This document shows, one piece after another, positions 1 through 64,000 of a DNA stretch of 64,000 bases. Location of the stretch: the NCBI RefSeq assembly GCF_017939745.1, contig NZ_JAGKQQ010000001.1, positions 3,224,001 to 3,288,000 of the forward strand, in the 5' to 3' direction. How positions within the stretch are numbered: the first letter of the stretch is position 1; every line of letters begins with the position of its first letter. A program made the position numbers and the translations under genes. The DNA comes from Gemmata palustris (GTDB taxonomy: Bacteria; Planctomycetota; Planctomycetia; Gemmatales; Gemmataceae). The notes below the pieces were generated by a model. That model saw only the letters and a list, made by a program, of their open reading frames with translations, made no database searches and was not told the DNA's origin.

Positions 1-45
1 GTCCGCAACGACAAGGAACTCATCTGCGTCGATCTGGCGAAGTGA
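1..45 (+). CDS. C-terminal end of an unknown protein (partial)
   Basis: The first 14 codons read VRNDKELICVDLAK and end at TGA. The start lies outside the window. The ending resembles the last blade of PQQ-type beta-propeller proteins (a 'DKELVC.DL' pattern), but 14 residues are too few for a firm call. Nothing else is coded before the repeat array that follows. Confidence 0.45.
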   Translation, partial: VRNDKELICVDLAK

Positions 46-53
46 AGCTGGGC

Positions 54-395
54 GAACGGCCGGTGTGAGCCGGCCGGTGGCACAGCAGCGGCGATCGGCA
101 ACCAGCGCAGGCGAACGGCCAGTGTGAGCCGGCCGGTGGCGCCACCCCAAGTGAGCCAGTGCTGCACCAACGCCACCTCAAAACACCGGCGGGCCACGGT
201 ATCTGGCACCACCGGCCGTTCGCCTGTGCTCCCACCGGCCGTTCGCCTGTGCTCCCACCGGCCGGCTCACACCGGCCGTTCGCCTGTGCTCACACCGGCC
301 GGCTCACACCGGCCGTTCGCCTGCGCTCCCACCGGCCGGCTCACACCGGCCGTTCGCCTGTGCTCACACCGGCCGGCTCACACCGGCCGTTCGCC
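54..395. repeat. Cluster of short palindromic repeats (type A)
   Basis: The block holds many copies of CACCGGCCGGCTCACACCGG and its complement, separated by GTTCGCCTGTGCTC. From about 220 to 395 they are arranged nearly in tandem. The inner part (about 120-230) also matches the block at 6295-6436. A single copy lies at 58138-58242. The block sits between the ends of two convergent genes, where a palindrome could also stop transcription. Confidence 0.75.
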
Positions 396-397
396 AA

Positions 398-2557
398 TCA
401 CTTCGGTCCGGGCGGCGCGTACTTCTTCAGCCACGCGAAGATTTCCTTGTGCCAGTGCGCGCTGTTTTGCGGCTTGAGCACCCAGTGCCCCTCGTCGGGG
501 AAGTTCACGAACCGGCTCGGCACCCCCTGGCGCTGCAGCGTGGTGAACAGCTCGTGCCCCTGACCGATCGGGCACCGGAAGTCCAAATCGTTGTGGATGA
601 TGAGCATCGGCGTCTTGTGCTTGCCCAGGTTCCCGGCCTTCTTGTGCGGTGAGAACTCGGCGTACTTCTGGGGCTTCTCCCACGGCAATCCGCCGTGCTC
701 CCACTCGTCGAACCACAACTCGTCGGTCGTGCCCCACATGCTCTCGAAGTTCCACACCGAGCAGTGCGTCACCAGACACTTGAACCGCGGCGCGACGTCG
801 TTCACCGCGAACCAGTTCATCATGTACCCGCCGAAGCTCCCGCCCGCTGCCGCGATCCGGTCCTTATCGACGTAAGGCAGTTTCTCGACGAAATCCAGGC
901 CCGCGACGAGGTCGCGATAGCACTTCCCGCCCCAATCCCCGGTGATCTCGTCGGTGAACTTCTGGCCGAAGCCGACGCTCCCGCGCGGGTTCGGCATCAC
1001 CACCACGTAGCCCTGTGCGGCCCAGAGTTGGGGGTTCCAGCGGTAACTCCACGCATCACGCCACGCGCTCTGCGGGCCACCGTGAACGAGGTACACCACC
1101 GGCCACTTCTTCTTCGCGTCGAACCCCGGCGGCTTCTGCACCCACATTTGCATCTTCGCGCCGCCCTCGACGGGAACACTCACGGATTCCGGTTTCGGGA
1201 GGTCGAGTTCGGCGAGCAGTGTATCGTTGACGTGGTTGATACGTGTTGGCTCTGGTACGAACTTTATCGCCAAACCCCAGACCTGGATCTCGGCCGGCGC
1301 GGTCAAGGAAGAATGAATGTAAGCAAACTTCGTCCCGTCGCGGCTTGCCGTGAACGACCCGAACGATCCGGTGCTAGAAGCGTCCCGAGCCGCATAGTTC
1401 GACGACAGTTTGCCGAGCAGATGGAAGTGGAGCGGTTGACCGCCGTCCTTGTCGATGGCGAACAGAAAGCTGAGGTGCGTTTCGTCACGATCCCAGACCG
1501 TTGCCCAGACGAACTCGTTGATTGATGTGATCCGCGTGTGCGCTCCCAGTACCGCTTTAGGTTTCTCCGTAAACGTTCCGTCCGGGTTCGCGGGAACGTA
1601 GAGGATGTCCCATGAGTCCGCCTCGTAGCCCGCGCGCGTTTGGGCGCGCCACGCGAGCTTCTTCCCGTCCGGGCTGAACTTCGGACCGCTGTCGGCGGCT
1701 TTGTTGTCCGTGGTTAGTGTTTCCCACTTCGTGGACGTGTTCGTCGTGCTCACGCGGCACAGGTCGTAGTTCGTGCTCCACGCCTCGTTCTCGGCGGGCG
1801 GCGCGGTGAACACGAGGTGCGTGCCGTCCGGCGTGAAGGTGAAGTTGTCGCCGCTATCGAACGTGGACGACGTGGGGAAGGCGTCGCGGTCACCGGGCGT
1901 GACGTCGCGCGGGTCCGGGAGGGCTTTGCGCGCCGGGTCCAGGTTCGCTTCGATCACGAACAAATGCTGGCGCTTGTCGCCGACGTACTCGACCCAGTGC
2001 CGGTAGAAGAGTTTCGTGAACGTCTTCGCCTTCACGGGGCTCTTCGCGATCGCGTCGTCCTTGTCCTTGTTGAGCTTGTCGCTTTCGGCGAACGGTTTTT
2101 CGCTGAATTCCGGGTGGACGCTCGATACGAACGCGATCGACTTACCGTCTGCGGACCAGATGCCGTGGCTCGCGCCGGTGCTGATCTGCGCGACGAGCAG
2201 CGGCTCTTTGCCGGCGAGATCCGTCACGTACAGCCCGCCCTTCGACTCGAACAGAATCCACTTGCCGTCCGGCGACCAGCGCGGCTCGCGGCCGGGCACG
2301 TCCTTCGGGGTGAGCTGCTTCGGCGCCTCCTTCCCGTCGGTCGCGGCCACCCACAGCGCGGTGGCGCTCTTGTTCTTCTCCAGATCGACCGTCGTGACCT
2401 GGTACGCGACGTGCTTCCCGTCCGGGCTGATTTGCGGCGCGGCCACCCGCTTGACCGCGAAGAAGTCGTCGAGGGTCATCGACCGCCGGTCCGCGGCCCG
2501 GAGCTGTGACGCGCAGAGCACCAGGGCGACGACCGCGACCGAACGCGCGATTCGCAT
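398..2557 (-). CDS. Secreted S9-family peptidase (prolyl oligopeptidase type)
   Basis: The 719-residue protein is predicted to cleave peptides, probably in the periplasm or outside the cell. A signal peptide is seen at residues 1-22 (MRIARSVAVV...LRAA). A beta-propeller with DPP-like repeats follows. The C-terminal alpha/beta hydrolase domain has the nucleophile motif GGSFGGYMMNW, the acid in HNDLDFRCPIG and the histidine in FPDEGHWV. This is the full S9 triad and a normal length for the family. The start was set at 2557 because GGAGGT lies just upstream; the longer frame to 2707 has no such site. The gene stands alone upstream of the DUF58 cluster and is read in the same direction. Confidence 0.92.
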   Translation of the reverse strand: MRIARSVAVVALVLCASQLRAADRRSMTLDDFFAVKRVAAPQISPDGKHVAYQVTTVDLEKNKSATALWVAATDGKEAPKQLTPKDVPGREPRWSPDGKWILFESKGGLYVTDLAGKEPLLVAQISTGASHGIWSADGKSIAFVSSVHPEFSEKPFAESDKLNKDKDDAIAKSPVKAKTFTKLFYRHWVEYVGDKRQHLFVIEANLDPARKALPDPRDVTPGDRDAFPTSSTFDSGDNFTFTPDGTHLVFTAPPAENEAWSTNYDLCRVSTTNTSTKWETLTTDNKAADSGPKFSPDGKKLAWRAQTRAGYEADSWDILYVPANPDGTFTEKPKAVLGAHTRITSINEFVWATVWDRDETHLSFLFAIDKDGGQPLHFHLLGKLSSNYAARDASSTGSFGSFTASRDGTKFAYIHSSLTAPAEIQVWGLAIKFVPEPTRINHVNDTLLAELDLPKPESVSVPVEGGAKMQMWVQKPPGFDAKKKWPVVYLVHGGPQSAWRDAWSYRWNPQLWAAQGYVVVMPNPRGSVGFGQKFTDEITGDWGGKCYRDLVAGLDFVEKLPYVDKDRIAAAGGSFGGYMMNWFAVNDVAPRFKCLVTHCSVWNFESMWGTTDELWFDEWEHGGLPWEKPQKYAEFSPHKKAGNLGKHKTPMLIIHNDLDFRCPIGQGHELFTTLQRQGVPSRFVNFPDEGHWVLKPQNSAHWHKEIFAWLKKYAPPGPK

Positions 2558-2604
2558 ACGTTTACCTCCGAATGAATGAGCGGAGAGGGATACGAGCCGC
2601 GATC

Positions 2605-3579
2605 TTACCCGAACCGGCGCTGGCGCTGTACGAGGTATTCGATCAGCGCCTTGTCGAAGCCCACAGACGTGTCCACACCGAGGTAGTCCACGTTCGCCGC
2701 GGTGCATTCTTTCTTGATGTACCCGCGGAACTCCTCCACGAACGCGATGTAGTCGTCGCGGATGCCGTTCGCGTCGATCTCCTTGTGCTCGGTCGACTCC
2801 ACGTCCTGGAAGTCCACGAGCCCCGCGAGCGGGAACTTCGCTTCGAGCACGTCGAGGACGTGGAACACGATCACCTCGTGCCCCGCGTAGCGCAGGCGGT
2901 ACAGGCTGCGCACGAGCGCGTCCGCTTCGGTCTTCCAGTCGTCGGTGGTGGGCAGCAGGTCGCTGAAGAGCATCACGAGGCTCTTGCCCTTAATCATGGA
3001 CGCGAGCTGGAAGAGGCTCTCCGGGATGTTCGTCTCGCCGGTCGCCTTGAGGTTCGCGAGTACGGACAGGATGGTGCCGAGCTGCGTGCGCTTGCTCTTG
3101 GGCGGCACCACGGTGCGGAGCTTCGTGTCGAACGCGACCAGCCCGACCGGGTCCTGCTGGTAGATCATCAGGTACCCGAGCGCGGCGGCGAGGCAGACCG
3201 CGTAGTCGAACTTCGTGAGCGTCTCGTCGGCCGCACCGAGGGCGCTCCAGTCGATCTTCACGCCGGCCTTGCGCGCCTCCGCGGGGCCGTTCCAGTCCAT
3301 CGACTTCGACAGGTCCATGACGAGGTAGCCCGTCATGTTGGTCTCGGCCTGGTACTTCTTGACGAAGTACTTGCCGGTCTTCGCGTACACGCCCCAGTCG
3401 AGCGACTTGAGGTCGTCGCCCGGGTTGTACTTGCGATGCTCGGAGAACTCGACGGAGAACCCGTGGTACGGGCTGCTGTGGAGCCCGGACAGGAACCCCT
3501 GCACGATGAACTTCGCGCGCAGGTCGAGCCGCGCGACCTGGCGGATCACTTCGGGCCGGAGGTACTTCTCTGCGTTCAT
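2605..3579 (-). CDS. DUF58 domain protein
   Basis: The 324-residue protein has the DUF58 signature RKYNPGDDLKSLDWGVYAKT at about 70-90, followed by a von Willebrand A-like fold with the metal-binding-like motif DLSKSMDW. These proteins usually work with MoxR-type AAA+ ATPases, with which they are co-encoded, as folding or assembly helpers for envelope complexes. Here the MoxR gene lies about 1 kb upstream on the same strand, with one small gene and a repeat block between them. The exact target is not known. Confidence 0.88.
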   Translation of the reverse strand: MNAEKYLRPEVIRQVARLDLRAKFIVQGFLSGLHSSPYHGFSVEFSEHRKYNPGDDLKSLDWGVYAKTGKYFVKKYQAETNMTGYLVMDLSKSMDWNGPAEARKAGVKIDWSALGAADETLTKFDYAVCLAAALGYLMIYQQDPVGLVAFDTKLRTVVPPKSKRTQLGTILSVLANLKATGETNIPESLFQLASMIKGKSLVMLFSDLLPTTDDWKTEADALVRSLYRLRYAGHEVIVFHVLDVLEAKFPLAGLVDFQDVESTEHKEIDANGIRDDYIAFVEEFRGYIKKECTAANVDYLGVDTSVGFDKALIEYLVQRQRRFG

Positions 3580-3654
3580 GAAGGGGCCGTTCGCGTGTGA
3601 ACCGTCGGTCTATTCGTCTTCACCCTTGTGGCACAAGCGAGTGTCAGTGGTTTT

Positions 3655-4012
3655 TTGTAGGGTGGGTCCAGGCTTTGCGCAGGCCCACCATCTCCCCCGC
3701 AAGCGCGAACGAACCCCGCGCGCCCCAACGCCACCCGGCACGTCCAAGACCCAATGGTGGGCCGGCGCAAAGCCTGGACCCACCCTACAAAAACCGCCAT
3801 CGGGTCATCGGCCCGCCGGACGATCCGCGCGCGGGGTTCCGTTCGCGCTCGCAGGCGGGTGTGGTGGGCCGGCGCAAAGCCTGGACCCACCCTACAAAAA
3901 ACCACCATCGGGTCATCGGCCCGCCGGATGATCCGCGCGGGGTCCCGTTCGCACTCGCATCGGGTGTGGTGGGCCGGCGCAAAGCCTGGACCCACCCTCC
4001 TACAAAAACCAC
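3655..4012. repeat. Tandem and inverted repeat block (type F, GTAGGGTGGGTCCAGGC)
   Basis: A unit of about 40 bases, GTAGGGTGGGTCCAGGCTTT plus GCGCAGGCCCACCA, occurs once forward near 3657 and three times inverted near 3760, 3865 and 3970. The spacers are related and contain CATCGGGTCATCGGCCCGCC. The same family, with 'TCAAGG' in place of 'TCCAGG', fills 59446-59745. The frames through it are repetitive and rich in Arg and Pro, so no gene is called. It fills the gap between the DUF58 gene and the 4026-4481 gene. Confidence 0.8.
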
Positions 4013-4025
4013 CGCACTCGGCGTC

Positions 4026-4481
4026 TCAATACTCTTGCACCAGCAACTTGCCGGCCGCGTCGAACCACCCGCGGCCGTCGATCTGGTACACGCCGTCGGT
4101 CGCGGCGGTCAGGAACCGGCACGCCTCTTCGAGCACCTTTTCGGAGAGCACTTCGTCGGGCGCGTCCACGGGCTTGCGCAGCGTGACGAGTTGCTTCGTC
4201 TGAATCATGTGCGCCATCAGCGGCCCGCTGTTCGGGCTGTAGTCCATCGTTTCGAGTTCGGCGGCGTAGGCGTTGAGGTCGTCGCGCAGGTCGTCCTCTT
4301 TGGTGAGGAAGCGCGCGAGCAGGATCGGCGACCCGTTGGGGAGCCGGAGCTCGCCGCTCGTCCAGCCCAGGTCGTCGCCCCTAAAGTGCGGCTCCACGGT
4401 GAGCCCGCGCGCGTGCAGGTGCGCGGCGAGCGCGGCGGGCGGGGACTCGACTTCCGATCGTCCGAACACGCGGTACCACAT
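4026..4481 (-). CDS. Conserved-looking hypothetical protein (151 aa)
   Basis: An acidic cytoplasmic protein of 151 residues starting MWYRVFGRSEVESPPAALAA. It has no signal peptide, membrane segment or metal motif that I recognise. It lies 51 bases downstream of the MoxR gene on the same strand, so the two are probably co-transcribed, and it precedes the DUF58 gene. The context suggests an accessory role in the MoxR-DUF58 system, which is inference from position only. Its codon use matches its neighbours. Confidence 0.75.
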   Translation of the reverse strand: MWYRVFGRSEVESPPAALAAHLHARGLTVEPHFRGDDLGWTSGELRLPNGSPILLARFLTKEDDLRDDLNAYAAELETMDYSPNSGPLMAHMIQTKQLVTLRKPVDAPDEVLSEKVLEEACRFLTAATDGVYQIDGRGWFDAAGKLLVQEY

Positions 4482-4532
4482 ATCGGCACGTCACCACAAA
4501 CACAGGAACGGGCACAGCTAACAATTGCGCCC

Positions 4533-5555
4533 CTAGCGCTTCTTCTCGACGTACTTCTTCGGTTCCGGTTCGCTCACGATCTTCAGCAATTCCGTGACGA
4601 TGTCGTCGCTGTTGCGGCCCTCGGCCTGGGCCTGGAAGTTCGCGCTGACCCGGTGGCGCAGAACGGGGATCGCGGCCTTCTTGATGTCGTCGATGGCGAC
4701 GCTGGGCCGGCCGTCCATCGCGGCGAACGCCTGACCCGCTTGCGCGAGAAAGATGCCCGCGCGCGGCCCGGCGCCCCAATCCACGAGGCGCTTGATGAGG
4801 TCGGGCGCGCTCGGGTCTTTGGGCCGCGTCGCGCGCACCAGTTTCACGATGAACTCGTTGACGAACGGCGGCACTTCCACCTTCTTCACCAGCTTCTGCC
4901 ACGCGACGATGCGCTCCGCGGTCAGCACCTTTGTGAGTTCCGGCTTCTCGCCGCGCGTGCTCATCAGGACGATCTGGCGCTCGTCCTCCAGGGTGGGGTA
5001 ATCGACCTTCACGTTGAACATGAAGCGGTCGAGTTGCGCTTCGGGGAGCGGGTACGTGCCTTCCTGTTCGATCGGGTTTTGAGTCGCGATCACGAAGAAC
5101 GGCTCGGGCAGCTTCATCGTCTCCTGGCCCGCGGTCACCTGGCGCTCCTGCATCGCCTCGAGGAGCGCGGCCTGCGTCTTGGGCGGGGTCCGGTTGATCT
5201 CGTCGGCCAGCACGATGTTCGCGAAGATCGGCCCGCGCACGAACCGGAACTCGCGCTTGCCCTCGGCGGTCTCGTCGAGCACCGTCGTGCCCGTGATGTC
5301 CGAGGGCATCAGGTCCGGGGTGAACTGCACGCGCTTGAACGCGATGCTCAGGATCTGCGCGATGGAGCTGACCATCAGCGTCTTCGCGAGCCCGGGCACG
5401 CCCACCAGGAGGCAGTGCCCGCGGGTGAAGATCGCGGCCAGAACTTGCTCAATGACCTCGCCCTGCCCGACGACCACCTGCCGGAGCTGATCGAGCATCG
5501 CGACGCGGTCGGCGGAGAATTTGTTCAGGTAGTCCGTGAAGCGATCATCGGCCAC
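4533..5555 (-). CDS. MoxR-family AAA+ ATPase
   Basis: The 340-residue ATPase has Walker A GVPGLAKTL, Walker B IVLADEINR, the MoxR hallmark ATQNPIEQEGTYPLPEAQLD and a C-terminal AAA lid. MoxR proteins act as chaperone-like ATPases with DUF58 and VWA partners. A GTG start at 5555 (VADDRFTDYLNKF) was chosen because a GGAG sits eight bases upstream and the homology begins there; the open frame continues to 6071 without family-like sequence. It is followed by the 4026-4481 gene and DUF58 in one probable operon. Confidence 0.9.
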   Translation of the reverse strand: MADDRFTDYLNKFSADRVAMLDQLRQVVVGQGEVIEQVLAAIFTRGHCLLVGVPGLAKTLMVSSIAQILSIAFKRVQFTPDLMPSDITGTTVLDETAEGKREFRFVRGPIFANIVLADEINRTPPKTQAALLEAMQERQVTAGQETMKLPEPFFVIATQNPIEQEGTYPLPEAQLDRFMFNVKVDYPTLEDERQIVLMSTRGEKPELTKVLTAERIVAWQKLVKKVEVPPFVNEFIVKLVRATRPKDPSAPDLIKRLVDWGAGPRAGIFLAQAGQAFAAMDGRPSVAIDDIKKAAIPVLRHRVSANFQAQAEGRNSDDIVTELLKIVSEPEPKKYVEKKR

Positions 5556-5674
5556 GGGGTCGGCTCCGGTGCGGTTGGGGAACGCGAAACCCCATTTTAC
5601 CAATTCGCGCGCCCGCCGGAGTAGCGAAGGGCGTTTCGCGCTCCTCACCGCCGGCGCGGGCGCGCGGCGGGGGC

Positions 5675-6229
5675 TCACCACCCCAGTTTGGGCATCCGCG
5701 CGTCGCCCGGCTGTCGCGGCCCGGGGGCCAGCGCCACCAAGTCGGCCCGCCGCGCGCCGAGGAACCCGACCCGGATACCGTTGCGCCGCAGTTCGGCCGT
5801 CGCCCGGGCGTTCACGACCAGCAACGTGATCGTGCCCCCGCACAGGACGAGTAGGCACAGCCCGAGCACAACTGCCGTGGCCGTGCCGTACAGCTTCGAG
5901 GCGAGCAGGAACACGACGACCAGCGAGACCACGCCCAGGAGCACCGCCGCAGTAGCGGCGACAAGAAACGCGGTGGACGTCTCCCCCGCACCGTCTCCTG
6001 CTCCCGCGAGGCCTAAACCGACGCCCGCGCACACGAGCAGGATCTGGAGCAGGATGATCCGAATGAGCCACTTCTGGTACCGAGCGATCGCCAGCAGTTC
6101 CGTGTCCGGCCGCTCCCGGGCCACTCCCGGCGCCGGGGATAGGGCCGAGCCACTCGGGGCCGGGGCCGAGCGGTGTGTCGGCGGAAGCACGTCATCGATT
6201 GGTCGTTCAAACAGCGGGCGCTCGCTCAC
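5675..6229 (-). CDS. Small integral membrane protein
   Basis: The 184-residue protein has a polar N-terminal region of about 65 residues and then three hydrophobic stretches (near 70-90, 98-122 and 127-147), followed by a short positively charged tail. The GTG start (VSERPLFERPIDDV) is preceded by GAGGAGA at a good distance. It lies about 120 bases upstream of the MoxR gene on the same strand, so it may belong to the same envelope-related unit. No family was recognised. Confidence 0.7.
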   Translation of the reverse strand: MSERPLFERPIDDVLPPTHRSAPAPSGSALSPAPGVARERPDTELLAIARYQKWLIRIILLQILLVCAGVGLGLAGAGDGAGETSTAFLVAATAAVLLGVVSLVVVFLLASKLYGTATAVVLGLCLLVLCGGTITLLVVNARATAELRRNGIRVGFLGARRADLVALAPGPRQPGDARMPKLGW

Positions 6230-6294
6230 GGCGATCTCCTCGGGTGCAACGCCGGCAATCTCTACCCGGCAGGATATCGTTTCCGCGTCGGGCC

Positions 6295-6436
6295 GGAGCG
6301 CCGGTGCGGGCGAACGGCGCGGCGTGAGCCCGCCGGTACTGTCCCCAAGTGGACCTGCACTGCACCGCTGGCACCTCAAAAGATCGGCGGCGCCCTCGCA
6401 CTTGGTAGCACCGGCGGGCTTATGCCGCGCCGTTAG
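6295..6436. repeat. Type A-related repeat
   Basis: This block matches about 120-230 of the window with clear divergence: both hold GTGAGCC(G/C)GCCGGT, CCCCAAGTG, a 'CACTGCACC/GTGCTGCACC' segment and GGCACCTCAAAA. It ends in the inverted arm ACCGGCGGGC. It lies between two genes on the minus strand and contains no credible coding frame. Confidence 0.6.
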
Positions 6437-6444
6437 GGTGCCGT

Positions 6445-6792
6445 TCAGTCCGAGTCTCCCTGTGCCGGGCCGAGTAGCAATTCAGGCAGACCGGCCTTAC
6501 GTAACTGGTGGATCTGTGTGCGGGATAACTCGGTCTTCGGGTCGAACTCGGCCCGCCCGACGAGATAGAACCCAGTCAGCAGGCGGTCCCGGACGACGTC
6601 CTGAAGCCGCTTGGCTTCGGCGTTGCCCCCCGAGGCCACAGAGGTCGCCAGCCACGGACCGCCGAGCCGCCAGTAAATGAGGAGAGCGGTGGCGACCTCC
6701 GTGGCGGGACTGTCGGCGATGACCCAGATCGGGGCCAAGCCGTCGTCCCAGTTGTACTGCACAACCCAATCGTGGTGGTCGGCCGGCGGCAT
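6445..6792 (-). CDS. DUF4274-like protein
   Basis: The 115-residue cytoplasmic protein has the pattern YNWDDGLAPIWVIADSPATE followed by ATALLIYWRLGGPW, which is the core I associate with DUF4274 domains (NWDDG ... GTAL..YW). The role of the family is not established. The start at 6792 is preceded by GGAAGGAA; an ATG five codons earlier lies within that site. The C-terminal third (KTELSRTQIHQLRKAGLPEL) looks helical. Confidence 0.65.
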   Translation of the reverse strand: MPPADHHDWVVQYNWDDGLAPIWVIADSPATEVATALLIYWRLGGPWLATSVASGGNAEAKRLQDVVRDRLLTGFYLVGRAEFDPKTELSRTQIHQLRKAGLPELLLGPAQGDSD

Positions 6793-6980
6793 TGATTTCC
6801 TTCCCAATCACAGCGTCAGTGACCCGACCGTTTTAGATCGCTGTGCCCCTGCCCGAGTGTTGGATCAGCGCGAATCAGATTCTTTCGATTGATATAAACT
6901 TCTCAATCGAACAGCCAATTGACCACCCCAATCCTCTGCCAATCGACTGCAAACGTGAGCAATGATTCGGCTGTATTTTT

Positions 6981-7108
6981 GCCCTCTCCCCTTGCGGGAG
7001 AGGGTGGTGAGGCTCTGCGAACCGGGTGAGGGGTAACCGCCTGAATATGGAAGCAACCCCTCACCCCGCCGCGAAGCGCGGCGACCCTCTCCCGCAAGGG
7101 GAGAGGGC
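6981..7108. repeat. Palindromic repeat type B, copy 1
   Basis: A 128-base element bounded by the inverted pair GCCCTCTCCCCTTGCGGGAG / CTCCCGCAAGGGGAGAGGGC. The two inner arms differ: one reads GGTGAGGCTCTGCGAACCGG and the other CGCCGCGAAGCGCGGCGACC. Further copies lie at 22519-22646, 25571-25697 and 42298-42424. All four are intergenic. Confidence 0.85.
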
Positions 7109-7213
7109 ACAACCAAAACCGCTGGCGCGTCCCACCTTTGCCATTCGTTGCGTGAGTTCGGGGTGGTGCTTGAGGCGCCACCGACGCCCTCGCCATCGTG
7201 CCCCCGTACACGG

Positions 7214-8086
7214 TTACTTCTTCTTGAGCGGGGCCAGCAGGTCGGGCTTCTTGTGCAACAGTGCCACCTCTTCGGCCGTCAGCGCGCGGTCGAAGAGGGC
7301 GAACTCGTCCAGGAGCCCGATGTAGCCGAGCGCGAGGTACACGCCCGCTTTCTCGATGTCCCAGCCCATCGCGAGCGCTTGGCCCTTCACTTCGCCGATC
7401 CGCTTGCCGTCGATGTACAGGGTGGTGACGGCGTCCGGCTTGCCCGTGTCGAGGTTCTGGAACGTGAGCACCACGTGGTGCCACGCGCCCTCTTTCCAGT
7501 CCACGACCCCCGCGCGGACCATCGGTACCTTCGGGTCGGACTCGGGGACCGCCTTCTGCCCCGCGGCGCGGGCCGGGAACGCGCCGTACCGGAGGGCGCG
7601 CGGCTTCGCGTCGTTGAAATCGAACCACAGCGCCCCGTTGTCGTACCCCTTCTGGGTGATCTGCACCGGGTCGCAGAACTGCGCCTTGATGAGCCGGTTC
7701 GGGTCCGTGTTGCACCACAGCGAGAGGGAGCCGGACCACCCGTCCTTCTTGTACGCGAGGTTGCCCTTCGCCGGGAAGTACAGCCAGCCGTTCTTCGCCG
7801 GCGGGCCGGTCGCCTCGAGCGCGCCCCCCGCGACCCCCTTCCCCTTCGCGACCTTCAGCACGGTCGCGTCGATCCCCTTCTCGAAGACGAACTGCCCCTT
7901 CTCGGTCGGGTGCGGGAACCGCGTGCCCGCGTCGAGGGCGCCCGCGCCGGCGTCGCCCTTCACGGCCTCGTCGAAGGAGGCGTAAAAGGTGACCGCCTTG
8001 CGGACGGCGGGCTCGTCGGCCCGCCCCGGCGCGAGGACCGAGCCGGCGGCGACGAGCGCGAGCCCCAGGCGGGAGACGTGACGCAT
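7214..8086 (-). CDS. Secreted LamG/concanavalin A-like protein
   Basis: The 290-residue protein has a signal peptide (MRHVSRLGLALVAAGSVLAP, cut near RADEP) and then one LamG-type jelly-roll domain. The domain begins FYASFDEAVKGDAGAGALDA and ends with VYLALGYIGLLDEFALFDRA, the usual start and finish of planctomycete LamG modules. Such domains bind carbohydrate or other extracellular ligands. There is no catalytic domain. The start at 8086 was chosen because the signal peptide begins there; an upstream ATG-containing frame adds 22 unlike residues. Confidence 0.82.
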   Translation of the reverse strand: MRHVSRLGLALVAAGSVLAPGRADEPAVRKAVTFYASFDEAVKGDAGAGALDAGTRFPHPTEKGQFVFEKGIDATVLKVAKGKGVAGGALEATGPPAKNGWLYFPAKGNLAYKKDGWSGSLSLWCNTDPNRLIKAQFCDPVQITQKGYDNGALWFDFNDAKPRALRYGAFPARAAGQKAVPESDPKVPMVRAGVVDWKEGAWHHVVLTFQNLDTGKPDAVTTLYIDGKRIGEVKGQALAMGWDIEKAGVYLALGYIGLLDEFALFDRALTAEEVALLHKKPDLLAPLKKK

Positions 8087-8129
8087 GCGGGAACTCTCGG
8101 GGTGGTGTGCGTGTGGGATCGTCGTAGCG

Positions 8130-8287
8130 GGTGGGACGAGCCGCGGCCGCAAGGGAGCGGGAACGCCTGGTCCTGGCGCAGCACGAGTGTTGCGGGCAAA
8201 CGAGCCGCGACCACAAGGGAGCGGGGCGCGGCTCTCCGGGTTACCTTGAGATCACCTGAGTGCGGGCAGTGCCTCCCGCTCCCTTGC
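8130..8287. repeat. Repeat type J, copy 1, interrupted by the insertion sequence
   Basis: The segment holds GAGCCGCGACCACAAGGGAG and CCGGGTTACCTTGAGATCAC. It matches 31161-31280 nearly base for base up to the insertion point, and the match resumes after the insertion at GGTCGCGGCTCG (9550-9561). It supplies an intact 'empty site' comparison for the insertion sequence. Confidence 0.75.
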
Positions 8288-9545
8288 CAGTAGTTTCAAG
8301 TGATTTGGCAGTGCCGCATGGGAGTTCCTAAGTTCAAGGTTCTCAGGCACTTGAACGGGAGCCTCCCATGCGACGTGGTTACTCTACGATCACCCCGGCG
8401 GTGGTCCACGCACTGACGCGCCGAACGTTGGAACGGGCCCTGGGTTGGACCGACTACAAGCGGTCGGTCACGCGCACCCAGTTGCTCGACCTGGTGCTGT
8501 TGATCGCGGGCACCACCCGCACGTTGTTCGCGGTAGTGACCCGGTACTTCGGGTTCTCCCACGAGACCGCGCGACAGGCGATGCACGCCAACCGGGGTTC
8601 CCGGGACCAACTCACGGCCCGGTTGGTGGATGCCCTTCACCAGGTGGCGGGGTTCACGCGCCGGGACCGGAGGCGCCGGTGGACGTGTGCCATCGATGTG
8701 CATTACGTCCCCTTTTATGGGGATCGCAGCACCCCGGGGATCATCGGCGGACCCAAGAAGGCCGGGACCTCGTTCTTTCACGCGTACGCCACCGGGGTAC
8801 TGATTCACAAGCACCGGCGGTACACCGTGGGGCTGATGAGCGTGACGAAAGGAACCAAGCCGCACCAGCAGGTGCAGACCCTTCTGGACCAGGTGGCGGC
8901 CCGCGGGCTCACGGTCCGCGGGGTGGTTCTGGACGCCGGGTTCGACAGCGGGGAGACCCTGTTGCTGTTGCAGGAACGGAACCTGAGCTACACGGTCCCG
9001 ATGCGCAAGAAGGGCACCGGTACCAACCGCCGCAACGCCAGCTACACCCAACCCCACGGCACCATCACCACCATGGAGTGGGTCACCGAGAAGAGCCGCA
9101 AGGCGGTATCGACTCGGGTGCTCGTGTGGCAACGGAAGGGCGAATCGCACGCCCGGGTGTACGCGTTCCGCGGGTGGGGCGATGCGACCGCCGTGTCGGA
9201 GGCGAACCGGGCTCGGTTGGGGCGCCGGCGGTACCGAGAGCGGTTCGGGATCGAGACCAGCTATCGGCAGAAGAACCAGGCCCGCGGGTGGACCACCAGC
9301 ACCAACCCCGAGTACCGGTTGCTGCTCGAGGGCGTGGCCCTGCTGTTGCGCCAGGTGTGGGTGTACCTGACGCTCCGGATCGCTCGGGCACGCGGGCTCG
9401 CGCCGACCGCCTGGGTCGCCCAGTTCCCGTTGGCCGAGATGCTCGACTGGCTCACGCAACGGATCCGCTCACGATACCCACGCACACGATGTATTACCCT
9501 GCCACACAATACACTTACAACCAACGCAACGCCTTGAAACTACTG
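8288..9545 (+). mobile_element. Insertion sequence, 1258 bp, with 13-bp ends and 4-bp target duplication
   Basis: The ends are perfect inverted repeats: CAGTAGTTTCAAG at 8288-8300 and CTTGAAACTACTG at 9533-9545. The element is flanked by the direct repeat TTGC (8284-8287 and 9546-9549). One open transposase frame fills it, and its stop codon overlaps the right end. Removing the element and one TTGC restores the sequence found uninterrupted at 31161-31280. The transposase resembles the IS4 superfamily, closest to the ISH3 group in my reading. Only one copy lies in the window. Confidence 0.92.
8368..9537 (+). CDS. DDE transposase (IS4 superfamily, ISH3-like)
   Basis: The 389-residue transposase catalyses movement of the surrounding insertion sequence. 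The likely DDE residues are D in CAIDVHYVPFYGD, D in VVLDAGFDSGE and E in RYRERFGIETSYRQK, which keeps the Y-(2)-R-(3)-E signature of IS4-type enzymes. The N-terminal region is basic (MRRGYSTITPAVVHALTRRT) and may bind the ends. A GGGAGCC precedes the ATG. There is no frameshift, so the element may still be active. Confidence 0.9.
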   Translation: MRRGYSTITPAVVHALTRRTLERALGWTDYKRSVTRTQLLDLVLLIAGTTRTLFAVVTRYFGFSHETARQAMHANRGSRDQLTARLVDALHQVAGFTRRDRRRRWTCAIDVHYVPFYGDRSTPGIIGGPKKAGTSFFHAYATGVLIHKHRRYTVGLMSVTKGTKPHQQVQTLLDQVAARGLTVRGVVLDAGFDSGETLLLLQERNLSYTVPMRKKGTGTNRRNASYTQPHGTITTMEWVTEKSRKAVSTRVLVWQRKGESHARVYAFRGWGDATAVSEANRARLGRRRYRERFGIETSYRQKNQARGWTTSTNPEYRLLLEGVALLLRQVWVYLTLRIARARGLAPTAWVAQFPLAEMLDWLTQRIRSRYPRTRCITLPHNTLTTNATP

Positions 9546-9638
9546 TTGCGGTCGCGGCTCGTTACAAGGCACGGCTCCCGGAACCTTGAGGCCACCCGCG
9601 TGCGGCCGGAGCGGGTGGAACTTCCCATTTTGGACCGG

Positions 9639-10097
9639 TTACTTGCTCTCTTTGTCGGCCTGAACTTTCGCTTGTTCCAGGTGAATCTCGGACTCCAGGC
9701 GCCGCGCTTTCACCTTGAGGGCGGTCGCGGCGGTTGCTCGTGCGGCCTGGTGCTGGGCGACGGCCCACGTCTCGTACTCCTTCAACACGTCCACCATGCT
9801 CTTGTAGAGCGCGACGCGCTCCGGCCCCTTCTCCGCGGCGTCCAGTTCCGCCCGCAGAGCCATCAGGCGCGCTTCGTACACCTCATCGGCCGTCGTGCGC
9901 CCGCTTTTGAACAGGGCGGCGATTTGTTCCGCCGCGTCCTTCAAGGCGGTGATCCGCTCCTTCTGGAGCGCCTTGATCTTCTTGGCGGACTCTTCGGCCT
10001 TATCTTTATTTAACAGATTGATCTTCTCCTGCGCACCGGCAGGAACCGTCAATAGAGTCGCGACCACGCCGGCCAGGATCAGTAAAGGTGCCCTCAT
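9639..10097 (-). CDS. Secreted helical protein of unknown function
   Basis: The 152-residue protein begins with a signal peptide (MRAPLLILAGVVATLLTVPAGA) and is otherwise almost entirely helical and rich in Ala, Lys and Glu. Stretches such as AEESAKKIKALQKERITALK suggest a coiled coil. This pattern is common in planctomycete periplasmic proteins encoded next to efflux or sigma factor genes. It lies downstream of the ECF sigma factor gene on the same strand, 167 bases away, so it may be its target. GGAGGT precedes the ATG. Confidence 0.8.
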   Translation of the reverse strand: MRAPLLILAGVVATLLTVPAGAQEKINLLNKDKAEESAKKIKALQKERITALKDAAEQIAALFKSGRTTADEVYEARLMALRAELDAAEKGPERVALYKSMVDVLKEYETWAVAQHQAARATAATALKVKARRLESEIHLEQAKVQADKESK

Positions 10098-10264
10098 CGT
10101 CGACCTCCGGGGGGCTGGCAACCCTTCCCGGGATTGTCGGCTCTCGCAGCGAGGTGTCAAACAGATTTCACGGTCGCAACTCGTTTCTGCTTCTGCGCGC
10201 GTACAGCAACGAACGGGGCGGAAGACCCGCGGTCCCCGCGACGCCTTCGGGAACCGCCGCGGGG

Positions 10265-12073
10265 TCACTTCTGTTCGGGCGCGCTCAAGTACAGAACCTG
10301 TACCTTCCGCTTCTCTTTCTTGAACGTGAGGCCGGTTTGCGCCGTCACGATCGGCAGTATCTTCTCGGGGTCGCGATCGGCGGCTTCCGCTTCCTTGTTC
10401 GGGTTCCGCACGGTATGATTGTGCCAGGAGAATTTCGGCTCGGCCGGTAGGTCGGTGTCCCATACCATCCGGGTTCCGAGCCGGTACCCGATGAACCGGG
10501 CGAACTCGGTAGGGGTGCCCGTGTACGTGGACGTGGTCACGACCGCCGCGCGCTCCCGGCCGCGGTCGTGCTGCGCGAACTGGTACTCCTTGTTCAGCCC
10601 CTCGGTGGTCGCGTACACGTCCACCTCCTTCACGGTCCGCTCGCGCCACTCCGGTGGCACGAGCTTGAACGCGCCACCGACCACGAACACCGATTGCTCC
10701 TCGTCCTTCAGGGTCAGCCGCACATCGAGTTTCAGCTCGGTGCGGAGGATCTTCTCCAGTTGGGGGACCAGCTTGTCCAGGGGGGCGTTCCGGCGCACGA
10801 CGAAGTCCCCGCTCACGGTCAGGTTCCTCTCCTCGAACAGCGGCGCGTCCTTGGATTTGGGCTCGATCACGAATTCCGGCTCGTTGCGTCCGGTCACGAG
10901 TTCGACCAGGGTGGGTACCGTCAGCAGGTTCTCGCCGCGCTGCAGTTCGGGGTGCCCCTGGAGGTACACCGCGGACCAAGACCGTTGGTAGTGCAGGGCT
11001 TTGCCGTCCTGTTCCACGAACAGCGTACAGAAGGCGCTCCACCGCGAGAACTCCCGGCGCGAGTGCTGATCGCGCTCTGTCCCCCAGGTCTTGTAGAAAT
11101 GCGTGAGGAAGAAGTCCGCGCGCTCGGGTAGCAGCGGTAGGGGCACGCGCCGAACGTACTCCCCGTCCTTCAGTTCGTAAGCCTTTCGGAACGCCCCCAT
11201 CCACGCCGGCTCGGGCGGTTCCTTCTTTTGCGGCACCGGTGCGGCGCGCCGGGCGGTGGCAACGACACCAGCTTTTGGGGTCGGGGGCGCGGTCGAGTCG
11301 GCCGCGAGCAGCAGGCCGCCGACCGCCGTCAGAACGGCGACCGCGCCCAGTGCGATCCACTTCGTGTTGGGGAACATTGCTTTCGTCACCTCGTTCGCGA
11401 GTTGATGGATGGCCGCTCCCGGCCCGTCGAGCGCCCGGCGCGCCGTCGCCGCGGCCAGGGGCGCGGGTACCGGCACCAATAGCCCGCCAAGCGCCAGCGG
11501 CACGCGGTGCCGGGCGAGCCGCTCCGCCAGCCGCTTGCGGGCGGCGTCCAGCCGGCTCGCCAGCGTGCCCTCGGGGATGCCGAGTTCGGCCGCCACCTCG
11601 GTCCGCGGGCGCTCCCGGATCAGGCACTGCACGACCGGCTCGCGGTACCGCTCGGGCAGCGCGGCCAGTTCCCGGTCCAACCACGCGGGCGGGTCGTCCG
11701 GGGGCGCGTCGAGCACCGGTTCCGTGCGCGACTGCGCCGCCCGCCGTTCGTGCTTCCGCAGGCGCCCGAAGGCGGTGCGGGCCTTCTTCGCCACGCGCAC
11801 CGCCACCTCGTGCAGCCAGCCGCCGAGGGCCGGCCGGTGGGCGAGCGCGCCGGCCCGGTTCGCCAGCACGAGGAACACGGTCTGGAAGGCGTCGTCGGCG
11901 TCGGCGGAATTGCCGAGGAGCCGGCGGCACGCGCCGTACACGGTCGGCCCGTGGCGGTGGACCAGGGCGGCGAACGCGGCCTCGTCCCGGTTGTGGACGA
12001 ACCGCGCGAGCAGGTCCCCGTCCGGTTGCGGCGGCGCGAAGTGGGCGGTCAATCGGGTGAGCGGTGCGTGCAT
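10265..12073 (-). CDS. ECF RNA polymerase sigma factor fused to a membrane and extracytoplasmic domain
   Basis: The 602-residue protein has sigma region 2 at about 25-95 (ADADDAFQTVFLVLANRAGA) and region 4 at about 130-190 (LPERYREPVVQCLIRERPRT, GIPEGTLASRLDAARKRLAE). It then has a hydrophobic segment near 225-260 (WIALGAVAVLTAVGGLLLAA) and about 340 residues that would lie outside the cytoplasm. Typical ECF sigma factors are about 180-200 residues. Fusions to a C-terminal sensor occur in Gemmata-type planctomycetes and remove the need for a separate anti-sigma factor. No separate anti-sigma gene adjoins it. The signal sensed is unknown. Confidence 0.9.
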   Translation of the reverse strand: MHAPLTRLTAHFAPPQPDGDLLARFVHNRDEAAFAALVHRHGPTVYGACRRLLGNSADADDAFQTVFLVLANRAGALAHRPALGGWLHEVAVRVAKKARTAFGRLRKHERRAAQSRTEPVLDAPPDDPPAWLDRELAALPERYREPVVQCLIRERPRTEVAAELGIPEGTLASRLDAARKRLAERLARHRVPLALGGLLVPVPAPLAAATARRALDGPGAAIHQLANEVTKAMFPNTKWIALGAVAVLTAVGGLLLAADSTAPPTPKAGVVATARRAAPVPQKKEPPEPAWMGAFRKAYELKDGEYVRRVPLPLLPERADFFLTHFYKTWGTERDQHSRREFSRWSAFCTLFVEQDGKALHYQRSWSAVYLQGHPELQRGENLLTVPTLVELVTGRNEPEFVIEPKSKDAPLFEERNLTVSGDFVVRRNAPLDKLVPQLEKILRTELKLDVRLTLKDEEQSVFVVGGAFKLVPPEWRERTVKEVDVYATTEGLNKEYQFAQHDRGRERAAVVTTSTYTGTPTEFARFIGYRLGTRMVWDTDLPAEPKFSWHNHTVRNPNKEAEAADRDPEKILPIVTAQTGLTFKKEKRKVQVLYLSAPEQK

Positions 12074-12213
12074 GTCGAAAGGGAGTGCCCGGCGGGGCGG
12101 TGCGAAGTCGGGAATTCGCGGGAAAATTTCCAGCGCTCCCGCGCGCCCGTATTATCCGCGAATTCCTTGCTGTGAGAAGTGATCGACCGGAATGAGGAGC
12201 GCACAGAATCGCA

Positions 12214-12453
12214 CACAGGGCTTCCGCCCTGTGCTACGAGCGCCGGCCCCTCCGGGGCGGAAACGCATTGAAGGTGTTGGTTCTCGGCCCTGGTTCACTC
12301 CCGACCGGTGCTACGAACGCCGGCCCCTCCGGGGCGGAAACGCATTGAAGGTGTTGGTCTTCGGTTCAGAGGGGCCGGTTCCGCGGCGGAAGATGGTTTG
12401 TGGTCTTCGCCCCGGAGGGGCCGGCGTTCGTAGCACCGGGCGGAAGCCCTGTG
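12214..12453. repeat. Palindromic repeat type C, copy 1
   Basis: The block begins ACAGGGCTTCCGCCCTGTGC and ends with the inverted arm CCGGCGTTCGTAGCACCGGG plus CGGAAGCCCTGTG. Inside are GCCGGCCCCTCCGGGGCGGA and the phrase GCATTGAAGGTGTTGGT twice. It abuts the stop of the gene at 12456. Related blocks lie at 14406-14568, 18534-18709 and 62855-63098. Confidence 0.85.
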
Positions 12454-12455
12454 TG

Positions 12456-14117
12456 CTACTCGTCGAGAACGAGGGTCAGACGCTTCCCGTCGAGTCGAAC
12501 GGTCCCTTTGACTCCGTTCAGCGTCACCCCGGGGACCGTGAGCTTAGCCAGATCGATGTGGCGATCGGCCGTTAGTTCCGCCCCGATTTGTTTGGCGAGG
12601 TCGGCCGGATCGGGCTTGCCAGTCAGTTGGACGCGTATCCGCTTGGCCTCGGCGTCGTGGAACACGGGACGGGCCGCGTCTTCGGCGAACTTGAACGCCC
12701 CGACCGTGCCACTAATCGGAATCAGCCGGTAGAGCGACTGGTGATCGGCCACTCGTAGGATGCCGAACGAGGTGTAGACGAACCCCACGGCCGGTTTGCG
12801 CACGCGGGCGTAGTCGATGACGAGTTCGCCCGCGGCCCGATCGAATGCTGCCACGGCGGCCGCGATGTGGGCCTTGCCGTCATTTTCTAGTGCCGTCTTC
12901 TGGCGGGTGAGGTCGGCGAACGGGGCCCCCGCTCGGATGCCCTTTACCTCCGCCCCGAGTTCCTCCGGCTTCACCTTGAGTTCGGCCGATAGCAGGCCGG
13001 TGAGGGTCACGGTCGGGTCGAACACCTTGTCGTGCCAGCGGGCGCCGAGTCGGTCGAGCGACGCGGCGATTGCCATGCCCGAAAAGTACAGCCGGAAGCG
13101 AACGGGGGAGGCCCCGTACAGATCGTTGTTCACCGGCACCCGGCCCGACATCATCCCCCGCATCCGCGCGCGCATCCCGGCCCGCTCCGACGACAGGTCT
13201 TTGAACCCTTGGAACCCCTGAATCAGCCACAACTTGTCGAGCGGTGCGGTCCCTTCTAAGCACTGCGTGAGGCGGTACTCGACGTACACCGCGGTCCCCT
13301 CGCTGAACTCGGTCGCGTCCTCATAGTCGATCGCCTCCTGGGACAAATTGGCCCGGCGCATGGACCGGGCCGCGAGCCACTTCTTGAGGTGCGGGACGGC
13401 AGCGTCCTTACCCTCCGCCTCCAATGCCGCGTGTAGGAATTCCGCTTCCAGCGCGAATCCGACGTTGTTCTCAACGGACAGCGACGGGTAGGCGAGCAGG
13501 GCGGTTTCGCGCGGCGCTTTACCCGGGGCGCGCTTGTGCTGATAAACGTGGAATGCTTCGTGGGCGAACAACCGAAACGCGGGGTACGGGTTCGGGACCA
13601 GCCCGCTGTCGATCTGAGCTTTTGCGTTGGCGGGATCGCCCTTCGCTGCGGCGGCGACGCTCTCGGCCCACTGGCGGCGCGCGGACAGCGTGTCGGCCAC
13701 CACGAGGGTTTGGACGCCCCCGACGTCTATCGCCGTGTTCTGTCCGTCGAACGACGTGATCGTTTTACCGTCACGAATGTGGATCGGACCGAGCGCCGAT
13801 TTCAGGGGACCGGTGTACCTTTTGAACCCTTCGGGCGGCTTCGGGTGGTTGATGAGTACATCCTGTCGATCCGGGAAGTAGATCAGAACGGGTGTGTCGC
13901 GTGCGTCCCAACCGGGCCAGACCGGGTTTTTCGGGCTTCCGATGACCGTCCACACCTGATCCAATTGAGAGATCAGCGCCGGATCGATCTTGATCGCCAT
14001 CTCGGCCGTCGCTTCGGGCAGCTTGGCTTGAGAAGGTGGCTGTCCGAGCGCGTCCGCCGAACCGAAGGTCATCACGATTGCCATCACGGACGTCCACTGC
14101 AAGATGTAACGCGCCAC
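12456..14117 (-). CDS. Putative secreted metalloprotease-like protein with HExxH
   Basis: The 553-residue protein starts at a GTG (VARYILQWTSVMAIVMTFGS) with GGGGAG five bases upstream and an N-terminal signal-like segment. The central motif LFAHEAFHVYQHKR is an HExxH zinc site, and the third ligand may be a glutamate in YEDATEFSEGTAVYVEYRL. I do not recognise the family, so catalysis is inferred from the motif alone. The C-terminal part (residues about 400-553) looks beta-rich. The gene is preceded and followed by intergenic repeats and appears to be a single transcription unit. Confidence 0.72.
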   Translation of the reverse strand: MARYILQWTSVMAIVMTFGSADALGQPPSQAKLPEATAEMAIKIDPALISQLDQVWTVIGSPKNPVWPGWDARDTPVLIYFPDRQDVLINHPKPPEGFKRYTGPLKSALGPIHIRDGKTITSFDGQNTAIDVGGVQTLVVADTLSARRQWAESVAAAAKGDPANAKAQIDSGLVPNPYPAFRLFAHEAFHVYQHKRAPGKAPRETALLAYPSLSVENNVGFALEAEFLHAALEAEGKDAAVPHLKKWLAARSMRRANLSQEAIDYEDATEFSEGTAVYVEYRLTQCLEGTAPLDKLWLIQGFQGFKDLSSERAGMRARMRGMMSGRVPVNNDLYGASPVRFRLYFSGMAIAASLDRLGARWHDKVFDPTVTLTGLLSAELKVKPEELGAEVKGIRAGAPFADLTRQKTALENDGKAHIAAAVAAFDRAAGELVIDYARVRKPAVGFVYTSFGILRVADHQSLYRLIPISGTVGAFKFAEDAARPVFHDAEAKRIRVQLTGKPDPADLAKQIGAELTADRHIDLAKLTVPGVTLNGVKGTVRLDGKRLTLVLDE

Positions 14118-14405
14118 AACAACTCCCCAATAGATTCGGCACGGCCAGCGCACCAAGGCCGAACATGTCTGCAACTAAAACTTGAGAGCGGGGGGCACTC
14201 AATCATGCGGTTCTGAACAGAGTGCTGCCGGGAGCACCGCCACGCGGCGCTTTACCAACGTAGCGATCCTTTAGAGGCACGTTGGGAACGCACCCCGCGA
14301 CAAACCGGGAATCCGTTCCTCGCCACCGTGTCATAGATTGCCAACAAACGGGCCGGCGCTCGGATAAATCTGGGGCGTGGACATGGTGTTGGGGAAGGAA
14401 GGGGC

Positions 14406-14568
14406 GCACAGGGCTCCCGCCCTGTGCTACGGACGCCGGCCCCTCCGGGGCGGAAAGACATTGAAGGTGTTGGTCTTCGTCTGAAGGAACCGCCCCCGAA
14501 GCGGTTGATGGCTCTGGTTTTCGCCCCGGAGGGGCCGACTAACGTAGCACAGGGCGGGAGCCCTGTGC
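14406..14568. repeat. Palindromic repeat type C, copy 2
   Basis: Same family as 12214-12453, here with 'CTCCCGCC' in place of 'CTTCCGCC': ACAGGGCTCCCGCCCTGTGC at one end and GCACAGGGCGGGAGCCCTGT at the other, around ACATTGAAGGTGTTGGTCTT. The rest of the 490-base gap (14118-14405 and 14569-14607) shows nothing that I can identify. Confidence 0.8.
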
Positions 14569-14607
14569 GCTCTCCCGCCCTGTGCGTGTTTCGCTTGTGC
14601 TGTGCGC

Positions 14608-15708
14608 TCACGCCGCTTCGGTGCGGGCGAGTTGGATCGGCGGGAACAGGAACCCGGCGGGCGTCGGCAGCCCGCCCGGGCCGTGCGGGCCGGCCGGGGT
14701 GCCCTCCCACGGGTGGACCCGCAGGGCGTCCAGCACGCGCTCGGCCAGTTCGAGCGCGTCGCGCCCGTCGGTCCCGGTCACGCGCGGCGTCGCCCCGGTG
14801 CGCACGCACCCGATGAAGTGCTTGAGTTCCGCCGTGAGCTGGTCGAACTTGCGGTCCGCGTCCAGGTTCAGCACCTGCAGGTAGCGCCCGAACACCTCGT
14901 CCTTCAGGCGCGCCTTGGCCCCCGCGTCCATCTCGGAGGTGCGCAGCCCGTACTTCCGCACCTCCTCGCTCTGCTGCACCAGCGTGAGCTTCCGGGTGAC
15001 GAAGTCGATGCCCGCGTACCCCTCCGGCGCCCAGATGCGGAGCCGGCGCTTCGGGTGCCGGGTGATGCGGCTCGCGGTGACGTGTGCGATGCACCCGTTC
15101 TCGAACTCCAGGCGCGCGTTCACCATGTCCTCGTGCCCGCCGAACACCACCGCGCCGACCGCGGAGACCCGGGCCACCTTGCCGCCCACGAGCGCGAGCA
15201 GCATGTCGAGGTCGTGGATCATCAGGTCGAGCACGGCGCCGATGTCCACGGAGCGCCCGGTGAACGGCCCGTGGCGCTCGGCCTCCACGAACTTCGCGCG
15301 GATCGGGCGCTTGGCCAGTTCCTCGAACGCCGGGTTGAACCGCTCGATGTGCCCGACCTGCAGCGGGACGCGGGCCCTCTTCGCCAGCGCGATGAGGTCG
15401 TCCGCCTCCGCGACCGTGCGGCACACGGGCTTCTCGACCAGCACCGGCACGCCCGCCTTCAGGAACGCGCTGGCGACCGAGTGGTGGTGAACGGTGGGGG
15501 TGACGATGCTCACCGCTTCGACTTTTCCGAGGAGCGGCTCGAAGCACTCGTAGGGGGTCGTGCCGAGCTTCGTCGCGACCGCGCGGGCCTGGTCCGGGTT
15601 CGCGTCGACCACGCCGACCAGGTTCACGTCCGGCAGGTTCGCCAGGATGCGGGCGTGGTGCTGGCCCAGGTGTCCGACCCCAATCACCGCCATCCGCAAA
15701 CGGTCCAT
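14608..15708 (-). CDS. Gfo/Idh/MocA-family NAD(P)-dependent oxidoreductase
   Basis: The 366-residue protein has an N-terminal Rossmann fold (MAVIGVGHLGQHHARILANL), the EKP motif in VPVLVEKPVCRTVAEADDLI and the conserved GHIERFNPAF and IHDLD motifs of the C-terminal domain. It lies 83 bases downstream of lpxC on the same strand. Oxidoreductases of this family next to lipid A genes include GnnA, which oxidises UDP-GlcNAc for diamine-type lipid A, and sugar-nucleotide enzymes for polysaccharide. Which applies here cannot be told without the neighbouring aminotransferase, which is not in the window. Confidence 0.88.
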   Translation of the reverse strand: MDRLRMAVIGVGHLGQHHARILANLPDVNLVGVVDANPDQARAVATKLGTTPYECFEPLLGKVEAVSIVTPTVHHHSVASAFLKAGVPVLVEKPVCRTVAEADDLIALAKRARVPLQVGHIERFNPAFEELAKRPIRAKFVEAERHGPFTGRSVDIGAVLDLMIHDLDMLLALVGGKVARVSAVGAVVFGGHEDMVNARLEFENGCIAHVTASRITRHPKRRLRIWAPEGYAGIDFVTRKLTLVQQSEEVRKYGLRTSEMDAGAKARLKDEVFGRYLQVLNLDADRKFDQLTAELKHFIGCVRTGATPRVTGTDGRDALELAERVLDALRVHPWEGTPAGPHGPGGLPTPAGFLFPPIQLARTEAA

Positions 15709-15729
15709 ATCAGCCCCAATTGTTGCACG

Positions 15730-15850
15730 TCGAAGGTCGTCGTCGGGTCGGGCGTCGCAAGTCGTAAGGTCGAACGTCACAAGGTCGTAAATCAGGCGGC
15801 CCGGCTCGCGGGCTTTACGACTTTACGACCTGCGACTTTACGACTTTTGG
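15730..15850. repeat. Inverted GTCGTAAAG repeat overlapping the lpxC 3' end
   Basis: On the minus strand the last lpxC codons read AAGTCGTAAAGTCGCAGG then TCGTAAAGTCGTAAAG. After the stop the complementary arms TTTACGACC and TTACGACTTGCGACG follow. The repeat codes the tail KSRKVAGRKVVK, so part of the LpxC C-terminus derives from it. Similar 'GTCGAAAGTC' text lies upstream of mutS near 34020-34057. Confidence 0.6.
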
Positions 15851-16721
15851 ACTCGGCTTCGGCGCCGGCCCCGACCGCGCAGGCCAGTTGCCGCGCGAGT
15901 TCCACGTTCAGTGAGTGCCCCGAGCGGTACGCGACCAGGTGGCCCGCGAGGTCGAACCCGCACAGCGCGAGGTCGCCGATCAGGTCCAGGATCTTGTGCC
16001 GGGCCGGTTCGTCCGCGAACCGGACCGCGTTCTCGATCGGCCCGCGGGGGCCGAACACGAGCAGGTCCGCGCCGGTCAGGTGCCGGCCCACGCCCTGGGC
16101 CCGGAGCCCGTGCGCCTCGGCCTCGGTGAGGAACGTCCGGCACGCCGCGAGGTCGCGGGCGAACGTTTCCGGGGTGACCGCGAGCGTGTGCGTCTGCGGC
16201 ACGATCGTGGTGCCGGGGCCGTAGTCCAGGCGGTAGCTGATGCGCAGCTCGGGGCCGTCGGCCGGGTGCAGCCCGAGCGTCGCGCCCGGGGTGCGGACGA
16301 CGACCGGCTTGGTGACGCCGTAAATGGCCCGGCGGGTGCGCTGGGTCACGATCCCGGCGCCGGTCAGCGCGGCCACGAAGCCCGCGGCCGATCCGTCGAG
16401 GCCCGGGGGCTCCGCGCCGTCGAGTTCCACCACGCAGTTGTCGACCCGGAGGCCGGAGAGCGCGGCGAGCACGTGTTCGACGAGCGTGATGCTGGTGTGC
16501 TGGGGGCCGAGGGTGGTCCGGCGCTGCGTCCCGCTCACGCGGGCGGCGCGGGCGGGCACCGTGGGCACGTCCGGCAGGTCGGTGCGCCGGAACACGAGCC
16601 CCGTGTCCGGGGCCGCGGGCAGGAACCGCAGGCGCACCCGCGCCCCGGTGATAAAGCCCACGCCCCCGACCGAGACCGGCGCGGCGAGTGTTCGTTGGTG
16701 TCGGTAGCCGATGACGCGCAC
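15792..16721 (-). CDS. lpxC: UDP-3-O-acyl-N-acetylglucosamine deacetylase
   Basis: The 309-residue enzyme performs the committed step of lipid A synthesis in the cytoplasm. The zinc ligands are visible as the His of SITLVEHVLAAL and the His and Asp of ARHKILDLIGDLAL; the catalytic His lies in YRSGHSLNVE. The length fits the family. The last dozen residues (KSRKVAGRKVVKPASRAA) are basic and repeat-derived and are probably dispensable. Upstream lies an ompH-like gene and downstream an oxidoreductase, all on the minus strand, as in outer-membrane gene clusters. Confidence 0.95.
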   Translation of the reverse strand: MRVIGYRHQRTLAAPVSVGGVGFITGARVRLRFLPAAPDTGLVFRRTDLPDVPTVPARAARVSGTQRRTTLGPQHTSITLVEHVLAALSGLRVDNCVVELDGAEPPGLDGSAAGFVAALTGAGIVTQRTRRAIYGVTKPVVVRTPGATLGLHPADGPELRISYRLDYGPGTTIVPQTHTLAVTPETFARDLAACRTFLTEAEAHGLRAQGVGRHLTGADLLVFGPRGPIENAVRFADEPARHKILDLIGDLALCGFDLAGHLVAYRSGHSLNVELARQLACAVGAGAEAESKSRKVAGRKVVKPASRAA

Positions 16722-16957
16722 GATGTCCGCCTTCCCTGGCGTAACCGTTCCGAATCGAATCGAGTCGAGCTGTTCGTACTCATTTTCGGGCCGGCCGTAG
16801 CACCCAGTATCGGTGCCCCGACCGGCCCAAGTTTAACACCTTACCCGAATCGCGCACCCGGGCCGGACCGAGTCTTCCGAAGTTACCGGGTCGGGCGCAG
16901 GTCCCACACTGTACCGCGCCCGCGGTTCGGGGTTAACACCAGATCGGTTCCGCGCGA

Positions 16958-17737
16958 TTACGGCTTGCCCGGGACGGGCAGCGCGCCCGAACCGGCCGGG
17001 GCGCCGCCGACCGGGGGCGGGCCGCCGGTGGAGGGGGCGGAAGCGGCCGGGTCGGTGACCAGCTTGCTGACGTCCACGGGCTTGCCCTGGGCGTCGGTCG
17101 GCTGGTACCAGACGTTGAGGGTCTTCACCACCACGCCGGTGATGTCCGCGTGCGGGGCCACGTAGAACGGTTGGGCCGCGGGCGGCTTCAACTTGAGTTC
17201 CTTGATGTACGGGCTGTTCAGCTCCTCGCTCGACACCGCGTCCGGGTACGCGAACACGATGTGGTAGCCGTTCATCTCGGCGGTCTTGTCCACCACGGTC
17301 TTGATCTTGTCGTACAGCTCCGAAATGATCTTGCTCGCCTCGTCGTTGAGCGTCTTGTTGATCTTCCGGTCCTCGTCCTCGATGGCCCGCTGCAGGGCGA
17401 GCATGCGCTGCGCCTTGGCTTCTTTTTCCGGGTGGTTCGGGTTGGCCGTGAGGTCCTTCTGGTGCCCGAGGTACTCGCCCCGCAGGTTGAGCAGGTACTT
17501 GGACAGTTCGCCCTTCTTCTGGTTCAGCAGGTGAACCTGGTACTTCGCCTGGCCGAAGTCGCGCATGACGCCGGCCATGTTGAAGACCGCGATCGTCGGG
17601 CGCGTGGCCGGCGCGGCCGGTGCGCCGCCGGGCGCGGGCGCGCCGCCGGCCGGGGGTTGGGCGTGCGACGCGCTGGTGAGGTACACCACGCCCGCGATGC
17701 CGAGGGCCGCCGACAGGAACATGAACGTGCGATTCAC
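16958..17737 (-). CDS. OmpH/Skp-like periplasmic chaperone
   Basis: The 259-residue protein has a signal peptide (MNRTFMFLSAALGIAGVVYL) and then a Pro/Ala/Gly-rich linker. The OmpH core runs at about 48-190: IAVFNMAGVMRDFGQAKYQV, long charged helices (HQKDLTANPNHPEKEAKAQR) and the closing strand NGYHIVFAYPDAV. Skp-type proteins carry unfolded outer-membrane proteins across the periplasm. It is longer than typical Skp (about 160) because of low-complexity Pro/Gly ends. It lies upstream of lpxC with a 236-base gap. Confidence 0.87.
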   Translation of the reverse strand: MNRTFMFLSAALGIAGVVYLTSASHAQPPAGGAPAPGGAPAAPATRPTIAVFNMAGVMRDFGQAKYQVHLLNQKKGELSKYLLNLRGEYLGHQKDLTANPNHPEKEAKAQRMLALQRAIEDEDRKINKTLNDEASKIISELYDKIKTVVDKTAEMNGYHIVFAYPDAVSSEELNSPYIKELKLKPPAAQPFYVAPHADITGVVVKTLNVWYQPTDAQGKPVDVSKLVTDPAASAPSTGGPPPVGGAPAGSGALPVPGKP

Positions 17738-18066
17738 TCCTCAGTCCTCCTCTTTGTCCGCTACCGGTTGTGCGGGGGTTCCGGTCCCCGCGGCTGTACC
17801 ACACCGGCCGTCTTGCGAGCGCTGTAAGCGGTAAAGCCGGGCGAATCCTCGCCTTCGGCGCTCCCACTCACATTCCCCTCAGGTGCCGTGGCGAGCGTAG
17901 ATACCCAATCACTTGGGGGGCGTCAATGCTAACGGGGTACGTGTCCGGTAACGGGAATTCGTGCGGTCGGGGGGCGTTCGGCGGGGCGGGTCCGCGAACA
18001 GCTTAATCCGGCGCGTTCGGTTCGGTCGATGGCAAAAGGTCGGGCTTCGCACCCGGGACGGTCCCC
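17738..18066. other. Intergenic region, nothing identified
   Basis: This 329-base gap separates the divergent ompH-like and lipoprotein genes, so it should hold both promoters. No clear -10/-35 pair, repeat or hairpin was found by eye. Confidence 0.5.
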
Positions 18067-18519
18067 ATGAAAATGGCAATGCGGTTGTTGGCCCCTTTTT
18101 CCGCGCTGGTGGCCGGTGGAACGGCGCTCTTACTGTTGGGCGGGTGCGGGTCGAGCGCGCCCCCGCCCGTCCCGGCGACGGTGCGCGGGAAGGTGATTCT
18201 CAACGGGCACCCGGTGGCGGGCGGGCTGGTGGTGTTCACGCCGCACCCGGAGCGCGGCGGGAGCGGGAAGTCGGCGTTCGCGGAGACCGGCGCCGACGGC
18301 TCTTACGCGCTGCAACTCAACCGCTCGAGCGCCATTCCGCCGGGCTGGTACCGCATCTCGCTGGCCCCTCCCCCACCCGCGAGCGCGAGCACGGAGGCGG
18401 AACCGGCGCCGGTGTTCCCGACGAAACTGTCGCGCCCGGACCTCTCGGGCCTGGAGCGCGAGGTGCAGGCGGGCAAGGAGCACGTGTTCGAGTTCGTGGT
18501 GGACGTGCCGAAGGAGTGA
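18067..18519 (+). CDS. Small lipoprotein with carboxypeptidase-regulatory-like fold
   Basis: The 150-residue protein begins with a lipoprotein signal ending LLLLGGCGSS, so the Cys is probably lipidated. The body is one beta-sandwich of the type found in many planctomycete proteins (VRGKVILNGHPVAGGLVVFT ... TGADGSYAL), which resembles carboxypeptidase regulatory domains. No catalytic residues are visible. It is a single gene, divergent from the ompH-like gene. Such proteins are numerous in planctomycetes and their role is unknown. Confidence 0.85.
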   Translation: MKMAMRLLAPFSALVAGGTALLLLGGCGSSAPPPVPATVRGKVILNGHPVAGGLVVFTPHPERGGSGKSAFAETGADGSYALQLNRSSAIPPGWYRISLAPPPPASASTEAEPAPVFPTKLSRPDLSGLEREVQAGKEHVFEFVVDVPKE

Positions 18520-18533
18520 GGAACAGAAAAATG

Positions 18534-18709
18534 CACAGGGCTTCCGCCCTGTGCTACGAACGCCGGCCCCTCCGGGGCGGAAGACCAGAACCATCAATCG
18601 CCGTGGAGAAGCTACGGAAACCGGCCCCTCTGAGCCGAAGCCCAACGCCTTCAATGCCTTTCCGCCCTGGAGGGGCCGGCGTTCGTAGCACAGGGCGGGA
18701 GCCCTGTGC
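18534..18709. repeat. Palindromic repeat type C, copy 3
   Basis: Begins CACAGGGCTTCCGCCCTGTG 15 bases after the lipoprotein stop and ends GCACAGGGCGGGAGCCCTGT, 12 bases before the sulfotransferase stop. It sits between convergent genes and could fold into a long hairpin at both transcript ends. Confidence 0.8.
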
Positions 18710-18720
18710 CTCCCCTCCCC

Positions 18721-19896
18721 TTACTCGTACCCGTAGCGCCGGATCACGTCGCCCCAGCGCTCCGTGACGAGCGCGCTCTCGGCGTCCGTCGTCCGGAACT
18801 TGTTCGTCTCGTAGTTCGCGTTCTGGCGCTGGTACTCCTCGATCCGCGGGCGCACCGCGTCGAAGTCCCCGAGGTTCAGGGTCGCGTAAACTTTCTGCAA
18901 CTCGCTGACGGGGTTGCGGACCAGGTCCTCGTACCGCAGTTCCGCGAAGTGCCCCTCTTTAAAGAGGGGGCGCGCGTCTTCGAGCCGGTCGTAGATCACC
19001 CGGAACTCGCGCAGCACCTTTTCTTCAAGCCCCGTATCGGTCGGCGTTTGCAACCCGTGGCTGCGGCCCAGCGACCGCCAGAGGTTGACGGTCGAGGGGA
19101 ACACCGCGCGCGGGTTGCGGACGATGTGGACGAACTTCGCGTCCGGGAACAGTTCGAGCAGCACCGGCACGCGGGCCGTGTGCGGCGGCGACTTCAGCAC
19201 GAGCTGCTTGCCGGTCCGCGCGGTCACTTCCTTCAGGAACCGCACGAACACGCGCTTCCATTTCGCCAACTGCTGGGGCGAGAGGCCCGACAAATCGAGC
19301 GCGCCGGTGTCCTTCGGCACCCGGGCCGGGAACGCGAAGTCGGTGTACGTGGAGGGCACCCCCATGAGCGCCAGTGCGAACTCGTCTTCCTGCGGGCGCT
19401 CCCAGCCGAACGGCATGTTGTCCATCGGGCGCTTGTCGGGCAGCATCCACTTCCCGTAGCGCTTGAAGAATTGATTGGTGAGCAGCGCGTGGTGCGGGTT
19501 GAAACAGTCCTGCATGTCGGGGAAGCCGAACTGCGCGTCGCGAATCATCAGCTCGTGCAGGAGCGTGGTGCCGGTGCGCCAGTGGCCGATCACGAACACC
19601 GGCGGCTTCTCGATCACCGTTTCGCGCACGCGCTCGCCGTACCGGGCGTTGAGCATCCACCGGAGCGCCGCGTTCATTACGGAATTGACGGATACGATGG
19701 CCGCGATGTACCAGTACGGCGCCTGCACCGCGAACCCGTTGTCCCGCAACAGTCGCATCCAGGTGAAACAGTCCATCCCCTCCCAGACGCGCGGCGACCA
19801 CTCCCGCTTCGGCGCCTTCGCCGGGGCCGGGCGCTTCGGGTCCGGGGCGCGGCCCGGTTCGGTAACGGAATCAGCAGCGCTCGCGTTCTGGGGCAT
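18721..19896 (-). CDS. Sulfotransferase family protein
   Basis: The 391-residue enzyme is predicted to transfer sulfate from PAPS. The 5'-phosphosulfate loop is FVIGHWRTGTTLLHELMI and the 3'-phosphate motif is KFVHIVRNPRAVFPSTV, with RYEDLVRNP further on. There is no signal peptide; one hydrophobic stretch near 75-95 (APYWYIAAIVSVNSVMNAAL) may associate with the membrane. The start at 19896 is preceded by GGAAGGA. Planctomycetes carry many sulfotransferases and sulfatases; the acceptor here is unknown. Confidence 0.88.
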   Translation of the reverse strand: MPQNASAADSVTEPGRAPDPKRPAPAKAPKREWSPRVWEGMDCFTWMRLLRDNGFAVQAPYWYIAAIVSVNSVMNAALRWMLNARYGERVRETVIEKPPVFVIGHWRTGTTLLHELMIRDAQFGFPDMQDCFNPHHALLTNQFFKRYGKWMLPDKRPMDNMPFGWERPQEDEFALALMGVPSTYTDFAFPARVPKDTGALDLSGLSPQQLAKWKRVFVRFLKEVTARTGKQLVLKSPPHTARVPVLLELFPDAKFVHIVRNPRAVFPSTVNLWRSLGRSHGLQTPTDTGLEEKVLREFRVIYDRLEDARPLFKEGHFAELRYEDLVRNPVSELQKVYATLNLGDFDAVRPRIEEYQRQNANYETNKFRTTDAESALVTERWGDVIRRYGYE

Positions 19897-20127
19897 CCCG
19901 GTCCTTCCTCCTCGGCGCGACGATCCGCGTGTATTCAAGTGAAGCGATTCCGCGCGCAACGACAACCGGGCTTTATTTTGAGTTCCACGTTCCAAGTTCC
20001 AGAGTTCCTAAGAACAAGTCCGCCGGGGCCTTTTTGTCACCGATTGTGGCGCCACCCGCTCGTTAAACGCGCGGTTCGCGGGGCCTTTTTGTCGCCGATC
20101 GCCGGGTAGTGTCTTGATTGTGGCGCC

Positions 20128-20192
20128 ACCCGCTCGTTGACACTCGCGGTTCGCCTGAGCCTCGGGCGAACCGCGAGTGTCAACGAGCGGGT
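20128..20192. repeat. 28-bp perfect inverted repeat upstream of dnaX
   Basis: The arms are at 20128-20155 (ACCCGCTCGTTGACACTCGC then GGTTCGCC) and 20165-20192, with a nine-base loop. A diverged single arm with the same words, CCACCCGCTCGTTAAACGCG, lies at 20050-20070, and a related one (CCCGCTCGTTCACGCGCGCG) lies near 34132. It is therefore a small dispersed palindrome, placed about 100 bases before the dnaX start. Confidence 0.8.
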
Positions 20193-20294
20193 AGTTTTAT
20201 CCGGTACTCTTTGGCCACCTCCGCGATTGTTCGGGACCGCGGTTCCGGGTAGATTCAAAGTCGAGCAATCAACCGACAGGAACAGGACGGGCCG

Positions 20295-22124
20295 ATGTCG
20301 AAGTCGAAGCCGAACCCCGCACCCGGCGCCGAACCCCCGGCGTACACGGTCGTCGCGCGGAGGTACCGGCCGCAGCAGTTTTCCGAACTGATCGGGCAGG
20401 AGCACGTCGCCAACGCGCTCGTCAACGCGCTCAAGTCCGGGCGCGTCGCGCACGCTTACTTGTTCACGGGCGCACGCGGGGTCGGCAAAACCAGCGCCGC
20501 CCGCATCCTCGCCAAAGCCCTCAACTGCATGAAGGGCGACAAGGCCACCGCCACCCCGTGCGACGAGTGCGACAGTTGCCGCGCCGTGATGACCGGCGAC
20601 GACGTGGACGTGCTGGAGATCGACGGCGCGAGCAACAACAAGGTGGAGGAGGTCCGCGACCTGCGCCAGAACGTCGGGTTCCGCCCGGCGCGCGGCCGGT
20701 ACAAGATCTACATCATCGACGAAGTCCACATGCTCTCCACGTCCGCGTTCAACGCGCTGCTGAAGACGCTGGAGGAGCCGCCCGAGCACGTCAAGTTCAT
20801 CCTCGCGACCACGGAAGTGCAAAAAATACCGATCACGATCCTGTCGCGGTGCCAGCGGTTCGACTTCGCGCACGTCGGGCCGACGAAAATCTTCGACCAG
20901 CTCAAGCGCATCGTCGAACGCGAGGGCCACCCGGCCGACGATGACGCGCTGCGGATCGTCGCGCGGCGCGCGGCCGGGTCCATGCGCGACTCGCAATCGC
21001 TGCTCGATCAGCTCCTCGCCTCGGCGCCAGGCAAACTCACGGCGGAGCAAGTCAGCGCCGTTCTGGGGACCGCGGCCGATCATCGCGTGATCGACCTCGC
21101 CCGCGCGATGCTCGGGGGCGACCCCAAAGGCGCGCTGGACCTCATCGCGTCGTGGGTCGAGCGCGGGCTGCAGATCGGGGAACTCGTTGACCAGCTCGTG
21201 GAATACTGGCGCGCACTGATGCTCGTGAGTTGCGGCGGAGCGGAAGTGCGCGAGCTGCCCGTTTCATCCAACCAATTTGAAGCGGTGAAGACGCAAGCCG
21301 CGAGCGTTTCTCTCGATACTATTCTTGCGGGCCTGGAAGTGTTGACCGCCACAAAAGCGCGAATGCGCGGCAGCCCCTACACGCAGGTGCTGTTGGAAAT
21401 GGCGGTCGTCCGCTTGTGCCGGATCGGGGACCTCCGGTCGCTCGACCAACTGGTGCAAGCGCTGACGCAGCCGGGGGTACAATCTCCCGTGGTTGCTGCG
21501 GGGACGGGCACTCAGCCACCTGCACGGGCAGTTACAGCGCCAGCGGGTGGTGCAAACGACGCTGCAAAAAAAAACGGCCCCCTGATGGCGGCGCTGACGG
21601 CTAAAGCGGCCGAAAGCGTTTCTCCTAATGCCGCCCCGTCCACCGTTGCGCTCAGCGAAATGACCCTTCACGACGTGTGGGATCGCTTCTACCGCTACGC
21701 CGGTGAAAAGTACCCGATCCTGGCTAAACACCTTAATTATGTCAGTTCGTATGCAATTTTGGGGCCAAATTCCCTAGTAATCCGCTTCCCCCCAAGCTAT
21801 AGTGAAGCACAAGTCGCATGTGCGACCGAGACCGGAGCCCTGCGGCTCACGGACGCGATGAAGCGGATCACCGGCCAGGCGATCACGCTGCGGTTCGAGC
21901 CGGACCGGGCGAACGGCGCCCGGCCGCTGGTCGGGGACACGCAACCGTCGACCGCGTCGCGCGGGGACGTGAAGCAGTTGCTCCCCTCGCTCCCGATGTT
22001 CAAGAAGGTGTTCAACGTTTTCGGCGGGCAGATCCGGCAGGTGGACGACGACTTCAACCCCTTTGCCCCGCCGAAGCCGGTCGAGACCAAAGACAAAGAC
22101 GAGACCGATACCGACGAAGGGTGA
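20295..22124 (+). CDS. dnaX: DNA polymerase III subunits tau (and probably gamma)
   Basis: The 609-residue clamp-loader ATPase has Walker A in LFTGARGVGKTSAARILAKA, the zinc module with Cys in CDECDSC preceded by LNC, Walker B IYIIDEVHMLS and sensor 1 ATTEVQKIPITILSRCQRFD. The C-terminal third (from about 425) would be the tau-specific part that contacts polymerase and helicase. A run of nine A at 21566-21574 sits at codons 424-427, and both shifted frames stop at once, so a product of about 430 residues is likely. ybaB follows after four bases and recR further on, the classic dnaX-ybaB-recR order. Confidence 0.95.
   Translation: MSKSKPNPAPGAEPPAYTVVARRYRPQQFSELIGQEHVANALVNALKSGRVAHAYLFTGARGVGKTSAARILAKALNCMKGDKATATPCDECDSCRAVMTGDDVDVLEIDGASNNKVEEVRDLRQNVGFRPARGRYKIYIIDEVHMLSTSAFNALLKTLEEPPEHVKFILATTEVQKIPITILSRCQRFDFAHVGPTKIFDQLKRIVEREGHPADDDALRIVARRAAGSMRDSQSLLDQLLASAPGKLTAEQVSAVLGTAADHRVIDLARAMLGGDPKGALDLIASWVERGLQIGELVDQLVEYWRALMLVSCGGAEVRELPVSSNQFEAVKTQAASVSLDTILAGLEVLTATKARMRGSPYTQVLLEMAVVRLCRIGDLRSLDQLVQALTQPGVQSPVVAAGTGTQPPARAVTAPAGGANDAAKKNGPLMAALTAKAAESVSPNAAPSTVALSEMTLHDVWDRFYRYAGEKYPILAKHLNYVSSYAILGPNSLVIRFPPSYSEAQVACATETGALRLTDAMKRITGQAITLRFEPDRANGARPLVGDTQPSTASRGDVKQLLPSLPMFKKVFNVFGGQIRQVDDDFNPFAPPKPVETKDKDETDTDEG
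21566..21574 (+). other. A9 slippage site in dnaX
   Basis: Nine consecutive A occur in a GC-rich gene. Adding one A gives ...KKKRPPDGGADG and a TAA stop at residue 437. Losing one A gives ...KKTAP and a TGA stop after 429 residues. Either event would yield a gamma-like protein close to the 431 residues of E. coli gamma. Transcriptional slippage at an A9 run is known for Thermus thermophilus dnaX. Confidence 0.7.
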
Positions 22125-22128
22125 CGCC

Positions 22129-22482
22129 ATGTTCAAGGGCCTCGGATCGATGCTGAGCCTCCTGGGGAACCAGGGCAAAATTCAGGAAGAGATTCAGAAG
22201 TTCCAGGCCCAGGTGGGGCAGATCACCGCGGAGGCGTCGTCCGGCGCCGGGTACGTGACCGCGAAAGTGAACGGGCGCATGGAAGTGCTCAGCGTCCGCA
22301 TCTCGGACGACGCGCTGAAACTCAACGACCGCGAGATGCTCGAGGACCTCGTGACCGCGGCCGTGAACCAGGCGCTCACGAAGGTGCGCGCCCAGCTCGC
22401 CGAAGAGAGCGCGAAGATGGCCGCGAACATCGGGCTCCCCCCCGGGATGCTCGGGGGCGGCGGGTTCCCCGGCATGGGCTGA
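22129..22482 (+). CDS. ybaB: YbaB/EbfC nucleoid-associated protein
   Basis: The 117-residue DNA-binding protein shows the family core: MFKGLGSMLSLLGNQGKIQE, a helical region with QAQVGQITAEASSGAGYVTA, then VKVNG-like TAKVNGRMEVLSVRISDDAL. The C-terminal tail is GLPPGMLGGGGFPGMG. YbaB forms tweezer-like dimers on DNA. The start lies four bases after the dnaX stop, so translation is probably coupled. It precedes recR, separated by a type B repeat and one small gene. Confidence 0.92.
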   Translation: MFKGLGSMLSLLGNQGKIQEEIQKFQAQVGQITAEASSGAGYVTAKVNGRMEVLSVRISDDALKLNDREMLEDLVTAAVNQALTKVRAQLAEESAKMAANIGLPPGMLGGGGFPGMG

Positions 22483-22518
22483 GATGTGGCCGTGTTTAGA
22501 GGTGTGGCTTGTGTTTTT

Positions 22519-22646
22519 GCCCTCTCCCCTTGCGGGAGAGGGTGGTGAGGCTTTGCGAACCGGGTGAGGGGTAACCTCCTGCATCAGGAAGCAACCCCTC
22601 ACCCCGCCGCGAAGCGCGGCGACCCTCTCCCGCAAGGGGAGAGGGC
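22519..22646. repeat. Palindromic repeat type B, copy 2
   Basis: Same orientation of the inner arms as copy 1 (GGTGAGGCTTTGCGAACCGG first). It is followed by a stray GGGGAGAGGGCGAAACCCGA. It splits the dnaX-ybaB pair from the small gene and recR, and could form a strong transcript hairpin there. Confidence 0.85.
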
Positions 22647-22784
22647 AAAAAACACCCCGGCCCGCGAGAAGGCGGCTGCAAGGGGAGAGGGCGAAACCCG
22701 AAGAGGGCCGGTGAGCGGAAGATGAGGCCGACGCCCTGACCTGTGCCACTGCCCCCGCGATCACGACACCCCGGAGGCCCGTTC

Positions 22785-23033
22785 ATGCTCGCGTTCATTG
22801 TCACGCTCCGCAGCGGCCGGCGCTACACGATCCAGGCCGAGGAGCTGCGGTCCAGTTCCGACAGCTACATCGAGCTGCTCGGGCCGTCGACGGCGGTGGC
22901 GCTCCCGGGGGTCGTGGCGCTCTTCGACCGGGCCGACGTCGTGTCGGTCGTGGCGCGCGAGCACCTCGTGTCCGAGGAACCGGGCGACGCGATTCCCCAC
23001 ACGGTCACCCGGGCCGACCCGATCCCGTTCTAA
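22785..23033 (+). CDS. Small hypothetical protein (82 aa)
   Basis: The protein reads MLAFIVTLRSGRRYTIQAEE and continues with alternating beta-like segments (YIELLGPSTAVALPGVVALF, DVVSVVAREHLV). The pattern resembles small SH3-like beta-barrel proteins, but I do not recognise a family. GGAGG precedes the ATG at a good distance. It lies 38 bases upstream of recR on the same strand and may be co-transcribed. Confidence 0.7.
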   Translation: MLAFIVTLRSGRRYTIQAEELRSSSDSYIELLGPSTAVALPGVVALFDRADVVSVVAREHLVSEEPGDAIPHTVTRADPIPF

Positions 23034-23071
23034 CATCGTGACAGAACCCGGGGCGCGAGCGCCCGAAGGAG

Positions 23072-23680
23072 ATGGCGGACGTGTCCGAACCGGCAGGCGT
23101 GATCGCGGGGCTGCTCGAGGAGCTGACCAAGCTCCCCGGCATCGGTCCCAAAAGTGCCGAGCGCATCGCGCACTTTTTACTCGCGGGCGACCGCCGGCAC
23201 GCGGTCGAACTCGCTCAGGCGCTGCAGGCCGTCGCGGACCGCGTGCGCCCGTGTAGCGAGTGCTTCAACCTGACCGACGGGACGTTGTGCCCGATTTGTG
23301 GAGACCCGAAGCGCGACGCGGGGTTGTTGTGTGTAGTGGAAACGCCGCGCGACGTGAACTCGTTCGAGCGCGCCGGTAACTTTCGCGGGCTGTACCACGT
23401 CCTGGGCGGGCGCCTGGCCCCGCTTGATGGGATGGGGCCGGACCGGTTGACCTTCAGTGCGCTGGTGGCGCGCGTGACACGCGGCGGGGTGCGCGAGGTG
23501 ATTCTCGCGACCAGCCCGACGCTCGAGGGCGACGGCACGGCACTGTTCGCGTCCACGGTTCTGGCGCCGACCGGGGTGCCCGTCACGCGATTGGCACGGG
23601 GATTGCCTAGCGGTAGTTCTCTGGAACTCGCGAACGCACAAATGCTGGCCGAGGCACTCGACGGGCGCCGAACGTTTTAA
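23072..23680 (+). CDS. recR: Recombination protein RecR
   Basis: The 202-residue protein acts with RecF and RecO to load RecA at gaps. It has the helix-hairpin-helix LTKLPGIGPKSAERIAHFLL, the four-Cys zinc finger (CSECFNLTDGTLCPIC) and a Toprim domain (LCVVETPRDVNSFERAGNF, then VTRGGVREVILATSPTLEGD). The length is normal. The ATG at 23072 directly abuts GAAGGAG, while a GTG three codons on (VSEPAGV) has better spacing, so the true start may be 23081. It belongs to the dnaX-ybaB-recR cluster. Confidence 0.95.
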   Translation: MADVSEPAGVIAGLLEELTKLPGIGPKSAERIAHFLLAGDRRHAVELAQALQAVADRVRPCSECFNLTDGTLCPICGDPKRDAGLLCVVETPRDVNSFERAGNFRGLYHVLGGRLAPLDGMGPDRLTFSALVARVTRGGVREVILATSPTLEGDGTALFASTVLAPTGVPVTRLARGLPSGSSLELANAQMLAEALDGRRTF

Positions 23681-23864
23681 GCAGCCCGGTGCGCAAACTG
23701 GCGCACCGGAGGCGCCCCGATGAAAACGTGCTCCCGCAAGCGCCGAACGTGAATCCGGTATCCGTGAATACGCACGGGTTAGTTGGTAGATTCGGGCCGA
23801 GAGGATTTGGCACGCACGATGGTGCCCCGCGTGTGACCCACGCACGATTCTTGAGAGGGAACCG

Positions 23865-25472
23865 ATGAGCGGTCTTGGAATGAGAATGGATCTCCGCGTC
23901 CGTCAGGACCTGCGCCAGGTCCTGGCCCCGCGCATGATCCAGTCGATGGAAATTCTCCAGTTGTCCATCACGGACCTCCAAGCGAAGATTGATGAGGCGC
24001 TCCAGGAAAACCCGTTCCTGGAACTGAAGGAGAAGCTCGGCGAAGTGGACGAGGTGGCGCCGGACTTCAACCCGGACGCGCCGCTGAAGCACGACGAAAC
24101 GGGCGACCTGGAGTTCAGCCGGCTGGAGGAGCTCAACCGCGACTGGGACGACCACTTCAACGAGGAGCACCGCGGGAGCCGGGCGTCGATGGAGGAGGAC
24201 GGCGACCGGAAGCTCGAAGCGATGGCGAACATGCCCGATCGCGCCCCGTCGCTGCAGGACTACCTCGCGGACCAGATCGGCGAACTGGAAATCGACGAAG
24301 AGGAGCGGGGCCTCGCGCGCCACATCTGCAGCTTCGTGGACCGCACCGGGTACCTCGGTGCCCGGCTCAAGGTCCGCAAGGGCAAGGAGCGCGAGGAGCC
24401 GGACGACGAGGACAAGGACAAGCCCCGGAAGAAGAAGCCCGACGACGAGAACGACGAGGAACTGTACAGCGACGTGTTCCGCACCGTGCCATTGAGCGAA
24501 ATTGCCTCGCTCTACGACGGACAGGTGACCGCCGATGACGTCGAGGACACGCTCGTCCACATCGTGCAGAAGCTCGACCCGCCCGGCGTCGCGGCCCGCG
24601 ACCTCAAAGAGTGCCTGCTCCTCCAGATCCCGCCGGACTCGCCGCTGGCCGACGCGATGCGCGTCATCGTCCGCGACCACCTCGAGGACGTCGGCGCCAA
24701 CCGCATCCCGGTGATCCAGAGGGCCACGCGGTACGAGCTCTCGACCATTCAGGACACGATCGCGGCGATCCAGCACCTGGACCCGAAGCCGGGGCTCAAG
24801 TTCTCCGATTCCGGCACGCGGTACGTGATGCCCGACGTGGTGGTGGAGCGCGCCGACGACAGCGAGTACACGGTGCGCCTCACCGACGAGTGGGTGCCGC
24901 GCATCCGCGTGAGCAAGCGCATCGTCGATCTGTGCAAGCGCCAGGACCTGGCCGAGAGCGTGAAGGAGGAGCTGCGCAAGAAGCTCCAATCGGCCGACTG
25001 GCTCGTGAAGGCCGTGGAGCAGCGCCGCAACACGCTGCTCAAGGTGACGAAGGCGATCATCGACCACCAGCGCTCGTTCCTGGACTACGGCCCCGAGCAC
25101 ATCCACCCGCTGAAGATGCAGCAGATCGCCGACCTGGTGAAGGTCCACGTGACGACCGTGAGCCGGGCCGTGGACGACAAGTGGGTGCAGACCCCGCGCG
25201 GCGTGTTCCCGCTGAAGCGGTTCTTCGGGGGCGGCAAGGCCAACAACCAGACCGGCGAGGACGTGGCCTACGAGGTGATGAAGCAGAAGCTCCTCGAGCT
25301 CGTGTCCAACGAGGACAAGGCGAACCCGCTCTCGGACGAGGAACTGGTTACCCAACTGAAGGCCGACGGGTACCCGGTGGCGCGCCGCACCGTGACCAAG
25401 TACCGCAAGATGCTGAACATCCCGAGCAGCCGCCAGCGCAAGGACTGGTCGCTCTCGCCGACGACCACGTGA
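23865..25472 (+). CDS. rpoN: RNA polymerase sigma-54 factor
   Basis: The 535-residue factor directs transcription that needs enhancer-binding activators. Region I is seen at the start (LRQVLAPRMIQSMEILQLSI, QENPFLE), then an acidic region II with an unusually charged insert (KGKEREEPDDEDKDKPRKKK at about 168-190). The core-binding domain follows, then a helix-turn-helix and the RpoN box ARRTVTKYRKMLNIPSSRQR. The box differs from the usual ARRTVAKYRE at two positions. The length is at the upper end of the family. A hairpin terminator follows. Confidence 0.95.
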   Translation: MSGLGMRMDLRVRQDLRQVLAPRMIQSMEILQLSITDLQAKIDEALQENPFLELKEKLGEVDEVAPDFNPDAPLKHDETGDLEFSRLEELNRDWDDHFNEEHRGSRASMEEDGDRKLEAMANMPDRAPSLQDYLADQIGELEIDEEERGLARHICSFVDRTGYLGARLKVRKGKEREEPDDEDKDKPRKKKPDDENDEELYSDVFRTVPLSEIASLYDGQVTADDVEDTLVHIVQKLDPPGVAARDLKECLLLQIPPDSPLADAMRVIVRDHLEDVGANRIPVIQRATRYELSTIQDTIAAIQHLDPKPGLKFSDSGTRYVMPDVVVERADDSEYTVRLTDEWVPRIRVSKRIVDLCKRQDLAESVKEELRKKLQSADWLVKAVEQRRNTLLKVTKAIIDHQRSFLDYGPEHIHPLKMQQIADLVKVHVTTVSRAVDDKWVQTPRGVFPLKRFFGGGKANNQTGEDVAYEVMKQKLLELVSNEDKANPLSDEELVTQLKADGYPVARRTVTKYRKMLNIPSSRQRKDWSLSPTTT

Positions 25473-25500
25473 GCGCGAGCGCGCGAGACCCTTTGCTTCC

Positions 25501-25543
25501 GACCCCGGTCCGCGGAACGCTCCGCAGGCCGGGGTCGTTTTTT
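25501..25543 (+). terminator. Rho-independent terminator after rpoN
   Basis: The stem GACCCCGG (25501-25508) pairs with CCGGGGTC (25529-25536), with a smaller inner CCGCGG/CCGCAGG pairing, and is followed by GTTTTTT. It lies 28 bases after the rpoN stop. Confidence 0.88.
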
Positions 25544-25570
25544 GTCCCTCCCCCGATGCTGGTGTTTTTT

Positions 25571-25697
25571 GCCCTCTCCCCTTGCGGGAGAGGGTCGCCG
25601 CGCTTCGCGGCGGGGTGAGGGGTTGCTTCCAGATTCAGGGAGAACCCCTCACCCGGTTCGCAAAGCCTCACCACCCTCTCCCGCAAGGGGAGAGGGC
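25571..25697. repeat. Palindromic repeat type B, copy 3 (inverted inner arms)
   Basis: The outer ends match copies 1 and 2, but the inner arms are swapped: GTCGCCGCGCTTCGCGGCGG comes first and GGTTCGCAAAGCCTCACCAC second. The element is thus inserted in the opposite orientation. Confidence 0.85.
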
Positions 25698-25768
25698 AAA
25701 ACCCGAAGACCACCGCGCAATAACGTGCGGCCGCGGTATCGGTCATGCTGGGAGCGAGAGGGTGACCA

Positions 25769-26464
25769 ATGACCGAATCTGAGTGGCTGATGTGCGATGA
25801 TCCGCGGCACGTGCTGGAATTGGATGACATTGAGATGAGCGAGCGAAAGTTAAGATTGTTTGCCGTGGCATGCTGCCGCCGGATCTGGGGATTTGCGAGC
25901 GACGAGCGGAGCAAAGGCGCGGTTGAGGTGGCTGAGAGCTTTGCGGAAGGTGTAGTAACCCAGGAGCAGCTCATCGAAGCGGCTAATAATGCCTGGGACG
26001 CTTCTGAGGAGGCTCTCGGGACGAAGGCCGCTGATCTTACTCATGGCTTTGCTGCGGCTGCGACTTCTGATGATTTCTTCGGCCCAGCGCTCGTAGCCGC
26101 CGGGACGTCTTCTCACTATGCCACGAATGCGATCGCTACTCTCACCGTAGCCGATGGGCCATCCGATGACGCATGGCGGTCGGCGAAAACAATAGAGGCA
26201 GCGGCACAGTCTGTCTTGCTCCGTGATATCTTCGGCAATCCCTTCCGCTCTGTGCCCTTCTCCCCCGCGTGGCGCACCTCAACGGCCGTCGCACTGGCGG
26301 CGCAGATGTACGAGTCGCGTGACTTCGGCGCGATGCCCATTCTGGCCGACGCGCTCCAGGACGCGGGGTGTGACAGCGCCGACATCCTGGAGCACTGTCG
26401 CGACGCGAGCGCACCGCACGTGCGGGGGTGCTGGGTCGTCGACCTCGTGTTGGGCAAGGAGTAG
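25769..26464 (+). CDS. MTEAEW-family hypothetical protein, member 1
   Basis: The 231-residue protein starts MTESEWLMCDDPRHVLELDD with RKLRLFAVACCRRIW near residue 29. It ends with the shared block beginning RDIFGNPFRSVPFSPAWRTS and running to PHVRGCWVVDLVLGKE. The middle (about 50-140) is not shared with the other members. The C-terminal 80 residues are nearly constant in six proteins of this window. No enzyme motif, signal peptide or membrane span is visible. The family seems specific to Gemmata-type bacteria and its function is unknown to me. Confidence 0.82.
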   Translation: MTESEWLMCDDPRHVLELDDIEMSERKLRLFAVACCRRIWGFASDERSKGAVEVAESFAEGVVTQEQLIEAANNAWDASEEALGTKAADLTHGFAAAATSDDFFGPALVAAGTSSHYATNAIATLTVADGPSDDAWRSAKTIEAAAQSVLLRDIFGNPFRSVPFSPAWRTSTAVALAAQMYESRDFGAMPILADALQDAGCDSADILEHCRDASAPHVRGCWVVDLVLGKE

Positions 26465-26474
26465 GTGCGCACGG

Positions 26475-26670
26475 GGTTCCCAGGGTGCGCCCGCGTTGCG
26501 GTCGACCCTGGGCTGAGTAATCTAACCCCTTCGGGGTAGAAATCCGGCCACGGGACATTGATGATGCGCCATTTCCCCGGACGTGCGGCCCCGGGGTGAT
26601 TTTGGTTTGTACCCCGAAGGGGTTGTACATCTCAGCCCAGGGTCGACCGCAACGCGGGCGCACCCTGGGC
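26475..26670. repeat. Inverted repeat type D, copy 1
   Basis: The arms are CCCAGGGTGCGCCCGCGTTG with GCGGTCGACCCTGGGCTGAG, and the complement CTCAGCCCAGGGTCGACCGC with AACGCGGGCGCACCCTGG. Inside is a second pair, AACCCCTTCGGGGTAGAAAT and TACCCCGAAGGGGTTGTACA. Related copies lie at 42760-42963, 45937-46098 and 52699-52842, close to MTEAEW-family genes in most cases. Confidence 0.85.
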
Positions 26671-26789
26671 CCCCCGCGCGCACCCCGGGAACAAACAGGC
26701 GGCACCCCGGGATCTCCATGCGCACCCCGGGAAGCCCGTGCGCACCTCGGGGAACAGCGCGGGCGCGACGGCACCTCATGGGGGAACCG

Positions 26790-27446
26790 ATGACCGAAGC
26801 CGAATGGCGGACCGGCGACAACCCGGAGGTTCTGTTCCAACTGCTCCGGGGAAGAACCAGCGACCGGAAGTCGTACCTTTTTGCCGCCGAGTGCTTCTGG
26901 CGCCTCAGCCGCATGATCCCCAGCCCCCGGCAACGCGAGGCCCTGGCCGTGCTGGAGAAATGGGCGGAGGGGACCGCGACCCCGGCGGAGCGGGCCGCAG
27001 CCGCGAAGGGCGTGCGCTTCGGGTGCTACGAGTTCCTGTCCCGGATCGCGATCGAAGGCCCGGCGTCGGGGGACGATCCGCACTTCGTCGGGCTGATGCT
27101 GTACCGAGAGTTAGTCCGTTCCTCACCGGCCGTTCACGCCCTGAGCGCGTCGGCGGGTGTGGTCGATCGGTTGGAGGAGCAGGTCCGGCAATCGGAACTG
27201 GTGCGCGAGATCTTCGGCAATCCCTTTCGCCCTGTGGCTTTCTCTTCCGAGTGGCGCACCTCCACCGCCGTGGCGCTCGCGGCGCAGATGTACGAGGCGC
27301 GCGAGTTCGGCGCGATGCCCATTCTCGCGGACGCGCTCCAGGACGCGGGCTGCGACAGCGCCGATATCCTCGACCACTGCCGCGACGCGAGCGCGCCCCA
27401 CGTGCGCGGGTGCTGGGTCGTGGACCTGGTGCTCGGGAAAGAGTAG
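26790..27446 (+). CDS. MTEAEW-family hypothetical protein, member 2
   Basis: The 218-residue protein begins MTEAEWRTGDNPEVLFQLLR and has the weaker N-terminal match RKSYLFAAECFWRLSRM. The C-terminal block (REIFGNPFRPVAFSSEWRTS ... APHVRGCWVVDLVLGKE) is nearly identical to member 1 next door. The middle holds REALAVLEKWAEGTATPAER. Another in-frame ATG lies four codons upstream; 26790 was chosen by alignment with the family. It is separated from member 1 by a type D repeat. Confidence 0.82.
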   Translation: MTEAEWRTGDNPEVLFQLLRGRTSDRKSYLFAAECFWRLSRMIPSPRQREALAVLEKWAEGTATPAERAAAAKGVRFGCYEFLSRIAIEGPASGDDPHFVGLMLYRELVRSSPAVHALSASAGVVDRLEEQVRQSELVREIFGNPFRPVAFSSEWRTSTAVALAAQMYEAREFGAMPILADALQDAGCDSADILDHCRDASAPHVRGCWVVDLVLGKE

Positions 27447-27461
27447 TTTCGCGGAAGAGCG

Positions 27462-27565
27462 TTTCACCGCAGAGGGCGCGGAGAGCGCGGAGGAAAGGCA
27501 AGAACGGTTCAATTCTTGTTCGTCTCTTTTTCTCCGCGCGCTCTCGTGCCCTCTGCGGTGAAATC
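27462..27565. repeat. Inverted repeat (type H, TTTCACCGCAGAGGGCGCGG)
   Basis: TTTCACCGCAGAGGGCGCGG with AGAGCGCGGAG pairs imperfectly with CTCCGCGCGCTCTCG and CCCTCTGCGGTGAAA. It fills the gap between the stops of member 2 and the LRR-GTPase gene and could act as a two-way transcript end. Confidence 0.7.
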
Positions 27566-27579
27566 CTCTTCACTCACCC

Positions 27580-30500
27580 TCAGCCGAACAGCGCGGCAAT
27601 CGACCCGGCCGCGCGGAGCACCCCGCCGGTCACCGCGGAGATCTGCTCGACCGCGCCCACCCAGCGGCCCACGCGCTCCTTGCTCGGGTCCGGCTTGGCC
27701 ATCTCCTTCTCGATCTTCTCCACAGTCTCCTGCGCCTCTTTGTGGTCGTCCGGGTCCAGCTTCTCCGAGGCGAGTTGCGCCAGCGCCGCCTTCACGATCT
27801 CCTTCAGCTCCTCGCCCGATGTCGCGCTCGGCGGCAACTGCTGGCGGATGGTGGTGATGATCTGCTCGGCCGTCACGCTCGCCCCGCGCCCGATCGCGCT
27901 GCCGCTGACGTTGCCCGTGATGTTGATCTTGTCGCCCATGTTGCTCTCCTGATGAGGTTGATGAATGTCCCGGGCCTTGTAAATCTCGGCGTTCCCGTGA
28001 ATGTGGTACACGTCACCACCGTCGGGCGCCAGGTTCCGGGGTTCGTCCCGCTTCGCACGCTTGCGGGCGCTCGCACGCAGGCGCTGGAGGAGCGGTTCCG
28101 GTCCCACTCCGGCGAGCAGTTCTCGCACGCTGAACAGGACGCTCGTGCCCGGGCACGGCACCCGGGGCACGTTCGTGCGCTCGCAGGTTTCCAGGAACTC
28201 GAAGTCGAACGCGGCGCCGGGCGCGCCCGGGATTTCCACCGGGATCCTGGCGAACACGTCCGCGCCCGGGGCCAGTTTGTTCAGGTCGTGGACCGCGGCG
28301 AAGTGCTCGCGCACCACGGCCAGGGCGCTGCGGCGCACCAGCTCGGGGCCGCGCACGGTGATCTCGAGCCGGCGCTCGTGGGGCTCCATCTTTACGAGCA
28401 CCTCGCACCCCTGGATGCCGAGCACGACCCCGTTGAGCCACGCGATCCGCGGGCGCGTCAGGTGCCGGTGCGCGAACACGACGAACCGGGGCAGGAGCCC
28501 GCGCGCCGGGGGGTGCCGGTACTCGTAGCGGAACCGGAGCAGCCCGGGCGCGTCCCACCCCGGGAGCGCGGGTTCGGCGACGTGGAACTGGTTCGGCACC
28601 AGGTAGTGGTCCGCGGGCGCCGGGAGCCGGAAGCTGAGCCCGAACCGCTCCATCATCTCGGCGATGAACGGCCACCGCTCGGGCGGGTAATCTTTCGGCG
28701 CGAGCCCGGCGAGCAGCGCGCCGAGTGCGCTCACGGCGAACTCGCCCCCGGCCGCCACCACGTCCGGGTGCGTGAGGACGCGGTACACGGCGGTGGTGAG
28801 CCAGTTCGGGTCCAGGAGCGTGGTGTCGTCGTACTTCACGACCACGCCGATCCGGTCGAGCAGTTCGAGCAGGTTCTTTTGCTCGCGCCGGTCGGTGATT
28901 TTCTGCGCGCGGCACTTGTTGCGGAACGTTCGGGTGTTCAAGATCGACGCCAGGCGCGCGGTCTTGGCCAGTTCCTCTTTCACGTTGAAGTAGCTCTGGG
29001 GGAACTGGTCCCGGACGTGCGGCAACTCGGCCCGGATCACCTCGACGACGGCCCGGCGCAGTTCGTCGATGCCCCGGCCCTTGAACTCGGCGCGGCACGA
29101 GGTGCGGACGAACCGCTTGATGACCGGGAACTCGCGCTTGAGGCGGTCCTCGTCGATCTGGAGGGCCTGCTGGCCCTCGCTCTTGTTGACGACGACAATG
29201 ACGGGCACGTCCTCGATGGTGCGCGCGCGGATCGAGCGGAGCCACCCTATGAGGTGCGCCTCCTGCTCGGTCTCGTTCTCCTTTCGGGCACTGAGGACGA
29301 CGAGGTACAGGGAGCGCGCGGTGAGGAAGAACTGGTGCGTCTCGTACAGCACCTGCTGGCCCCCGAAGTCCCACACGTTGAGCCGCAGCGGTGCTCCCCC
29401 GGCCGCATCCCGGTTGACGTCCCAGCCCTTCACGTCCACGCCCTCGACGATCTCAACGCCCGGGGTCTTGGGGGTGTCCTTGCACGGCTTGTTGGTGACC
29501 AGGAAGTTGACGAGCGATGTTTTGCCGACGGCCTCGTTCCCGACGAGGATCAGTTTGGCCTCGTTGAGCGTGCGCTGGCCTTCGTCGCGCCCCCGAAAGT
29601 AATGGTCCAGGATGGCGCGCGGGTTCCTCGTGTTTCGAGTCAGTTCATCCGGGAGTTCGAGAGTGGGAATGTTACTCACGTCCAGGAAGCACAAGCGGGG
29701 TAGTTCACGCAGGGCGAACGGAAGGCTCACCAACCGCGTGCCCCTGAGATCCAAAAGTTCCAGATCGCGAAGCCGCGCGATGCTTCGGGGTAGAACGGTT
29801 ACCTTGTCACAGCCGGCGAGGTTGAGGGTGGTGAGTACGGTGAGCTCGTCGGCGATGGCTTTCACCCCCGCGTCCGTGACCTGCTTGCAGCGATTGAGGT
29901 TGAGGGCGGTAAGCGCGGGGAGCTTGTCGGCCAGGGCCTTCACCCCCGCGTCCGTGACCTGGTCGCAGTACGCGAGGTTGAGGGCGGTGAGTGCGGGGAG
30001 CTTGTCGGCCAGGGCCTTCACCCCCGCGTCCGTGACCTGGTCGCAGGCGTTGAGGTTGAGGACGGTGAGCGCGGGGAGCTTGTCGGCCAGGGCCTTCACC
30101 CCCGCGTCCGTGACCCGGTCGCAGGCGTTGAGGTTGAGGACGGTGAGTGCGGGGAGCTTGTCGGCCAGGGCCTTCACCCCCGCGTCCGTGACCTGGTCGC
30201 AGTACGCGAGGTCGAGCGTTGTGAGTGCGGGGAGCTTGTCGGCGAGGGCCTTCACCCCCGCGTCCGTGACCTGCTTGCACCAGGTGAGATTGAGGGCGAT
30301 GAGCGCGGGGAGCTTGTCGGCCAGGGCCTTCACCCCCGCGTCCGTGACCTGGTCGCAGGCGTTGAGGTCGAGCGTTGTGAGCGCGGGGAGCGTGTCGGCG
30401 AGGGCCTTTACCCCCGCGTCCGTGACCTGCTCGCACCAGGTGAGATTGAGGGCGGTGAGCGCGGGGAGCTTGTCGGCGATGCCCCGGAGATCGGTATCGG

Positions 30501-30747
30501 AGAGCTCGCGGGAGCCGCTGAGATCCAACCGGGAGAGATTCTTCAGGCGCAATGCAAATATCGTGAGGCCGCCCGTGGTCCAGTCCGCATCGTCGCTCTG
30601 TATGCGCAGTTCTTCCACCGCCGAGAACGAATCCGCGGCGCGGGCCAGGTCCGCGAAGTTGCTCTCGGTTAGCCCCGGCAGCGCGAGGACCGGGCCGGGG
30701 TTCTTGCGGTATTCGTCGAGGATGCGTTCGACTTCGGGCGAGGGCAT
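27580..30747 (-). CDS. LRR-Roc-COR GTPase (ROCO protein) with a C-terminal effector-like module
   Basis: The 1055-residue protein has leucine-rich repeats at about 50-370, including eight near-identical 26-residue units (VTDAGVKALADKLPALTALN). A Roc GTPase follows (P-loop LVGNEAVGKTSLVNFL, DFGGQQ switch, NKSE base motif), then a COR dimerisation domain to about 780 and a tail. The tail (VYHIHGNAEIYKARDIHQ, then MGDKINITGNVSGSAIGRGA) resembles small adaptor domains of bacterial signalling and immune proteins. The start at 30747 has GGAG upstream. An internal ATG at 27939 has its own strong ribosome site. The role could be signalling or defence; this is inference. Confidence 0.9.
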   Translation of the reverse strand: MPSPEVERILDEYRKNPGPVLALPGLTESNFADLARAADSFSAVEELRIQSDDADWTTGGLTIFALRLKNLSRLDLSGSRELSDTDLRGIADKLPALTALNLTWCEQVTDAGVKALADTLPALTTLDLNACDQVTDAGVKALADKLPALIALNLTWCKQVTDAGVKALADKLPALTTLDLAYCDQVTDAGVKALADKLPALTVLNLNACDRVTDAGVKALADKLPALTVLNLNACDQVTDAGVKALADKLPALTALNLAYCDQVTDAGVKALADKLPALTALNLNRCKQVTDAGVKAIADELTVLTTLNLAGCDKVTVLPRSIARLRDLELLDLRGTRLVSLPFALRELPRLCFLDVSNIPTLELPDELTRNTRNPRAILDHYFRGRDEGQRTLNEAKLILVGNEAVGKTSLVNFLVTNKPCKDTPKTPGVEIVEGVDVKGWDVNRDAAGGAPLRLNVWDFGGQQVLYETHQFFLTARSLYLVVLSARKENETEQEAHLIGWLRSIRARTIEDVPVIVVVNKSEGQQALQIDEDRLKREFPVIKRFVRTSCRAEFKGRGIDELRRAVVEVIRAELPHVRDQFPQSYFNVKEELAKTARLASILNTRTFRNKCRAQKITDRREQKNLLELLDRIGVVVKYDDTTLLDPNWLTTAVYRVLTHPDVVAAGGEFAVSALGALLAGLAPKDYPPERWPFIAEMMERFGLSFRLPAPADHYLVPNQFHVAEPALPGWDAPGLLRFRYEYRHPPARGLLPRFVVFAHRHLTRPRIAWLNGVVLGIQGCEVLVKMEPHERRLEITVRGPELVRRSALAVVREHFAAVHDLNKLAPGADVFARIPVEIPGAPGAAFDFEFLETCERTNVPRVPCPGTSVLFSVRELLAGVGPEPLLQRLRASARKRAKRDEPRNLAPDGGDVYHIHGNAEIYKARDIHQPHQESNMGDKINITGNVSGSAIGRGASVTAEQIITTIRQQLPPSATSGEELKEIVKAALAQLASEKLDPDDHKEAQETVEKIEKEMAKPDPSKERVGRWVGAVEQISAVTGGVLRAAGSIAALFG
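27937..27950 (-). promoter_or_regulatory. Internal ribosome binding site and start codon in the ROCO gene
   Basis: AGGAG (27946-27950) lies six bases before an in-frame ATG (27937-27939). It would start a separate product of 119 residues beginning MGDKINITGNVSGSAIGRGA. That point is exactly the boundary of the C-terminal domain. Confidence 0.6.
29820..30500. repeat. 78-bp coding tandem repeats in the ROCO gene
   Basis: Eight units of 78 bases, each one LRR of 26 residues, are nearly identical at the DNA level (the + strand reads CCTTCACCCCCGCGTCCGTG in almost every unit). Only the last third of each unit varies (NACD, TWCK, AYCD, NRCK). The high DNA identity indicates recent unit duplication or gene conversion. 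Confidence 0.9.
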
Positions 30748-30896
30748 GAGTGGCTCCGCGGGTGCGAGCTGCTGATGGTACCGCGCTACGTGCGCGCCTG
30801 TCACACCAATTCGCGCGGGTCAACGTTGTGACGGGTCGTTCGAGCGCGGGTGGGAACTGGTCCGTCACTTCGGGCGGCACATTTCGTGTTTTCACC

Positions 30897-30925
30897 TTGC
30901 GCCCTTTACTGATCGCGTGTATAAT
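30897..30925 (+). promoter_or_regulatory. Sigma-70-type promoter without a downstream gene
   Basis: TTGCGC and TATAAT are separated by 17 bases. No coding frame lies downstream on this strand for over 3 kb. It leads into the AATGTTAGC-motif element at 30970-31160. Confidence 0.5.
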
Positions 30926-30969
30926 TACTTTGAAGTGGGCGACCGCGCAGCATGGTGCGGATGAGGCGC

Positions 30970-31160
30970 GCGAATGCTAACCGTTGTGGGTAATGGGAGC
31001 GGATTTTCGCGCTGCGCGAGGCCGAAATGTGAGTCGATGTTAGCACCCCGCGCGGGTGTCCGAAGGGGACCAAAACGCCGAAAGCCTGGAAGCAGAAGGG
31101 GTTCGTGAGATACCGCCCGGTTCGCCACCCGTACCGGCCCGAAATGTTAGCGAATGTTAG
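30970..31160 (+). ncRNA. Candidate transcribed element with AATGTTAGC motifs, copy 1
   Basis: It contains GAATGCTAACC (30972-30982), GAAATGTGAGTCGATGTTAG (31024-31043) and GAAATGTTAGCGAATGTTAG (31141-31160). A diverged copy lies on the minus strand at 42469-42638 with nearly the same spacing between the last two motifs (117 against 116 bases) and its own promoter-like pair. The product, if transcribed, has no coding potential that I can see. Confidence 0.35.
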
Positions 31161-31280
31161 TCGTAGCGGGCCAACGAGCCGCGACCGCAAGGGAACGGGC
31201 GCGGCTCCCCGGGTTACCTTGAGATCACCTGAGTGCGGGCAGTGCCTCTCGCTCCCTCGCGGTCGCGGCTCGTCAAGCCG
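31161..31280. repeat. Repeat type J, copy 2 (uninterrupted)
   Basis: Contains GAGCCGCGACCGCAAGGGAA and CCGGGTTACCTTGAGATCAC, and ends with the inverted arm CTCGCGGTCGCGGCTCGTCA. It is the intact counterpart of the copy at 8130 that was split by the insertion sequence. Confidence 0.75.
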
Positions 31281-31298
31281 GAGGTTGCGCGGGAGCAC

Positions 31299-31360
31299 GC
31301 CAGGGGTTGCGCGGCGCTTCACCCCTGGCTACACTCTGCCGCCCCTAACGGGGCTAAAAG
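31299..31360. repeat. Repeat type E (CCAGGGGTTGCGC ... ACCCCTGGCTACA)
   Basis: An inverted pair CCAGGGGTTGCGC / TTCACCCCTGG followed by CCGCCCCTAACGGGGCTAAA. Other copies lie at 43024-43084, 46139-46226, 56456-56518 and 57788-57902. It lies just after the mutS stop. Confidence 0.75.
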
Positions 31361-31435
31361 CGCGCGTGGTTTGATCTGCGTAATCTGCGTGATCCGTGGC
31401 TCTTCTGATACTCACGCGCGGCTCGGTACGCCGCA

Positions 31436-34009
31436 TCAAAACGGGACGTCTTCGCTTTCCCCGAAGAGGCTCGGGCTGCTCGGTTGGGGCTTGGGCTTGC
31501 GCCGCGGGGCTTCGGGCGGCTGGACCACGTTCGCCTTCCGCGTCGGGAGCTCTTCGGACGCGACGGGAACGGCACTGGCGGGCACGGTGGCGGGGGCCGA
31601 GACGCCGGGCAGTTCGTGCTGCTTTTCGAGCGACCCCAGGACCGCGGTCGCGCGCTTCAGGACCGCGTCCGGGACGCCCGCGAGCCGCGCGACGTGGATG
31701 CCGTAGCTGCGCTCCGCGTTGCCCGGCGCGATCTTGTGCAGGAACACGATCTCGTCGGCCAGTTCGCGCACCAGCACGTTGTAGTTCCGCAACCGGGGCA
31801 GCGCGGTCGCCAGTTGCGCGAGTTCGTGGTAGTGCGTGGCGAACAGCGCCCGGCACCCGATTACGTCGTGCAGGTACTCGGTCATCGCCCACGCGAGCGA
31901 CACGCCGTCGTAGGTGGCGGTGCCGCGGCCGATCTCGTCGAGGATGACGAGGCTGCGCGGGGTCGCGTTGTTCAGGATGTTCGCGGCCTCGGTCATCTCC
32001 ACCATGAACGTCGATTGCCCGCGGCTCAGCTCGTCGCTGGCGCCGACGCGCGTGAAGATGCGGTCCGTCATCCCGATCGTCGCGCCCTTCGCGGGGACGA
32101 AGCTGCCCATGTGCGCCATGAGCGTGATGAGCGCGACTTGCCGCAAGAACGTGCTCTTGCCGGCCATGTTCGGGCCGGTGACGAGCCAGAACGTGCCGCC
32201 GTCGGGACCGAACGTGGCGTCGTTGGGCACGAACGTGCCCGGGGGCAGGATCTGGTCGAGCACCGGGTGCCGCCCGTCGCGGACGTCGAGGACCGGCTCG
32301 TCGACGAGCACCGGGCGGACGTAGTTGCGGGCCGCCGCGAGTTCCGCCAGCGCCGCGAGCATGTCGAGCGCCGCGAGCACCTCCGCGGTGTTCAACAGGC
32401 GCGGGGTCTGGGCCGCGACCTGGTCCCGGAGCGTGACGAAGAGCTGCAGTTCCAGCGCGCGGCTCTTGTCCTGCGAGGTGACGACCTTCTCCTCGTACTC
32501 GCGCAGCGACGGCGTGTAGTACCGCTTCGCGTTCTTGAGCGTCTTCTGGTGCTTGTACTCGGCGGGGGTCTTGGTCTCGTTCGCGTTCGTGATTTCGAGG
32601 TAGTAGCCGTCGATCTCGTTGTACCCGACCTTCAGGCTCCCGATGCCCGTGCGCGTGATCTCCTGGGCCTGGTAGCGCGCGATCCAGTTCTTGCCGTCGG
32701 TGGCCAGCGCGCGGAGCTCGTCGAGTTCCGGGCTGAACCCCGCGCGGATGACGCCGCCCTCCTTCGCGATGTGCGGCGGGTCCTCCTCGATCGCCTTGTC
32801 GAGCAGCTCGCGGATGTCCGGGCACAGTTCGAGGCGCGCCTCCAGTTCCTGCAGGAGCGGCGCCCGGCGCCCGGTGAGCTTGGCCTTCACCGCGGGCAAC
32901 TTGCGGAGCGTGCGCGCGATGGCGGCCAGGTCGCGCGGGCCGGCCTTCGCGGTGGAGACGCGCGTGGTGAGGCGCTGGATGTCCGAGCACGCCTCGAGGT
33001 GCTCGCGCACCGCCCGGCGCAGGGCGTGGTCCTTCAGCAGCTCCTCGACGGCGTCGAAGCGCGCGCCGATGGCGGGGCGGTCGGTGAGCGGCGCGAGGAC
33101 GCTGTCGTGGAGCAGCCGCGCGCCCATCGGGGTCACGGTGCGGTCGAGCACGGAGAGCAGCGAGCCGTCGCGCTGGTTGTCGCGCAGCGTGCGCGTGAGT
33201 TCGAGGCTGCGGCGCGTGACCTCGTCGAGCGCGAGCAGCGCGTCCGGGCGGTGGGGCCGCAGCCGGCGGATGTGCTGGAGGCTCGCCTTCAGCGTTTCCT
33301 GCAGGTAGATGATGACCGCGCCGGCCGCTACCAGGCACGGCTGCGCGTCCTCGAACCCGAACCCGGTGAACGTGCTCACCGCGAAGTGGTTCTTGAGCGC
33401 CGCGAGCGCCGTGGAGGGGTCGAACGTCCAGTCGGGCCGGGCCACGCGGCTGCGCGGCAAGTGCATCCCGGCGGCCTGCGCCACGACGTTCGTGAGCGCG
33501 TCCGCGAACAGGCACTCGACCGCGTTGAGGCGGGAAAGTTCATCGGAGAGTTTGGGGGCCGGGACGTCGGCCGCGGAGAAGTACCCGGTGGAGAGGTCGA
33601 CCCACGCGATTCCGTAGGCGCCGGCCTTCGCCGCGGGCACGAGGGCCACGAGGTAGTTCGGGGCGCGTGGGTCGAGCAGCCCGTCGTCCGTGATGGTGCC
33701 CGGGGTGACGATCCGGTTCACCTCGCGCGGGATGATCTTCTTCTTCGGGTCCGGCTCCTCCATCTGCTCGCACACCGCCACGCGGTGCCCGGCCCGGAGC
33801 AAGAGCCCGAGGTAGTGCTCGAGCTTGTGGACCGGCACCCCGGCCATCGGGATGGTCCCGTCGCGCTTGGTGAGCGTGATGCCCAGGACGCGCGCGCCGA
33901 GTTCCGCATCGTCCTCGAACAGCTCGTAGAAGTCGCCGTTGCGGAACAGGACGAGCATCCCCGGGTGCTGGGCCTTCGCGTCGTGGTACTGCTGCATCAT
34001 GCGGGACAT
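31436..34009 (-). CDS. mutS: DNA mismatch repair protein MutS
   Basis: The 857-residue protein recognises mismatches. The N-terminal mismatch-binding motif is present (LVLFRNGDFYELFEDDAELG, with the F-x-E reading element). The ATPase has Walker A TGPNMAGKSTFLRQVALI, the following STFMVEMTE motif and Walker B LVILDEIGRGTATYDG. The C-terminal tail (SPSLFGESEDVPF) has the shape of a clamp-binding peptide. The start at 34009 gives the normal family length. The gene is monocistronic. Confidence 0.97.
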   Translation of the reverse strand: MSRMMQQYHDAKAQHPGMLVLFRNGDFYELFEDDAELGARVLGITLTKRDGTIPMAGVPVHKLEHYLGLLLRAGHRVAVCEQMEEPDPKKKIIPREVNRIVTPGTITDDGLLDPRAPNYLVALVPAAKAGAYGIAWVDLSTGYFSAADVPAPKLSDELSRLNAVECLFADALTNVVAQAAGMHLPRSRVARPDWTFDPSTALAALKNHFAVSTFTGFGFEDAQPCLVAAGAVIIYLQETLKASLQHIRRLRPHRPDALLALDEVTRRSLELTRTLRDNQRDGSLLSVLDRTVTPMGARLLHDSVLAPLTDRPAIGARFDAVEELLKDHALRRAVREHLEACSDIQRLTTRVSTAKAGPRDLAAIARTLRKLPAVKAKLTGRRAPLLQELEARLELCPDIRELLDKAIEEDPPHIAKEGGVIRAGFSPELDELRALATDGKNWIARYQAQEITRTGIGSLKVGYNEIDGYYLEITNANETKTPAEYKHQKTLKNAKRYYTPSLREYEEKVVTSQDKSRALELQLFVTLRDQVAAQTPRLLNTAEVLAALDMLAALAELAAARNYVRPVLVDEPVLDVRDGRHPVLDQILPPGTFVPNDATFGPDGGTFWLVTGPNMAGKSTFLRQVALITLMAHMGSFVPAKGATIGMTDRIFTRVGASDELSRGQSTFMVEMTEAANILNNATPRSLVILDEIGRGTATYDGVSLAWAMTEYLHDVIGCRALFATHYHELAQLATALPRLRNYNVLVRELADEIVFLHKIAPGNAERSYGIHVARLAGVPDAVLKRATAVLGSLEKQHELPGVSAPATVPASAVPVASEELPTRKANVVQPPEAPRRKPKPQPSSPSLFGESEDVPF

Positions 34010-34224
34010 AGCTGCGCCCGGGTCGAAAGTCAGAATGTCGAACGTCGGAACGTCGCCGGCTCGCGCCGCGACAAGAGTGTATCGGAATCCCCGGACCGTG
34101 GGAATGAGCGAAGTGAGGGCCGCGATTGCACCCGCTCGTTCACGCGCGCGGTTCACCCGGACCGACCTTGAGGTGAGTGCCCGGCGGCGGGTAGGATCGG
34201 TGGCACGAACCGGGGGGCTTCGGG

Positions 34225-35115
34225 ATGGCGAAACCGTTCGACGCGACGTTGAATGCGCTCATCGCCGTCCGGCCGGACGACTGGGCCGCGTACTTCGCAC
34301 GACTCGCGGGCATCCCACCGGGTCCGAGCGAGGCGCTCGATACCGACCTCGCGACGACGCTCCAGGCGGACCGGATCTTTCGCATCAACGGCCCGAAACC
34401 GGCCCTGATCCACCTAGAACTGGAAGCGAACCACCGGCTCGGCGTGCCGCGCGACCTGATGCGGTACAATACCCTCATCGACCACGAGCACCAACTGCCG
34501 GTAGAGTCGGTGCTGGTTCTCTTGCGGCCGAAGGCACTGGCGAGCGACCAAAACGGGTTGTACCACCGGTACGGCGTAACCGGGAGCATCATCGCCCAGT
34601 TCCGGTACCGCGTGGAGCGCGTGTGGGAGCGATCGATCGACGACTGGCTGAGGGGCGGCATCGGCCTCGCCCCGCTCGCGCTTTTGACGGACGAGGCGAG
34701 TGCCGACCTCGAGGGCGCGTTGGACCGGTTCCACACGTGCCTGATCGACACCGGCGCCGACCGAGCCGTCACGAACAGTGTGCTGGGCTCGTCTTACGTG
34801 CTGTGCGGCCTGCGCTACGACAACGAGCGCGTGGCCGAGATGTACCGGAGGTTGAGTATGCTGATGAAGGAATCGACGACGTACCAGGCGATTCTCGGCG
34901 AGGGCCGCGAGCAGGGGCTCGAACAGGGGCTTGAGCAAGGCCGGCTCCGCGCCTCACGCGATCTGATGCTGCGTCTGGGAACAAAGAAGTTCGGGGCACC
35001 ATCGACCGGGACCGCCGCGGTTCTCAACGGAATCACGGATTTGGGCCGACTGGAGCGCCTCGCGGACCGGATTCTGGACGCGACGAGCTGGGACGAGTTG
35101 CTGAAAACCGAGTGA
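34225..35115 (+). CDS. Rpn/PD-(D/E)XK nuclease-like protein
   Basis: The 296-residue protein belongs by pattern to the Rpn / transposase-like PD-(D/E)XK group: an N-terminal nuclease core with ADRIFRINGPKPALIHLELE (the E-x-E of the site) and then HHRLGVPRDLMRYN-like helices. The C-terminal region has the repeated EQGLEQG helix typical of the group. Rpn proteins are DNA endonucleases that promote RecA-independent recombination; planctomycetes often have many. No strong ribosome site precedes the ATG. It lies between mutS and the anti-sigma pair, in the opposite direction to both. Confidence 0.78.
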   Translation: MAKPFDATLNALIAVRPDDWAAYFARLAGIPPGPSEALDTDLATTLQADRIFRINGPKPALIHLELEANHRLGVPRDLMRYNTLIDHEHQLPVESVLVLLRPKALASDQNGLYHRYGVTGSIIAQFRYRVERVWERSIDDWLRGGIGLAPLALLTDEASADLEGALDRFHTCLIDTGADRAVTNSVLGSSYVLCGLRYDNERVAEMYRRLSMLMKESTTYQAILGEGREQGLEQGLEQGRLRASRDLMLRLGTKKFGAPSTGTAAVLNGITDLGRLERLADRILDATSWDELLKTE

Positions 35116-35133
35116 ATCGCGGCGAGTTGCGGG

Positions 35134-35556
35134 TCAGGTGGGGACTTCGCGCACCTTGGCCATGCTGACGACGTTGCCCTTGCCGTGGTACTCGACCTCG
35201 GTCATGAACCCGCGCATGAGGAGCAGCCCGCGCCCGCAGGGGCGCTCGAGGTTCTCGATGGCGGTCGGGTCGGGCACGTCCTCGGGGTTGAACCCGTCGC
35301 CCTCATCGGTGATGCGGATGTCGAACCGCTCGGGGGTGATGTGGTAGACGATGAACACCCGCTTGTCGAGGTCCATCTGGTTGCCGTGCTTGATCGCGTT
35401 GACGAGGGCCTCTTCGAGCGCGAGCTTGATCGCGAAGATGTCGTGCTCCGTGTACCCCCGGGCGTGCAGCGCGTCCTCGATCAGTTCCATTACGCGGCGC
35501 GACTCGCCCAGGTCACTGGGTATCGTCAGTTCGGTAACGGTGCGGGTGGCGCTCAT
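35134..35556 (-). CDS. Serine-kinase-type anti-sigma factor (RsbW/SpoIIAB-like ATPase)
   Basis: The 140-residue GHKL ATPase has the N box EEALVNAIKHGN, the G1 box DEGDGFNPEDVPDP and the G2 region GRGLLLMRGFMTEVEYHG. Such proteins bind a sigma factor or phosphorylate an anti-anti-sigma partner on Ser. Its likely partner is encoded 77 bases upstream on the same strand. No sigma factor gene adjoins the pair, so the target is elsewhere or the pair feeds another switch. Confidence 0.9.
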   Translation of the reverse strand: MSATRTVTELTIPSDLGESRRVMELIEDALHARGYTEHDIFAIKLALEEALVNAIKHGNQMDLDKRVFIVYHITPERFDIRITDEGDGFNPEDVPDPTAIENLERPCGRGLLLMRGFMTEVEYHGKGNVVSMAKVREVPT

Positions 35557-35633
35557 GCTTGGAAGTCGCGGGAACCGGCGAAATGGAGCACGGGGGCGGA
35601 CGGCGGCGCCCCCGCGCGCGAGTGGGCGGGCGG

Positions 35634-35999
35634 TCAGAACCCCTGCAGCCCGGCCTGTTCGTCCGGGAAGATGGTGAGGATCTTGTCCAGCTTGGTGATC
35701 TTGAAGACGTCGAGGATGTCCTTGGCGATCTTGCACAGCACCAGCTTGCCCTGAACGGCCTGGAGCTTGCGGTGCAGCGTGATCAGCTTGCCGAGGGCGG
35801 CGCTGGACATGAACTCGACGTTGCCGAAGTTGAGCAGCACCTTCCGGCGGCCGAGCTCGTCGACCAGGCGGAACAGGTCGTCGCCGATCATCTGGATGTT
35901 CTGCTCGTCCAGGATCTTCTTGTCGACGAAGTTGACGACCGCGATGTCCCCGATGTCTTCGACTTCGAGCCGGCGACGGCGGGGCGGTTGGGACGCCAT
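35634..35999 (-). CDS. STAS-domain anti-anti-sigma factor (RsbV/SpoIIAA-like)
   Basis: The 121-residue protein has a single STAS domain: VEDIGDIAVVNFVDKKILDE and NFGNVEFMSSAALGKLITLH, where the Ser of MSSAAL matches the phosphorylation site. It probably binds and is switched by the kinase encoded next to it. The first ten residues (MASQPPRRRR) are basic. The start at 35999 has GAGGAT eight bases upstream. The two genes form an operon. Confidence 0.9.
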   Translation of the reverse strand: MASQPPRRRRLEVEDIGDIAVVNFVDKKILDEQNIQMIGDDLFRLVDELGRRKVLLNFGNVEFMSSAALGKLITLHRKLQAVQGKLVLCKIAKDILDVFKITKLDKILTIFPDEQAGLQGF

Positions 36000-36444
36000 G
36001 AGACACATCCTCAGCGAGAAGGAAAGCGAGAGCCAGCCACACGCAGCGGCGCGCGCCAACCACACGGAGTAAAGGAAATCATTCTGGTTCGGGGACGTTC
36101 TGTCAAGTAGCGCGGGTGATTTTAACGGACCAGCGTTCGATCGAGCCCGCCCCGGCGGGGCCGCACCGCCTCTTGTTCCGCGGCGCTCACACTGGGGCGC
36201 CCGTTCCGGCAGCAGGCGCCCGCGGTCCCGGCGTTCGTGAGTGCGAGCGGAAGGCTTGTCATGGGTCGCGGGCGAATAAGGCCGGCCGGGTGGTTTCGCG
36301 AGTTCCGGCGTTACTGTTTACTAGCGAGAGTAACACCCGTATCGCTCCGGTGCGCTCACATTACGCGCAGTTCTGCCGCCCGGCGCCGGCGGAACCGGAA
36401 CGACCGCTCCGCGCGGCACCGGCGGAACCCTCCCGCGCCGGGCC
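36000..36444. other. Intergenic region, nothing identified
   Basis: This 445-base gap lies between two minus-strand genes. The short open frames in it are GC-rich shadows with no ribosome sites. No repeat family of the window and no hairpin with a T run was found. Confidence 0.5.
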
Positions 36445-37515
36445 TCACGGTAGCGGGATGCCCTTCAGCTTGAACGGCACCTTGAACTCGACGAGCGGCG
36501 CCGGGGTCTCGTACACGAGCTTCCAGCCCTTGGTGGTGGGCGCGCTGAAGCCGTTCTTCGGGTCCTCCTTGTAGCGGTGGGTGACGACGAGCGGCGTCGC
36601 GCGCTCCCGCTCCGGGATCTCGTAGTCGTCGATCGTCACCGTTTTGCCGTCCGGCGCCCGCAGGAGCAACCGGTTGTCGCGCAACCACCAATCGCCCTCG
36701 AAGCTCTGGAACACCGGTTGCCCGGCAGGGTAGTTCACCTCCACCACGATCTCCCACGAATCTTTAATCTTCTGGACCCGCTTGAGCGCCGCGGTCACGT
36801 CGCCCTGTTTCTTGGCGTCCGGCAGTTTCCCGTCCGGTACGTCGAACGCGAACGCGAGCAACCGGTCGGCGGCCGTCACCGTGAATTCGCCGTCCAGCGC
36901 GGTGAGCTGCTCGCTCTTGCGCGTGAGCCCGTTAAGGCGCACTTTCATTTCGCTCGTGGAGTTGGTAGGTAGCGTCTTCGCGCTCCCGTCCTCGGCGGTG
37001 ACGCGCCCCCCGGTCGGGTCCGTGATTTTGGTAATGCGCGGCGCCGTATCGATGCGGTACACGCGGACGCGCGGCTCCCAGTGAACGAGCAGTCCTACGT
37101 CGTGAAAGGTCGCGCCCAGTTCGAGCAGCGTGCGCCCCACGACCTGCTGCACGACCACGCGGAACGCCCCGTTCGTGGCGGCGATCTCCTGCGAAGCGCC
37201 GCGCGGGACGAGCTCGACCTTTTGCCCGCCCTCGGAGAGCGCGATCCGCGTGCGCGTCTTGTCGGCGCTCGCCTGGAGCGCCTCCCAGAACGGTACGCGG
37301 TCGAACGCCACCGGGCACTGCGTTTTGAGCGCCGCGGGCGCGACCGAGATCGGGATTTTGGACTGTTCCGACAGCCCCACGCAGACCTCGCCGAGCACCT
37401 TGCCGGACTTGTTCCAGGTGACCGGCGTCGGTGCGAGCGCGGGTTTCGGCGGGTCGGCCGCGGGCAGTAGTGACAGCGCGCCCACCAAGACGCATATAAT
37501 GGTTAGTATTCGCAT
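36445..37515 (-). CDS. Secreted protein of unknown function
   Basis: The 356-residue protein has a signal peptide (MRILTIICVLVGALSLLPAA). The N-terminal part, KVLGEVCVGLSEQSKIPISV ... FDRVPFWEALQASADKTRTR, resembles the small secretin-type (STN-like) module seen in many planctomycete secreted proteins. The C-terminal half is beta-rich with several Trp-containing strands. No catalytic motif is visible. It is transcribed away from aceE, 140 bases off. The exact family is not recognised. Confidence 0.78.
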   Translation of the reverse strand: MRILTIICVLVGALSLLPAADPPKPALAPTPVTWNKSGKVLGEVCVGLSEQSKIPISVAPAALKTQCPVAFDRVPFWEALQASADKTRTRIALSEGGQKVELVPRGASQEIAATNGAFRVVVQQVVGRTLLELGATFHDVGLLVHWEPRVRVYRIDTAPRITKITDPTGGRVTAEDGSAKTLPTNSTSEMKVRLNGLTRKSEQLTALDGEFTVTAADRLLAFAFDVPDGKLPDAKKQGDVTAALKRVQKIKDSWEIVVEVNYPAGQPVFQSFEGDWWLRDNRLLLRAPDGKTVTIDDYEIPERERATPLVVTHRYKEDPKNGFSAPTTKGWKLVYETPAPLVEFKVPFKLKGIPLP

Positions 37516-37655
37516 CGCGGTCCTCGGTTCGGGAGGGGCGCCCCGGTCGTATAGACGACCCGGAAGCCCCCGCCTATCCTAACCTTGCACCACGAGCCGA
37601 GCCACCCGCGGTCCGCCCCGCCTCGATTCTTGCTCGCTACACGAGGATTTCGCCG

Positions 37656-40484
37656 ATGCTCGTCACCCCGGACGTGTTGGCTCTGAATAGCGCCCGACTT
37701 CCCGAAGACATCGACCCGCAGGAAACCACCGAGTGGCTCGATGCAATGGAGGCCGTGCTTAAACACGGCGGGCCGGAGCGGGCCAAGTACCTCCTCGAAA
37801 CGCTCATCGCGGTCACCGACCGGGCCGGCGCTAAAATGCCCGGCGGGATCACGACGCCCTACGTCAACACGATCCCCGTCGAAGACCAGGCGGCCTTCCC
37901 CGGCGACCGGGTTCTCGAGCGGAAGCTCAAAAGTGCCATCCGCTGGAACGCGATGGCGATGGTGCTCAAAGCGAACAAGAACACCAACGTCGGCGGCCAC
38001 ATCTCCACCTTTGCCAGTGCCGCCACGCTTTACGAAATCGGCTTCAACCACTTCTTCCACGGCCGCTCGGCCGACCACCCCGGCGATGTTGTGTTCTTCC
38101 AGGGCCACGCGAGCCCCGGCATGTACGCGCGGGCTTACGTCGAAGGGCGGCTGGAAGAAAAGAAGCTGGACAACTTCCGCCAGGAACTGAAGCCCGGCGG
38201 CGGGGTGTCGAGCTACCCGCACCCGTGGCTCATGCCGGACTTCTGGCAGTACCCGACCGTCAGCATGGGCCTCGGCCCGATCATGTCCATCTACCACGCC
38301 CGGTACAATCGGTACCTGCGGGACCGCGAGCTCGCGAAGACGGACCGCGCCCGCGTGTGGGCGTTCCTCGGCGACGGCGAGTGCGACGAGCCCGAATCGC
38401 TCGGCGCGATCAGCCTCGCCGGGCGCGAGAAGCTCGGCAACCTCACCTGGGTCATCAACTGTAACCTGCAGCGGCTCGACGGCCCGGTGCGCGGGAACGG
38501 GAAGATCATTCAGGAACTCGAGGGCATCTTCCGCGGCGCCGGGTGGAACGTCATCAAGGTGGTGTGGGGGACCGACTGGGACGAGTTGCTCAAGAACGAC
38601 CACACCGGTGCGCTCGCCCGGCGCATGATGGAAGTTGTTGACGGCGAGTACTGCGACTACGTCGGGCGCGACATGCGCACCACCGAAGAGATCAACTCTA
38701 AGAAGCTCATCAGCGAGGAAGAGGACGCCGACCGTCGCGGGGCGTACATCCGCGACGTGTTCTTCAACACGCCCGAACTCAAGGCGCTCGTCGAGCACCT
38801 CTCGAACCGCCAGGTCGCGGCCCTCAAGCGCGGCGGGCACGACCCGCTCAAGGTGTACGCGGCGTACAAGACCGCGACCGAGCACAAGGCCCAGCCGACC
38901 GTCATTCTCGTGAAGACCGTGAAGGGTTACGGCATCCCCGGCGACGGCGGGCAAGGCAAGTTCACCACCCACCAGTTGAAGAAACTCGCGGTCCAGATCG
39001 AAGCCGTGCCCGACATGAAGCCGGAGGAGAAGTCGAAGCGCCAGACGCTCGCCGCGCTCCGCCAGTTCCGCGAGCGGTTCGAGCTCCCGGCCCTGTCCGA
39101 CGAGCAACTCGAAACGATCCCCTTCTACCGCCCGCCCGCGGACAGCCCCGAAGCGAAGTACCTGAAGGCCCGGCGCGACGCCCTCGGCGGCCCACAGCCG
39201 TTCCGCAACAACGAGTTCGTGCCGTGCCAGCCGCCGGAGCGCAAGAGCTTCGAGCGCCTGTACGGGGCCACGGTCGAGGGGAAGACCGCCTCGACCACGT
39301 TCGCGTGGGTCAACCTGATGACCCAACTGTGCCGCGACCCGCACATCAAGCACCTGATCGTCCCCATCGTGCCGGACGAGGGGCAGACGTTCGGGATGCC
39401 GCCGATGTACAAGGCGTTCGGCATGTACTCCAGCGTCGGGCAGACGTACACGCCCGTCGATAAGGGGTCGCTCTCGGAATACCGCGAGTCGAAGACCGGC
39501 CAGATCCTGCAAGAGGGGATCAACGAGGCCGGGAGCATGGCGAGCTTCATCGCCGCCGGCACCGCGTACAGCACGCACGGCGTGAACACGATCCCGTTCT
39601 ACATCTATTACTCGATGTTCGGGTTCCAGCGCATCGGCGACCTCGCGTGGGCCGCGGCCGACGCCCGCACCCGCGGGTTCCTGATGGGCGCCACCGCCGG
39701 GCGCACCACGATCAACGGCGAGGGGCTCCAGCACGAGGACGGGCACAGCCACCTGATGGCCATGACCATCCCGACGTGCCGCACCTACGACCCGGCCTAT
39801 GCCTACGAGCTCGCGGTCGTCATCGAAGAGGGCATCAACGCGATGTACGTGCGCGGCGAGGAGTGCTTCTACTACCTCACCGTTTACAACGAAGCCTACG
39901 ACATGCCCGCGATGCCCGGCGAGCACGTGCGCGAGGGCATCATCCGCGGGCTGTACCCCGTAAAGAGCGCGAAACCCGCCGGCGCGAAACTCGAGGTGCA
40001 GCTCCTCGGCAGCGGCGTCATCCTGAACGAGGCGCTCCGGGCACAGCAGATCCTCGCGGACAAGTACAACATCGCCAGCACGGTCTACAGCGCGACCAGC
40101 TACCAGATGCTCCGCAAGGACGCCATCGAGTGCGAGCGCCACAACCGCCTGCACCCGGACGCGCCCAAGAAGGTGCCGTTCGTTTCCCAGGTGCTCGGCG
40201 CCACGAAGGGGCCGATCGTCGCGACGAGCGACTACATGCGGGCGCTGCCGGAAACGGTCGCCCCGTACCTGAACGGCCGGCTGCTCGCGCTGGGCACCGA
40301 CGGGTTCGGCCGCTCGGAAACGCGCAAGGCGCTGCGGCGCTTCTTCGAGGTGGACGCCGAGAACGTGGTGGTCGCCGCGCTGTACGCGCTCTTCGAGCAG
40401 GGGCAACTCGACCCCGGCACGGTGAAGAAGGCGGTCGCGGACCTGGGCATCGACCCGGACGCCGCGCACCCGTGGACCATCTGA
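37656..40484 (+). CDS. aceE: Pyruvate dehydrogenase E1 component, homodimeric type
   Basis: The 942-residue enzyme decarboxylates pyruvate with thiamine diphosphate and passes the acetyl group to E2. The TPP motif is GDGECDEPESLGAISLAGRE ... NCNLQRLDGPVRGN, the N-terminal NTNVGGHISTFASAATLYE is typical of the AceE type, and the C-terminal transketolase-like part includes GRTTINGEGLQHEDGHSHL. The length exceeds E. coli AceE (887) by about 55 residues. aceF follows 130 bases downstream. The E3 gene is not in the window. Confidence 0.96.
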   Translation: MLVTPDVLALNSARLPEDIDPQETTEWLDAMEAVLKHGGPERAKYLLETLIAVTDRAGAKMPGGITTPYVNTIPVEDQAAFPGDRVLERKLKSAIRWNAMAMVLKANKNTNVGGHISTFASAATLYEIGFNHFFHGRSADHPGDVVFFQGHASPGMYARAYVEGRLEEKKLDNFRQELKPGGGVSSYPHPWLMPDFWQYPTVSMGLGPIMSIYHARYNRYLRDRELAKTDRARVWAFLGDGECDEPESLGAISLAGREKLGNLTWVINCNLQRLDGPVRGNGKIIQELEGIFRGAGWNVIKVVWGTDWDELLKNDHTGALARRMMEVVDGEYCDYVGRDMRTTEEINSKKLISEEEDADRRGAYIRDVFFNTPELKALVEHLSNRQVAALKRGGHDPLKVYAAYKTATEHKAQPTVILVKTVKGYGIPGDGGQGKFTTHQLKKLAVQIEAVPDMKPEEKSKRQTLAALRQFRERFELPALSDEQLETIPFYRPPADSPEAKYLKARRDALGGPQPFRNNEFVPCQPPERKSFERLYGATVEGKTASTTFAWVNLMTQLCRDPHIKHLIVPIVPDEGQTFGMPPMYKAFGMYSSVGQTYTPVDKGSLSEYRESKTGQILQEGINEAGSMASFIAAGTAYSTHGVNTIPFYIYYSMFGFQRIGDLAWAAADARTRGFLMGATAGRTTINGEGLQHEDGHSHLMAMTIPTCRTYDPAYAYELAVVIEEGINAMYVRGEECFYYLTVYNEAYDMPAMPGEHVREGIIRGLYPVKSAKPAGAKLEVQLLGSGVILNEALRAQQILADKYNIASTVYSATSYQMLRKDAIECERHNRLHPDAPKKVPFVSQVLGATKGPIVATSDYMRALPETVAPYLNGRLLALGTDGFGRSETRKALRRFFEVDAENVVVAALYALFEQGQLDPGTVKKAVADLGIDPDAAHPWTI

Positions 40485-40614
40485 CCGGGGCGCGCCGTCG
40501 GACAGTGACAATCGAAGGCGCGCGACCTCGCGCCCCCGGCTCGCACCGCGTGACCGTTCGGACAAGTTGACACCACAGTGGCGGGTCGCGTGCGCGCGGT
40601 CCGTAGGGGGCCTA

Positions 40615-42252
40615 ATGGACATCGTGCTTGCGAACCCGGGCGAGGGTATTGAGGGCGGTACGGTCACGGCGGTGTTCGTGAAGGCGGGCGACGCGGTCAA
40701 GTCGGGCCAGGCGCTGGTCGAGGTGAGCACCGACAAGGCCTCGATGGAGGTCACCGCCGAGGCCGACGGCACCGTCGAAGCGGTCCACGTCAAACCCGGA
40801 GACAAGGTCGCCGTCGGAGGCAAACTCGTCCGCGTATCCGGCGGGGCGAAGCCGAGCGAGGCGCCCGCACCGAAGAGCCCACCCCAGCCGAAGGCAGAAG
40901 CCCCGGCCGCGCCCGCGCCGCAACCGAAGGCCGAAGCGCCTCGCGCCGACGCCGCATCGATCGACGTCGTGCTCGCGAACCCGGGCGAGGGTATTGAGGG
41001 CGGTACGGTCACGGCGGTGTTCGTGAAGGCGGGCGACGCGGTCAAGTCGGGCCAGGCGCTGGTCGAGGTGAGCACCGACAAGGCCTCGATGGAGGTCACC
41101 GCCGAGGCCGACGGCACCGTCGAAGCGGTCCACGTCAAGCCCGGAGACAAGGTCGCCGTCGGGGGCAAGCTCGTCACCCTCAAGACCGCGGGCGCCGCAC
41201 CGACCGAGCCGAAGGCTTCGACGCCCGCACCGGCCCAACAAGCCGCACCGACGTCGGCCGCGCCCTCCCCACAAGCGCAGCCCGCATCGAACAACGGCAG
41301 CGCGAGCGGCACCAAGACGGTCGTCCCCGCCGGACCCGCGACGCGCAAACTCGCACGCGAACTCGGCGTCGCACTCGGCGAGCTGAAGGGCAGCGGGCGC
41401 GAGGGCCGCGTGACGCTCGACGACCTCAAGGGCTTCGTCCGCACCGAGCGCCAGCGCGTGAAGGGCACCGGCGGCGGGCCGGCCGCGCCCGCGAGCGGGA
41501 TCATCGTGAATGCGTTCGCGCTCCCGCCGCTGCCGGACTTCGCGAAGTTCGGGCCGGTCGAGGTGACCGATATCGGTGTGACCCGGCAGGCGATCGCGAA
41601 GAACCTCACCGTCGGCTGGCGGACCATGCCGATGGTCACGCAGCACGAGCTCGCGGACATCACCGACCTGGAAGCCGGGCGCAAGCGCATCGTCGACGCC
41701 CTCCCCAAAGGTAGCCCGAAGATCACGATGACGGTGCTCGCGATCAAGGCGTGCATCGCGGCCCTGAAGGAGTTCCCGCGGTTCAACAGCAGCTACGACA
41801 TGAACGCGGGCAAGCTGGTCCTCAAGAAGTACTTCCACATCGGCATCGCGGTGGACACGGACGCGGGGCTGAAGGTGCCCGTGATCCGCGACGCGGACAA
41901 GAAGAGCATCCGCGACCTGGCCGCGGAAGTGTCCGTCATCGCGGAGAAGGCCCGCACGAACAAGCTCACGATCGACGAGATGCGCGGGGGCACGTTCACC
42001 ATCACGAACCTGGGCGGCATCGGGGGCACCGGGTTCACGCCGCTGGTGAACTACCCCGAGGTGGCGATCCTGGGCCTGTCGAAGTCCGCACTGCAACCGG
42101 TCGTGCGCGACGGGCAGATCGTCGCGCGGCTCGTGATGCCGCTCTCGCTCACCTACGACCACCGCGTCATCGACGGGGCCGACGGGTGCCGGTTCGCGGT
42201 GCGCCTGTCCCAGCTCTTCAGCGACCCGCTCCGGCTCCTGATGGAGACGTGA
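40615..42252 (+). CDS. aceF: Dihydrolipoyl acetyltransferase, E2 of pyruvate dehydrogenase
   Basis: The 545-residue protein has two lipoyl domains (each with EVSTDKASMEV, where the Lys is lipoylated), Pro/Ala-rich linkers, a peripheral subunit-binding domain (GPATRKLARELGVALGELKG) and the catalytic acyltransferase core ending YDHRVIDGADGCRF. The two lipoyl domains are almost identical in DNA (about 40618-40830 and 40964-41176, some five differences). The ATG at 40615 was chosen because the first lipoyl domain starts at once. It follows aceE in one operon. Confidence 0.95.
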   Translation: MDIVLANPGEGIEGGTVTAVFVKAGDAVKSGQALVEVSTDKASMEVTAEADGTVEAVHVKPGDKVAVGGKLVRVSGGAKPSEAPAPKSPPQPKAEAPAAPAPQPKAEAPRADAASIDVVLANPGEGIEGGTVTAVFVKAGDAVKSGQALVEVSTDKASMEVTAEADGTVEAVHVKPGDKVAVGGKLVTLKTAGAAPTEPKASTPAPAQQAAPTSAAPSPQAQPASNNGSASGTKTVVPAGPATRKLARELGVALGELKGSGREGRVTLDDLKGFVRTERQRVKGTGGGPAAPASGIIVNAFALPPLPDFAKFGPVEVTDIGVTRQAIAKNLTVGWRTMPMVTQHELADITDLEAGRKRIVDALPKGSPKITMTVLAIKACIAALKEFPRFNSSYDMNAGKLVLKKYFHIGIAVDTDAGLKVPVIRDADKKSIRDLAAEVSVIAEKARTNKLTIDEMRGGTFTITNLGGIGGTGFTPLVNYPEVAILGLSKSALQPVVRDGQIVARLVMPLSLTYDHRVIDGADGCRFAVRLSQLFSDPLRLLMET

Positions 42253-42297
42253 GAACCACCGGGGGCCGCGGTCGACCCGCAGGGGATTCGTGTTTGT

Positions 42298-42424
42298 GCC
42301 CTCTCCCCTTGCGGGAGAGGGTCGTCGCGCTTCGCGGCGGGGTGAGGGGTTGCTCCCACACACAGGAACCACCCCTCACCCGGTTCGCAAAGCCTCACCA
42401 CCCTCTCCCGCAAGGGGAGAGGGC
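42298..42424. repeat. Palindromic repeat type B, copy 4 (inverted inner arms)
   Basis: Same arm order as copy 3: GTCGTCGCGCTTCGCGGCGG first and GGTTCGCAAAGCCTCACCAC second, between GCCCTCTCCCCTTGCGGGAG and its complement. It follows the aceF stop by 45 bases. Confidence 0.85.
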
Positions 42425-42468
42425 ACAATCCGAAACCGGCCTGCCGTTTCGGTCAACGGGCCGCCGGA

Positions 42469-42638
42469 CTAACATTTGCTAACATTTCGGGGCCGGGGCC
42501 GATCGCGCCGGCCGAGCAACACACCAACTGCTGATATCCCCGGGCTTTTGACACATCGGGCGCCGAATCATCCCCCGCAGATGGCTAACAATCGCTGACA
42601 TTTCTGCGCTTCCGGGTGAGCATTCGGCCAACATTTCG
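42469..42638 (-). ncRNA. Candidate transcribed element with AATGTTAGC motifs, copy 2
   Basis: On the minus strand it has GAAATGTTGGCCGAATGCTC, GAAATGTCAGCGATTGTTAG (42604-42585) and GAAATGTTAGCAAATGTTAG (42488-42469). The last differs at one base from the motif at 31141-31160. A TTGTAT-17-TACAAT promoter-like pair lies upstream. No coding frame is associated. Confidence 0.35.
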
Positions 42639-42702
42639 CACCTGCACCCGTGCATGTCCCGCGCGCACAATAGCATCGGACACTCGGTCCGCGCATTGGC
42701 AA

Positions 42703-42731
42703 ATTGTATACTAGTGAACGAATAAATACAA
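42703..42731 (-). promoter_or_regulatory. Promoter-like pair before the copy 2 element
   Basis: On the minus strand TTGTAT (42731-42726) and TACAAT (42708-42703) are separated by 17 bases in a locally AT-rich stretch, unusual for this GC-rich window. Confidence 0.4.
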
Positions 42732-42759
42732 ACAGTTTCTTCCCCGCGGGTGTTTCCCC

Positions 42760-42963
42760 GGGTGCGCATCACGACCCGGGGGCTGGGATGTGCAACCCCT
42801 TCGGGGTAGAAACCCGAACCACCCTTGAGCCCCGGTGAACCCCGCCCGCAAGGGCGGCGGGTGCGCCCACACGCGGCGCGCGCCCGCACGACCAATGCCG
42901 GTACCCCGAAGGGGTCATACTCCCCCGTCCAGGGTCGACCGCAACGCGGGCGCACCCTGGGAA
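42760..42963. repeat. Inverted repeat type D, copy 2
   Basis: Contains CAACCCCTTCGGGGTAGAAA and GTACCCCGAAGGGGTCATAC, and ends GGGTCGACCGCAACGCGGGC plus GCACCCTGG. The left outer arm has diverged. It continues into a type E copy at 43024. Confidence 0.75.
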
Positions 42964-43023
42964 CCCCGTGCGCACCCGCGCCCCAAACAACACTGGGCGC
43001 CACCCGGTCCCCGACCACGCGCA

Positions 43024-43084
43024 GCTCGCCAGGGGTTTCACCCCTGGCGAGCTGCGGTCGCCCCATCCGTGGCTACAAAGCCAC
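43024..43084. repeat. Repeat type E, copy 2
   Basis: GCCAGGGGTTTCACCCCTGG followed by CGAGCTGCGGTCGCCCCATC and CTACAAAGCC. It lies between the type D copy and the stop of MTEAEW member 3. Confidence 0.6.
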
Positions 43085-43105
43085 CACCGCGCCCCCCGTG
43101 CCCCG

Positions 43106-43777
43106 CTACTCCTTGCCCAACAGCAGGTCCACGACCCAGCACCCCCGCACATGCGGCGCGCCCGCGTCGCGGCAGTGGCTCAGCACGTCCGCGTTATCGC
43201 ACCCCGCGTCCTGGAGCGCGTCGGCCAGAATCGGCATCGCGCCGAACTCGCGCGACTCGTACATCTGCGCCGCCAGCGCAACCGCGGTAGACGTGCGCCA
43301 TGACGGGGAGAAGGGCACCGGGCGGAACGGGAGCGGCCCCCAAGCGCACCTTAACAACCCGCACTGGCTGGCAAACTCTTTATTTCGTCCGGTAGTCCAA
43401 TCCTCGGGGTCCGCCATCGACCCAACCGCTACCGCAGCGGGTTGGAAGACCTGTCTCCTTCGCTCGGGATCAAACGACACGGCCCACGCCGCTGCGGTTG
43501 CGGCGTACTCCTCGATTTCCGAACGGAGCGCCACTCGCCCAATCGCTCGCTCGGCCTGATCCGAACGCCCCTCGACAACGCACGAGTCGACCAAACCGTT
43601 TTCATTCATCTCGGCAACTTCGACGGCTTCCTTGCTCCAGTTGTGAAGGATCAGGTGCCAGATCCTTCGGCAACACGCCACCGCGAACAACCGCAACTTC
43701 CGGTCACCCGCCTTGCCTCGGAGGAACTCAAGCATCGGCTCGGGATCTTCGCACGCCAGCCATTCCGCTTCGGTCAT
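43106..43777 (-). CDS. MTEAEW-family hypothetical protein, member 3
   Basis: The 223-residue protein carries the fullest N-terminal version, MTEAEWLACEDPEPMLEFLR with RKLRLFAVACCRRIWHLI. It ends in the common block (RPVPFSPSWRTSTAVALAAQ ... PHVRGCWVVDLLLGKE). The usual 'DIFGNPF' is replaced by CAWGPLPF. The central region, with SEIEEYAATAAAWAVSFDPE, is its own. It stands alone between type D/E repeats and the next gene. Confidence 0.82.
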   Translation of the reverse strand: MTEAEWLACEDPEPMLEFLRGKAGDRKLRLFAVACCRRIWHLILHNWSKEAVEVAEMNENGLVDSCVVEGRSDQAERAIGRVALRSEIEEYAATAAAWAVSFDPERRRQVFQPAAVAVGSMADPEDWTTGRNKEFASQCGLLRCAWGPLPFRPVPFSPSWRTSTAVALAAQMYESREFGAMPILADALQDAGCDNADVLSHCRDAGAPHVRGCWVVDLLLGKE

Positions 43778-43867
43778 CGGTTGCCCCACGAGGTGCGTCC
43801 GCGCGTGGATACCCGCACCCTCATGACAGCCGGGGTTCACTCCTGTCGGCTTGCGGGGGAGAAGAAA

Positions 43868-44365
43868 TCACGTCCCCGGGACCGACGCAACCCCGGGTCC
43901 GCCCGACTCCGTGTGGGCCGCGGGCGGACGCCCCTTGGTGCCCGGCGCGTCGTCCTGCAAGGAAGCGGGTAAGGACACGCGACCGTTATCGTAAGCACCG
44001 CCCAGGGCTCCTTGAGTCGCCGTCCGGCACGCCGGCACGAACAGTACGGCGAACAGGGACGCGGCCCACGCCGCCCGGCGCCGCAACCGCCGCCACACCC
44101 GGGTCCGCAGCCCGACCGGACAATCGGCGGTCAGCACCCGCCCGTCCGGGCGCCGGTACAGCCGCACACACGGCGCCCCGGTCGGGTCGGAGAGCAGGTC
44201 CGTTGCTTCCGCGGTGGTCAGTGCCGACAGGTCGAACACCTGCCGGCGGCACTGACCGCAGAACCGCGACCGGTCGCTGCCGCTCATTTCGTCCCACGGA
44301 ACGGTACACGGCGTGGCGACGGTGAGCGCGTCTAATGTGTCGAGCGTGGGCAGCGAGATGGGCAC
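43868..44365 (-). CDS. Cys-rich membrane-anchored protein of a planctomycete family
   Basis: The 165-residue protein has a CxxC motif in SRFCGQCRRQVFDLSALTTA, a second conserved stretch CVRLYRRPDGRVLTADCPVG and one hydrophobic segment near 93-112 (AAWAASLFAVLFVPACRTAT). The motifs are familiar from many Gemmata proteins, where four Cys probably bind a metal. The Cys in VPACR could be a lipid anchor but lies far from the N-terminus. The function is unknown. Confidence 0.75.
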   Translation of the reverse strand: MPISLPTLDTLDALTVATPCTVPWDEMSGSDRSRFCGQCRRQVFDLSALTTAEATDLLSDPTGAPCVRLYRRPDGRVLTADCPVGLRTRVWRRLRRRAAWAASLFAVLFVPACRTATQGALGGAYDNGRVSLPASLQDDAPGTKGRPPAAHTESGGPGVASVPGT

Positions 44366-44483
44366 AGCAACCCCTGTGCGGCGATACGGATGAATCGTTT
44401 GGGAGCGCCATATCGTCCCCCGCCCTCGAACACAAGGCAGCCCTGCTCGGCCCCTATTGTCGAACCGCGTCGTTACCCGCCCG

Positions 44484-44560
44484 CTATTCCTTGCCGAGAG
44501 CCAGGTCCACGACCCAGCGCACGTGGCAGTGGCTCAGCACATCGGCGGTTTCGCACCTGA
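44484..44560 (-). pseudogene. Relic of the MTEAEW-family C-terminus
   Basis: The minus strand reads ETADVLSHCHVRWVVDLALG then KE and a TAG stop. It aligns with the family ending ADVLSHCRDAGAPHVRGCWV but lacks the RDAGAP segment and one Gly-Cys pair. Nothing of the rest of the gene remains: the next gene's stop lies two bases upstream. Confidence 0.7.
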
Positions 44561-44561
44561 G

Positions 44562-45275
44562 TTAAGCGGGTCGGCGGTTTCGGCGGCTCAACCAGAGTCC
44601 GAGCGCCACGCCGGCCGCGACCGTTGCGAGCCCGCCAACGGCCCACCACGCCGAAGGGGTTGCGCGGGTTTGGGAGGTGATTGCCCCGGTCCGAGCGTCG
44701 AACACGAACCTGTTGCCGTCGTGTGTCACGAGCGCGTACTCCAGCCGGGCGTCATCGAACGAGTCCCCGCCGCGCCAGTAAAAATGTGACGCCGAGCGCG
44801 GCAACCGGTCCGGGCGATCGACCAACTCTCCGATGCTGTACGTGCGCACGAGTTGGCCCCGGGCGAAGAAGCTGACGGCTTCCGTGGCGAGTTCCGGGCC
44901 GAGCGGGGCGGCGCGGTCCGGAGCGAGTTCTGGCCGCGGGCCGAACCGAACCATGTGAACCCCGTCGCGTGCCACCGCGACCTCGCGAGCGTACCAATCG
45001 ACCGTCCACAACGGCTTAACAGTTCCGTCGTTGTAATAGAGGCCGCTCACCGCATAGACGCGGCGGATCTCCCGGACCTCGGCCGCCTGCGCCTCGTTCA
45101 ACCAGCCGTTTCCCCGTTCACCTGCGGGGGCGAGCATCACGAAAACGAACTCCCCGCCGGGAACCGTGACCTTGTACGACACGGGACTGAGGTCCTGGTC
45201 CGCGCGTGCCGGCGAAACTGCGAACAGAGCGGCCAGGACCGCGATCCCGAGAACCGGCGGGCGCGCGCGTACCAT
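44562..45275 (-). CDS. Secreted protein with a C-terminal membrane anchor
   Basis: The 237-residue protein has a signal peptide (MVRARPPVLGIAVLAALFAV, cut near ARADQ), a beta-rich body with several Trp and Tyr and a C-terminal hydrophobic segment followed by basic residues (WWAVGGLATVAAGVALGLWL, then SRRNRRPA). That arrangement suggests a surface-facing anchored protein. GGGAG precedes the ATG. No family was recognised. It stands between the MTEAEW relic and a DinB-like gene. Confidence 0.75.
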   Translation of the reverse strand: MVRARPPVLGIAVLAALFAVSPARADQDLSPVSYKVTVPGGEFVFVMLAPAGERGNGWLNEAQAAEVREIRRVYAVSGLYYNDGTVKPLWTVDWYAREVAVARDGVHMVRFGPRPELAPDRAAPLGPELATEAVSFFARGQLVRTYSIGELVDRPDRLPRSASHFYWRGGDSFDDARLEYALVTHDGNRFVFDARTGAITSQTRATPSAWWAVGGLATVAAGVALGLWLSRRNRRPA

Positions 45276-45372
45276 TTGTTCTCCCGCCCGGACGTGCGAT
45301 TCGGAACACCCATCACCCTCCCGCCCCCTTCCCCGGCCCGGAGCCCCCAAGGGCGGCGCGCTGGTCCGCGGG

Positions 45373-45879
45373 TCACGGCGCCGGGGCGTCGAGTTGGGGG
45401 AGCTTGCACCAGAGGATGTAGTCCGTGTCCACGGCGGTCCCCCCGAGCGCGGCCACCAGGTGCGCGATCTGCCCGCGGTGGTACCAGGCGTGCCCGAACG
45501 TCTGAGTCAGGATGCCCTCGATGTCCCACCGGTACCGGTGCCCGTCGGCGGCCTCCCATTCCAGTTCGCGCGCCAGCTCGCCCTCGTCCAGCCGACTCAG
45601 GTACGCGACCCACTCCGCCTCGGTGTCCGCGACCTGCGCGGTCAGGTCCGCCAGCGCGGTCCCGGGCGGGAACAGGGGCGGGGTCTCGGGCCAGCGCCCT
45701 AACCGGTGCAGCCAGCGCCGGCGCGCGGACACCAGGTGCGCCATCTTGTCGACGGCCTTCTGGAACTCCGGCGCGCCCCGGCGCTCGACCGGCACCGACG
45801 CGAGCATCTCCAGCGACTTCGCGTTGCAGTCGCGCTCGTACTCGTACCACCGGCGGAACCGGTCGGCCAGCGACGTCAT
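45373..45879 (-). CDS. DinB-family putative metal-dependent protein
   Basis: The 168-residue protein has the four-helix DinB pattern. The three likely metal His are in VDKMAHLVSARRRW, FGHAWYHRGQIAHL (two). Length and the WYHRGQIA motif fit the family well. DinB-like proteins include thiol-dependent transferases and many members with no known role. It is read in the same direction as its neighbours but with gaps of about 100 bases, so an operon is uncertain. Confidence 0.87.
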   Translation of the reverse strand: MTSLADRFRRWYEYERDCNAKSLEMLASVPVERRGAPEFQKAVDKMAHLVSARRRWLHRLGRWPETPPLFPPGTALADLTAQVADTEAEWVAYLSRLDEGELARELEWEAADGHRYRWDIEGILTQTFGHAWYHRGQIAHLVAALGGTAVDTDYILWCKLPQLDAPAP

Positions 45880-45936
45880 CTGCCCCTCCCGTAAACCTTG
45901 AAGACGAACGCCCCGCCGAACGCACGCAACAGGGCT

Positions 45937-46098
45937 CCCAGGGTGCGCCCGCGTCGCGGTCGACCCTGGGCTGAGATGTACAACCCCTTCGGGGTAGAAA
46001 TCCCACCCGGGAAATGCCCCGCGACCGCACGAGGTATTTACCCCGAAGGGGTTAGATTACCCAGCCCAGGGTCGCGGAACGCGCACCCTGGGAACCCC
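45937..46098. repeat. Inverted repeat type D, copy 3
   Basis: GCTCCCAGGGTGCGCCCGCG through CAACCCCTTCGGGGTAGAAA, then TACCCCGAAGGGGTTAGATT and CCCAGCCCAGGGTCGCGGAA with GCGCACCCTGGG. It is followed directly by type E copy 3. Confidence 0.85.
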
Positions 46099-46138
46099 GT
46101 GCGCGCACCCGCGCCCCCCGCCACGCTCTGCCGCCTGC

Positions 46139-46226
46139 CGCCAGGGGTTGCGCGGGACGTCCGCCAGGGGTTGCGCGTTGCTCCACCCCTGGCTACCATC
46201 GGTCGCCCCGCCGGGGCTAAAAGCCA
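46139..46226. repeat. Repeat type E, copy 3 (double)
   Basis: GCCAGGGGTTGCGCGGGACG then a second GCCAGGGGTTGCGCGTTGCT, CACCCCTGGCTACCATCGGT and CGCCCCGCCGGGGCTAAAAG. The D-then-E order is the same as at 42760-43084. Confidence 0.75.
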
Positions 46227-46274
46227 CCACCGCCCCTCCCACCGAACGCTTCCGCCGCCCGCACGTGGGGCGCG

Positions 46275-46670
46275 TCACGGGTTACGTGGGCGGCGCAGCG
46301 CGACCAGCGTTCGGCCCCCGCTCGCGGTATCCAGCCTCACGACCAGTTGATCGAACTTCGAGTCACCGTCCACCCGCAGTTCTTCGGTTACGGCCCCGGT
46401 GTTGTCTCGGACCCGACTGACCATCGATACCCCGGCCCCGGAAACCGGTGTCACCTCACCCTCGCGGTACGGCCCGGGCAACCGGGGCCGGGTGGCGATC
46501 TCCCACCCGCCCCTGGTGTACACCGCGATCACCGCCTCCAGTTCGACGAACGGCCGCTCCGGGGGCGCCTTCGGCCCCGCTCGCTGACCGAAGGGGTCCG
46601 CGGACCAGACCGCGGCGCCCACCGCGGCCACCAGAACAATCAGGGGAACGAATCGCGAACGCTTCCGCAT
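46275..46670 (-). CDS. Small secreted or anchored protein, tandem paralogue A
   Basis: The 131-residue protein begins MRKRSRFVPLIVLVAAVGAA, a basic start and one hydrophobic segment. Residues 24-60 (WSADPFGQRAGPKAPPERPF) are almost identical to those of the next gene, and both end with a common motif (LDTASGGRTLVALRRPRNP here). The middle differs. It is a tandem duplicate of 46746-47144. No family was recognised. Confidence 0.75.
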   Translation of the reverse strand: MRKRSRFVPLIVLVAAVGAAVWSADPFGQRAGPKAPPERPFVELEAVIAVYTRGGWEIATRPRLPGPYREGEVTPVSGAGVSMVSRVRDNTGAVTEELRVDGDSKFDQLVVRLDTASGGRTLVALRRPRNP

Positions 46671-46745
46671 ACGAGCACACTCCCATAACCGAACACGCCC
46701 CCCCGCCCCGGCGAACCACAGCGTTCCCCGCACGTGAGGCGCGCG

Positions 46746-47144
46746 TCACGGGTTGTGCGGGCGGCGCAGCACGACCAGCGTGCGGCCCCCGCTGGCGGTA
46801 TCCAGACACATGACCGTTCGATCGAACTCCGGGTCGGGCTCCAGTTGGAGATCTTCGGTGACCGCTCCGGAATCGTCCCGGAGCCGGCAGGTCACCTTGC
46901 TCCCGGCCCCGTACCCCATCGCCCCCTCGCGCGACTCGCGGTACGGACCGGGCAACCGGGGCGGGGCGGCGATTTCCCACCGGTTCTCGATGTACAGCGC
47001 GACCGCCGCCTCCAGTTCGACGAACGGCCGCTCCGGGGGTGCCTTCGGCCCCGCTCGCTGGCCGAAGGGGTCCGCGGACCAGTACGCGGCGCCCACCGCG
47101 GCCACCAGAACAATCAGGGGAACGAATCGCGAACGCTTCCGCAT
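46746..47144 (-). CDS. Small secreted or anchored protein, tandem paralogue B
   Basis: The 132-residue protein shares the first 50 or so residues and the last 20 (LDTASGGRTLVVLRRPHNP) with paralogue A. Its middle (PGPYRESREGAMGYGAGSKV) differs. The upstream DNA also matches (both have CGAATCGCGAACGCTTCCGC at the start codon end). The pair arose by duplication of about 450 bases. Confidence 0.75.
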   Translation of the reverse strand: MRKRSRFVPLIVLVAAVGAAYWSADPFGQRAGPKAPPERPFVELEAAVALYIENRWEIAAPPRLPGPYRESREGAMGYGAGSKVTCRLRDDSGAVTEDLQLEPDPEFDRTVMCLDTASGGRTLVVLRRPHNP

Positions 47145-47182
47145 ACGATCACACTCGCATAACCGAATACACGCGCCCCGGG

Positions 47183-47530
47183 TCAGTGCCGAAGGGTGCC
47201 CGACGCAGGACCGGGGCCGGCGTCACCGCGGGGGTACTGCGCCACGACCGGAGCGGCGCCGAAGTGCTCCTTGCGGCGCTTGGTCTGGCGCCGGATGACG
47301 CACACGAGCCGGCGCCGCGCGCACTCGCCCGCGTGGGTCTCGAAGGCGTCGCGGATCTCGTCCCGGCGCCGGCGCGCGCTCGGCTTGAGGTAGAACGTGA
47401 GCGGGTTCTTGTGCCACTTGGGGCGCTTCACGTTGGTACCCGGCGGCCCGTAGCGCCGCACGAGCCCGCGGAACCGTTTGAGCGCCTCCTCGACGGATTC
47501 GCCCTCGCGGACGGTCACTTTTACACTCAC
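47183..47530 (-). CDS. rpsU: Ribosomal protein S21 with a C-terminal extension
   Basis: The first 60 residues fit S21: VKVTVREGESVEEALKRFRG and the basic helix KPSARRRRDEIRDAFET. S21 sits near the 3' end of 16S rRNA in the small subunit and affects initiation. The protein is 115 residues, longer than the usual 58-70; the tail (IRRQTKRRKEHFGAAPVVAQ) is basic. A GTG at 47530 was chosen because homology starts there. It has no clear ribosome site, and a TTG at 47599 in the same frame is an alternative. Confidence 0.78.
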   Translation of the reverse strand: MSVKVTVREGESVEEALKRFRGLVRRYGPPGTNVKRPKWHKNPLTFYLKPSARRRRDEIRDAFETHAGECARRRLVCVIRRQTKRRKEHFGAAPVVAQYPRGDAGPGPASGTLRH

Positions 47531-47638
47531 TGCGGTGCGTCTTCGCGGCCGACGCGGGGCCGGTTGAAAGAGTCCCCCGCGACCGAACGTAGTGCTCAAT
47601 CGCTTCGTGTACAGCGTACCATCGCACCGTCCCGCCCG

Positions 47639-48394
47639 CTACGTCTTCCCGAGCACCAGGTCCACGACCCAGCACCCCCGCACGTGCGGCCCCGGTCCGC
47701 GGCAGTGGTCGAGGATGTCGGCACTGTCACACCCCGCGTCCTGGAGCGCGTCCGCCAGAATCGGCATCGCGCTGAAGTCCCGCGACTCATACATCTGAGA
47801 TGCGAGCGCCACAACAGTGGAGGTGCGCCACGACGGGGAGAACACAACGGGGCGGAACGGGTTCCCGAAAATGTCCCGAAAATGTGGGAGCGACTCGAAA
47901 GGTTCGGGGCAGTCTTCCCTTCCCATTAGTTCAGGGTACGAACGAACGAAGGGTATGAAATTAACCGCCGTGTGCACCGAGTACGCGGCCGACATGAGAA
48001 TTTCGCGCGGGGTTCGGTTCATGTAGGTCGCATCGTTCACCAATTCCTCAAGCTGCTCGCGCGGCATTTGCTCCAGTTGCTGAATGGCGCGGGCAACGTC
48101 GTGATCTTTAAAAGGCAAGGGAGGCGAGGAACCGCGCCCGTAATACTCGAATCTAAAGGCCGCCCCCTCGAGGTCGTAATCTAGTTGCTGAATGTCCTCT
48201 CTCGTCGCTTCGCCGTCCGCGAACCGCTCCAGCACGTCGATGCCGGCCAAACACTCCGGAAGGGGCAACAGAGCCGCAATTCTTCGGAGGTGTGCGACTT
48301 CGTACAAGTGGAGCTTCCGGTCCGATACGTTGGGGGCGATGAACCGAAGTAGCGCGTGAACGCTCGTTTCTTGCCGCCACTCGTGTTCGGTCAT
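47639..48394 (-). CDS. MTEAEW-family hypothetical protein, member 4
   Basis: The 251-residue protein starts MTEHEWRQETSVHALLRFIA with RKLHLYEVAHLRRIAALLPL and ends with the shared C-terminal block (DIFGNPFRPVVFSPSWRTST ... GPHVRGCWVVDLVLGKT). The middle contains QQLEQMPREQLEELVNDATY and is not seen in other members. It ends in KT where most end in KE. It lies next to a KNR4-type gene and member 5. Confidence 0.82.
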   Translation of the reverse strand: MTEHEWRQETSVHALLRFIAPNVSDRKLHLYEVAHLRRIAALLPLPECLAGIDVLERFADGEATREDIQQLDYDLEGAAFRFEYYGRGSSPPLPFKDHDVARAIQQLEQMPREQLEELVNDATYMNRTPREILMSAAYSVHTAVNFIPFVRSYPELMGREDCPEPFESLPHFRDIFGNPFRPVVFSPSWRTSTVVALASQMYESRDFSAMPILADALQDAGCDSADILDHCRGPGPHVRGCWVVDLVLGKT

Positions 48395-48474
48395 CGGTCG
48401 CCCTCCCGCTCCTCAGAATGCCCGTTCCCGTGCCGCCCGGTGCCCTTCGGTGGTTGCGCTGCCGCGATCCGCGG

Positions 48475-49377
48475 TCAGGCCGGGTCGCGCGGGGGCCAGC
48501 GCCCCGCACGCCGCCATTTGCACAGCGCGTCGTGGCAGTGGCCGTCGAACGCATCGGTGTACCACGCGCACGGGTCGGTCGCGTTCGGACCGCTCGTGCC
48601 CACCGCACCGGACTCCAGGAACGTCGCGTAGTGCGCGAGGAACTCGCCCCACCCGGGCGCCAGCACGCACGTACTCGGTTCGTGCGTCCCGAAGTTGATG
48701 ACCTGCCCGACGGTGCCCGCGGGTCCGGGCGCCAGGTCCACCCCGAGGGAGCGGCCGTTGAGGTCCGAGGCGAGCGGAACCCAGCCCGGGTTGAAGTGGC
48801 CGGGCGCGACCGCCGCCACCGGGAACGATTCCGCAGCGCGCCGGAGCCCCTTTTCGGACCCCGCGTTCCTCCGGTCGCCCTTCCAGAGCAGCACAATCGC
48901 GTATGTCGAAAGGAGCCCGTCGCCGAGGAGGAAGTGGTCACAGCTCCCGTTGTGGGTCGCGAGCGACGCGCGCGCGTCCGGCGGGAGGGGGGCACCGATG
49001 GTGCGCTCGACGTCCTCGATCTCCCCGGCCGAGGCACCGGGGCTGAGCACACCGAACAGCGCCCGGTGCTTCTCGTGCCAGCGCTCCAGGCGCGCCCAGG
49101 CGCTGCGCGCGGAGACCTCCAGCCAGTAGTCCAACGGGTACCGGCCGACGGCCCGGCACCACTCGTCGGGGAGCCCCGCGCCGGCCGACCGGTACCGGGC
49201 GAACGCCCCGTGCCAGCGCCGGGAACCGAACGGCGCGGCCGCGAGCGCGCACTCGGCGCGGATCAGCTCCCCGCCGCGGCGCCCGCGCGCGTCCAGCCAG
49301 TCGGCGAGCGCGCGCCGGACCGCATCGTCGCCCGGGGCGGCCGCGATCGCGTCCAGAAATGCGGCCTCGTCGCTCAT
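48475..49377 (-). CDS. TIGR02996 domain plus SMI1/KNR4-type protein
   Basis: The 300-residue protein has an N-terminal TIGR02996 repeat (EAAFLDAIAAAPGDDAVRRA, LADWLDARGRRGGELIRAE). The C-terminal part follows the SMI1/KNR4 pattern: GEIEDVERTIGAPLPPDARA, then LATHNGSCDHFLLGDGLLST and a terminal GEFLAHYATFLE helix. KNR4 domains often act as immunity proteins or in signalling; in Gemmata they are very numerous and their role is open. It lies between two MTEAEW genes on the same strand. Confidence 0.82.
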   Translation of the reverse strand: MSDEAAFLDAIAAAPGDDAVRRALADWLDARGRRGGELIRAECALAAAPFGSRRWHGAFARYRSAGAGLPDEWCRAVGRYPLDYWLEVSARSAWARLERWHEKHRALFGVLSPGASAGEIEDVERTIGAPLPPDARASLATHNGSCDHFLLGDGLLSTYAIVLLWKGDRRNAGSEKGLRRAAESFPVAAVAPGHFNPGWVPLASDLNGRSLGVDLAPGPAGTVGQVINFGTHEPSTCVLAPGWGEFLAHYATFLESGAVGTSGPNATDPCAWYTDAFDGHCHDALCKWRRAGRWPPRDPA

Positions 49378-49422
49378 ACGCGCTCCGTTGCTAACGGCGA
49401 TACGCACTCACCGTCCCGCCCG

Positions 49423-50100
49423 CTACGTCTTCCCGAGCACCAAGTCCACGACCCAGCACCCCCGCACGTGCGGCGCGCCCGCGGCGCGGCAGTGGCTCAG
49501 CACGTCGGCACTGTCGCATCCCGCGTCCTGGAGCGCGTCCGCCAGAATGGGCATCGCACTAAACTCGCGCGACTCGTACATCTGAGATGCGAGCGCCACT
49601 GCCGTGGACGTGCGCCATGACGGGGAGAACGCCACCGGGCGAAACGGGTTCCCGAAGATGTCACGGATGGCAATTGGAAGGAAGGTCCGAGGATTATCGC
49701 GAAGCGCACCGCGGTAAGGTGCGTTTGAATCGGTGAAGTATTCACCCAAGTTGGGGAAGGCGTACTCGTACCAGTCGGCCCAAAAATCGTAGGCGACGTG
49801 GATCGCGGCACCGCTGATACCTTGCTCGCGCCGATGATGAGCGTCGTACAGTGCCCGTGCCGGACCGCGGAACAATTCCCGAACGTGTGCCCCTCCGTCA
49901 GGCCGAGGCCGCTGCCCAGGGTGCTCCTCTAGCCACTCGAACGGTCGCCGCGCGTCCTCGTCTTCAATCAGAGACAATACTAGGCTCGCGCAAGCGACGC
50001 AGAAATGGTCCAGTCGGCGCGGGCTGCCCCACGGCAACTTTGCGACCTGAAAGTACATCTCTTCCGCATCCTCGCACGCGAGCCATTCCGCTTCGGTCAT
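49423..50100 (-). CDS. MTEAEW-family hypothetical protein, member 5
   Basis: The 225-residue protein begins MTEAEWLACEDAEEMYFQVA and ends with the common block (RDIFGNPFRPVAFSPSWRTS ... PHVRGCWVVDLVLGKT). The N-terminal RKLRLF motif is replaced by RRLDHFCVACASLVLSLIED. The middle (AAIHVAYDFWADWYEYAFPN) is unique. The start matches the end of a ribosome-like GAGG. The candidate structured RNA copy 1 begins about 80 bases upstream and is read in the opposite direction. Confidence 0.82.
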   Translation of the reverse strand: MTEAEWLACEDAEEMYFQVAKLPWGSPRRLDHFCVACASLVLSLIEDEDARRPFEWLEEHPGQRPRPDGGAHVRELFRGPARALYDAHHRREQGISGAAIHVAYDFWADWYEYAFPNLGEYFTDSNAPYRGALRDNPRTFLPIAIRDIFGNPFRPVAFSPSWRTSTAVALASQMYESREFSAMPILADALQDAGCDSADVLSHCRAAGAPHVRGCWVVDLVLGKT

Positions 50101-50182
50101 CAGTCGCCCCCTCCTGGAACCGCCCTCAGCATGACCGTTCCGGCGCCCGCCCACAAGTCCCGGCGCGCGCACGCCTTTCCTC

Positions 50183-50210
50183 TTGCACCCGGCACGCGCG
50201 CGGGTACTCT
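50183..50210 (+). promoter_or_regulatory. Promoter of structured element copy 1
   Basis: TTGCAC and TACTCT are separated by 16 bases. The same pair at the same spacing precedes copy 2, and TTGTAC-16-TATGGT precedes copy 3. Confidence 0.5.
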
Positions 50211-50221
50211 GTCACTTTCCC

Positions 50222-50264
50222 GACCGGCCCTGGCGGTGCATACGCTCCGCTGGGCGGGCCGGTC
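50222..50264. repeat. Hairpin module A (GACCGGCC ... GGCCGGTC)
   Basis: GACCGGCC (50222-50229) pairs with GGCCGGTC (50257-50264), with inner CTGGCGG/CCGCTGGG. A reverse-complement copy lies at 52006-52048, on the other side of element copy 2. Confidence 0.65.
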
Positions 50265-50271
50265 AAAGTTC

Positions 50272-50507
50272 TCGTGGTCGGTTTAGCTCGCTGCTCTGCA
50301 GCAGGACGATGTTGCGTCGTCCGAGCACACTCTGCCCCACTCGTCGCGGGGACCGCTGTTCCAGCACCGCTGTCGGTTGGGGCAACCCCTTTTAAAAGTC
50401 GGTCTGGGTCAACCTCGCCCGTCGCGGTTCCGCCTTTTAAAAGGGGTTGCCCCAACCGGCGTTGCCGTGAGCGTTCCGCGCCCCAGGAAGAGAAGTAGAC
50501 ACCACGA
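50272..50507 (+). ncRNA. Candidate structured RNA element, copy 1
   Basis: A closing stem (TCGTGGT 50272-50278 / ACCACGA 50501-50507) encloses a three-way junction (GCTC 50286-50289 / GAGC 50323-50326; GCTGC-TCT-GCAGC; GGACGA-TGTTGCG-TCGTCC). Then comes the conserved text GACCGCTGTTCCAGCACCGC, a 25-bp perfect hairpin (50374-50398 / 50434-50458) and the purine-rich CCAGGAAGAGAAGTAGAC. The stem GCTGC/GCAGC replaces GTCGC/GCGAC of copies 2 and 3, keeping the pairs. No reading frame of note is inside. Confidence 0.6.
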
Positions 50508-50512
50508 AAACG

Positions 50513-50548
50513 CGCCGCGAGCCGGGGATTGCTCCCCGGCTCGCGGCG
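50513..50548 (+). terminator. GC-rich hairpin after element copy 1
   Basis: A perfect 16-bp stem, CGCCGCGAGCCGGGGA and its complement, with a four-base loop, followed by TTTCGCA. Copy 2 has a different stem at the same place followed by the same TTTCGCA. The T run is short, so terminator function is likely but not certain. Confidence 0.5.
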
Positions 50549-50602
50549 TTTCGCACCCGCGCCGCACTCACGGGCGCGGAGCAATTGCGATCGAGGGCCG
50601 GC

Positions 50603-51052
50603 CTACTTTTTCTTCCGCTTGAGCGTGAACATCACGTACTCCGGCGCGTCCGCGGCGGTTTTGAACTTCGTCGGGCGGGCGTCCGCGCCCTCTTCGCTCA
50701 GGCACAGCACGAGCGTGTCCCCGTCCAACTTGTAGATGCCCACCTGCTTCTTGCCCTTTTGCTCGCCCTCGGTGATGTCGTAATCGACCGTCGGCACCTT
50801 GGCCTTGGGGTCGAGCGTGAACTTGCCCTTCTCCACGTTCTCGCCCAGCGTGAACGTGTACGTGTTCTTCTCGAACGCCATCGTCGGCTCCAGGGCCTTG
50901 ACCACTTCGGCGAGGTCCTGGCCGGTCTGTTCGAGCTTGACCACCTCCCAGGTGCCCTGGAACAGGTCGCTGTCGCTCTTCTTGTCGTCCGCCGTCAGAA
51001 CGGCGTGCCCGACGGGGCACAAGCAGAGAACGGTCGCAACGAGCGCGCGCAT
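50603..51052 (-). CDS. TIGR03067-domain secreted protein
   Basis: The 149-residue protein has a signal peptide (MRALVATVLCLCPVGHAVLT) and then the planctomycete TIGR03067 pattern: DSDLFQGTWEVVKLEQTGQD and DYDITEGEQKGKKQVGIYKL, with the typical end CLSEEGADARPTKF and VMFTLKRKKK. The domain is a small secreted beta-barrel of unknown function found in many copies in Gemmata and relatives. GGAGA lies upstream of the ATG. Confidence 0.88.
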   Translation of the reverse strand: MRALVATVLCLCPVGHAVLTADDKKSDSDLFQGTWEVVKLEQTGQDLAEVVKALEPTMAFEKNTYTFTLGENVEKGKFTLDPKAKVPTVDYDITEGEQKGKKQVGIYKLDGDTLVLCLSEEGADARPTKFKTAADAPEYVMFTLKRKKK

Positions 51053-51124
51053 GAGAAGCTCTCCTTTGGGTGAAGTACCGAACACCGAACCACCGGTCCG
51101 TGAGCGCGGCGCGGGCGCTCCGGG

Positions 51125-51571
51125 TCAGCGCGTGCGGACCCGTTTCCGCGGGCGCCCGTCGTCCCGCGACTCGCGCCACATCAGGAACATGAACGCGCCC
51201 GCGGCCCCGAGCGACCCGACGAAGATCGCGATCCACCCCCAGCGCACTTGGCCGAGCAAGCGCGAGCTGCCGTCCGCGCCCGGGGTGTAAACGATCTGCA
51301 GTTTCCCGTCGGCGGGCGCCACCCAGGACGGATCGGTCGTGAACATGGCTTTGCGCGGCGCGCCGCCCGGCTCGGACCAGGCGTACTCGACCGTCGTCTC
51401 GGTGCCGCCCCGGCGCGTGGACGACGGGTAGGCCTTCGTGACGGTCGCCGCGGTCTGTTTGCCGCTGATCTGGAAGGCCAGTTCGTCGTAACACATGAAG
51501 CACGAAATCAGGAACAGTGCGCCGCAAACCAGTATGCACTTGAACTTCCACGTCTCGTCCGCGTGATCCAT
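51125..51571 (-). CDS. Two-span membrane protein (DUF3592-like)
   Basis: The 148-residue protein has a hydrophobic segment near 10-30 (KCILVCGALFLISCFMCYDE), a beta-rich external part (ATVTKAYPSSTRRGGTETTV ... VYTPGADGSSRLLGQ) and a second segment near 110-132 (WIAIFVGSLGAAGAFMFLMW) followed by a basic tail. The layout fits DUF3592 proteins. GGAGG precedes the ATG. The element copy 2 lies about 150 bases upstream. Confidence 0.78.
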   Translation of the reverse strand: MDHADETWKFKCILVCGALFLISCFMCYDELAFQISGKQTAATVTKAYPSSTRRGGTETTVEYAWSEPGGAPRKAMFTTDPSWVAPADGKLQIVYTPGADGSSRLLGQVRWGWIAIFVGSLGAAGAFMFLMWRESRDDGRPRKRVRTR

Positions 51572-51722
51572 CGGGCCTCCGGGCGTTGAGGAGCGCAGTG
51601 TACCCGCGCCGCGCGTGTTCGTGCAAACGAATCTGTTCCATTCTTGTGCGTGCGCCCCTCGTCCGGTCCCGCGACGAGCGCTCCGGCCGAAGCCACCCGG
51701 CCGCGCGTGCCGACCCCGGCCC

Positions 51723-51750
51723 TTGCATCGAGCGCCGGTTCGGGTACTCT
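51723..51750 (+). promoter_or_regulatory. Promoter of structured element copy 2
   Basis: TTGCAT and TACTCT are separated by 16 bases, the same arrangement as before copy 1. Confidence 0.5.
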
Positions 51751-51758
51751 GTGTTCTG

Positions 51759-52001
51759 TTCCCGTGGTTGCGTTTAGCTCGTCGCTCTGCGACAGGACGA
51801 TGTTGCGTCGTCCGAGCACGTTCCACCACACCCCGCGCGGGGACCGCTGTTCCAGCACCGCTGTCGGGCAGATCTGCCGCAGGTGCGGCGCTGGCTGGAA
51901 CAACATCACCGGATGCCGTTCAGCGCCGCACCTGCGGCAGATCTGCCCGGCGGTGCCGCGAGCGTTCCGCGCTCCAGGAAGAGAAGTAGACCCCACGGGA
52001 A
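51759..52001 (+). ncRNA. Candidate structured RNA element, copy 2
   Basis: The closing stem TTCCCGTGG (51759-51767) pairs with CCACGGGAA (51993-52001). Inside are the three-way junction at 51777-51817 (stems GTCGC/GCGAC and GGACGA/TCGTCC), the conserved GACCGCTGTTCCAGCACCGC and a 29-bp perfect hairpin (51865-51893 / 51921-51949, loop 27 bases) unrelated in sequence to that of copy 1. The 3' text CCAGGAAGAGAAGTAGAC matches copy 1 exactly. Confidence 0.6.
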
Positions 52002-52005
52002 CATT

Positions 52006-52048
52006 GACCGGCCTGCCCAGCGGGGCGCAAGCACCGCCAGGGCCGGTC
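52006..52048. repeat. Hairpin module A, reverse-complement copy
   Basis: GACCGGCC (52006-52013) and GGCCGGTC (52041-52048) enclose GCCCAGCGGGGCGCAAGCAC. The block is the reverse complement of 50222-50264 with several changes. Confidence 0.65.
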
Positions 52049-52057
52049 GGGAAGCGG

Positions 52058-52085
52058 ACGGGCCGGGGAGCGATCCCCGGCCCGT
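52058..52085 (+). terminator. GC-rich hairpin after element copy 2
   Basis: ACGGGCCGGGGA and TCCCCGGCCCGT form a perfect 12-bp stem with a GCGA loop, followed by GTCGTTTCGCA. The position corresponds to the hairpin after copy 1 but the lower stem sequence differs. Confidence 0.5.
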
Positions 52086-52138
52086 GTCGTTTCGCAGTTC
52101 CAACGGATCGCCGGGCACCTTCTGCGCTCCCGAGCGCT

Positions 52139-52657
52139 TCAGGGCGAAAGAGCCTCCACTTCGCACTCGTGCGCGCACACCGTTCCGCCGAGGGTCCGGG
52201 TCAGAAATTCGACCAGGAACGCCGCTTCATCGCGGGCCTTTTGCCAGTCGCGCCACAAACGGAAGGTGCCCACAACGATCATGAACAAAAACACCGGCAG
52301 CATCCAACGGCTGATTCCGGAAGCAGTGCTGTTCGCGGCCACGATCAGCACAAACAGGTTGACCAATATAGACATCGCGTAGGTAGCCAGGGCCCACCAG
52401 GACGAGACGTCCCGCCCGACCCGGCCCCGGAACACGGTCACGCCCCCCAGCGCCTCGAACGTTCCCGAGAGGCACATCTGGAACGAGTTGCGGGATTCGA
52501 TCCGCTTCCACACGCGCACCCGCTCGGCCCCGACGTACCCGTACACCGCTTTGGGTTCGCTCTCGAAGAACTGCATGTAGCCCCGGTTCGTGGCCGCGGC
52601 CAGGCGCGCGGTACACTCGTCCGGAGATAGGGGGAACGTGAGTTCGATGCGGGCCAT
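52139..52657 (-). CDS. Small membrane protein with an N-terminal soluble domain
   Basis: The 172-residue protein has an N-terminal beta-rich part (MARIELTFPLSPDECTARLA ... VGAERVRVWKRIESRNSFQM) and two adjacent hydrophobic segments near 88-110 and 117-136 (YAMSILVNLFVLIVAANSTA and RWMLPVFLFMIVVGTFRLW). A charged helix follows. No family was recognised. It lies between element copy 2 and a type D repeat. Confidence 0.72.
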   Translation of the reverse strand: MARIELTFPLSPDECTARLAAATNRGYMQFFESEPKAVYGYVGAERVRVWKRIESRNSFQMCLSGTFEALGGVTVFRGRVGRDVSSWWALATYAMSILVNLFVLIVAANSTASGISRWMLPVFLFMIVVGTFRLWRDWQKARDEAAFLVEFLTRTLGGTVCAHECEVEALSP

Positions 52658-52698
52658 CGCTATGGGACCTCGTTGTGTGCGGCGGTATCAATCCAGCG

Positions 52699-52842
52699 TT
52701 CCCAGGGTGCGCGTTTCGCGACCCTGGGCTGAGGTGTGCAACCCCTTCGGGGTAGAAACCCAAACCACCGGGGTATTTACCCCGAAGGGGTTAGATTACC
52801 CAGCCCAGGGTCGACCGCAACGCGGCGCACCCTGGGAACCCC
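52699..52842. repeat. Inverted repeat type D, copy 4
   Basis: TTCCCAGGGTGCGCGTTTCG, CAACCCCTTCGGGGTAGAAA, TACCCCGAAGGGGTTAGATT and CAGCCCAGGGTCGACCGCAA with GCGCACCCTGGG. It lies between the membrane protein start and the stop of MTEAEW member 6. Confidence 0.85.
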
Positions 52843-52861
52843 GTGCGCGCACCCGGGCCAC

Positions 52862-53590
52862 CTACTCCTTCCCGAGCACGAGGTCCACGACCCAGCACCC
52901 GCGCACGTGCGGCGCGCCCGCGTCGCGGCAGTGACTCAGCACATCCTCGCTGTCACAGCCGGCGTCCTGAATCGCGTCGGCCAGAATCGGCATCGCGCCG
53001 AACTCGCGCGACTCGTACATCTGTGCCGCGAGCGCCACAACAGTGGACGTGCGCCACGCGGAGGAGATGACCACGGGGCGGAACGGCAACGGGCCGAAGA
53101 TATCTTGGAGGAAGCAGATGATGGAGCGCTCGGCGGCGTCCCTCTGACCGAGCAAATCGGTCGCGTTCAGTATTTCATAGGCGACGTAGCACGGGTACGA
53201 GTGCAGCTTCCTCGACCCGTGCCATTCCCGGTCGCGGTACGGGCTCCCCGCGGTGAGGATCGCGCACCCGGCGCGGTACTCTACTTCTTCGATGAGCGTC
53301 GGATGGCCCTCGCTCCTGAAAAGAACTTGGCGCCGTTCCTGCTCACGCGATTGAAGGGACTCGACATCACGGCTCACCCGGTCTTCGGCCTCGCTACCGT
53401 CTGCCAGCTCCTCGATCGAACAAAGCAAGGACGGGAACGGTGCCCCCGAAAACGGCGCCACAAGGCGGCAACACGCGACGCAAGCCAGCCGCAACTTGCG
53501 CCCAGAAGCCCCGGCGCAGAACAGCTCGTTGAAGAGGCGGTGCGGCCAGTTGTAAGGTCCGGTGGCCGTCAGCCATTCCGCTTCGGTCAT
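52862..53590 (-). CDS. MTEAEW-family hypothetical protein, member 6
   Basis: The 242-residue protein begins MTEAEWLTATGPYNWPHRLF and has RKLRLACVACCRLVAPFSGA. It ends with the common block (QDIFGPLPFRPVVISSAWRT ... PHVRGCWVVDLVLGKE), here with 'PLPF' as in member 3. The middle is long and charged (EAEDRVSRDVESLQSREQER). It is read away from element copy 3, whose promoter lies about 100 bases upstream on the opposite strand. Confidence 0.82.
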   Translation of the reverse strand: MTEAEWLTATGPYNWPHRLFNELFCAGASGRKLRLACVACCRLVAPFSGAPFPSLLCSIEELADGSEAEDRVSRDVESLQSREQERRQVLFRSEGHPTLIEEVEYRAGCAILTAGSPYRDREWHGSRKLHSYPCYVAYEILNATDLLGQRDAAERSIICFLQDIFGPLPFRPVVISSAWRTSTVVALAAQMYESREFGAMPILADAIQDAGCDSEDVLSHCRDAGAPHVRGCWVVDLVLGKE

Positions 53591-53687
53591 CGGTCGCTCC
53601 CGCGGGGCGCGTCGGCACGATGATACCAGCGCGCCCGGGGAGAAAATAACGGAACGCGCGGGACCGGGGAGCGGCAACCGGCTCCGC

Positions 53688-53715
53688 TTGTACCAACTGT
53701 GGGTTCGGGTATGGT
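53688..53715 (+). promoter_or_regulatory. Promoter of structured element copy 3 and the LRR gene
   Basis: TTGTAC and TATGGT are separated by 16 bases, in line with the promoters of copies 1 and 2. The LRR gene starts about 100 bases downstream. Confidence 0.5.
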
Positions 53716-53719
53716 GTGT

Positions 53720-53779
53720 TCCCGTGGTCGTGTTTAGCTCGTCGCCCTGCGACAGGACGATGGCGGTGTCGTCCGAGCA
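53720..53779 (+). ncRNA. Structured element copy 3, partial, in the LRR gene leader
   Basis: TTCCCGTGG and the three-way junction are present: GCTC/GAGC (53737-53740 / 53775-53778), GTCGC-CCT-GCGAC and GGACGA-TGGCGGTG-TCGTCC, with loops that differ from the other copies. The long hairpin and the 3' closing arm are missing. It forms most of the probable leader of the LRR gene. Confidence 0.5.
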
Positions 53780-53818
53780 CATCCCTCGCACGGCGCCCGT
53801 TCGCAACCAGGAGCCCCG

Positions 53819-54850
53819 ATGTTCCGGATCTCGGCCCTTGTCCTGATTACTTTGCTGTGCCTCGGTTCCCCCGTCCGTGCCGACGATGCCGAAGATAAAG
53901 CCGTCGCGTTCTTCGAGGGGCTCGGTGGGAGGGCGTCCCGCGACGAGAACGCGCCCGGTAAACCGGTCACCGATCTCAGCCTGAATCATTTGCCGCTAAC
54001 GGACTTAGAACTTAAGGAAATCGCCGCACTCCGGAACCTCAGAACGCTCGACCTGTCCGATACGAAAGTGACGGACGCGGGACTCAAGCAACTGAAGGGC
54101 CTCAAGAATCTCAAAACGTTGCACCTGTCCGACACGAAGGTAACGGGCACGGGATTCAAAGAACTCGTTGCGCTCCAGAAACTCAAGGAACTCTATCTGG
54201 GTCTCACAACAGTATCGGACGCGGGGCTCAAGGAAATCGCGGCGCTCAAAAAGCTCACCTTCCTCCAGCTATTCTGTGAAAAAGTAACAGACGCTGGAAT
54301 TAAAGAGCTCGCCGCGCTCGAGAACCTGACCGCCCTATACCTGCTCGGCACGGGAGCAACGGACACGGTGCTCAAGGAACTCACCGCACTCAAAAAGCTC
54401 ACCACGCTACATCTGAGCGGCACGAAGGTAACGGACGCGGGCCTGAAGGAACTCGCCGTGCTCCAGAACCTCACCGCGCTCGGCCTGTCCAGCACGCAGG
54501 TGACGGACGCGGGGCTCAAAGAACTGATCGCACTCAAAAGCCTCGAGTGCCTCTATCTGCACAGCACGCGGATAACGGACGCGGGACTCAAGGAACTCGC
54601 CGTGCTCCAGAACCTCACCGCGCTCGACCTGGGCCGCACCAAAGTGACGGACACGGGGTTCAAGGAACTCGCCGCGCTTCAGAAACTCACGTGGCTCTAC
54701 CTGAGTGGCGCGCAAATAACGGACGCGGGACTCAAAGGGCTTGCCGCACTCAAAAACCTCACCGCGCTCGGCGTGGGTTATACAAAAGTAACGGACATGG
54801 GGATCAAGGAACTCCAGTCGGCATTGCCCGAGTGCAAAATCTTAAGGTGA
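53819..54850 (+). CDS. Secreted leucine-rich repeat protein
   Basis: The 343-residue protein has a signal peptide (MFRISALVLITLLCLGSPVR, cut at ADD) and then about eleven LRRs of 24 residues (KVTDAGLKELAALKNLTALYL pattern with changes), ending with LQSALPECKILR, a known planctomycete LRR ending. The repeats form a binding surface, with no catalytic part. It is probably exported. Its promoter and leader carry structured element copy 3. The repeat DNA is less uniform than in the ROCO gene. Confidence 0.88.
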   Translation: MFRISALVLITLLCLGSPVRADDAEDKAVAFFEGLGGRASRDENAPGKPVTDLSLNHLPLTDLELKEIAALRNLRTLDLSDTKVTDAGLKQLKGLKNLKTLHLSDTKVTGTGFKELVALQKLKELYLGLTTVSDAGLKEIAALKKLTFLQLFCEKVTDAGIKELAALENLTALYLLGTGATDTVLKELTALKKLTTLHLSGTKVTDAGLKELAVLQNLTALGLSSTQVTDAGLKELIALKSLECLYLHSTRITDAGLKELAVLQNLTALDLGRTKVTDTGFKELAALQKLTWLYLSGAQITDAGLKGLAALKNLTALGVGYTKVTDMGIKELQSALPECKILR

Positions 54851-54983
54851 CGGTGCTGCGGGTTCTTCCCCCCCCCAATTCCGGTCCGCTGTTCTCCCGA
54901 TTTTGTGCTTTTTGGTGGGCATTCCGTTTCAGTAAAATGACCGCGTGAGCGCCCGCCATGCGCGCTCGGTGGGGACACAGTTC

Positions 54984-55484
54984 ATGACGGTCAATGGCGT
55001 TGGCACCAGCTCCGCGGCCGGGGCACTGTACGACATTTCCCAGCTCTTCTCGACCCAAAACACAACCGCGCTCGCCGGCGGAACCGACGCGACCAGCGCG
55101 GCGCCCGCCACCGGGGACTCGGCCCGGATCTCGGGGCCGGGCAAGTTGCTCGGCGAGCTCCAGCAGCTCGCGGCACAGGACCCCACCAAGTTCAAAGACG
55201 TCACGGCCGACATCGCGTCCAAGCTCCAGACCGCGGCGACCCAGGCCACCGGCGCCCCCGCGGACCTCCTGACGGCCCTGGCCAACAAGTTCCAGGCGGC
55301 GTCCGACACCGGCAGCGCGTCCGGGCTCGTGCCCGCACACCACCATCACCACCACGCGGGCGCGTACAACCCGTCGGGCCAGGCGGTCGCCGCGTCGGTC
55401 GCGAGCGCCCCGGTCACGGGCGTGGACCTGCAGCAACTGTTCAACAGTATTTCGACGGAAGTGGCGCAAGCGGTCGGCGCGTGA
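54984..55484 (+). CDS. Small hypothetical protein with a natural poly-His run
   Basis: The 166-residue protein has helical segments (LLGELQQLAAQDPTKFKDVT, ADIASKLQTAATQATGAPAD, LLTALANKFQAASDTGSASG) and then six His (PAHHHHHHAGAYNPSG) and a C-terminal helix. I have seen similar QDPTKFKQVTADIASKLQ proteins in several proteobacteria and planctomycetes, without a known role. The His run could bind metal. The start with MTVNGVGTS was chosen; an upstream ATG-less frame runs to 54945. A hairpin terminator follows. Confidence 0.72.
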   Translation: MTVNGVGTSSAAGALYDISQLFSTQNTTALAGGTDATSAAPATGDSARISGPGKLLGELQQLAAQDPTKFKDVTADIASKLQTAATQATGAPADLLTALANKFQAASDTGSASGLVPAHHHHHHAGAYNPSGQAVAASVASAPVTGVDLQQLFNSISTEVAQAVGA

Positions 55485-55503
55485 GCGCGGGTTCCCAAAC
55501 GAA

Positions 55504-55545
55504 CGACACCCGGGCGCACGAGGCGCCCGGGTGTCGCGGGTTTTC
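55504..55545. terminator. Hairpin terminator between convergent genes
   Basis: CGACACCCGGGCGC (55504-55517) pairs with GCGCCCGGGTGTCG (55523-55536) and is followed by CGGGTTTTCG. It lies between the stops of two convergent genes and may serve the + strand gene mainly. Confidence 0.75.
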
Positions 55546-55562
55546 GTGGGTCGCGCGCCGGG

Positions 55563-56171
55563 CTACTTCTCGGTCCTCCACTGGAGCTGCATCGGCGCGG
55601 GTCGGCACCCGACGCTCAGGCGCCGCTTCCGGTTGCCGACCGGCCCGGCGTTGTCCTGGATCCAGCCCGTGTATTGAGAGAACTGGGCGGGCCAGCACTC
55701 GACCGTACTGTTCGCTTTGATTCTCCCGTCCGGACCGTAGGTGACGTAGGAGATCCCGACCGCGGTCCAGGCGCACGCCACGTACCCCTCCTCGGCGTCT
55801 ACGTGCTGGCTCGGCTGCTTGGTAAACTCTTGGGACAGTTCGATGTGGAAATCCACCCACACCTTCATGCCGCTCGGCCCCACTGTGTGGTAGGTCCGCA
55901 CGCGGATGTGCGGGTGCGGGTTCTGTTGGCCCCAGCGCTGGTGGATGCCCTTCACGACGTAAATGATGCGCTCGTCCCCCCACAAGCTCTTTTCGGCGAA
56001 GATCTTGATGACGCTCGGCACGCCCGTGTAATTCTTGTCCTTGATCCCCTCCAGTTCCCGGACCTGCGCGATGAGCTGGCAGACCTGTTGCTGGCTGTAG
56101 CTGCTGTCGTGGTTGGGGGTGTTGTACTTGCTGTCGGTACCGTTCCAGTTCTTCTCGAATTCCACCTTCAT
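55563..56171 (-). CDS. Hypothetical protein (202 aa)
   Basis: The protein starts MKVEFEKNWNGTDSKYNTPN and has no signal peptide or membrane span. An N-terminal helix (SYSQQQVCQLIAQVRELEGI) is followed by beta-rich sequence with Trp residues (GMKVWVDFHIELSQEF, AWTAVGISYVTYG). GGGAGA lies upstream of the ATG. It has two Cys near 34 and 152, which are not enough for a metal site. I do not recognise it. Confidence 0.7.
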   Translation of the reverse strand: MKVEFEKNWNGTDSKYNTPNHDSSYSQQQVCQLIAQVRELEGIKDKNYTGVPSVIKIFAEKSLWGDERIIYVVKGIHQRWGQQNPHPHIRVRTYHTVGPSGMKVWVDFHIELSQEFTKQPSQHVDAEEGYVACAWTAVGISYVTYGPDGRIKANSTVECWPAQFSQYTGWIQDNAGPVGNRKRRLSVGCRPAPMQLQWRTEK

Positions 56172-56455
56172 CTGCGATCTCCCGTGGGAGGTATGGGGAT
56201 CGGGCGCGCGCCCGGAACGCACTGTGTAAGTTGCCGCAGAGCCTTGAATTTCCGGTGCGCCGGAATCACGACCCGTTATCGCACGTGTTCGAGACCGAGT
56301 GTTGTTGCGAGTAGTACGGTGTGAGTAGAAAATATCTTCCACCATCACGCAAGAAAAATTGCGCGACCGCACCGCGAGCCAATGTCGCGCCTCGGGGTAG
56401 AAACCCCACCCCGAAGAATGGCCCACAACCGCGCGAGGTATTTACCCCGAAGCCG

Positions 56456-56518
56456 GCCAGGGGTTGCGCGTTGCTCCACCCCTGGCTACCATCGGTCGCC
56501 CCCTCCGGGGCTAAAACG
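56456..56518. repeat. Repeat type E, copy 4
   Basis: CCAGGGGTTGCGCGTTGCTC then CACCCCTGGCTACCATCGGT and CCCCCTCCGGGGCTAAAA, matching copy 3. A preceding fragment of type D (GGGGTAGAAACCCCACCCCG, TATTTACCCCGAAG) lies at 56392-56450. Confidence 0.75.
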
Positions 56519-56526
56519 CACGCGCC

Positions 56527-56680
56527 GTCCTCTGTCCTCTGTCCTCTGTCCTCTGTCCTCTGTCCTCTGTCCTCTGTCCTCTGTCCTCTGTCCTCTGTCC
56601 TCTGTCCTCTGTCCTCTGTCCTCTGTCCTCTGTCCTCTGTCCTCTGTCCTCTGTCCTCTGTCCTCTGTCCTCTGTCCTCT
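56527..56680. repeat. 22 perfect copies of the heptamer GTCCTCT
   Basis: Exactly 154 bases, 22 units without a single mismatch, counted from the sequence. Since 7 is not a multiple of 3, all frames through it repeat every 21 bases; the minus strand frames have no stop. It lies between type E copy 4 and the lexA-like pseudogene stop. Confidence 0.95.
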
Positions 56681-56747
56681 GTTCCGTCTTTGTCTTGATC
56701 GGCGTTATCTGCGTTGATCCGCGGCTCTTCCCTCTTCATCCCCGCGC

Positions 56748-57342
56748 TCAGTTCCCCGCGCGGACCACGCCCACGAGCACGCCGATCACGCGGTTGTCCT
56801 TCTTCGGGTCCAGCTTGATGCCGGCGAGTTTCGAGTTGCACGGCTGGAGCCAGATCGCGCCGCCCGCGCGCCGGCGGAACACCTTCAGTGTGAGTTCGCC
56901 GTCGATCATCGCCACCACCTTCTCGCCGTCGGCGGCGTCCGGGGCGCCGGACGGCCACGAAGTCGCCGGGGCCGATCAGCGCTTCGATCATACTGTCACC
57001 TCGAACCCGGAGCATGAAGACGTCCTCGCCCCGAACACCTTCTCGAACTCGAAGTGCTCGGGCTCGCCGTCGCCCGGGGCGGGATCGGCACCCCGCGGCC
57101 ACCGTGCCGAGCACGGGAGCGAGAACCCGGCCGGCTCGCCGACCAGGGCGATGCCCCCTGCCCCCCGTCAGGCGCACGTAGCCCTTGTGCGAGCTGGTCC
57201 AGGGTGTAGCCCACGGAGCGCGTCGAGGACCACCCGCACGCGCGCGATCTTGGGCCACGACGGGACCCCGCGCGCGCGCCTCCGCGCGCAGGAACTCCAG
57301 CAGTTTCTCCTGGGACGCGGTCAGGGGTTCGCGCTCGGTCAC
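56748..57342 (-). pseudogene. LexA-like S24 repressor, broken by several frameshifts
   Basis: From a GTG at 57342 (VTEREPLTASQEKLLEFLRA) the protein can be followed only by changing frame at least five times: SWPKIARACGWSSTRSVGYT, KGYVRLTGGRG, FSLP, then VLGTVAAG, VPIPP, then EDVFMLRVRGDSMIEALIGP and VVAMIDGELTLKVFRRRAGG, ending GVLVGVVRAGN. The Ser of GDSM and the Lys of TLKVF are the self-cleavage pair of LexA/CI-type repressors. Two palindromes lie just upstream. Either the gene has decayed or the sequence has errors here. Confidence 0.8.
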
Positions 57343-57354
57343 GCCCGCACCTCG

Positions 57355-57370
57355 TTACTAGTTTTAGTAA
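57355..57370. promoter_or_regulatory. Operator-like palindrome 1 (TTACTA-N4-TAGTAA)
   Basis: TTACTAGTTTTAGTAA is a 6-4-6 palindrome 13 bases before the repressor start. A second copy with the same core lies 44 bases away, centre to centre. Confidence 0.7.
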
Positions 57371-57376
57371 TTCTAC

Positions 57377-57405
57377 TTGACAGGCCGGCGCCCATCGCGT
57401 ACTAA
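57377..57405 (+). promoter_or_regulatory. Promoter directed towards the primase side
   Basis: TTGACA (57377-57382) and TACTAA (57400-57405) are 17 bases apart. The -10 overlaps operator 2, so a bound repressor would block it. Confidence 0.6.
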
Positions 57406-57414
57406 TTCTAGTAA
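57399..57414. promoter_or_regulatory. Operator-like palindrome 2 (TACTA-N4-TAGTA)
   Basis: GTACTAATTCTAGTAA has the core TACTA-ATTC-TAGTA, as in palindrome 1 with TACTA-GTTT-TAGTA. It overlaps the -10 of the rightward promoter. Confidence 0.7.
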
Positions 57415-57528
57415 TACTGAACGCGCGGTCAGAAAACAAGCGCGGGAGTACATTCCACCGGGGCCGAACGGCCCCGCTTCCAACGGGCGCGTTCCGCCCC
57501 GCCCACAGATCTTTCAGGAACCCCAATC

Positions 57529-57777
57529 GTGGCGAAGAGAAGCCGCATCGAGATCGGCCGGGCGATCCTGCGCCTGGCGGCCGACGGGAGCTGCGCCCGC
57601 TGGCCGAGCTGACCGCGGAGGCCGGCGCCCCGCCGGTGGTGATGCTCCGGTGGGTCATCGAGGGGGCGCGGGGTCCACCTCGACGGCGTGAAGCGCCGGG
57701 GCGAGTGGTGGACCTCTCGCGCGGCCGTGGCCCGCTTCCTCAAAGGCGCCCCCGGGCGCGTCGAGGCCCCGGCGTAA
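57529..57777 (+). pseudogene. DUF1580-like DNA-binding protein, two frameshifts
   Basis: From a GTG at 57529 the frames read VAKRSRIEIGRAILRLAADG, then ELRPLAELTAEAGAPPVVML with RWVIEG, then RGVHLDGVKRRGEWWTSRAA and VARFLKGAPGRVEAPA to a TAA stop. The pattern of a recognition helix followed by 'RWI..G..G..L..V...G.W.TS..A..RFL' matches DUF1580 proteins, which accompany planctomycete mobile elements. Two single-base shifts break the frame, near 57590 and 57666. Confidence 0.65.
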
Positions 57778-57787
57778 CGCGCCGGGG

Positions 57788-57902
57788 GGAGTCCGCCAGG
57801 GTTTCACCCCTGGCTACAAGCCCGCCCTACCGGGGCTGAAAACCACCAATGTAGCCCCGAATGGGGCGGCCGCGTGTAGCCAGGGGTGAAACCCCTGGCG
57901 GA
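57788..57902. repeat. Repeat type E, copy 5 (inverted pair)
   Basis: CGCCAGGGTTTCACCCCTGG with CTACAAGCCCGCCCTACCGG, then the complement GTAGCCAGGGGTGAAACCCC with TGGCGGACAT. Two type E units face each other across ACCACCAATGTAGCCCCGAA. Confidence 0.75.
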
Positions 57903-57974
57903 CATCCACGGGGCGCCTCCGCGCAATCCGGCGCCCAGGCACCCCCACCGTTCCCAACACCCAGGAGCCCGATC

Positions 57975-58133
57975 GTGGACGAGTACCAGCGCAAGATCAC
58001 CCAATTGCTCGATCAGGCGGCCGACGAACTGGGCGCCGACGACTTCGACGAATTGCTCGACAACATCAGCGACGAAATCATCGAGCGCCAGGACATCAGC
58101 GAAGACGGGGACGACGACTTCGACGACGAGTGA
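57975..58133 (+). CDS. Small acidic hypothetical protein (52 aa)
   Basis: GTG start at 57975 with AGGAG seven bases upstream. The sequence VDEYQRKITQLLDQAADELG continues with an acidic helical region and ends DEIIERQDISEDGDDDFDDE. It contains no frame break, unlike its neighbours. It belongs to the run of small genes between the repressor and the primase; acidic small proteins of this kind sometimes mimic DNA, but this is only a thought from composition. Confidence 0.65.
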   Translation: MDEYQRKITQLLDQAADELGADDFDELLDNISDEIIERQDISEDGDDDFDDE

Positions 58134-58137
58134 CGGA

Positions 58138-58242
58138 CCCGGCGAACGGCCGGTGAGAGCCGGCCGGTGCAAGGCCAATGCCCCCCCGCGCCCACAACGC
58201 GCAACGCCTTCACCAGCCGGCTCACGCCGGCCGTTCGCCCCA
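58138..58242. repeat. Type A palindromic repeat
   Basis: GCGAACGGCCGGTGAGAGCC with GGCCGGTGCA at one end and CAGCCGGCTCACGCCGGCCG with TTCGCC at the other. It is the same family as the block at 54-395. Confidence 0.7.
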
Positions 58243-58421
58243 CGCGATCCCTTCCGAAGCGCGCCCGGCGGGGCACAGGGCCAGAGTCGCGGCCCACAGG
58301 CGCGGGTGAGCGGTGAGTGCCCGGAGCTACGCACCACGAACCACCGCAGCCGGGGCGCGGGTAACAGCCTCACCCGCGGCCCCGGCACTTTTCGATCCCG
58401 TTATGATGGAGGTACTTCAAC

Positions 58422-58657
58422 GTGTCCCAGCGCGCCGTCAGTAACCGCTGCAACCACCCGCGCGTGCTCCTGTGCGTCGACCCCAACGACACAGAAATCT
58501 GGCGCTGCCCGATCTGCACGGGCGCGAGCCCGCGCCCTGGGTGCCGCCCCGGTTCGGGCAGCGCAGGTCGTTCCGCGAGCGCCCGTGCCACGATTCCGAG
58601 GACGACCCGGTGTTCGAGAACGCGGTCCGCGCGCTCGAAGATGCGTTCCAGGACTGA
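58422..58657 (+). pseudogene. Small Cys-containing protein with one frameshift
   Basis: GTG at 58422 with GGAGG upstream. The first frame gives VSQRAVSNRCNHPRVLLCVD, PNDTEIWRCPICTG, and the continuation REPAPWVPPRFGQRRSFRER, PCHDSEDDPVFENAVRALED to the stop at 58657 lies in another frame. The switch falls near 58521-58530 in a GCGCG stretch. C-x(7)-C and CPIC suggest a small zinc-ribbon-like protein. Confidence 0.6.
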
Positions 58658-58832
58658 ATGCGAGCTGCCAAGTCGCGGGCCAACGACGTTACAAACTTCA
58701 ACATTCTGACTTTTGACCGCTCACAAGTGAACCCGCAATTCGCGTTCTGCTAATAGGCGGTCCGATGCACCGAAGCCCCGGACCGAATAACGGTTCGGGC
58801 CGAGATCGAATCCGCGTTGGGAGGGCACACCC

Positions 58833-59369
58833 GTGAACGAGCGCGCGCGTTCCTGACCGCGATCCGCGAGCAGCCCGGCGACGACACCCGCGCCTGGTGT
58901 TCGCCGACTGGCTGGACGAAAACGCCGAGACCGACCGCGACCGCGCGACCGCGGAGTTCATCCGGGTCTCGTGCCTGGGGCGCAACACCGCGTCGGGGTT
59001 CATGCCCCGGCAGGCCTACCAGTGGTTGGGCGCGGAGCCCGAACACGCGCACGCGCCCGGGCGCGCGGAACTGGATGCGGCTGGTGCCGACGGTTCTGGC
59101 GCGGCACGTGGACCGCGTGGTGCCCGGTGGTGCGTGGGCCCGGCCCCGGGGGAACCCGCGTGCGACGACGTGCGCTGGGTGCGCTGGGGCGCGTGGTGTA
59201 CCTCACGATCCGGCTGCCCGTGAGCGCGGAGCCGGTGAACGCCCCGGGCGAGCTGCGGTGGTACGCGATGGCCCTCACGTTCACGCGCGGCGTGCTGAAA
59301 GCGCCGCCGTGTCCGGGCACTCCGCGGCCTACCAACTGGCTACCGCGCTGGCGGTGGACCAGCCCATGA
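58833..59369 (+). pseudogene. TIGR02996-domain protein, frameshifted
   Basis: GTG at 58833 after GGGAGGG. The frames read ARAFLTAIREQPGDDT, then LVFADWLDENAETDRDRATA, EFIRVSCLGRNTASGFMPRQ and AYQWLGAE, which is the TIGR02996 pattern of planctomycetes; later parts (RIVYLTIRLPVSAEPVNAPG-like) lie in yet another frame. At least three breaks are needed. The end is uncertain. Confidence 0.55.
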
Positions 59370-59445
59370 GCCGGCTGGTCCCGAAGCAGCAGCGCGCGAA
59401 CCCTGGGATCTGGCACGCGCGGCGTGAGGGCACAGGGGCATGGTT

Positions 59446-59745
59446 TTATGTAGGGTGGGTCAAGGCTTTGCGCAGGCCCACCATCGGGTCTTCGGCCCGC
59501 CGGTTGGGGCGCGGGGTGCGTTCGCGCGAAAAGCGGGTGTGGTGGGCCTGCGCAAAGCCTTGACCCACCCTACGAAAGGCCCACCATCGGGTCTTCGGCC
59601 CGCCGGTTGGGGCGCGGGGGTGCGTTCGCGCGCAAGCGGGTGTGGTGGGCCTGCGCAAAGCCTTGACCCACCCTACAAAAGGCCCACCATCGGGTCTTCG
59701 GCCCGCCGGTTGGGGCGCGGGGGTGCGTTCGCGCGCAAGCGGGCC
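59446..59745. repeat. Repeat type F, tandem and inverted copies
   Basis: GTAGGGTGGGTCAAGGCTTT with GCGCAGGCCCACCA once forward, then inverted as GGTGGGCCTGCGCAAAGCCT twice, each linked by CATCGGGTCTTCGGCCCGCC and GGTTGGGGCGCGGG. The linker-unit pairs of about 115 bases are nearly identical. Same family as 3655-4012. Confidence 0.8.
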
Positions 59746-59831
59746 ATCCAACAACGCACAATCCCCGGCAAACCTCCGCGCCCGACCCGGGCGAGGCGCC
59801 GCACACACGATTCCCCGCACGAGGATCACGA

Positions 59832-60113
59832 ATGGTCGCCCCTCAGTCCGCGCCCGAGTTCCGGGCCGGTCAGCGCGTGCGCCTACGGGTCGGGTTCCTG
59901 GCGTGGCCCGCCGACCCCGGCGCGGTCTACGCGCACGCTGGCCGCACGCACGCGCTGGCAACCAGCACGCTCCCAACTTTTCTCACCTGCGCGGACCCCC
60001 TCGTGTTCGTCGCCTATCGGTCCGAGAAACCGGGCGGGGCGGTGGTGCGCGACGAGCACGGGGACGCCTGGAACGTGCCCGAAGACTACCTCGCGCCGCG
60101 CACCCGGAACTGA
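59832..60113 (+). CDS. Hypothetical protein (93 aa) before the primase
   Basis: MVAPQSAPEFRAGQRVRLRV begins a small SH3-like or KOW-like beta protein (GQRVRLRVGFLAWPADPGAV ... VPEDYLAPRTRN). The pattern 'G.RVR.......G..Y' and the closing 'VPEDYL' occur in small planctomycete phage-element proteins. It lies 18 bases upstream of the primase gene and is probably co-transcribed. Confidence 0.65.
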   Translation: MVAPQSAPEFRAGQRVRLRVGFLAWPADPGAVYAHAGRTHALATSTLPTFLTCADPLVFVAYRSEKPGGAVVRDEHGDAWNVPEDYLAPRTRN

Positions 60114-60131
60114 TTCACGGAGAACCGGAGT

Positions 60132-62840
60132 TTGACATCCGCGATTACCAACGCCTGGCACGCGCGCGCGGACGACCTCGCGCGCTGGGCCGCGCTGCGC
60201 CTCGTGAACCGTACCGACCGCTGCGGCGGGTGCTGGGACAATAACGGAACCGTGCGCCGGACCACCCGCCCCGCGACCGGCCCCACGCCCGGGTTCGTGG
60301 GCCACAAGCTGCTCGCCCGGCACTTCCGCGCGAGCGAGACCAAGCACGTCATCGGGCTGCACGCGCTGGGCGCGGACGGGCGCGGGAAGTGGGTCGGCAT
60401 CGACATCGACGCCCACCCCGGCGCCCCCACCGACCCCGCCGACCCTGCGGCCAACGAGCGGTTCGCCCTGGCGACCTACGAAGACTTGCGCGCCCTCGGC
60501 TTCGCCCCCCTCCTCTGCGAATCCAACGGCACGGGCGGGTACCACCTGCGCGCGCTGTTCGCGGACCCGGTGGAGGGGGCGGTCCTGTTCGCGTTCGGGC
60601 GCTGGCTCATTCGCCGCGCCGGGGAGTTCGGATTCACCAAACCACCAGAAGTCTTTCCCAAACAGGCCACAATTGATGATTCGACCAAATTCGGGAACTG
60701 GCTCCGGGTCATCGGGCGGCACCACGCGCGCGACTTCTGGCCGCGCGTCTGGTCCGGCGCCGCCTGGCTCGAAGGCGCCCCCGCCGTCGAGCACGTGCTC
60801 GCGCTCGCGGGGGACTCCCCTGCCCTCGTCCCCACTGAGGCCCGGACCTACATCCCGGACCTGGCGGCCCCCGGGAGGCCCAGAACCCAGGTGTCCACCG
60901 GGAACGTGTTCGCGTCGTACAACCGTTCTCAGACAATGGAATCGCTGGCCGACCTGCTCCAGCGCCACCACTGGCAACCGGCGGGCCGGCGCGGGCCGCG
61001 CTGGGACTTCCGCCGGCCCAACAAGACCGGCGACAAGAGCGGGAACCTGATGCTCGTGTCGGGCGTGCCGATCTTCTACGGGTTCACCGACGCGGCCGGC
61101 ATCCCGGACCACCGGGGCCTGAACCCGAGCCAGCTCCGCGCCGCACTGGAGCACGCCAACAACTTCGCCGCGCTCGCCGACCAGCTCCGCGCCGAAGGAT
61201 TCGCCCCCCTCCGGCGCGCGGCGGGCGGCGCGAGAGAACAACACCGGCCCGAGGCACGTGTCACGGAAGGAACGGACCCGCCCGAGCCCGGCGAACCCGC
61301 GGCACCCGATTCACAAGACCCGGTCAACGAAGACTTCCTCGACCCGCACCGGTTGGGGCGGTTGCTGGTTCCGCGCGCGGGGGATCTGCCCACGCTGGTC
61401 TACCACCGGGCCGAGTGGTGGACGTGGAAGAACGGGCGCTACGTCACGATTACCGACGACGATTTCGACAAGCGCGCGTGGACGCTCTTGCGCGAGGAGT
61501 TCGAGGCGGATCACCGCGCCGCGGTCACCAGTTGGGAAGCGGGCGGGCGCCAGAACGCGCGCCCCACGGTGGTGAAACTGGAAAGCCGAAAGGTGGGCAA
61601 CGCGGTCCACGCGGCGGCGTCCATGTGCCACCTGTCCGGGGACGCCACCTGGCCCACGATGCTCGTACCCGACGAACCCCGGCCCGAGCGCATCCCCAGG
61701 TTGCGCCCGGCCGCGACCCAGCGCGAGTATATCGCTTGCGCGAACGGATTGATCGACGTGGCCGAACTTCTCGCGAGCGGGACCACGACCGTTTCGCCGG
61801 CCACGCCCCTGTACTACACGCCGTCGGCGCTGCCGGTCCCGTTCGAGCCCGGCGCGCGGTGCCCGAAGTTCGATGCGTTCCTCGCGCGCGTCACCGACGG
61901 CGACCCCGAGCGCCAAGCCGTGCTGCAAGAAATGGCCGGCTACCTGTTGCGCTTCGATTCGCGCTTCCAGACGTTCTTCGTGCTCAACGGCGAGGGCGCC
62001 AACGGCAAGAGCACGTTCCTGGCGGCGCTCCGGGCGCTGGTGGGCGATTGGAACTACTCCTCTGTTCCGCTGGAGGAGTTCGGCGAGCGGTTCGCGCTGG
62101 CCGGGACGCTGGGAAAACTGGTGAACGCGGTGGCCGAGGTGGGCGAAATGGACAAGGTCGCGGAGGCGAAACTGAAGAGCTTCGTGGCCGGCGACCTCAT
62201 GAGCTTCGACCGCAAGAACAAGCTGCCGCTCTACGCGCGCCCCACGGCCCGACTGCTCCTCTCCACGAACACCCTCCCCCGGTTCTCGGACCGCACCGAG
62301 GGGGTCTGGCGGCGCTACCAGCTCATCCCGTTCACCGCGGTGATTACCGAGGCCGAGCGCGTGCGCGGGATGACCGAGCCGGAGTGGTGGGTCGCGTCCG
62401 GCGAGTTGCCCGGCATCCTGAACTGGGCTCTGGCGGGCCTGTGTCGGCTGCACCGCCAGGGGCACTTCACGGCGTCCCGGGTGTGCGAAGCGGCGAAGGC
62501 CGAGCACCGCGAACTGTGCAACCCGCACCGCCAGTTCCTCGACGAGCACGCGCGGGCCGCGCCCGGCGCGCAACTGAAGACGGCCGAGCTGTTCGCGGCC
62601 TATGTGGAGTGGTGCCGCCAGCGCCGCTACATGGCCCTGTCCGACGGGAACTTCGGCCTGGAACTGCGCAAGGTGTTCCGCGCGGTGGGGAAGGTGCGCG
62701 TGCGCGGGGGCAACGAGCGCTACAACGTGTACCAGGGGGTGACGTGGGCCGACGGGCGCCCGGACTCGCTCCTCGTGGATTACGACCGGCGCCGGCGCGA
62801 CACCCCGGGCTGGTCACCGGGCGGGGAGGCGGGGGATTAG
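60132..62840 (+). CDS. Primase-helicase of a mobile element (AEP primase plus D5/P4-type helicase)
   Basis: The 902-residue protein has an N-terminal archaeo-eukaryotic primase-like part: VGIDIDAHPG, SNGTGGYHLRALF and the later FPKQ...GNWLRVIGRHHARDF, the arrangement seen in TOTE-type primases. A D5_N-like middle follows (KFDAFLARVTDGDPERQAVL), then a superfamily 3 helicase with Walker A LNGEGANGKSTFLAALRALV, Walker B-like NAVAEVGEMD and sensor LLLSTNTLPRFSDRTEG. Such proteins start replication of phages and plasmids. The start is a TTG with GGAG almost adjacent, so it is unsure. No integrase lies in the window. Confidence 0.85.
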   Translation: MTSAITNAWHARADDLARWAALRLVNRTDRCGGCWDNNGTVRRTTRPATGPTPGFVGHKLLARHFRASETKHVIGLHALGADGRGKWVGIDIDAHPGAPTDPADPAANERFALATYEDLRALGFAPLLCESNGTGGYHLRALFADPVEGAVLFAFGRWLIRRAGEFGFTKPPEVFPKQATIDDSTKFGNWLRVIGRHHARDFWPRVWSGAAWLEGAPAVEHVLALAGDSPALVPTEARTYIPDLAAPGRPRTQVSTGNVFASYNRSQTMESLADLLQRHHWQPAGRRGPRWDFRRPNKTGDKSGNLMLVSGVPIFYGFTDAAGIPDHRGLNPSQLRAALEHANNFAALADQLRAEGFAPLRRAAGGAREQHRPEARVTEGTDPPEPGEPAAPDSQDPVNEDFLDPHRLGRLLVPRAGDLPTLVYHRAEWWTWKNGRYVTITDDDFDKRAWTLLREEFEADHRAAVTSWEAGGRQNARPTVVKLESRKVGNAVHAAASMCHLSGDATWPTMLVPDEPRPERIPRLRPAATQREYIACANGLIDVAELLASGTTTVSPATPLYYTPSALPVPFEPGARCPKFDAFLARVTDGDPERQAVLQEMAGYLLRFDSRFQTFFVLNGEGANGKSTFLAALRALVGDWNYSSVPLEEFGERFALAGTLGKLVNAVAEVGEMDKVAEAKLKSFVAGDLMSFDRKNKLPLYARPTARLLLSTNTLPRFSDRTEGVWRRYQLIPFTAVITEAERVRGMTEPEWWVASGELPGILNWALAGLCRLHRQGHFTASRVCEAAKAEHRELCNPHRQFLDEHARAAPGAQLKTAELFAAYVEWCRQRRYMALSDGNFGLELRKVFRAVGKVRVRGGNERYNVYQGVTWADGRPDSLLVDYDRRRRDTPGWSPGGEAGD

Positions 62841-62854
62841 AGGCACTCCCTGGT

Positions 62855-63098
62855 ACACAGGGCTTCCGCCCTGTGCTACGAACGCCGGCCCCTCCGGGGC
62901 GGAAAGGCATTGGCCTTCGCCGTCGTACCAAGATAGGCGATACGGGCGGTCGATGGTTTTCGGTCTTCGCCCCGGAGGGGCCGTCGTTCGTAGCACAGGG
63001 CGGGAGCCCTGTGTACCAGGGAGCAAAGACCAATACCCGCAACGCCTTTCCGCCCCGGAGGGGCCGGCGTTTGTAGCACAGGGCGGAAGCCCTGTGCG
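62855..63098. repeat. Palindromic repeat type C, copy 4 (double)
   Basis: ACAGGGCTTCCGCCCTGTGC and GCCGGCCCCTCCGGGGCGGA at the left, an inner GGGCGGGAGCCCTGTGTACC, and GTAGCACAGGGCGGAAGCCC at the right. Two half units are nested. The stretch 63099-63253 that follows is AT-richer and holds no gene. Confidence 0.8.
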
Positions 63099-63253
63099 CT
63101 CCCACTATGCGCCCCGCTTCTGGGGATGCATCCCAAACAACAATCTCGGTTATTGACTCAATCCTAAACAATTTTCTTTTTGCTACTACACAGGAGTATT
63201 GTTCATTGCACGGCGGGGGTGGTCCCGCCGGAAACCTCCGAGGAGGGCTTACG

Positions 63254-63742
63254 ATGACTCGTTTTCTGATCGCAGTGGCGGCGGCGGTGGTCGGGGTCGG
63301 GACCGCGTGCGGGGGCGGCCCGCCCCCGATGTACGTGGTGGCCGACAAGGTGACCGTGGAGGCGGACCGCGTGACGATCCACGGCACCTTCATCCGGCTG
63401 AAGGAGGGCAAGGGGAACGAGTACGGCGCGCCGGTCGAGGGCGTCGTGTGCCTGGGTCTCAGCGAGATGCAGGGTGACGACTGCCGGGCCGAGTGGACCC
63501 AATGGGCGAAGGCCGCTGGGACCGGCCGGGCCATCTCGGTCGGGATGTGCGGCGCGGGCGGTACCCTGCTGACGGTGAAGATCCACGGGCCGGGCGCCCA
63601 GCCCAAGGCCGCGGACGCCGAGTACGCCCCCGGCCACCTCGGGAAAGTGACATCGAAACAGGAATGGGCCGAGGAGCCCCCGGTGAAGGCGCTGCTCGCG
63701 TTCGTGAAGGAGAAGAAGAGCGCCCGGACGACGCAGAAATAG
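63254..63742 (+). CDS. Small secreted protein
   Basis: The 162-residue protein has a signal peptide (MTRFLIAVAAAVVGVGTACG), possibly lipoprotein-like at the Cys of TACGG. The mature part is beta-rich: YVVADKVTVEADRVTIHGTF and GAPVEGVVCLGLSEMQGDDC, with a helical end. GGAGGG precedes the ATG. No family was recognised. An AT-rich stretch upstream (about 63150-63200) may contain its promoter. Confidence 0.78.
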   Translation: MTRFLIAVAAAVVGVGTACGGGPPPMYVVADKVTVEADRVTIHGTFIRLKEGKGNEYGAPVEGVVCLGLSEMQGDDCRAEWTQWAKAAGTGRAISVGMCGAGGTLLTVKIHGPGAQPKAADAEYAPGHLGKVTSKQEWAEEPPVKALLAFVKEKKSARTTQK

Positions 63743-63795
63743 GCTTCGGCCCGCGCCCCTTTCTAATAGGGGGCGCATGGTCTCGGGAACGGCGG

Positions 63796-64000
63796 TTACT
63801 TCTTATCGAGGGATATGGACTTCAGCACGCTCGTTCGATGGGTGGAGACCGTGGTCTTGATGCAACCGATGCCGGGGGCGTACCAGTGTTTCTCCGGTAC
63901 CCGCTTAATCTCGGCGCCGTTGTCCATGCCAAAGACGTCTAAAAACTCCTGGACAACCGGGACCGCCATGAAGCGGCCCGCGGGAACCTCGACCCACTCG
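63796..64000 (-). CDS. C-terminal part of a protein running off the window
   Basis: The last 68 codons read EWVEVPAGRFMAVPVVQEFL, DVFGMDNGAEIKRVPEKHWY, APGIGCIKTTVSTHRTSVLK, SISLDKK and a TAA stop. The start is outside the window. The sequence looks beta-rich, of the kind seen in secreted planctomycete proteins whose last strand follows 'WYAPGIGCIKT', but it is not assigned. Confidence 0.7.
   Translation of the reverse strand, partial: EWVEVPAGRFMAVPVVQEFLDVFGMDNGAEIKRVPEKHWYAPGIGCIKTTVSTHRTSVLKSISLDKK

What the first reader, a model, noticed from the sequence alone, without database searches (positions are those of the whole stretch)
50272..53779. Undescribed structured element in three copies, with compensatory base changes
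Seen directly: copies at 50272-50507, 51759-52001 and 53720-53779 share a three-way junction. Stem 1 is GCTGC/GCAGC in copy 1 and GTCGC/GCGAC in copies 2 and 3, so two base pairs changed on both sides and pairing is kept. Stem 2 (GGACGA/TCGTCC) and the outer stem (GCTC/GAGC) are constant, while loop lengths vary. Each copy is preceded by a -35/-10-like pair with a 16-base spacer. Double compensatory change is the classic sign of selection on RNA (or single-stranded DNA) structure. I know no published family with this shape.
Basis: seen in the sequence. Interest (0 to 1): 0.82.

Follow-up and report, generated by a model that had tools for sequence, protein, structure and literature searches.

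The report
Scattered retron RNAs with swappable hairpins
The window holds two complete copies and one broken copy of the template RNA of a bacterial defence element (a type XIII retron), members of a family scattered through this genome far from the enzyme that should copy them into DNA, and each complete copy carries its own perfectly or almost perfectly paired hairpin, a part that appears to be exchanged between copies like a cassette.

Summary
The window holds two complete and one broken copy of an RNA gene family with 27 hits in this genome and 7-36 in 17 of 19 genomes of its genus (Gemmata). Intact copies have an outer stem, TAGC, a three-way junction and one long hairpin: the plan of a retron template RNA (msr-msd). 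In 29 of 31 genomes with a strong HEAT-ARM_XIII gene a copy lies just upstream of it; here an RT_XIII gene ends that gene row. So this is the template RNA of a type XIII retron, and the window copies are RT-less copies 2.1 Mb away.
The surprise is the hairpin: near-fixed length, an arm that differs between copies, perfect pairing in 60 of 73 copies (3 G-U in 2,117 pairs), many perfect palindromes. In 7 of 14 syntenic pairs between species the arm is different while the rest is conserved, and identical arms sit at different loci. In one genome the copy at the operon has lost its hairpin while others are intact. Inferred, not shown: one RT copies all of them in trans into a pool of msDNAs, perhaps phage sensors.

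The parts
50183..50210 (+). copy 1 promoter-like pair: -35 TTGCAC, 16 bases, -10 TACTCT
   Evidence: sequence; family-wide motif
50222..50264 (.). palindromic repeat between promoter and RNA of copy 1 (not part of the retron RNA; the same repeat, inverted, lies at 52006-52048)
50268..50278 (+). copy 1 a1, 5' side of outer stem (GTTCTCGTGGT)
50283..50344 (+). copy 1 msr: TTAGC (candidate priming G at 50286) and three-way junction with two stem-loops; msr/msd border inferred
50345..50494 (+). copy 1 msd (predicted reverse-transcribed part; ends inferred)
50374..50402 (+). copy 1 variable arm, left strand (29 nt)
50430..50458 (+). copy 1 variable arm, right strand (29 nt)
50501..50511 (+). copy 1 a2, 3' side of outer stem (ACCACGAAAAC)
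50513..50552 (+). copy 1 terminator-like GC hairpin followed by TTTC
   Evidence: sequence
51723..51750 (+). copy 2 promoter-like pair: TTGCAT, 16 bases, TACTCT
   Evidence: sequence
51759..51769 (+). copy 2 a1 (GTTCCCGTGGT)
51774..51835 (+). copy 2 msr: TTAGC and three-way junction; border inferred
51836..51985 (+). copy 2 msd (predicted; ends inferred)
51865..51893 (+). copy 2 variable arm, left strand
51921..51949 (+). copy 2 variable arm, right strand
51992..52002 (+). copy 2 a2 (CCCACGGGAAC)
52058..52093 (+). copy 2 terminator-like GC hairpin followed by TTTC
   Evidence: sequence
53688..53715 (+). copy 3 promoter-like pair: TTGTAC, 16 bases, TATGGT
   Evidence: sequence
53718..53790 (+). 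copy 3: truncated copy, a1 and three-way junction only, no msd, in front of the LRR gene at 53819

Best explanation
The elements are msr-msd genes of a type XIII retron. Shown by sequence: a family of about 240-nt RNA genes with outer stem a1/a2, TAGC after a1, a three-way-junction msr, and one long msd hairpin. One member stands in front of the HEAT-ARM_XIII gene of a type XIII retron gene row, and the others, including the window copies, are dispersed. The msd arm has near-fixed length, is locus-specific, almost always perfectly Watson-Crick paired and palindrome-rich, and it changes as a block: the msd, not the msr or the outer stem, is exchanged between copies. Inferred: the RT_XIII of that locus reverse transcribes all copies in trans from the G of TAGC. 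The cell would then hold a pool of msDNAs with a common RNA-DNA handle and many different DNA duplex arms, held by the HEAT-ARM/SWIM/RT proteins as sensors or decoys whose disturbance by a phage releases the defence. Arms turn over by ectopic gene conversion between copies, possibly by msDNA recombining back into other copies.
For: Position: an R1 hit lies 67-280 nt upstream of a strong HEAT-ARM_XIII match, same strand, in 29 of 31 genomes that have the gene; in the two exceptions the gene starts 208 and 55 nt from a contig end. Own gene row: ncRNA, HEAT-ARM_XIII 1101 aa (E=0), HEAT-ARM_XIII 2302 aa (E=0), SWIM_XIII (1.2e-187), RT_XIII (4.1e-159). Co-occurrence: within the genus both in 17 of 19 genomes, neither in 2; of 76 other family genomes the gene is strong in 13, the RNA found in 13, both in 12. 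Retron anatomy: TAGC in 89 of 92 copies; a1/a2 duplex mean -24.6 kcal against -16.7 with partners swapped. Covariation. Near-fixed length: 92 of 104 distinct copies 215-221 nt, 73 exactly 218. Arm: 60 of 73 perfect over 29 bp, G-U 3 of 2,117. Exchange. Use of dispersed copies: in G004 the copy in front of HEAT-ARM_XIII has lost the whole hairpin, while two dispersed copies looked at there (L045, L109) are full-length 218-nt copies and HEAT-ARM_XIII and RT_XIII remain.
Against: No transcript, msDNA or phage phenotype has been seen; reverse transcription in trans is inferred. No convincing R1 hit lies in the 49 loci fetched around RT genes (best 15.3 bits, E 0.24), because the operon copy is about 13 kb from its RT. 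G069 has an R1 hit without a strong HEAT-ARM_XIII match; G051 has the gene without the RNA. The promoter motif is found in 48 of 92 copies, and 57 of 92 a1/a2 pairs beat the 5% level of shuffles. Twelve of 104 copies are of abnormal length or lack the 3' module. In 7 of 14 syntenic pairs the arm is conserved rather than exchanged.
Confidence: 0.8

Rival explanations
1. Retrotransposed or duplicated debris: the dispersed copies are inactive duplicates of the retron template, as suggested for the msDNA-like repeats of Nannocystis, and have no function of their own.
For: RT-less msr/msd repeats are described for Retron-Nex1 (PMC6868368, passages read). The window's copy 3 is truncated; 12 of 104 copies are of abnormal length or lack the 3' module.
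Against: 92 of 104 copies keep 215-221 nt and both modules. Pairing is kept through many double changes. Promoter motif in 48 of 92 against 2 of 92 shuffled. In G004 it is the operon copy that has decayed, not the two dispersed copies looked at.
Confidence: 0.1
2. Dispersed palindromic (REP or MITE-like) DNA repeats moved by a transposase; RNA structure is incidental.
For: Multi-copy, palindromic; another palindromic repeat lies beside two of the window copies. The scarcity of G-U pairs points to DNA.
Against: Copies differ by about 20% in the 5' module yet keep pairing, about half have a placed promoter motif, and one copy has a conserved position beside a retron gene row. A transposed repeat would not have a new perfectly paired arm at each site.
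Confidence: 0.04
3. The structured RNA itself is the product (a hypervariable double-stranded RNA or small regulatory RNA family), not its DNA copy.
For: Promoter-like pairs and terminator-like hairpins at both complete window copies; strong RNA folding.
Against: Only 3 G-U in 2,117 arm pairs. None of 15 own arms matches elsewhere in the own genome at E<0.01, with 40 of 134 first-look candidates scored, so no antisense target is seen. Zero-loop palindromes, which suit duplex DNA, are the most enriched (39 against 5.7 expected). Linkage to a retron RT.
Confidence: 0.08
4. The arms are kept perfectly paired by hairpin-templated copying of one arm from the other, not by selection, and the palindromes are by-products of the same process.
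For: Perfect pairing almost without G-U intermediates; both arms differ together as a block.
Against: Identical arms kept at syntenic loci in two or three species, and identical arms at different loci in different species, point to inheritance and exchange of existing arms; near-fixed length argues for constraint.
Confidence: 0.2

Closest known systems
Type XIII retrons (PADLOC models RT_XIII, HEAT-ARM_XIII, SWIM_XIII, WGR_XIII)
   Same: One copy of the family lies in such a gene row, in front of HEAT-ARM_XIII.
   Different: Here the same genome has 26 further model hits elsewhere, and complete copies have different msd arms. I could not read the paper that defined the type (10.1093/nar/gkaa1149 is not held), so what it says about the type XIII RNA is unknown to me.
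Retron-Nex1 (Ne160) of Nannocystis exedens, with msDNA-like chromosomal repeats
   Same: Repeated msr/msd sequences without a nearby RT (PMC6868368, passages read).
   Different: There described as apparently duplicated repeats; from the review passage I cannot tell whether they differ in the msd. Here most copies are complete, with different perfectly paired msd arms and signs of cassette exchange.
Experimentally validated retron ncRNAs (Eco1 and others)
   Same: a1/a2 stem of 8-30 nt, TAGC with priming G, msr of 1-3 hairpins, one long msd hairpin (features as given in PMC6868368, passages).
   Different: [quoted passage not shown] here 60 of 73 copies are perfect over 29 bp.
CRISPR arrays and other systems with a repertoire of variable cassettes (comparison recalled, from no call)
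   Same: A constant frame with a variable insert of near-fixed length and turnover between strains.
   Different: No CRISPR-like array and no acquisition genes were looked for; no match of 15 own arms to 50,697 phage records better than E 2; the insert is a palindrome-rich duplex, not a single-strand guide.

Membership tests
retron template RNA (msr-msd) | inverted repeats a1/a2 closing the RNA | tested here: met
   92 copies: mean duplex energy -24.6 kcal, swapped partners -16.7, shuffled -15.2; 57 of 92 individually below the 5% level of shuffles
retron template RNA (msr-msd) | priming guanosine in (T)AGC just after a1 | tested here: met
   TAGC in 26 of 26 aligned copies and 89 of 92 (one each TAGT, AAGC, CAGC); TAGC named as the commonest form in PMC6868368. 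In more distant relatives some copies read AAGC or CAGC or lack it in that register
retron template RNA (msr-msd) | msr with 1-3 short stem-loops, msd one long hairpin | tested here: met
retron template RNA (msr-msd) | retron RT encoded with it | tested here: met
   met for the own operon copy (RT_XIII about 13 kb downstream on the same strand); not met for the window copies, which lie 2.1 Mb away
retron template RNA (msr-msd) | 2'-5' branched msDNA is made | not testable with these tools
   needs nucleic acid from cells
type XIII retron | RT_XIII with the HEAT-ARM_XIII and SWIM_XIII (or WGR_XIII) proteins of PADLOC | tested here: met
   own gene row: HEAT-ARM_XIII E=0 twice, SWIM_XIII 1.2e-187, RT_XIII 4.1e-159
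type XIII retron | the RNA occurs with this gene set and stands beside it | tested here: met
   95 family genomes: strong HEAT-ARM_XIII 30, RNA 30, both 29; exceptions G051 and G069. Upstream position in 29 of 31 genomes with the gene
Rfam family (any of 4,227) | score above gathering threshold at the element | tested here: not met
   only matches below the gathering scores at the element
REP/MITE mobile palindromes | transposase-linked ends, target-site duplications | not tested
   not looked for; copies keep compensatory pairing

The most novel reading that the evidence does not exclude
A retron with a diversified, recombining repertoire of sensors: one RT and one effector complex are served in trans by dozens of template RNAs, each giving an msDNA with a different palindrome-bearing DNA duplex, so that one defence system can be triggered by many different phage DNA-binding, cutting or methylating proteins; the arms are shuffled between loci as msd cassettes, perhaps through the msDNA itself.
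Probability: 0.35. Interest if true: 0.93.

Novelty: new variant of a known kind. Interest (0 to 1): 0.82.

Why it matters
Retrons are usually described as one RT, one template RNA and one effector. A genome that keeps more than fifteen intact, dispersed template RNAs for what looks like one retron, each with its own DNA arm, would be a different design: a constant detector with a variable sensing part. It makes an open question directly testable, namely what the DNA part of a retron senses, because nature offers a set of variants that differ mainly there. It would also give a source of trans-acting retron templates with perfect long hairpins for genome-editing tools. Even if the repertoire idea is wrong, the family is a large, strongly covarying RNA family for which Rfam has no model that matches.

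Tried and rejected
Undescribed riboswitch or regulatory RNA: dropped when the two single-copy genomes first found (G044, G053) both had the RNA directly in front of HEAT-ARM_XIII and the own genome proved to have the same locus.

RNA beside the RT gene: I first expected the template next to an RT. BLAST and the model over the RT loci found no convincing copy (best E 0.0006; best E 0.24). The operon copy is about 13 kb away, at the other end of the gene row.

Cargo reading: two own loci show the 5' and 3' modules 1 kb or more apart with open frames between (L026, L033). I first took the hairpin for a cargo site; with 92 of 104 copies at 215-221 nt these are exceptions (insertions or two broken copies).

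Arms as guides or as copies of other DNA: 15 own arms (all own copies of exactly 218 nt; the own genome has 27 model hits), joined into one query, match only their own elements at E<0.01 in the own genome, with 40 of 134 first-look candidates scored, and nothing better than E 2 in 50,697 phage records. The whole of copy 2 has no match in phages or plasmids at E 0.01.

Phage-borne copies: of 78 pattern-scan loci of viral contigs two score as the RNA (L334 108.6 bits, L333 89 bits) and 11 more reach only 18-22 bits. L334:1100-1700 is 100% identical to the chromosome of G010, so it is no evidence for phage carriage; L333 was not resolved.

Association with a neighbouring gene family (window 49423-50172 and 52862-53590): a member lies within about 1.5 kb of 9 of 27 own copies tested, but many matches to that part of the query suggest that the family is numerous, so no link is claimed.

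I searched 97 of its 118 loci with R1, leaving out 21 (records of Gemmata sp. IIL30, isolate CJuql4 and three MAGs); 41 of the 97 matched at E<=0.1, 56 did not, among them the five Paraburkholderia loci.

Rows dropped before counts: the arm statistics use only copies of exactly 218 nt (73 of 104; 87 of 121); palindrome statistics use one arm per cluster (56 of 73; 68 of 87). One of the 73 copies (L022) is out of register with 24 of 29 positions not Watson-Crick; it is kept in the counts. Without it the arm pairs are 2,072 Watson-Crick, 15 mismatched and 1 G-U of 2,088.


Full report
What is in the window. Two complete copies (RNA about 50268-50511 and 51759-52002, plus strand) and one truncated copy (53718-53790) of one element. 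Both complete copies fold far better than shuffled sequence (z -6.1 and -10.2). Rfam has no family that reaches its threshold there.

How many. BLAST with copy 1 gives 39 matching pieces in the own genome. A covariance model of the 5' module (R1, 101 positions, built from 26 copies) finds 27 in the own genome and 7-36 in each of 17 of 19 genomes of the genus, the own included; two small genomes, G012 and G017, have none. Contig lengths identify one congener (G010) as Gemmata sp. IIL30. In 95 genomes of the family 30 have the RNA, in 9 of 39 genera, with up to six copies outside the genus. Some of these lie in tandem (two copies in L407 and two in L411).

Architecture. In 104 distinct copies found in the loci fetched by then, 92 measure 215-221 nt from TTAGC to GTAGAC and 73 exactly 218; the other 12 are of other length or lack the 3' module. 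On the alignment of 26 copies I wrote a structure of 67 pairs: a four-pair closing stem, the two stem-loops, the stem GGRNNGCT/AGCNNYCC, CACCGC/GCGGTG, a 29-pair arm, and an apical stem. 97.0% of 1,740 cells pair; 44 pairs show a change on both sides; 407 cells are doubly changed against 114.8 +/- 8.7 in 500 shuffles, none of which reached it. One of the five measures (further pair types) does not differ from shuffles, and the shuffles do not keep relatedness; sliding the partners by 1-3 columns, which does, drops pairing to 33-45%. Outside this lies an outer stem whose sequence also differs between copies: mean duplex energy -24.6 kcal in 92 copies, -16.7 with partners swapped, -15.2 shuffled; 57 of 92 individually beat the 5% level of shuffles. 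A TTGnnn-N15-19-TAnnnT pair is found in 48 of 92 upstream stretches against 2 of 92 shuffled; 45 of the 48 motif sites end 19-24 nt before TTAGC.

What it is. The anatomy is that of a retron template RNA: outer stem, TAGC at its inner end (89 of 92 copies), short msr stem-loops, one long msd hairpin (features as given in the review PMC6868368, passages read). The strongest evidence is position. In the two single-copy genomes first found, one of them from another family of the class, the RNA stands directly in front of a gene that matches PADLOC HEAT-ARM_XIII at E 6.9e-176 and 8.2e-170. In this genome one copy (C1:1137861-1138080, minus strand) stands in front of four genes in a row on the same strand: HEAT-ARM_XIII (1101 aa, E=0), a second HEAT-ARM_XIII (2302 aa, E=0), SWIM_XIII (621 aa, 1.2e-187) and RT_XIII (442 aa, 4.1e-159). 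I then looked at all 31 genomes with a HEAT-ARM_XIII (PDLC02921) match above 580 bits, 30 in the family and G053: in 29 an R1 hit lies upstream on the same strand, 67 to 280 nt from the profile match. In the two exceptions, G051 and G077, the gene begins 208 and 55 nt from a contig end.

Co-occurrence. Within the genus 17 of 19 genomes have both gene and RNA and 2 of 19 neither. Of the other 76 genomes of the family 13 have the gene, 13 have the RNA, 12 have both; the exceptions are G051 (gene only) and G069 (RNA only). Two genomes with a good RT_XIII match but only a weak match to this HEAT-ARM model, G022 and G042, have no RNA.

The window copies are orphans. They lie 2.1 Mb from the RT_XIII of the gene row. 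The own genome has three further RTs whose best PADLOC models are retron RTs (C1:660576, C1:2959192, C1:4600640), none in the window. Nothing here shows that the dispersed copies are reverse transcribed; that one RT serves them in trans is inference from intact genes and co-occurrence. One natural experiment speaks for it: in G004 the copy in front of HEAT-ARM_XIII has lost its whole hairpin, while HEAT-ARM_XIII and RT_XIII are there, the genome has 13 R1 hits, and the two dispersed copies that I looked at are full-length 218-nt copies (L045, L109).

The variable arm. In the 73 copies of 218 nt the arm is Watson-Crick paired in 98.1% of 2,117 pairs, G-U in 0.14% (3 pairs), and perfect in 60 of 73 copies; arms of different copies are 30% identical on average while the 5' module is 80% identical. 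One copy is out of register; without it 2,072 of 2,088 pairs are Watson-Crick and one is G-U. The scarcity of G-U pairs suggests that pairing matters, or is made, in DNA. Arms contain an excess of internal inverted repeats: 13.1 of 24 bases against 6.3 +/- 0.6 in column shuffles, 7.7 +/- 0.6 in shuffles of each arm, and 6.2 in random 24-mers of the own loci (56 distinct arms). The strongest excess is in perfect palindromes without loop (39 against 5.7 expected); 35 of 68 distinct arms hold a perfect palindrome of at least 8 bp against 6.3 expected. Fifteen own arms occur nowhere else in the own genome at E<0.01, with 40 of 134 first-look candidates scored.

Cassette exchange. I compared own, G008 and G010 copies by their flanks. 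Fourteen pairs have at least 600 bits on both flanks. Seven keep the arm (0.97 or more; three of these seven are one locus in three species). In six it is different (0.55 or less) although the 5' module is 0.85-0.98 identical; the fourteenth (L149/L168, of unequal length, read by eye) also has a different arm. In two of the six (L130/L167, L015/L145) the flank match may come from a repeated neighbour family. Conversely, identical arms sit at loci without matching flanks: L021 (own) and L138 (G008) are 0.68 identical in the msr and 0.73 in the 3' tail, but 1.00 in the arms and 0.98 in the sequences next to them; L009 (second copy) and L159 are 0.74 in the msr, 0.91 in the tail, 1.00 and 0.98. 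The segment shared is about the part expected to be reverse transcribed. At the operon itself, own and G008 copies have nearly the same a1/a2 and differ by compensated changes in the second stem, yet have different arms; G018 and G011 likewise have different arms with nearly the same a1/a2. This supports exchange of msd cassettes between copies. Whether msDNA takes part, or ordinary gene conversion, is open.

How it most likely works. Shown: a family of mostly intact template genes, tied to one retron type, with locus-specific duplex arms that are swapped as blocks. Inferred: the RT of the gene row makes a mixed pool of msDNAs; the HEAT-ARM, SWIM and RT proteins hold them; a phage factor that binds, cuts or modifies one of the arms releases the effector. 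Palindromic arms would suit enzymes and repressors that act as dimers on DNA, but no trigger is known here.

Known and new. Type XIII retrons are known (PADLOC models), and RT-less msr/msd repeats are on record for Retron-Nex1 of Nannocystis (PMC6868368, passages read). The listings that I saw of ten paper searches showed no paper on retrons in Gemmata, on dispersed msr-msd copies as a repertoire, or on the type XIII RNA; several listings were cut, and I looked for passages in only three papers (PMC12548924; PMC6868368; PMC8867640). The founding classification paper is not held, so priority is not settled. I rate it a new variant of a known kind.

Noticed in passing
window 50222-50264 and 52006-52048: A 43-bp palindromic repeat (GACCGGCC...GGCCGGTC) beside two of the retron RNAs, in opposite orientation; also seen beside other copies, three times in tandem near C1:4236329-4236490.
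   Followed up: partly
window 53718-53850: A truncated msr with a promoter-like pair now leads directly into a leucine-rich-repeat gene (53819-54850): a possible case of a retron RNA remnant turned into a 5' leader.
   Followed up: no
window 49423-50172, 52862-53590, 47639-48394: Members of a gene family (MTEAEWL near the start, DLVLGK at the end in the first two) without a Pfam match for the two tested; members lie within about 1.5 kb of 9 of 27 own copies tested.
   Followed up: partly
L026 4000-6050, L033 2980-4200: Two own loci where the 5' and 3' modules are 1-1.9 kb apart with open reading frames between; one frame (435 aa) has no Pfam match.
   Followed up: partly
L418 796-912 (G004): Operon copy of the RNA that has lost its hairpin, in front of an intact-looking HEAT-ARM_XIII gene.
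   Followed up: partly
L408 1500, L410 103: Copies in other genera whose arm is reduced to a 14-bp palindrome (L408) or missing (L410): natural minimal-arm variants.
   Followed up: no
L308 12975-16583: The HEAT-ARM_XIII protein contains a stretch that looks like a BRCT domain to the eye (recalled pattern; no such Pfam match).
   Followed up: no
L078, L079, L080: Three further retron-type RTs in the own genome (best models RT_XIII, RT_XIII, RT_other), one with a weak HEAT match; no template RNA found near them with R1.
   Followed up: partly
window 14522-14567: Acido-Lenti-1 RNA above the Rfam gathering score on the minus strand.
   Followed up: no
L333 3153-3252: A copy of the RNA in a contig classed as viral, about 160 nt from a 736-aa gene that looks like a large terminase to the eye; not resolved whether it is a prophage.
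   Followed up: no
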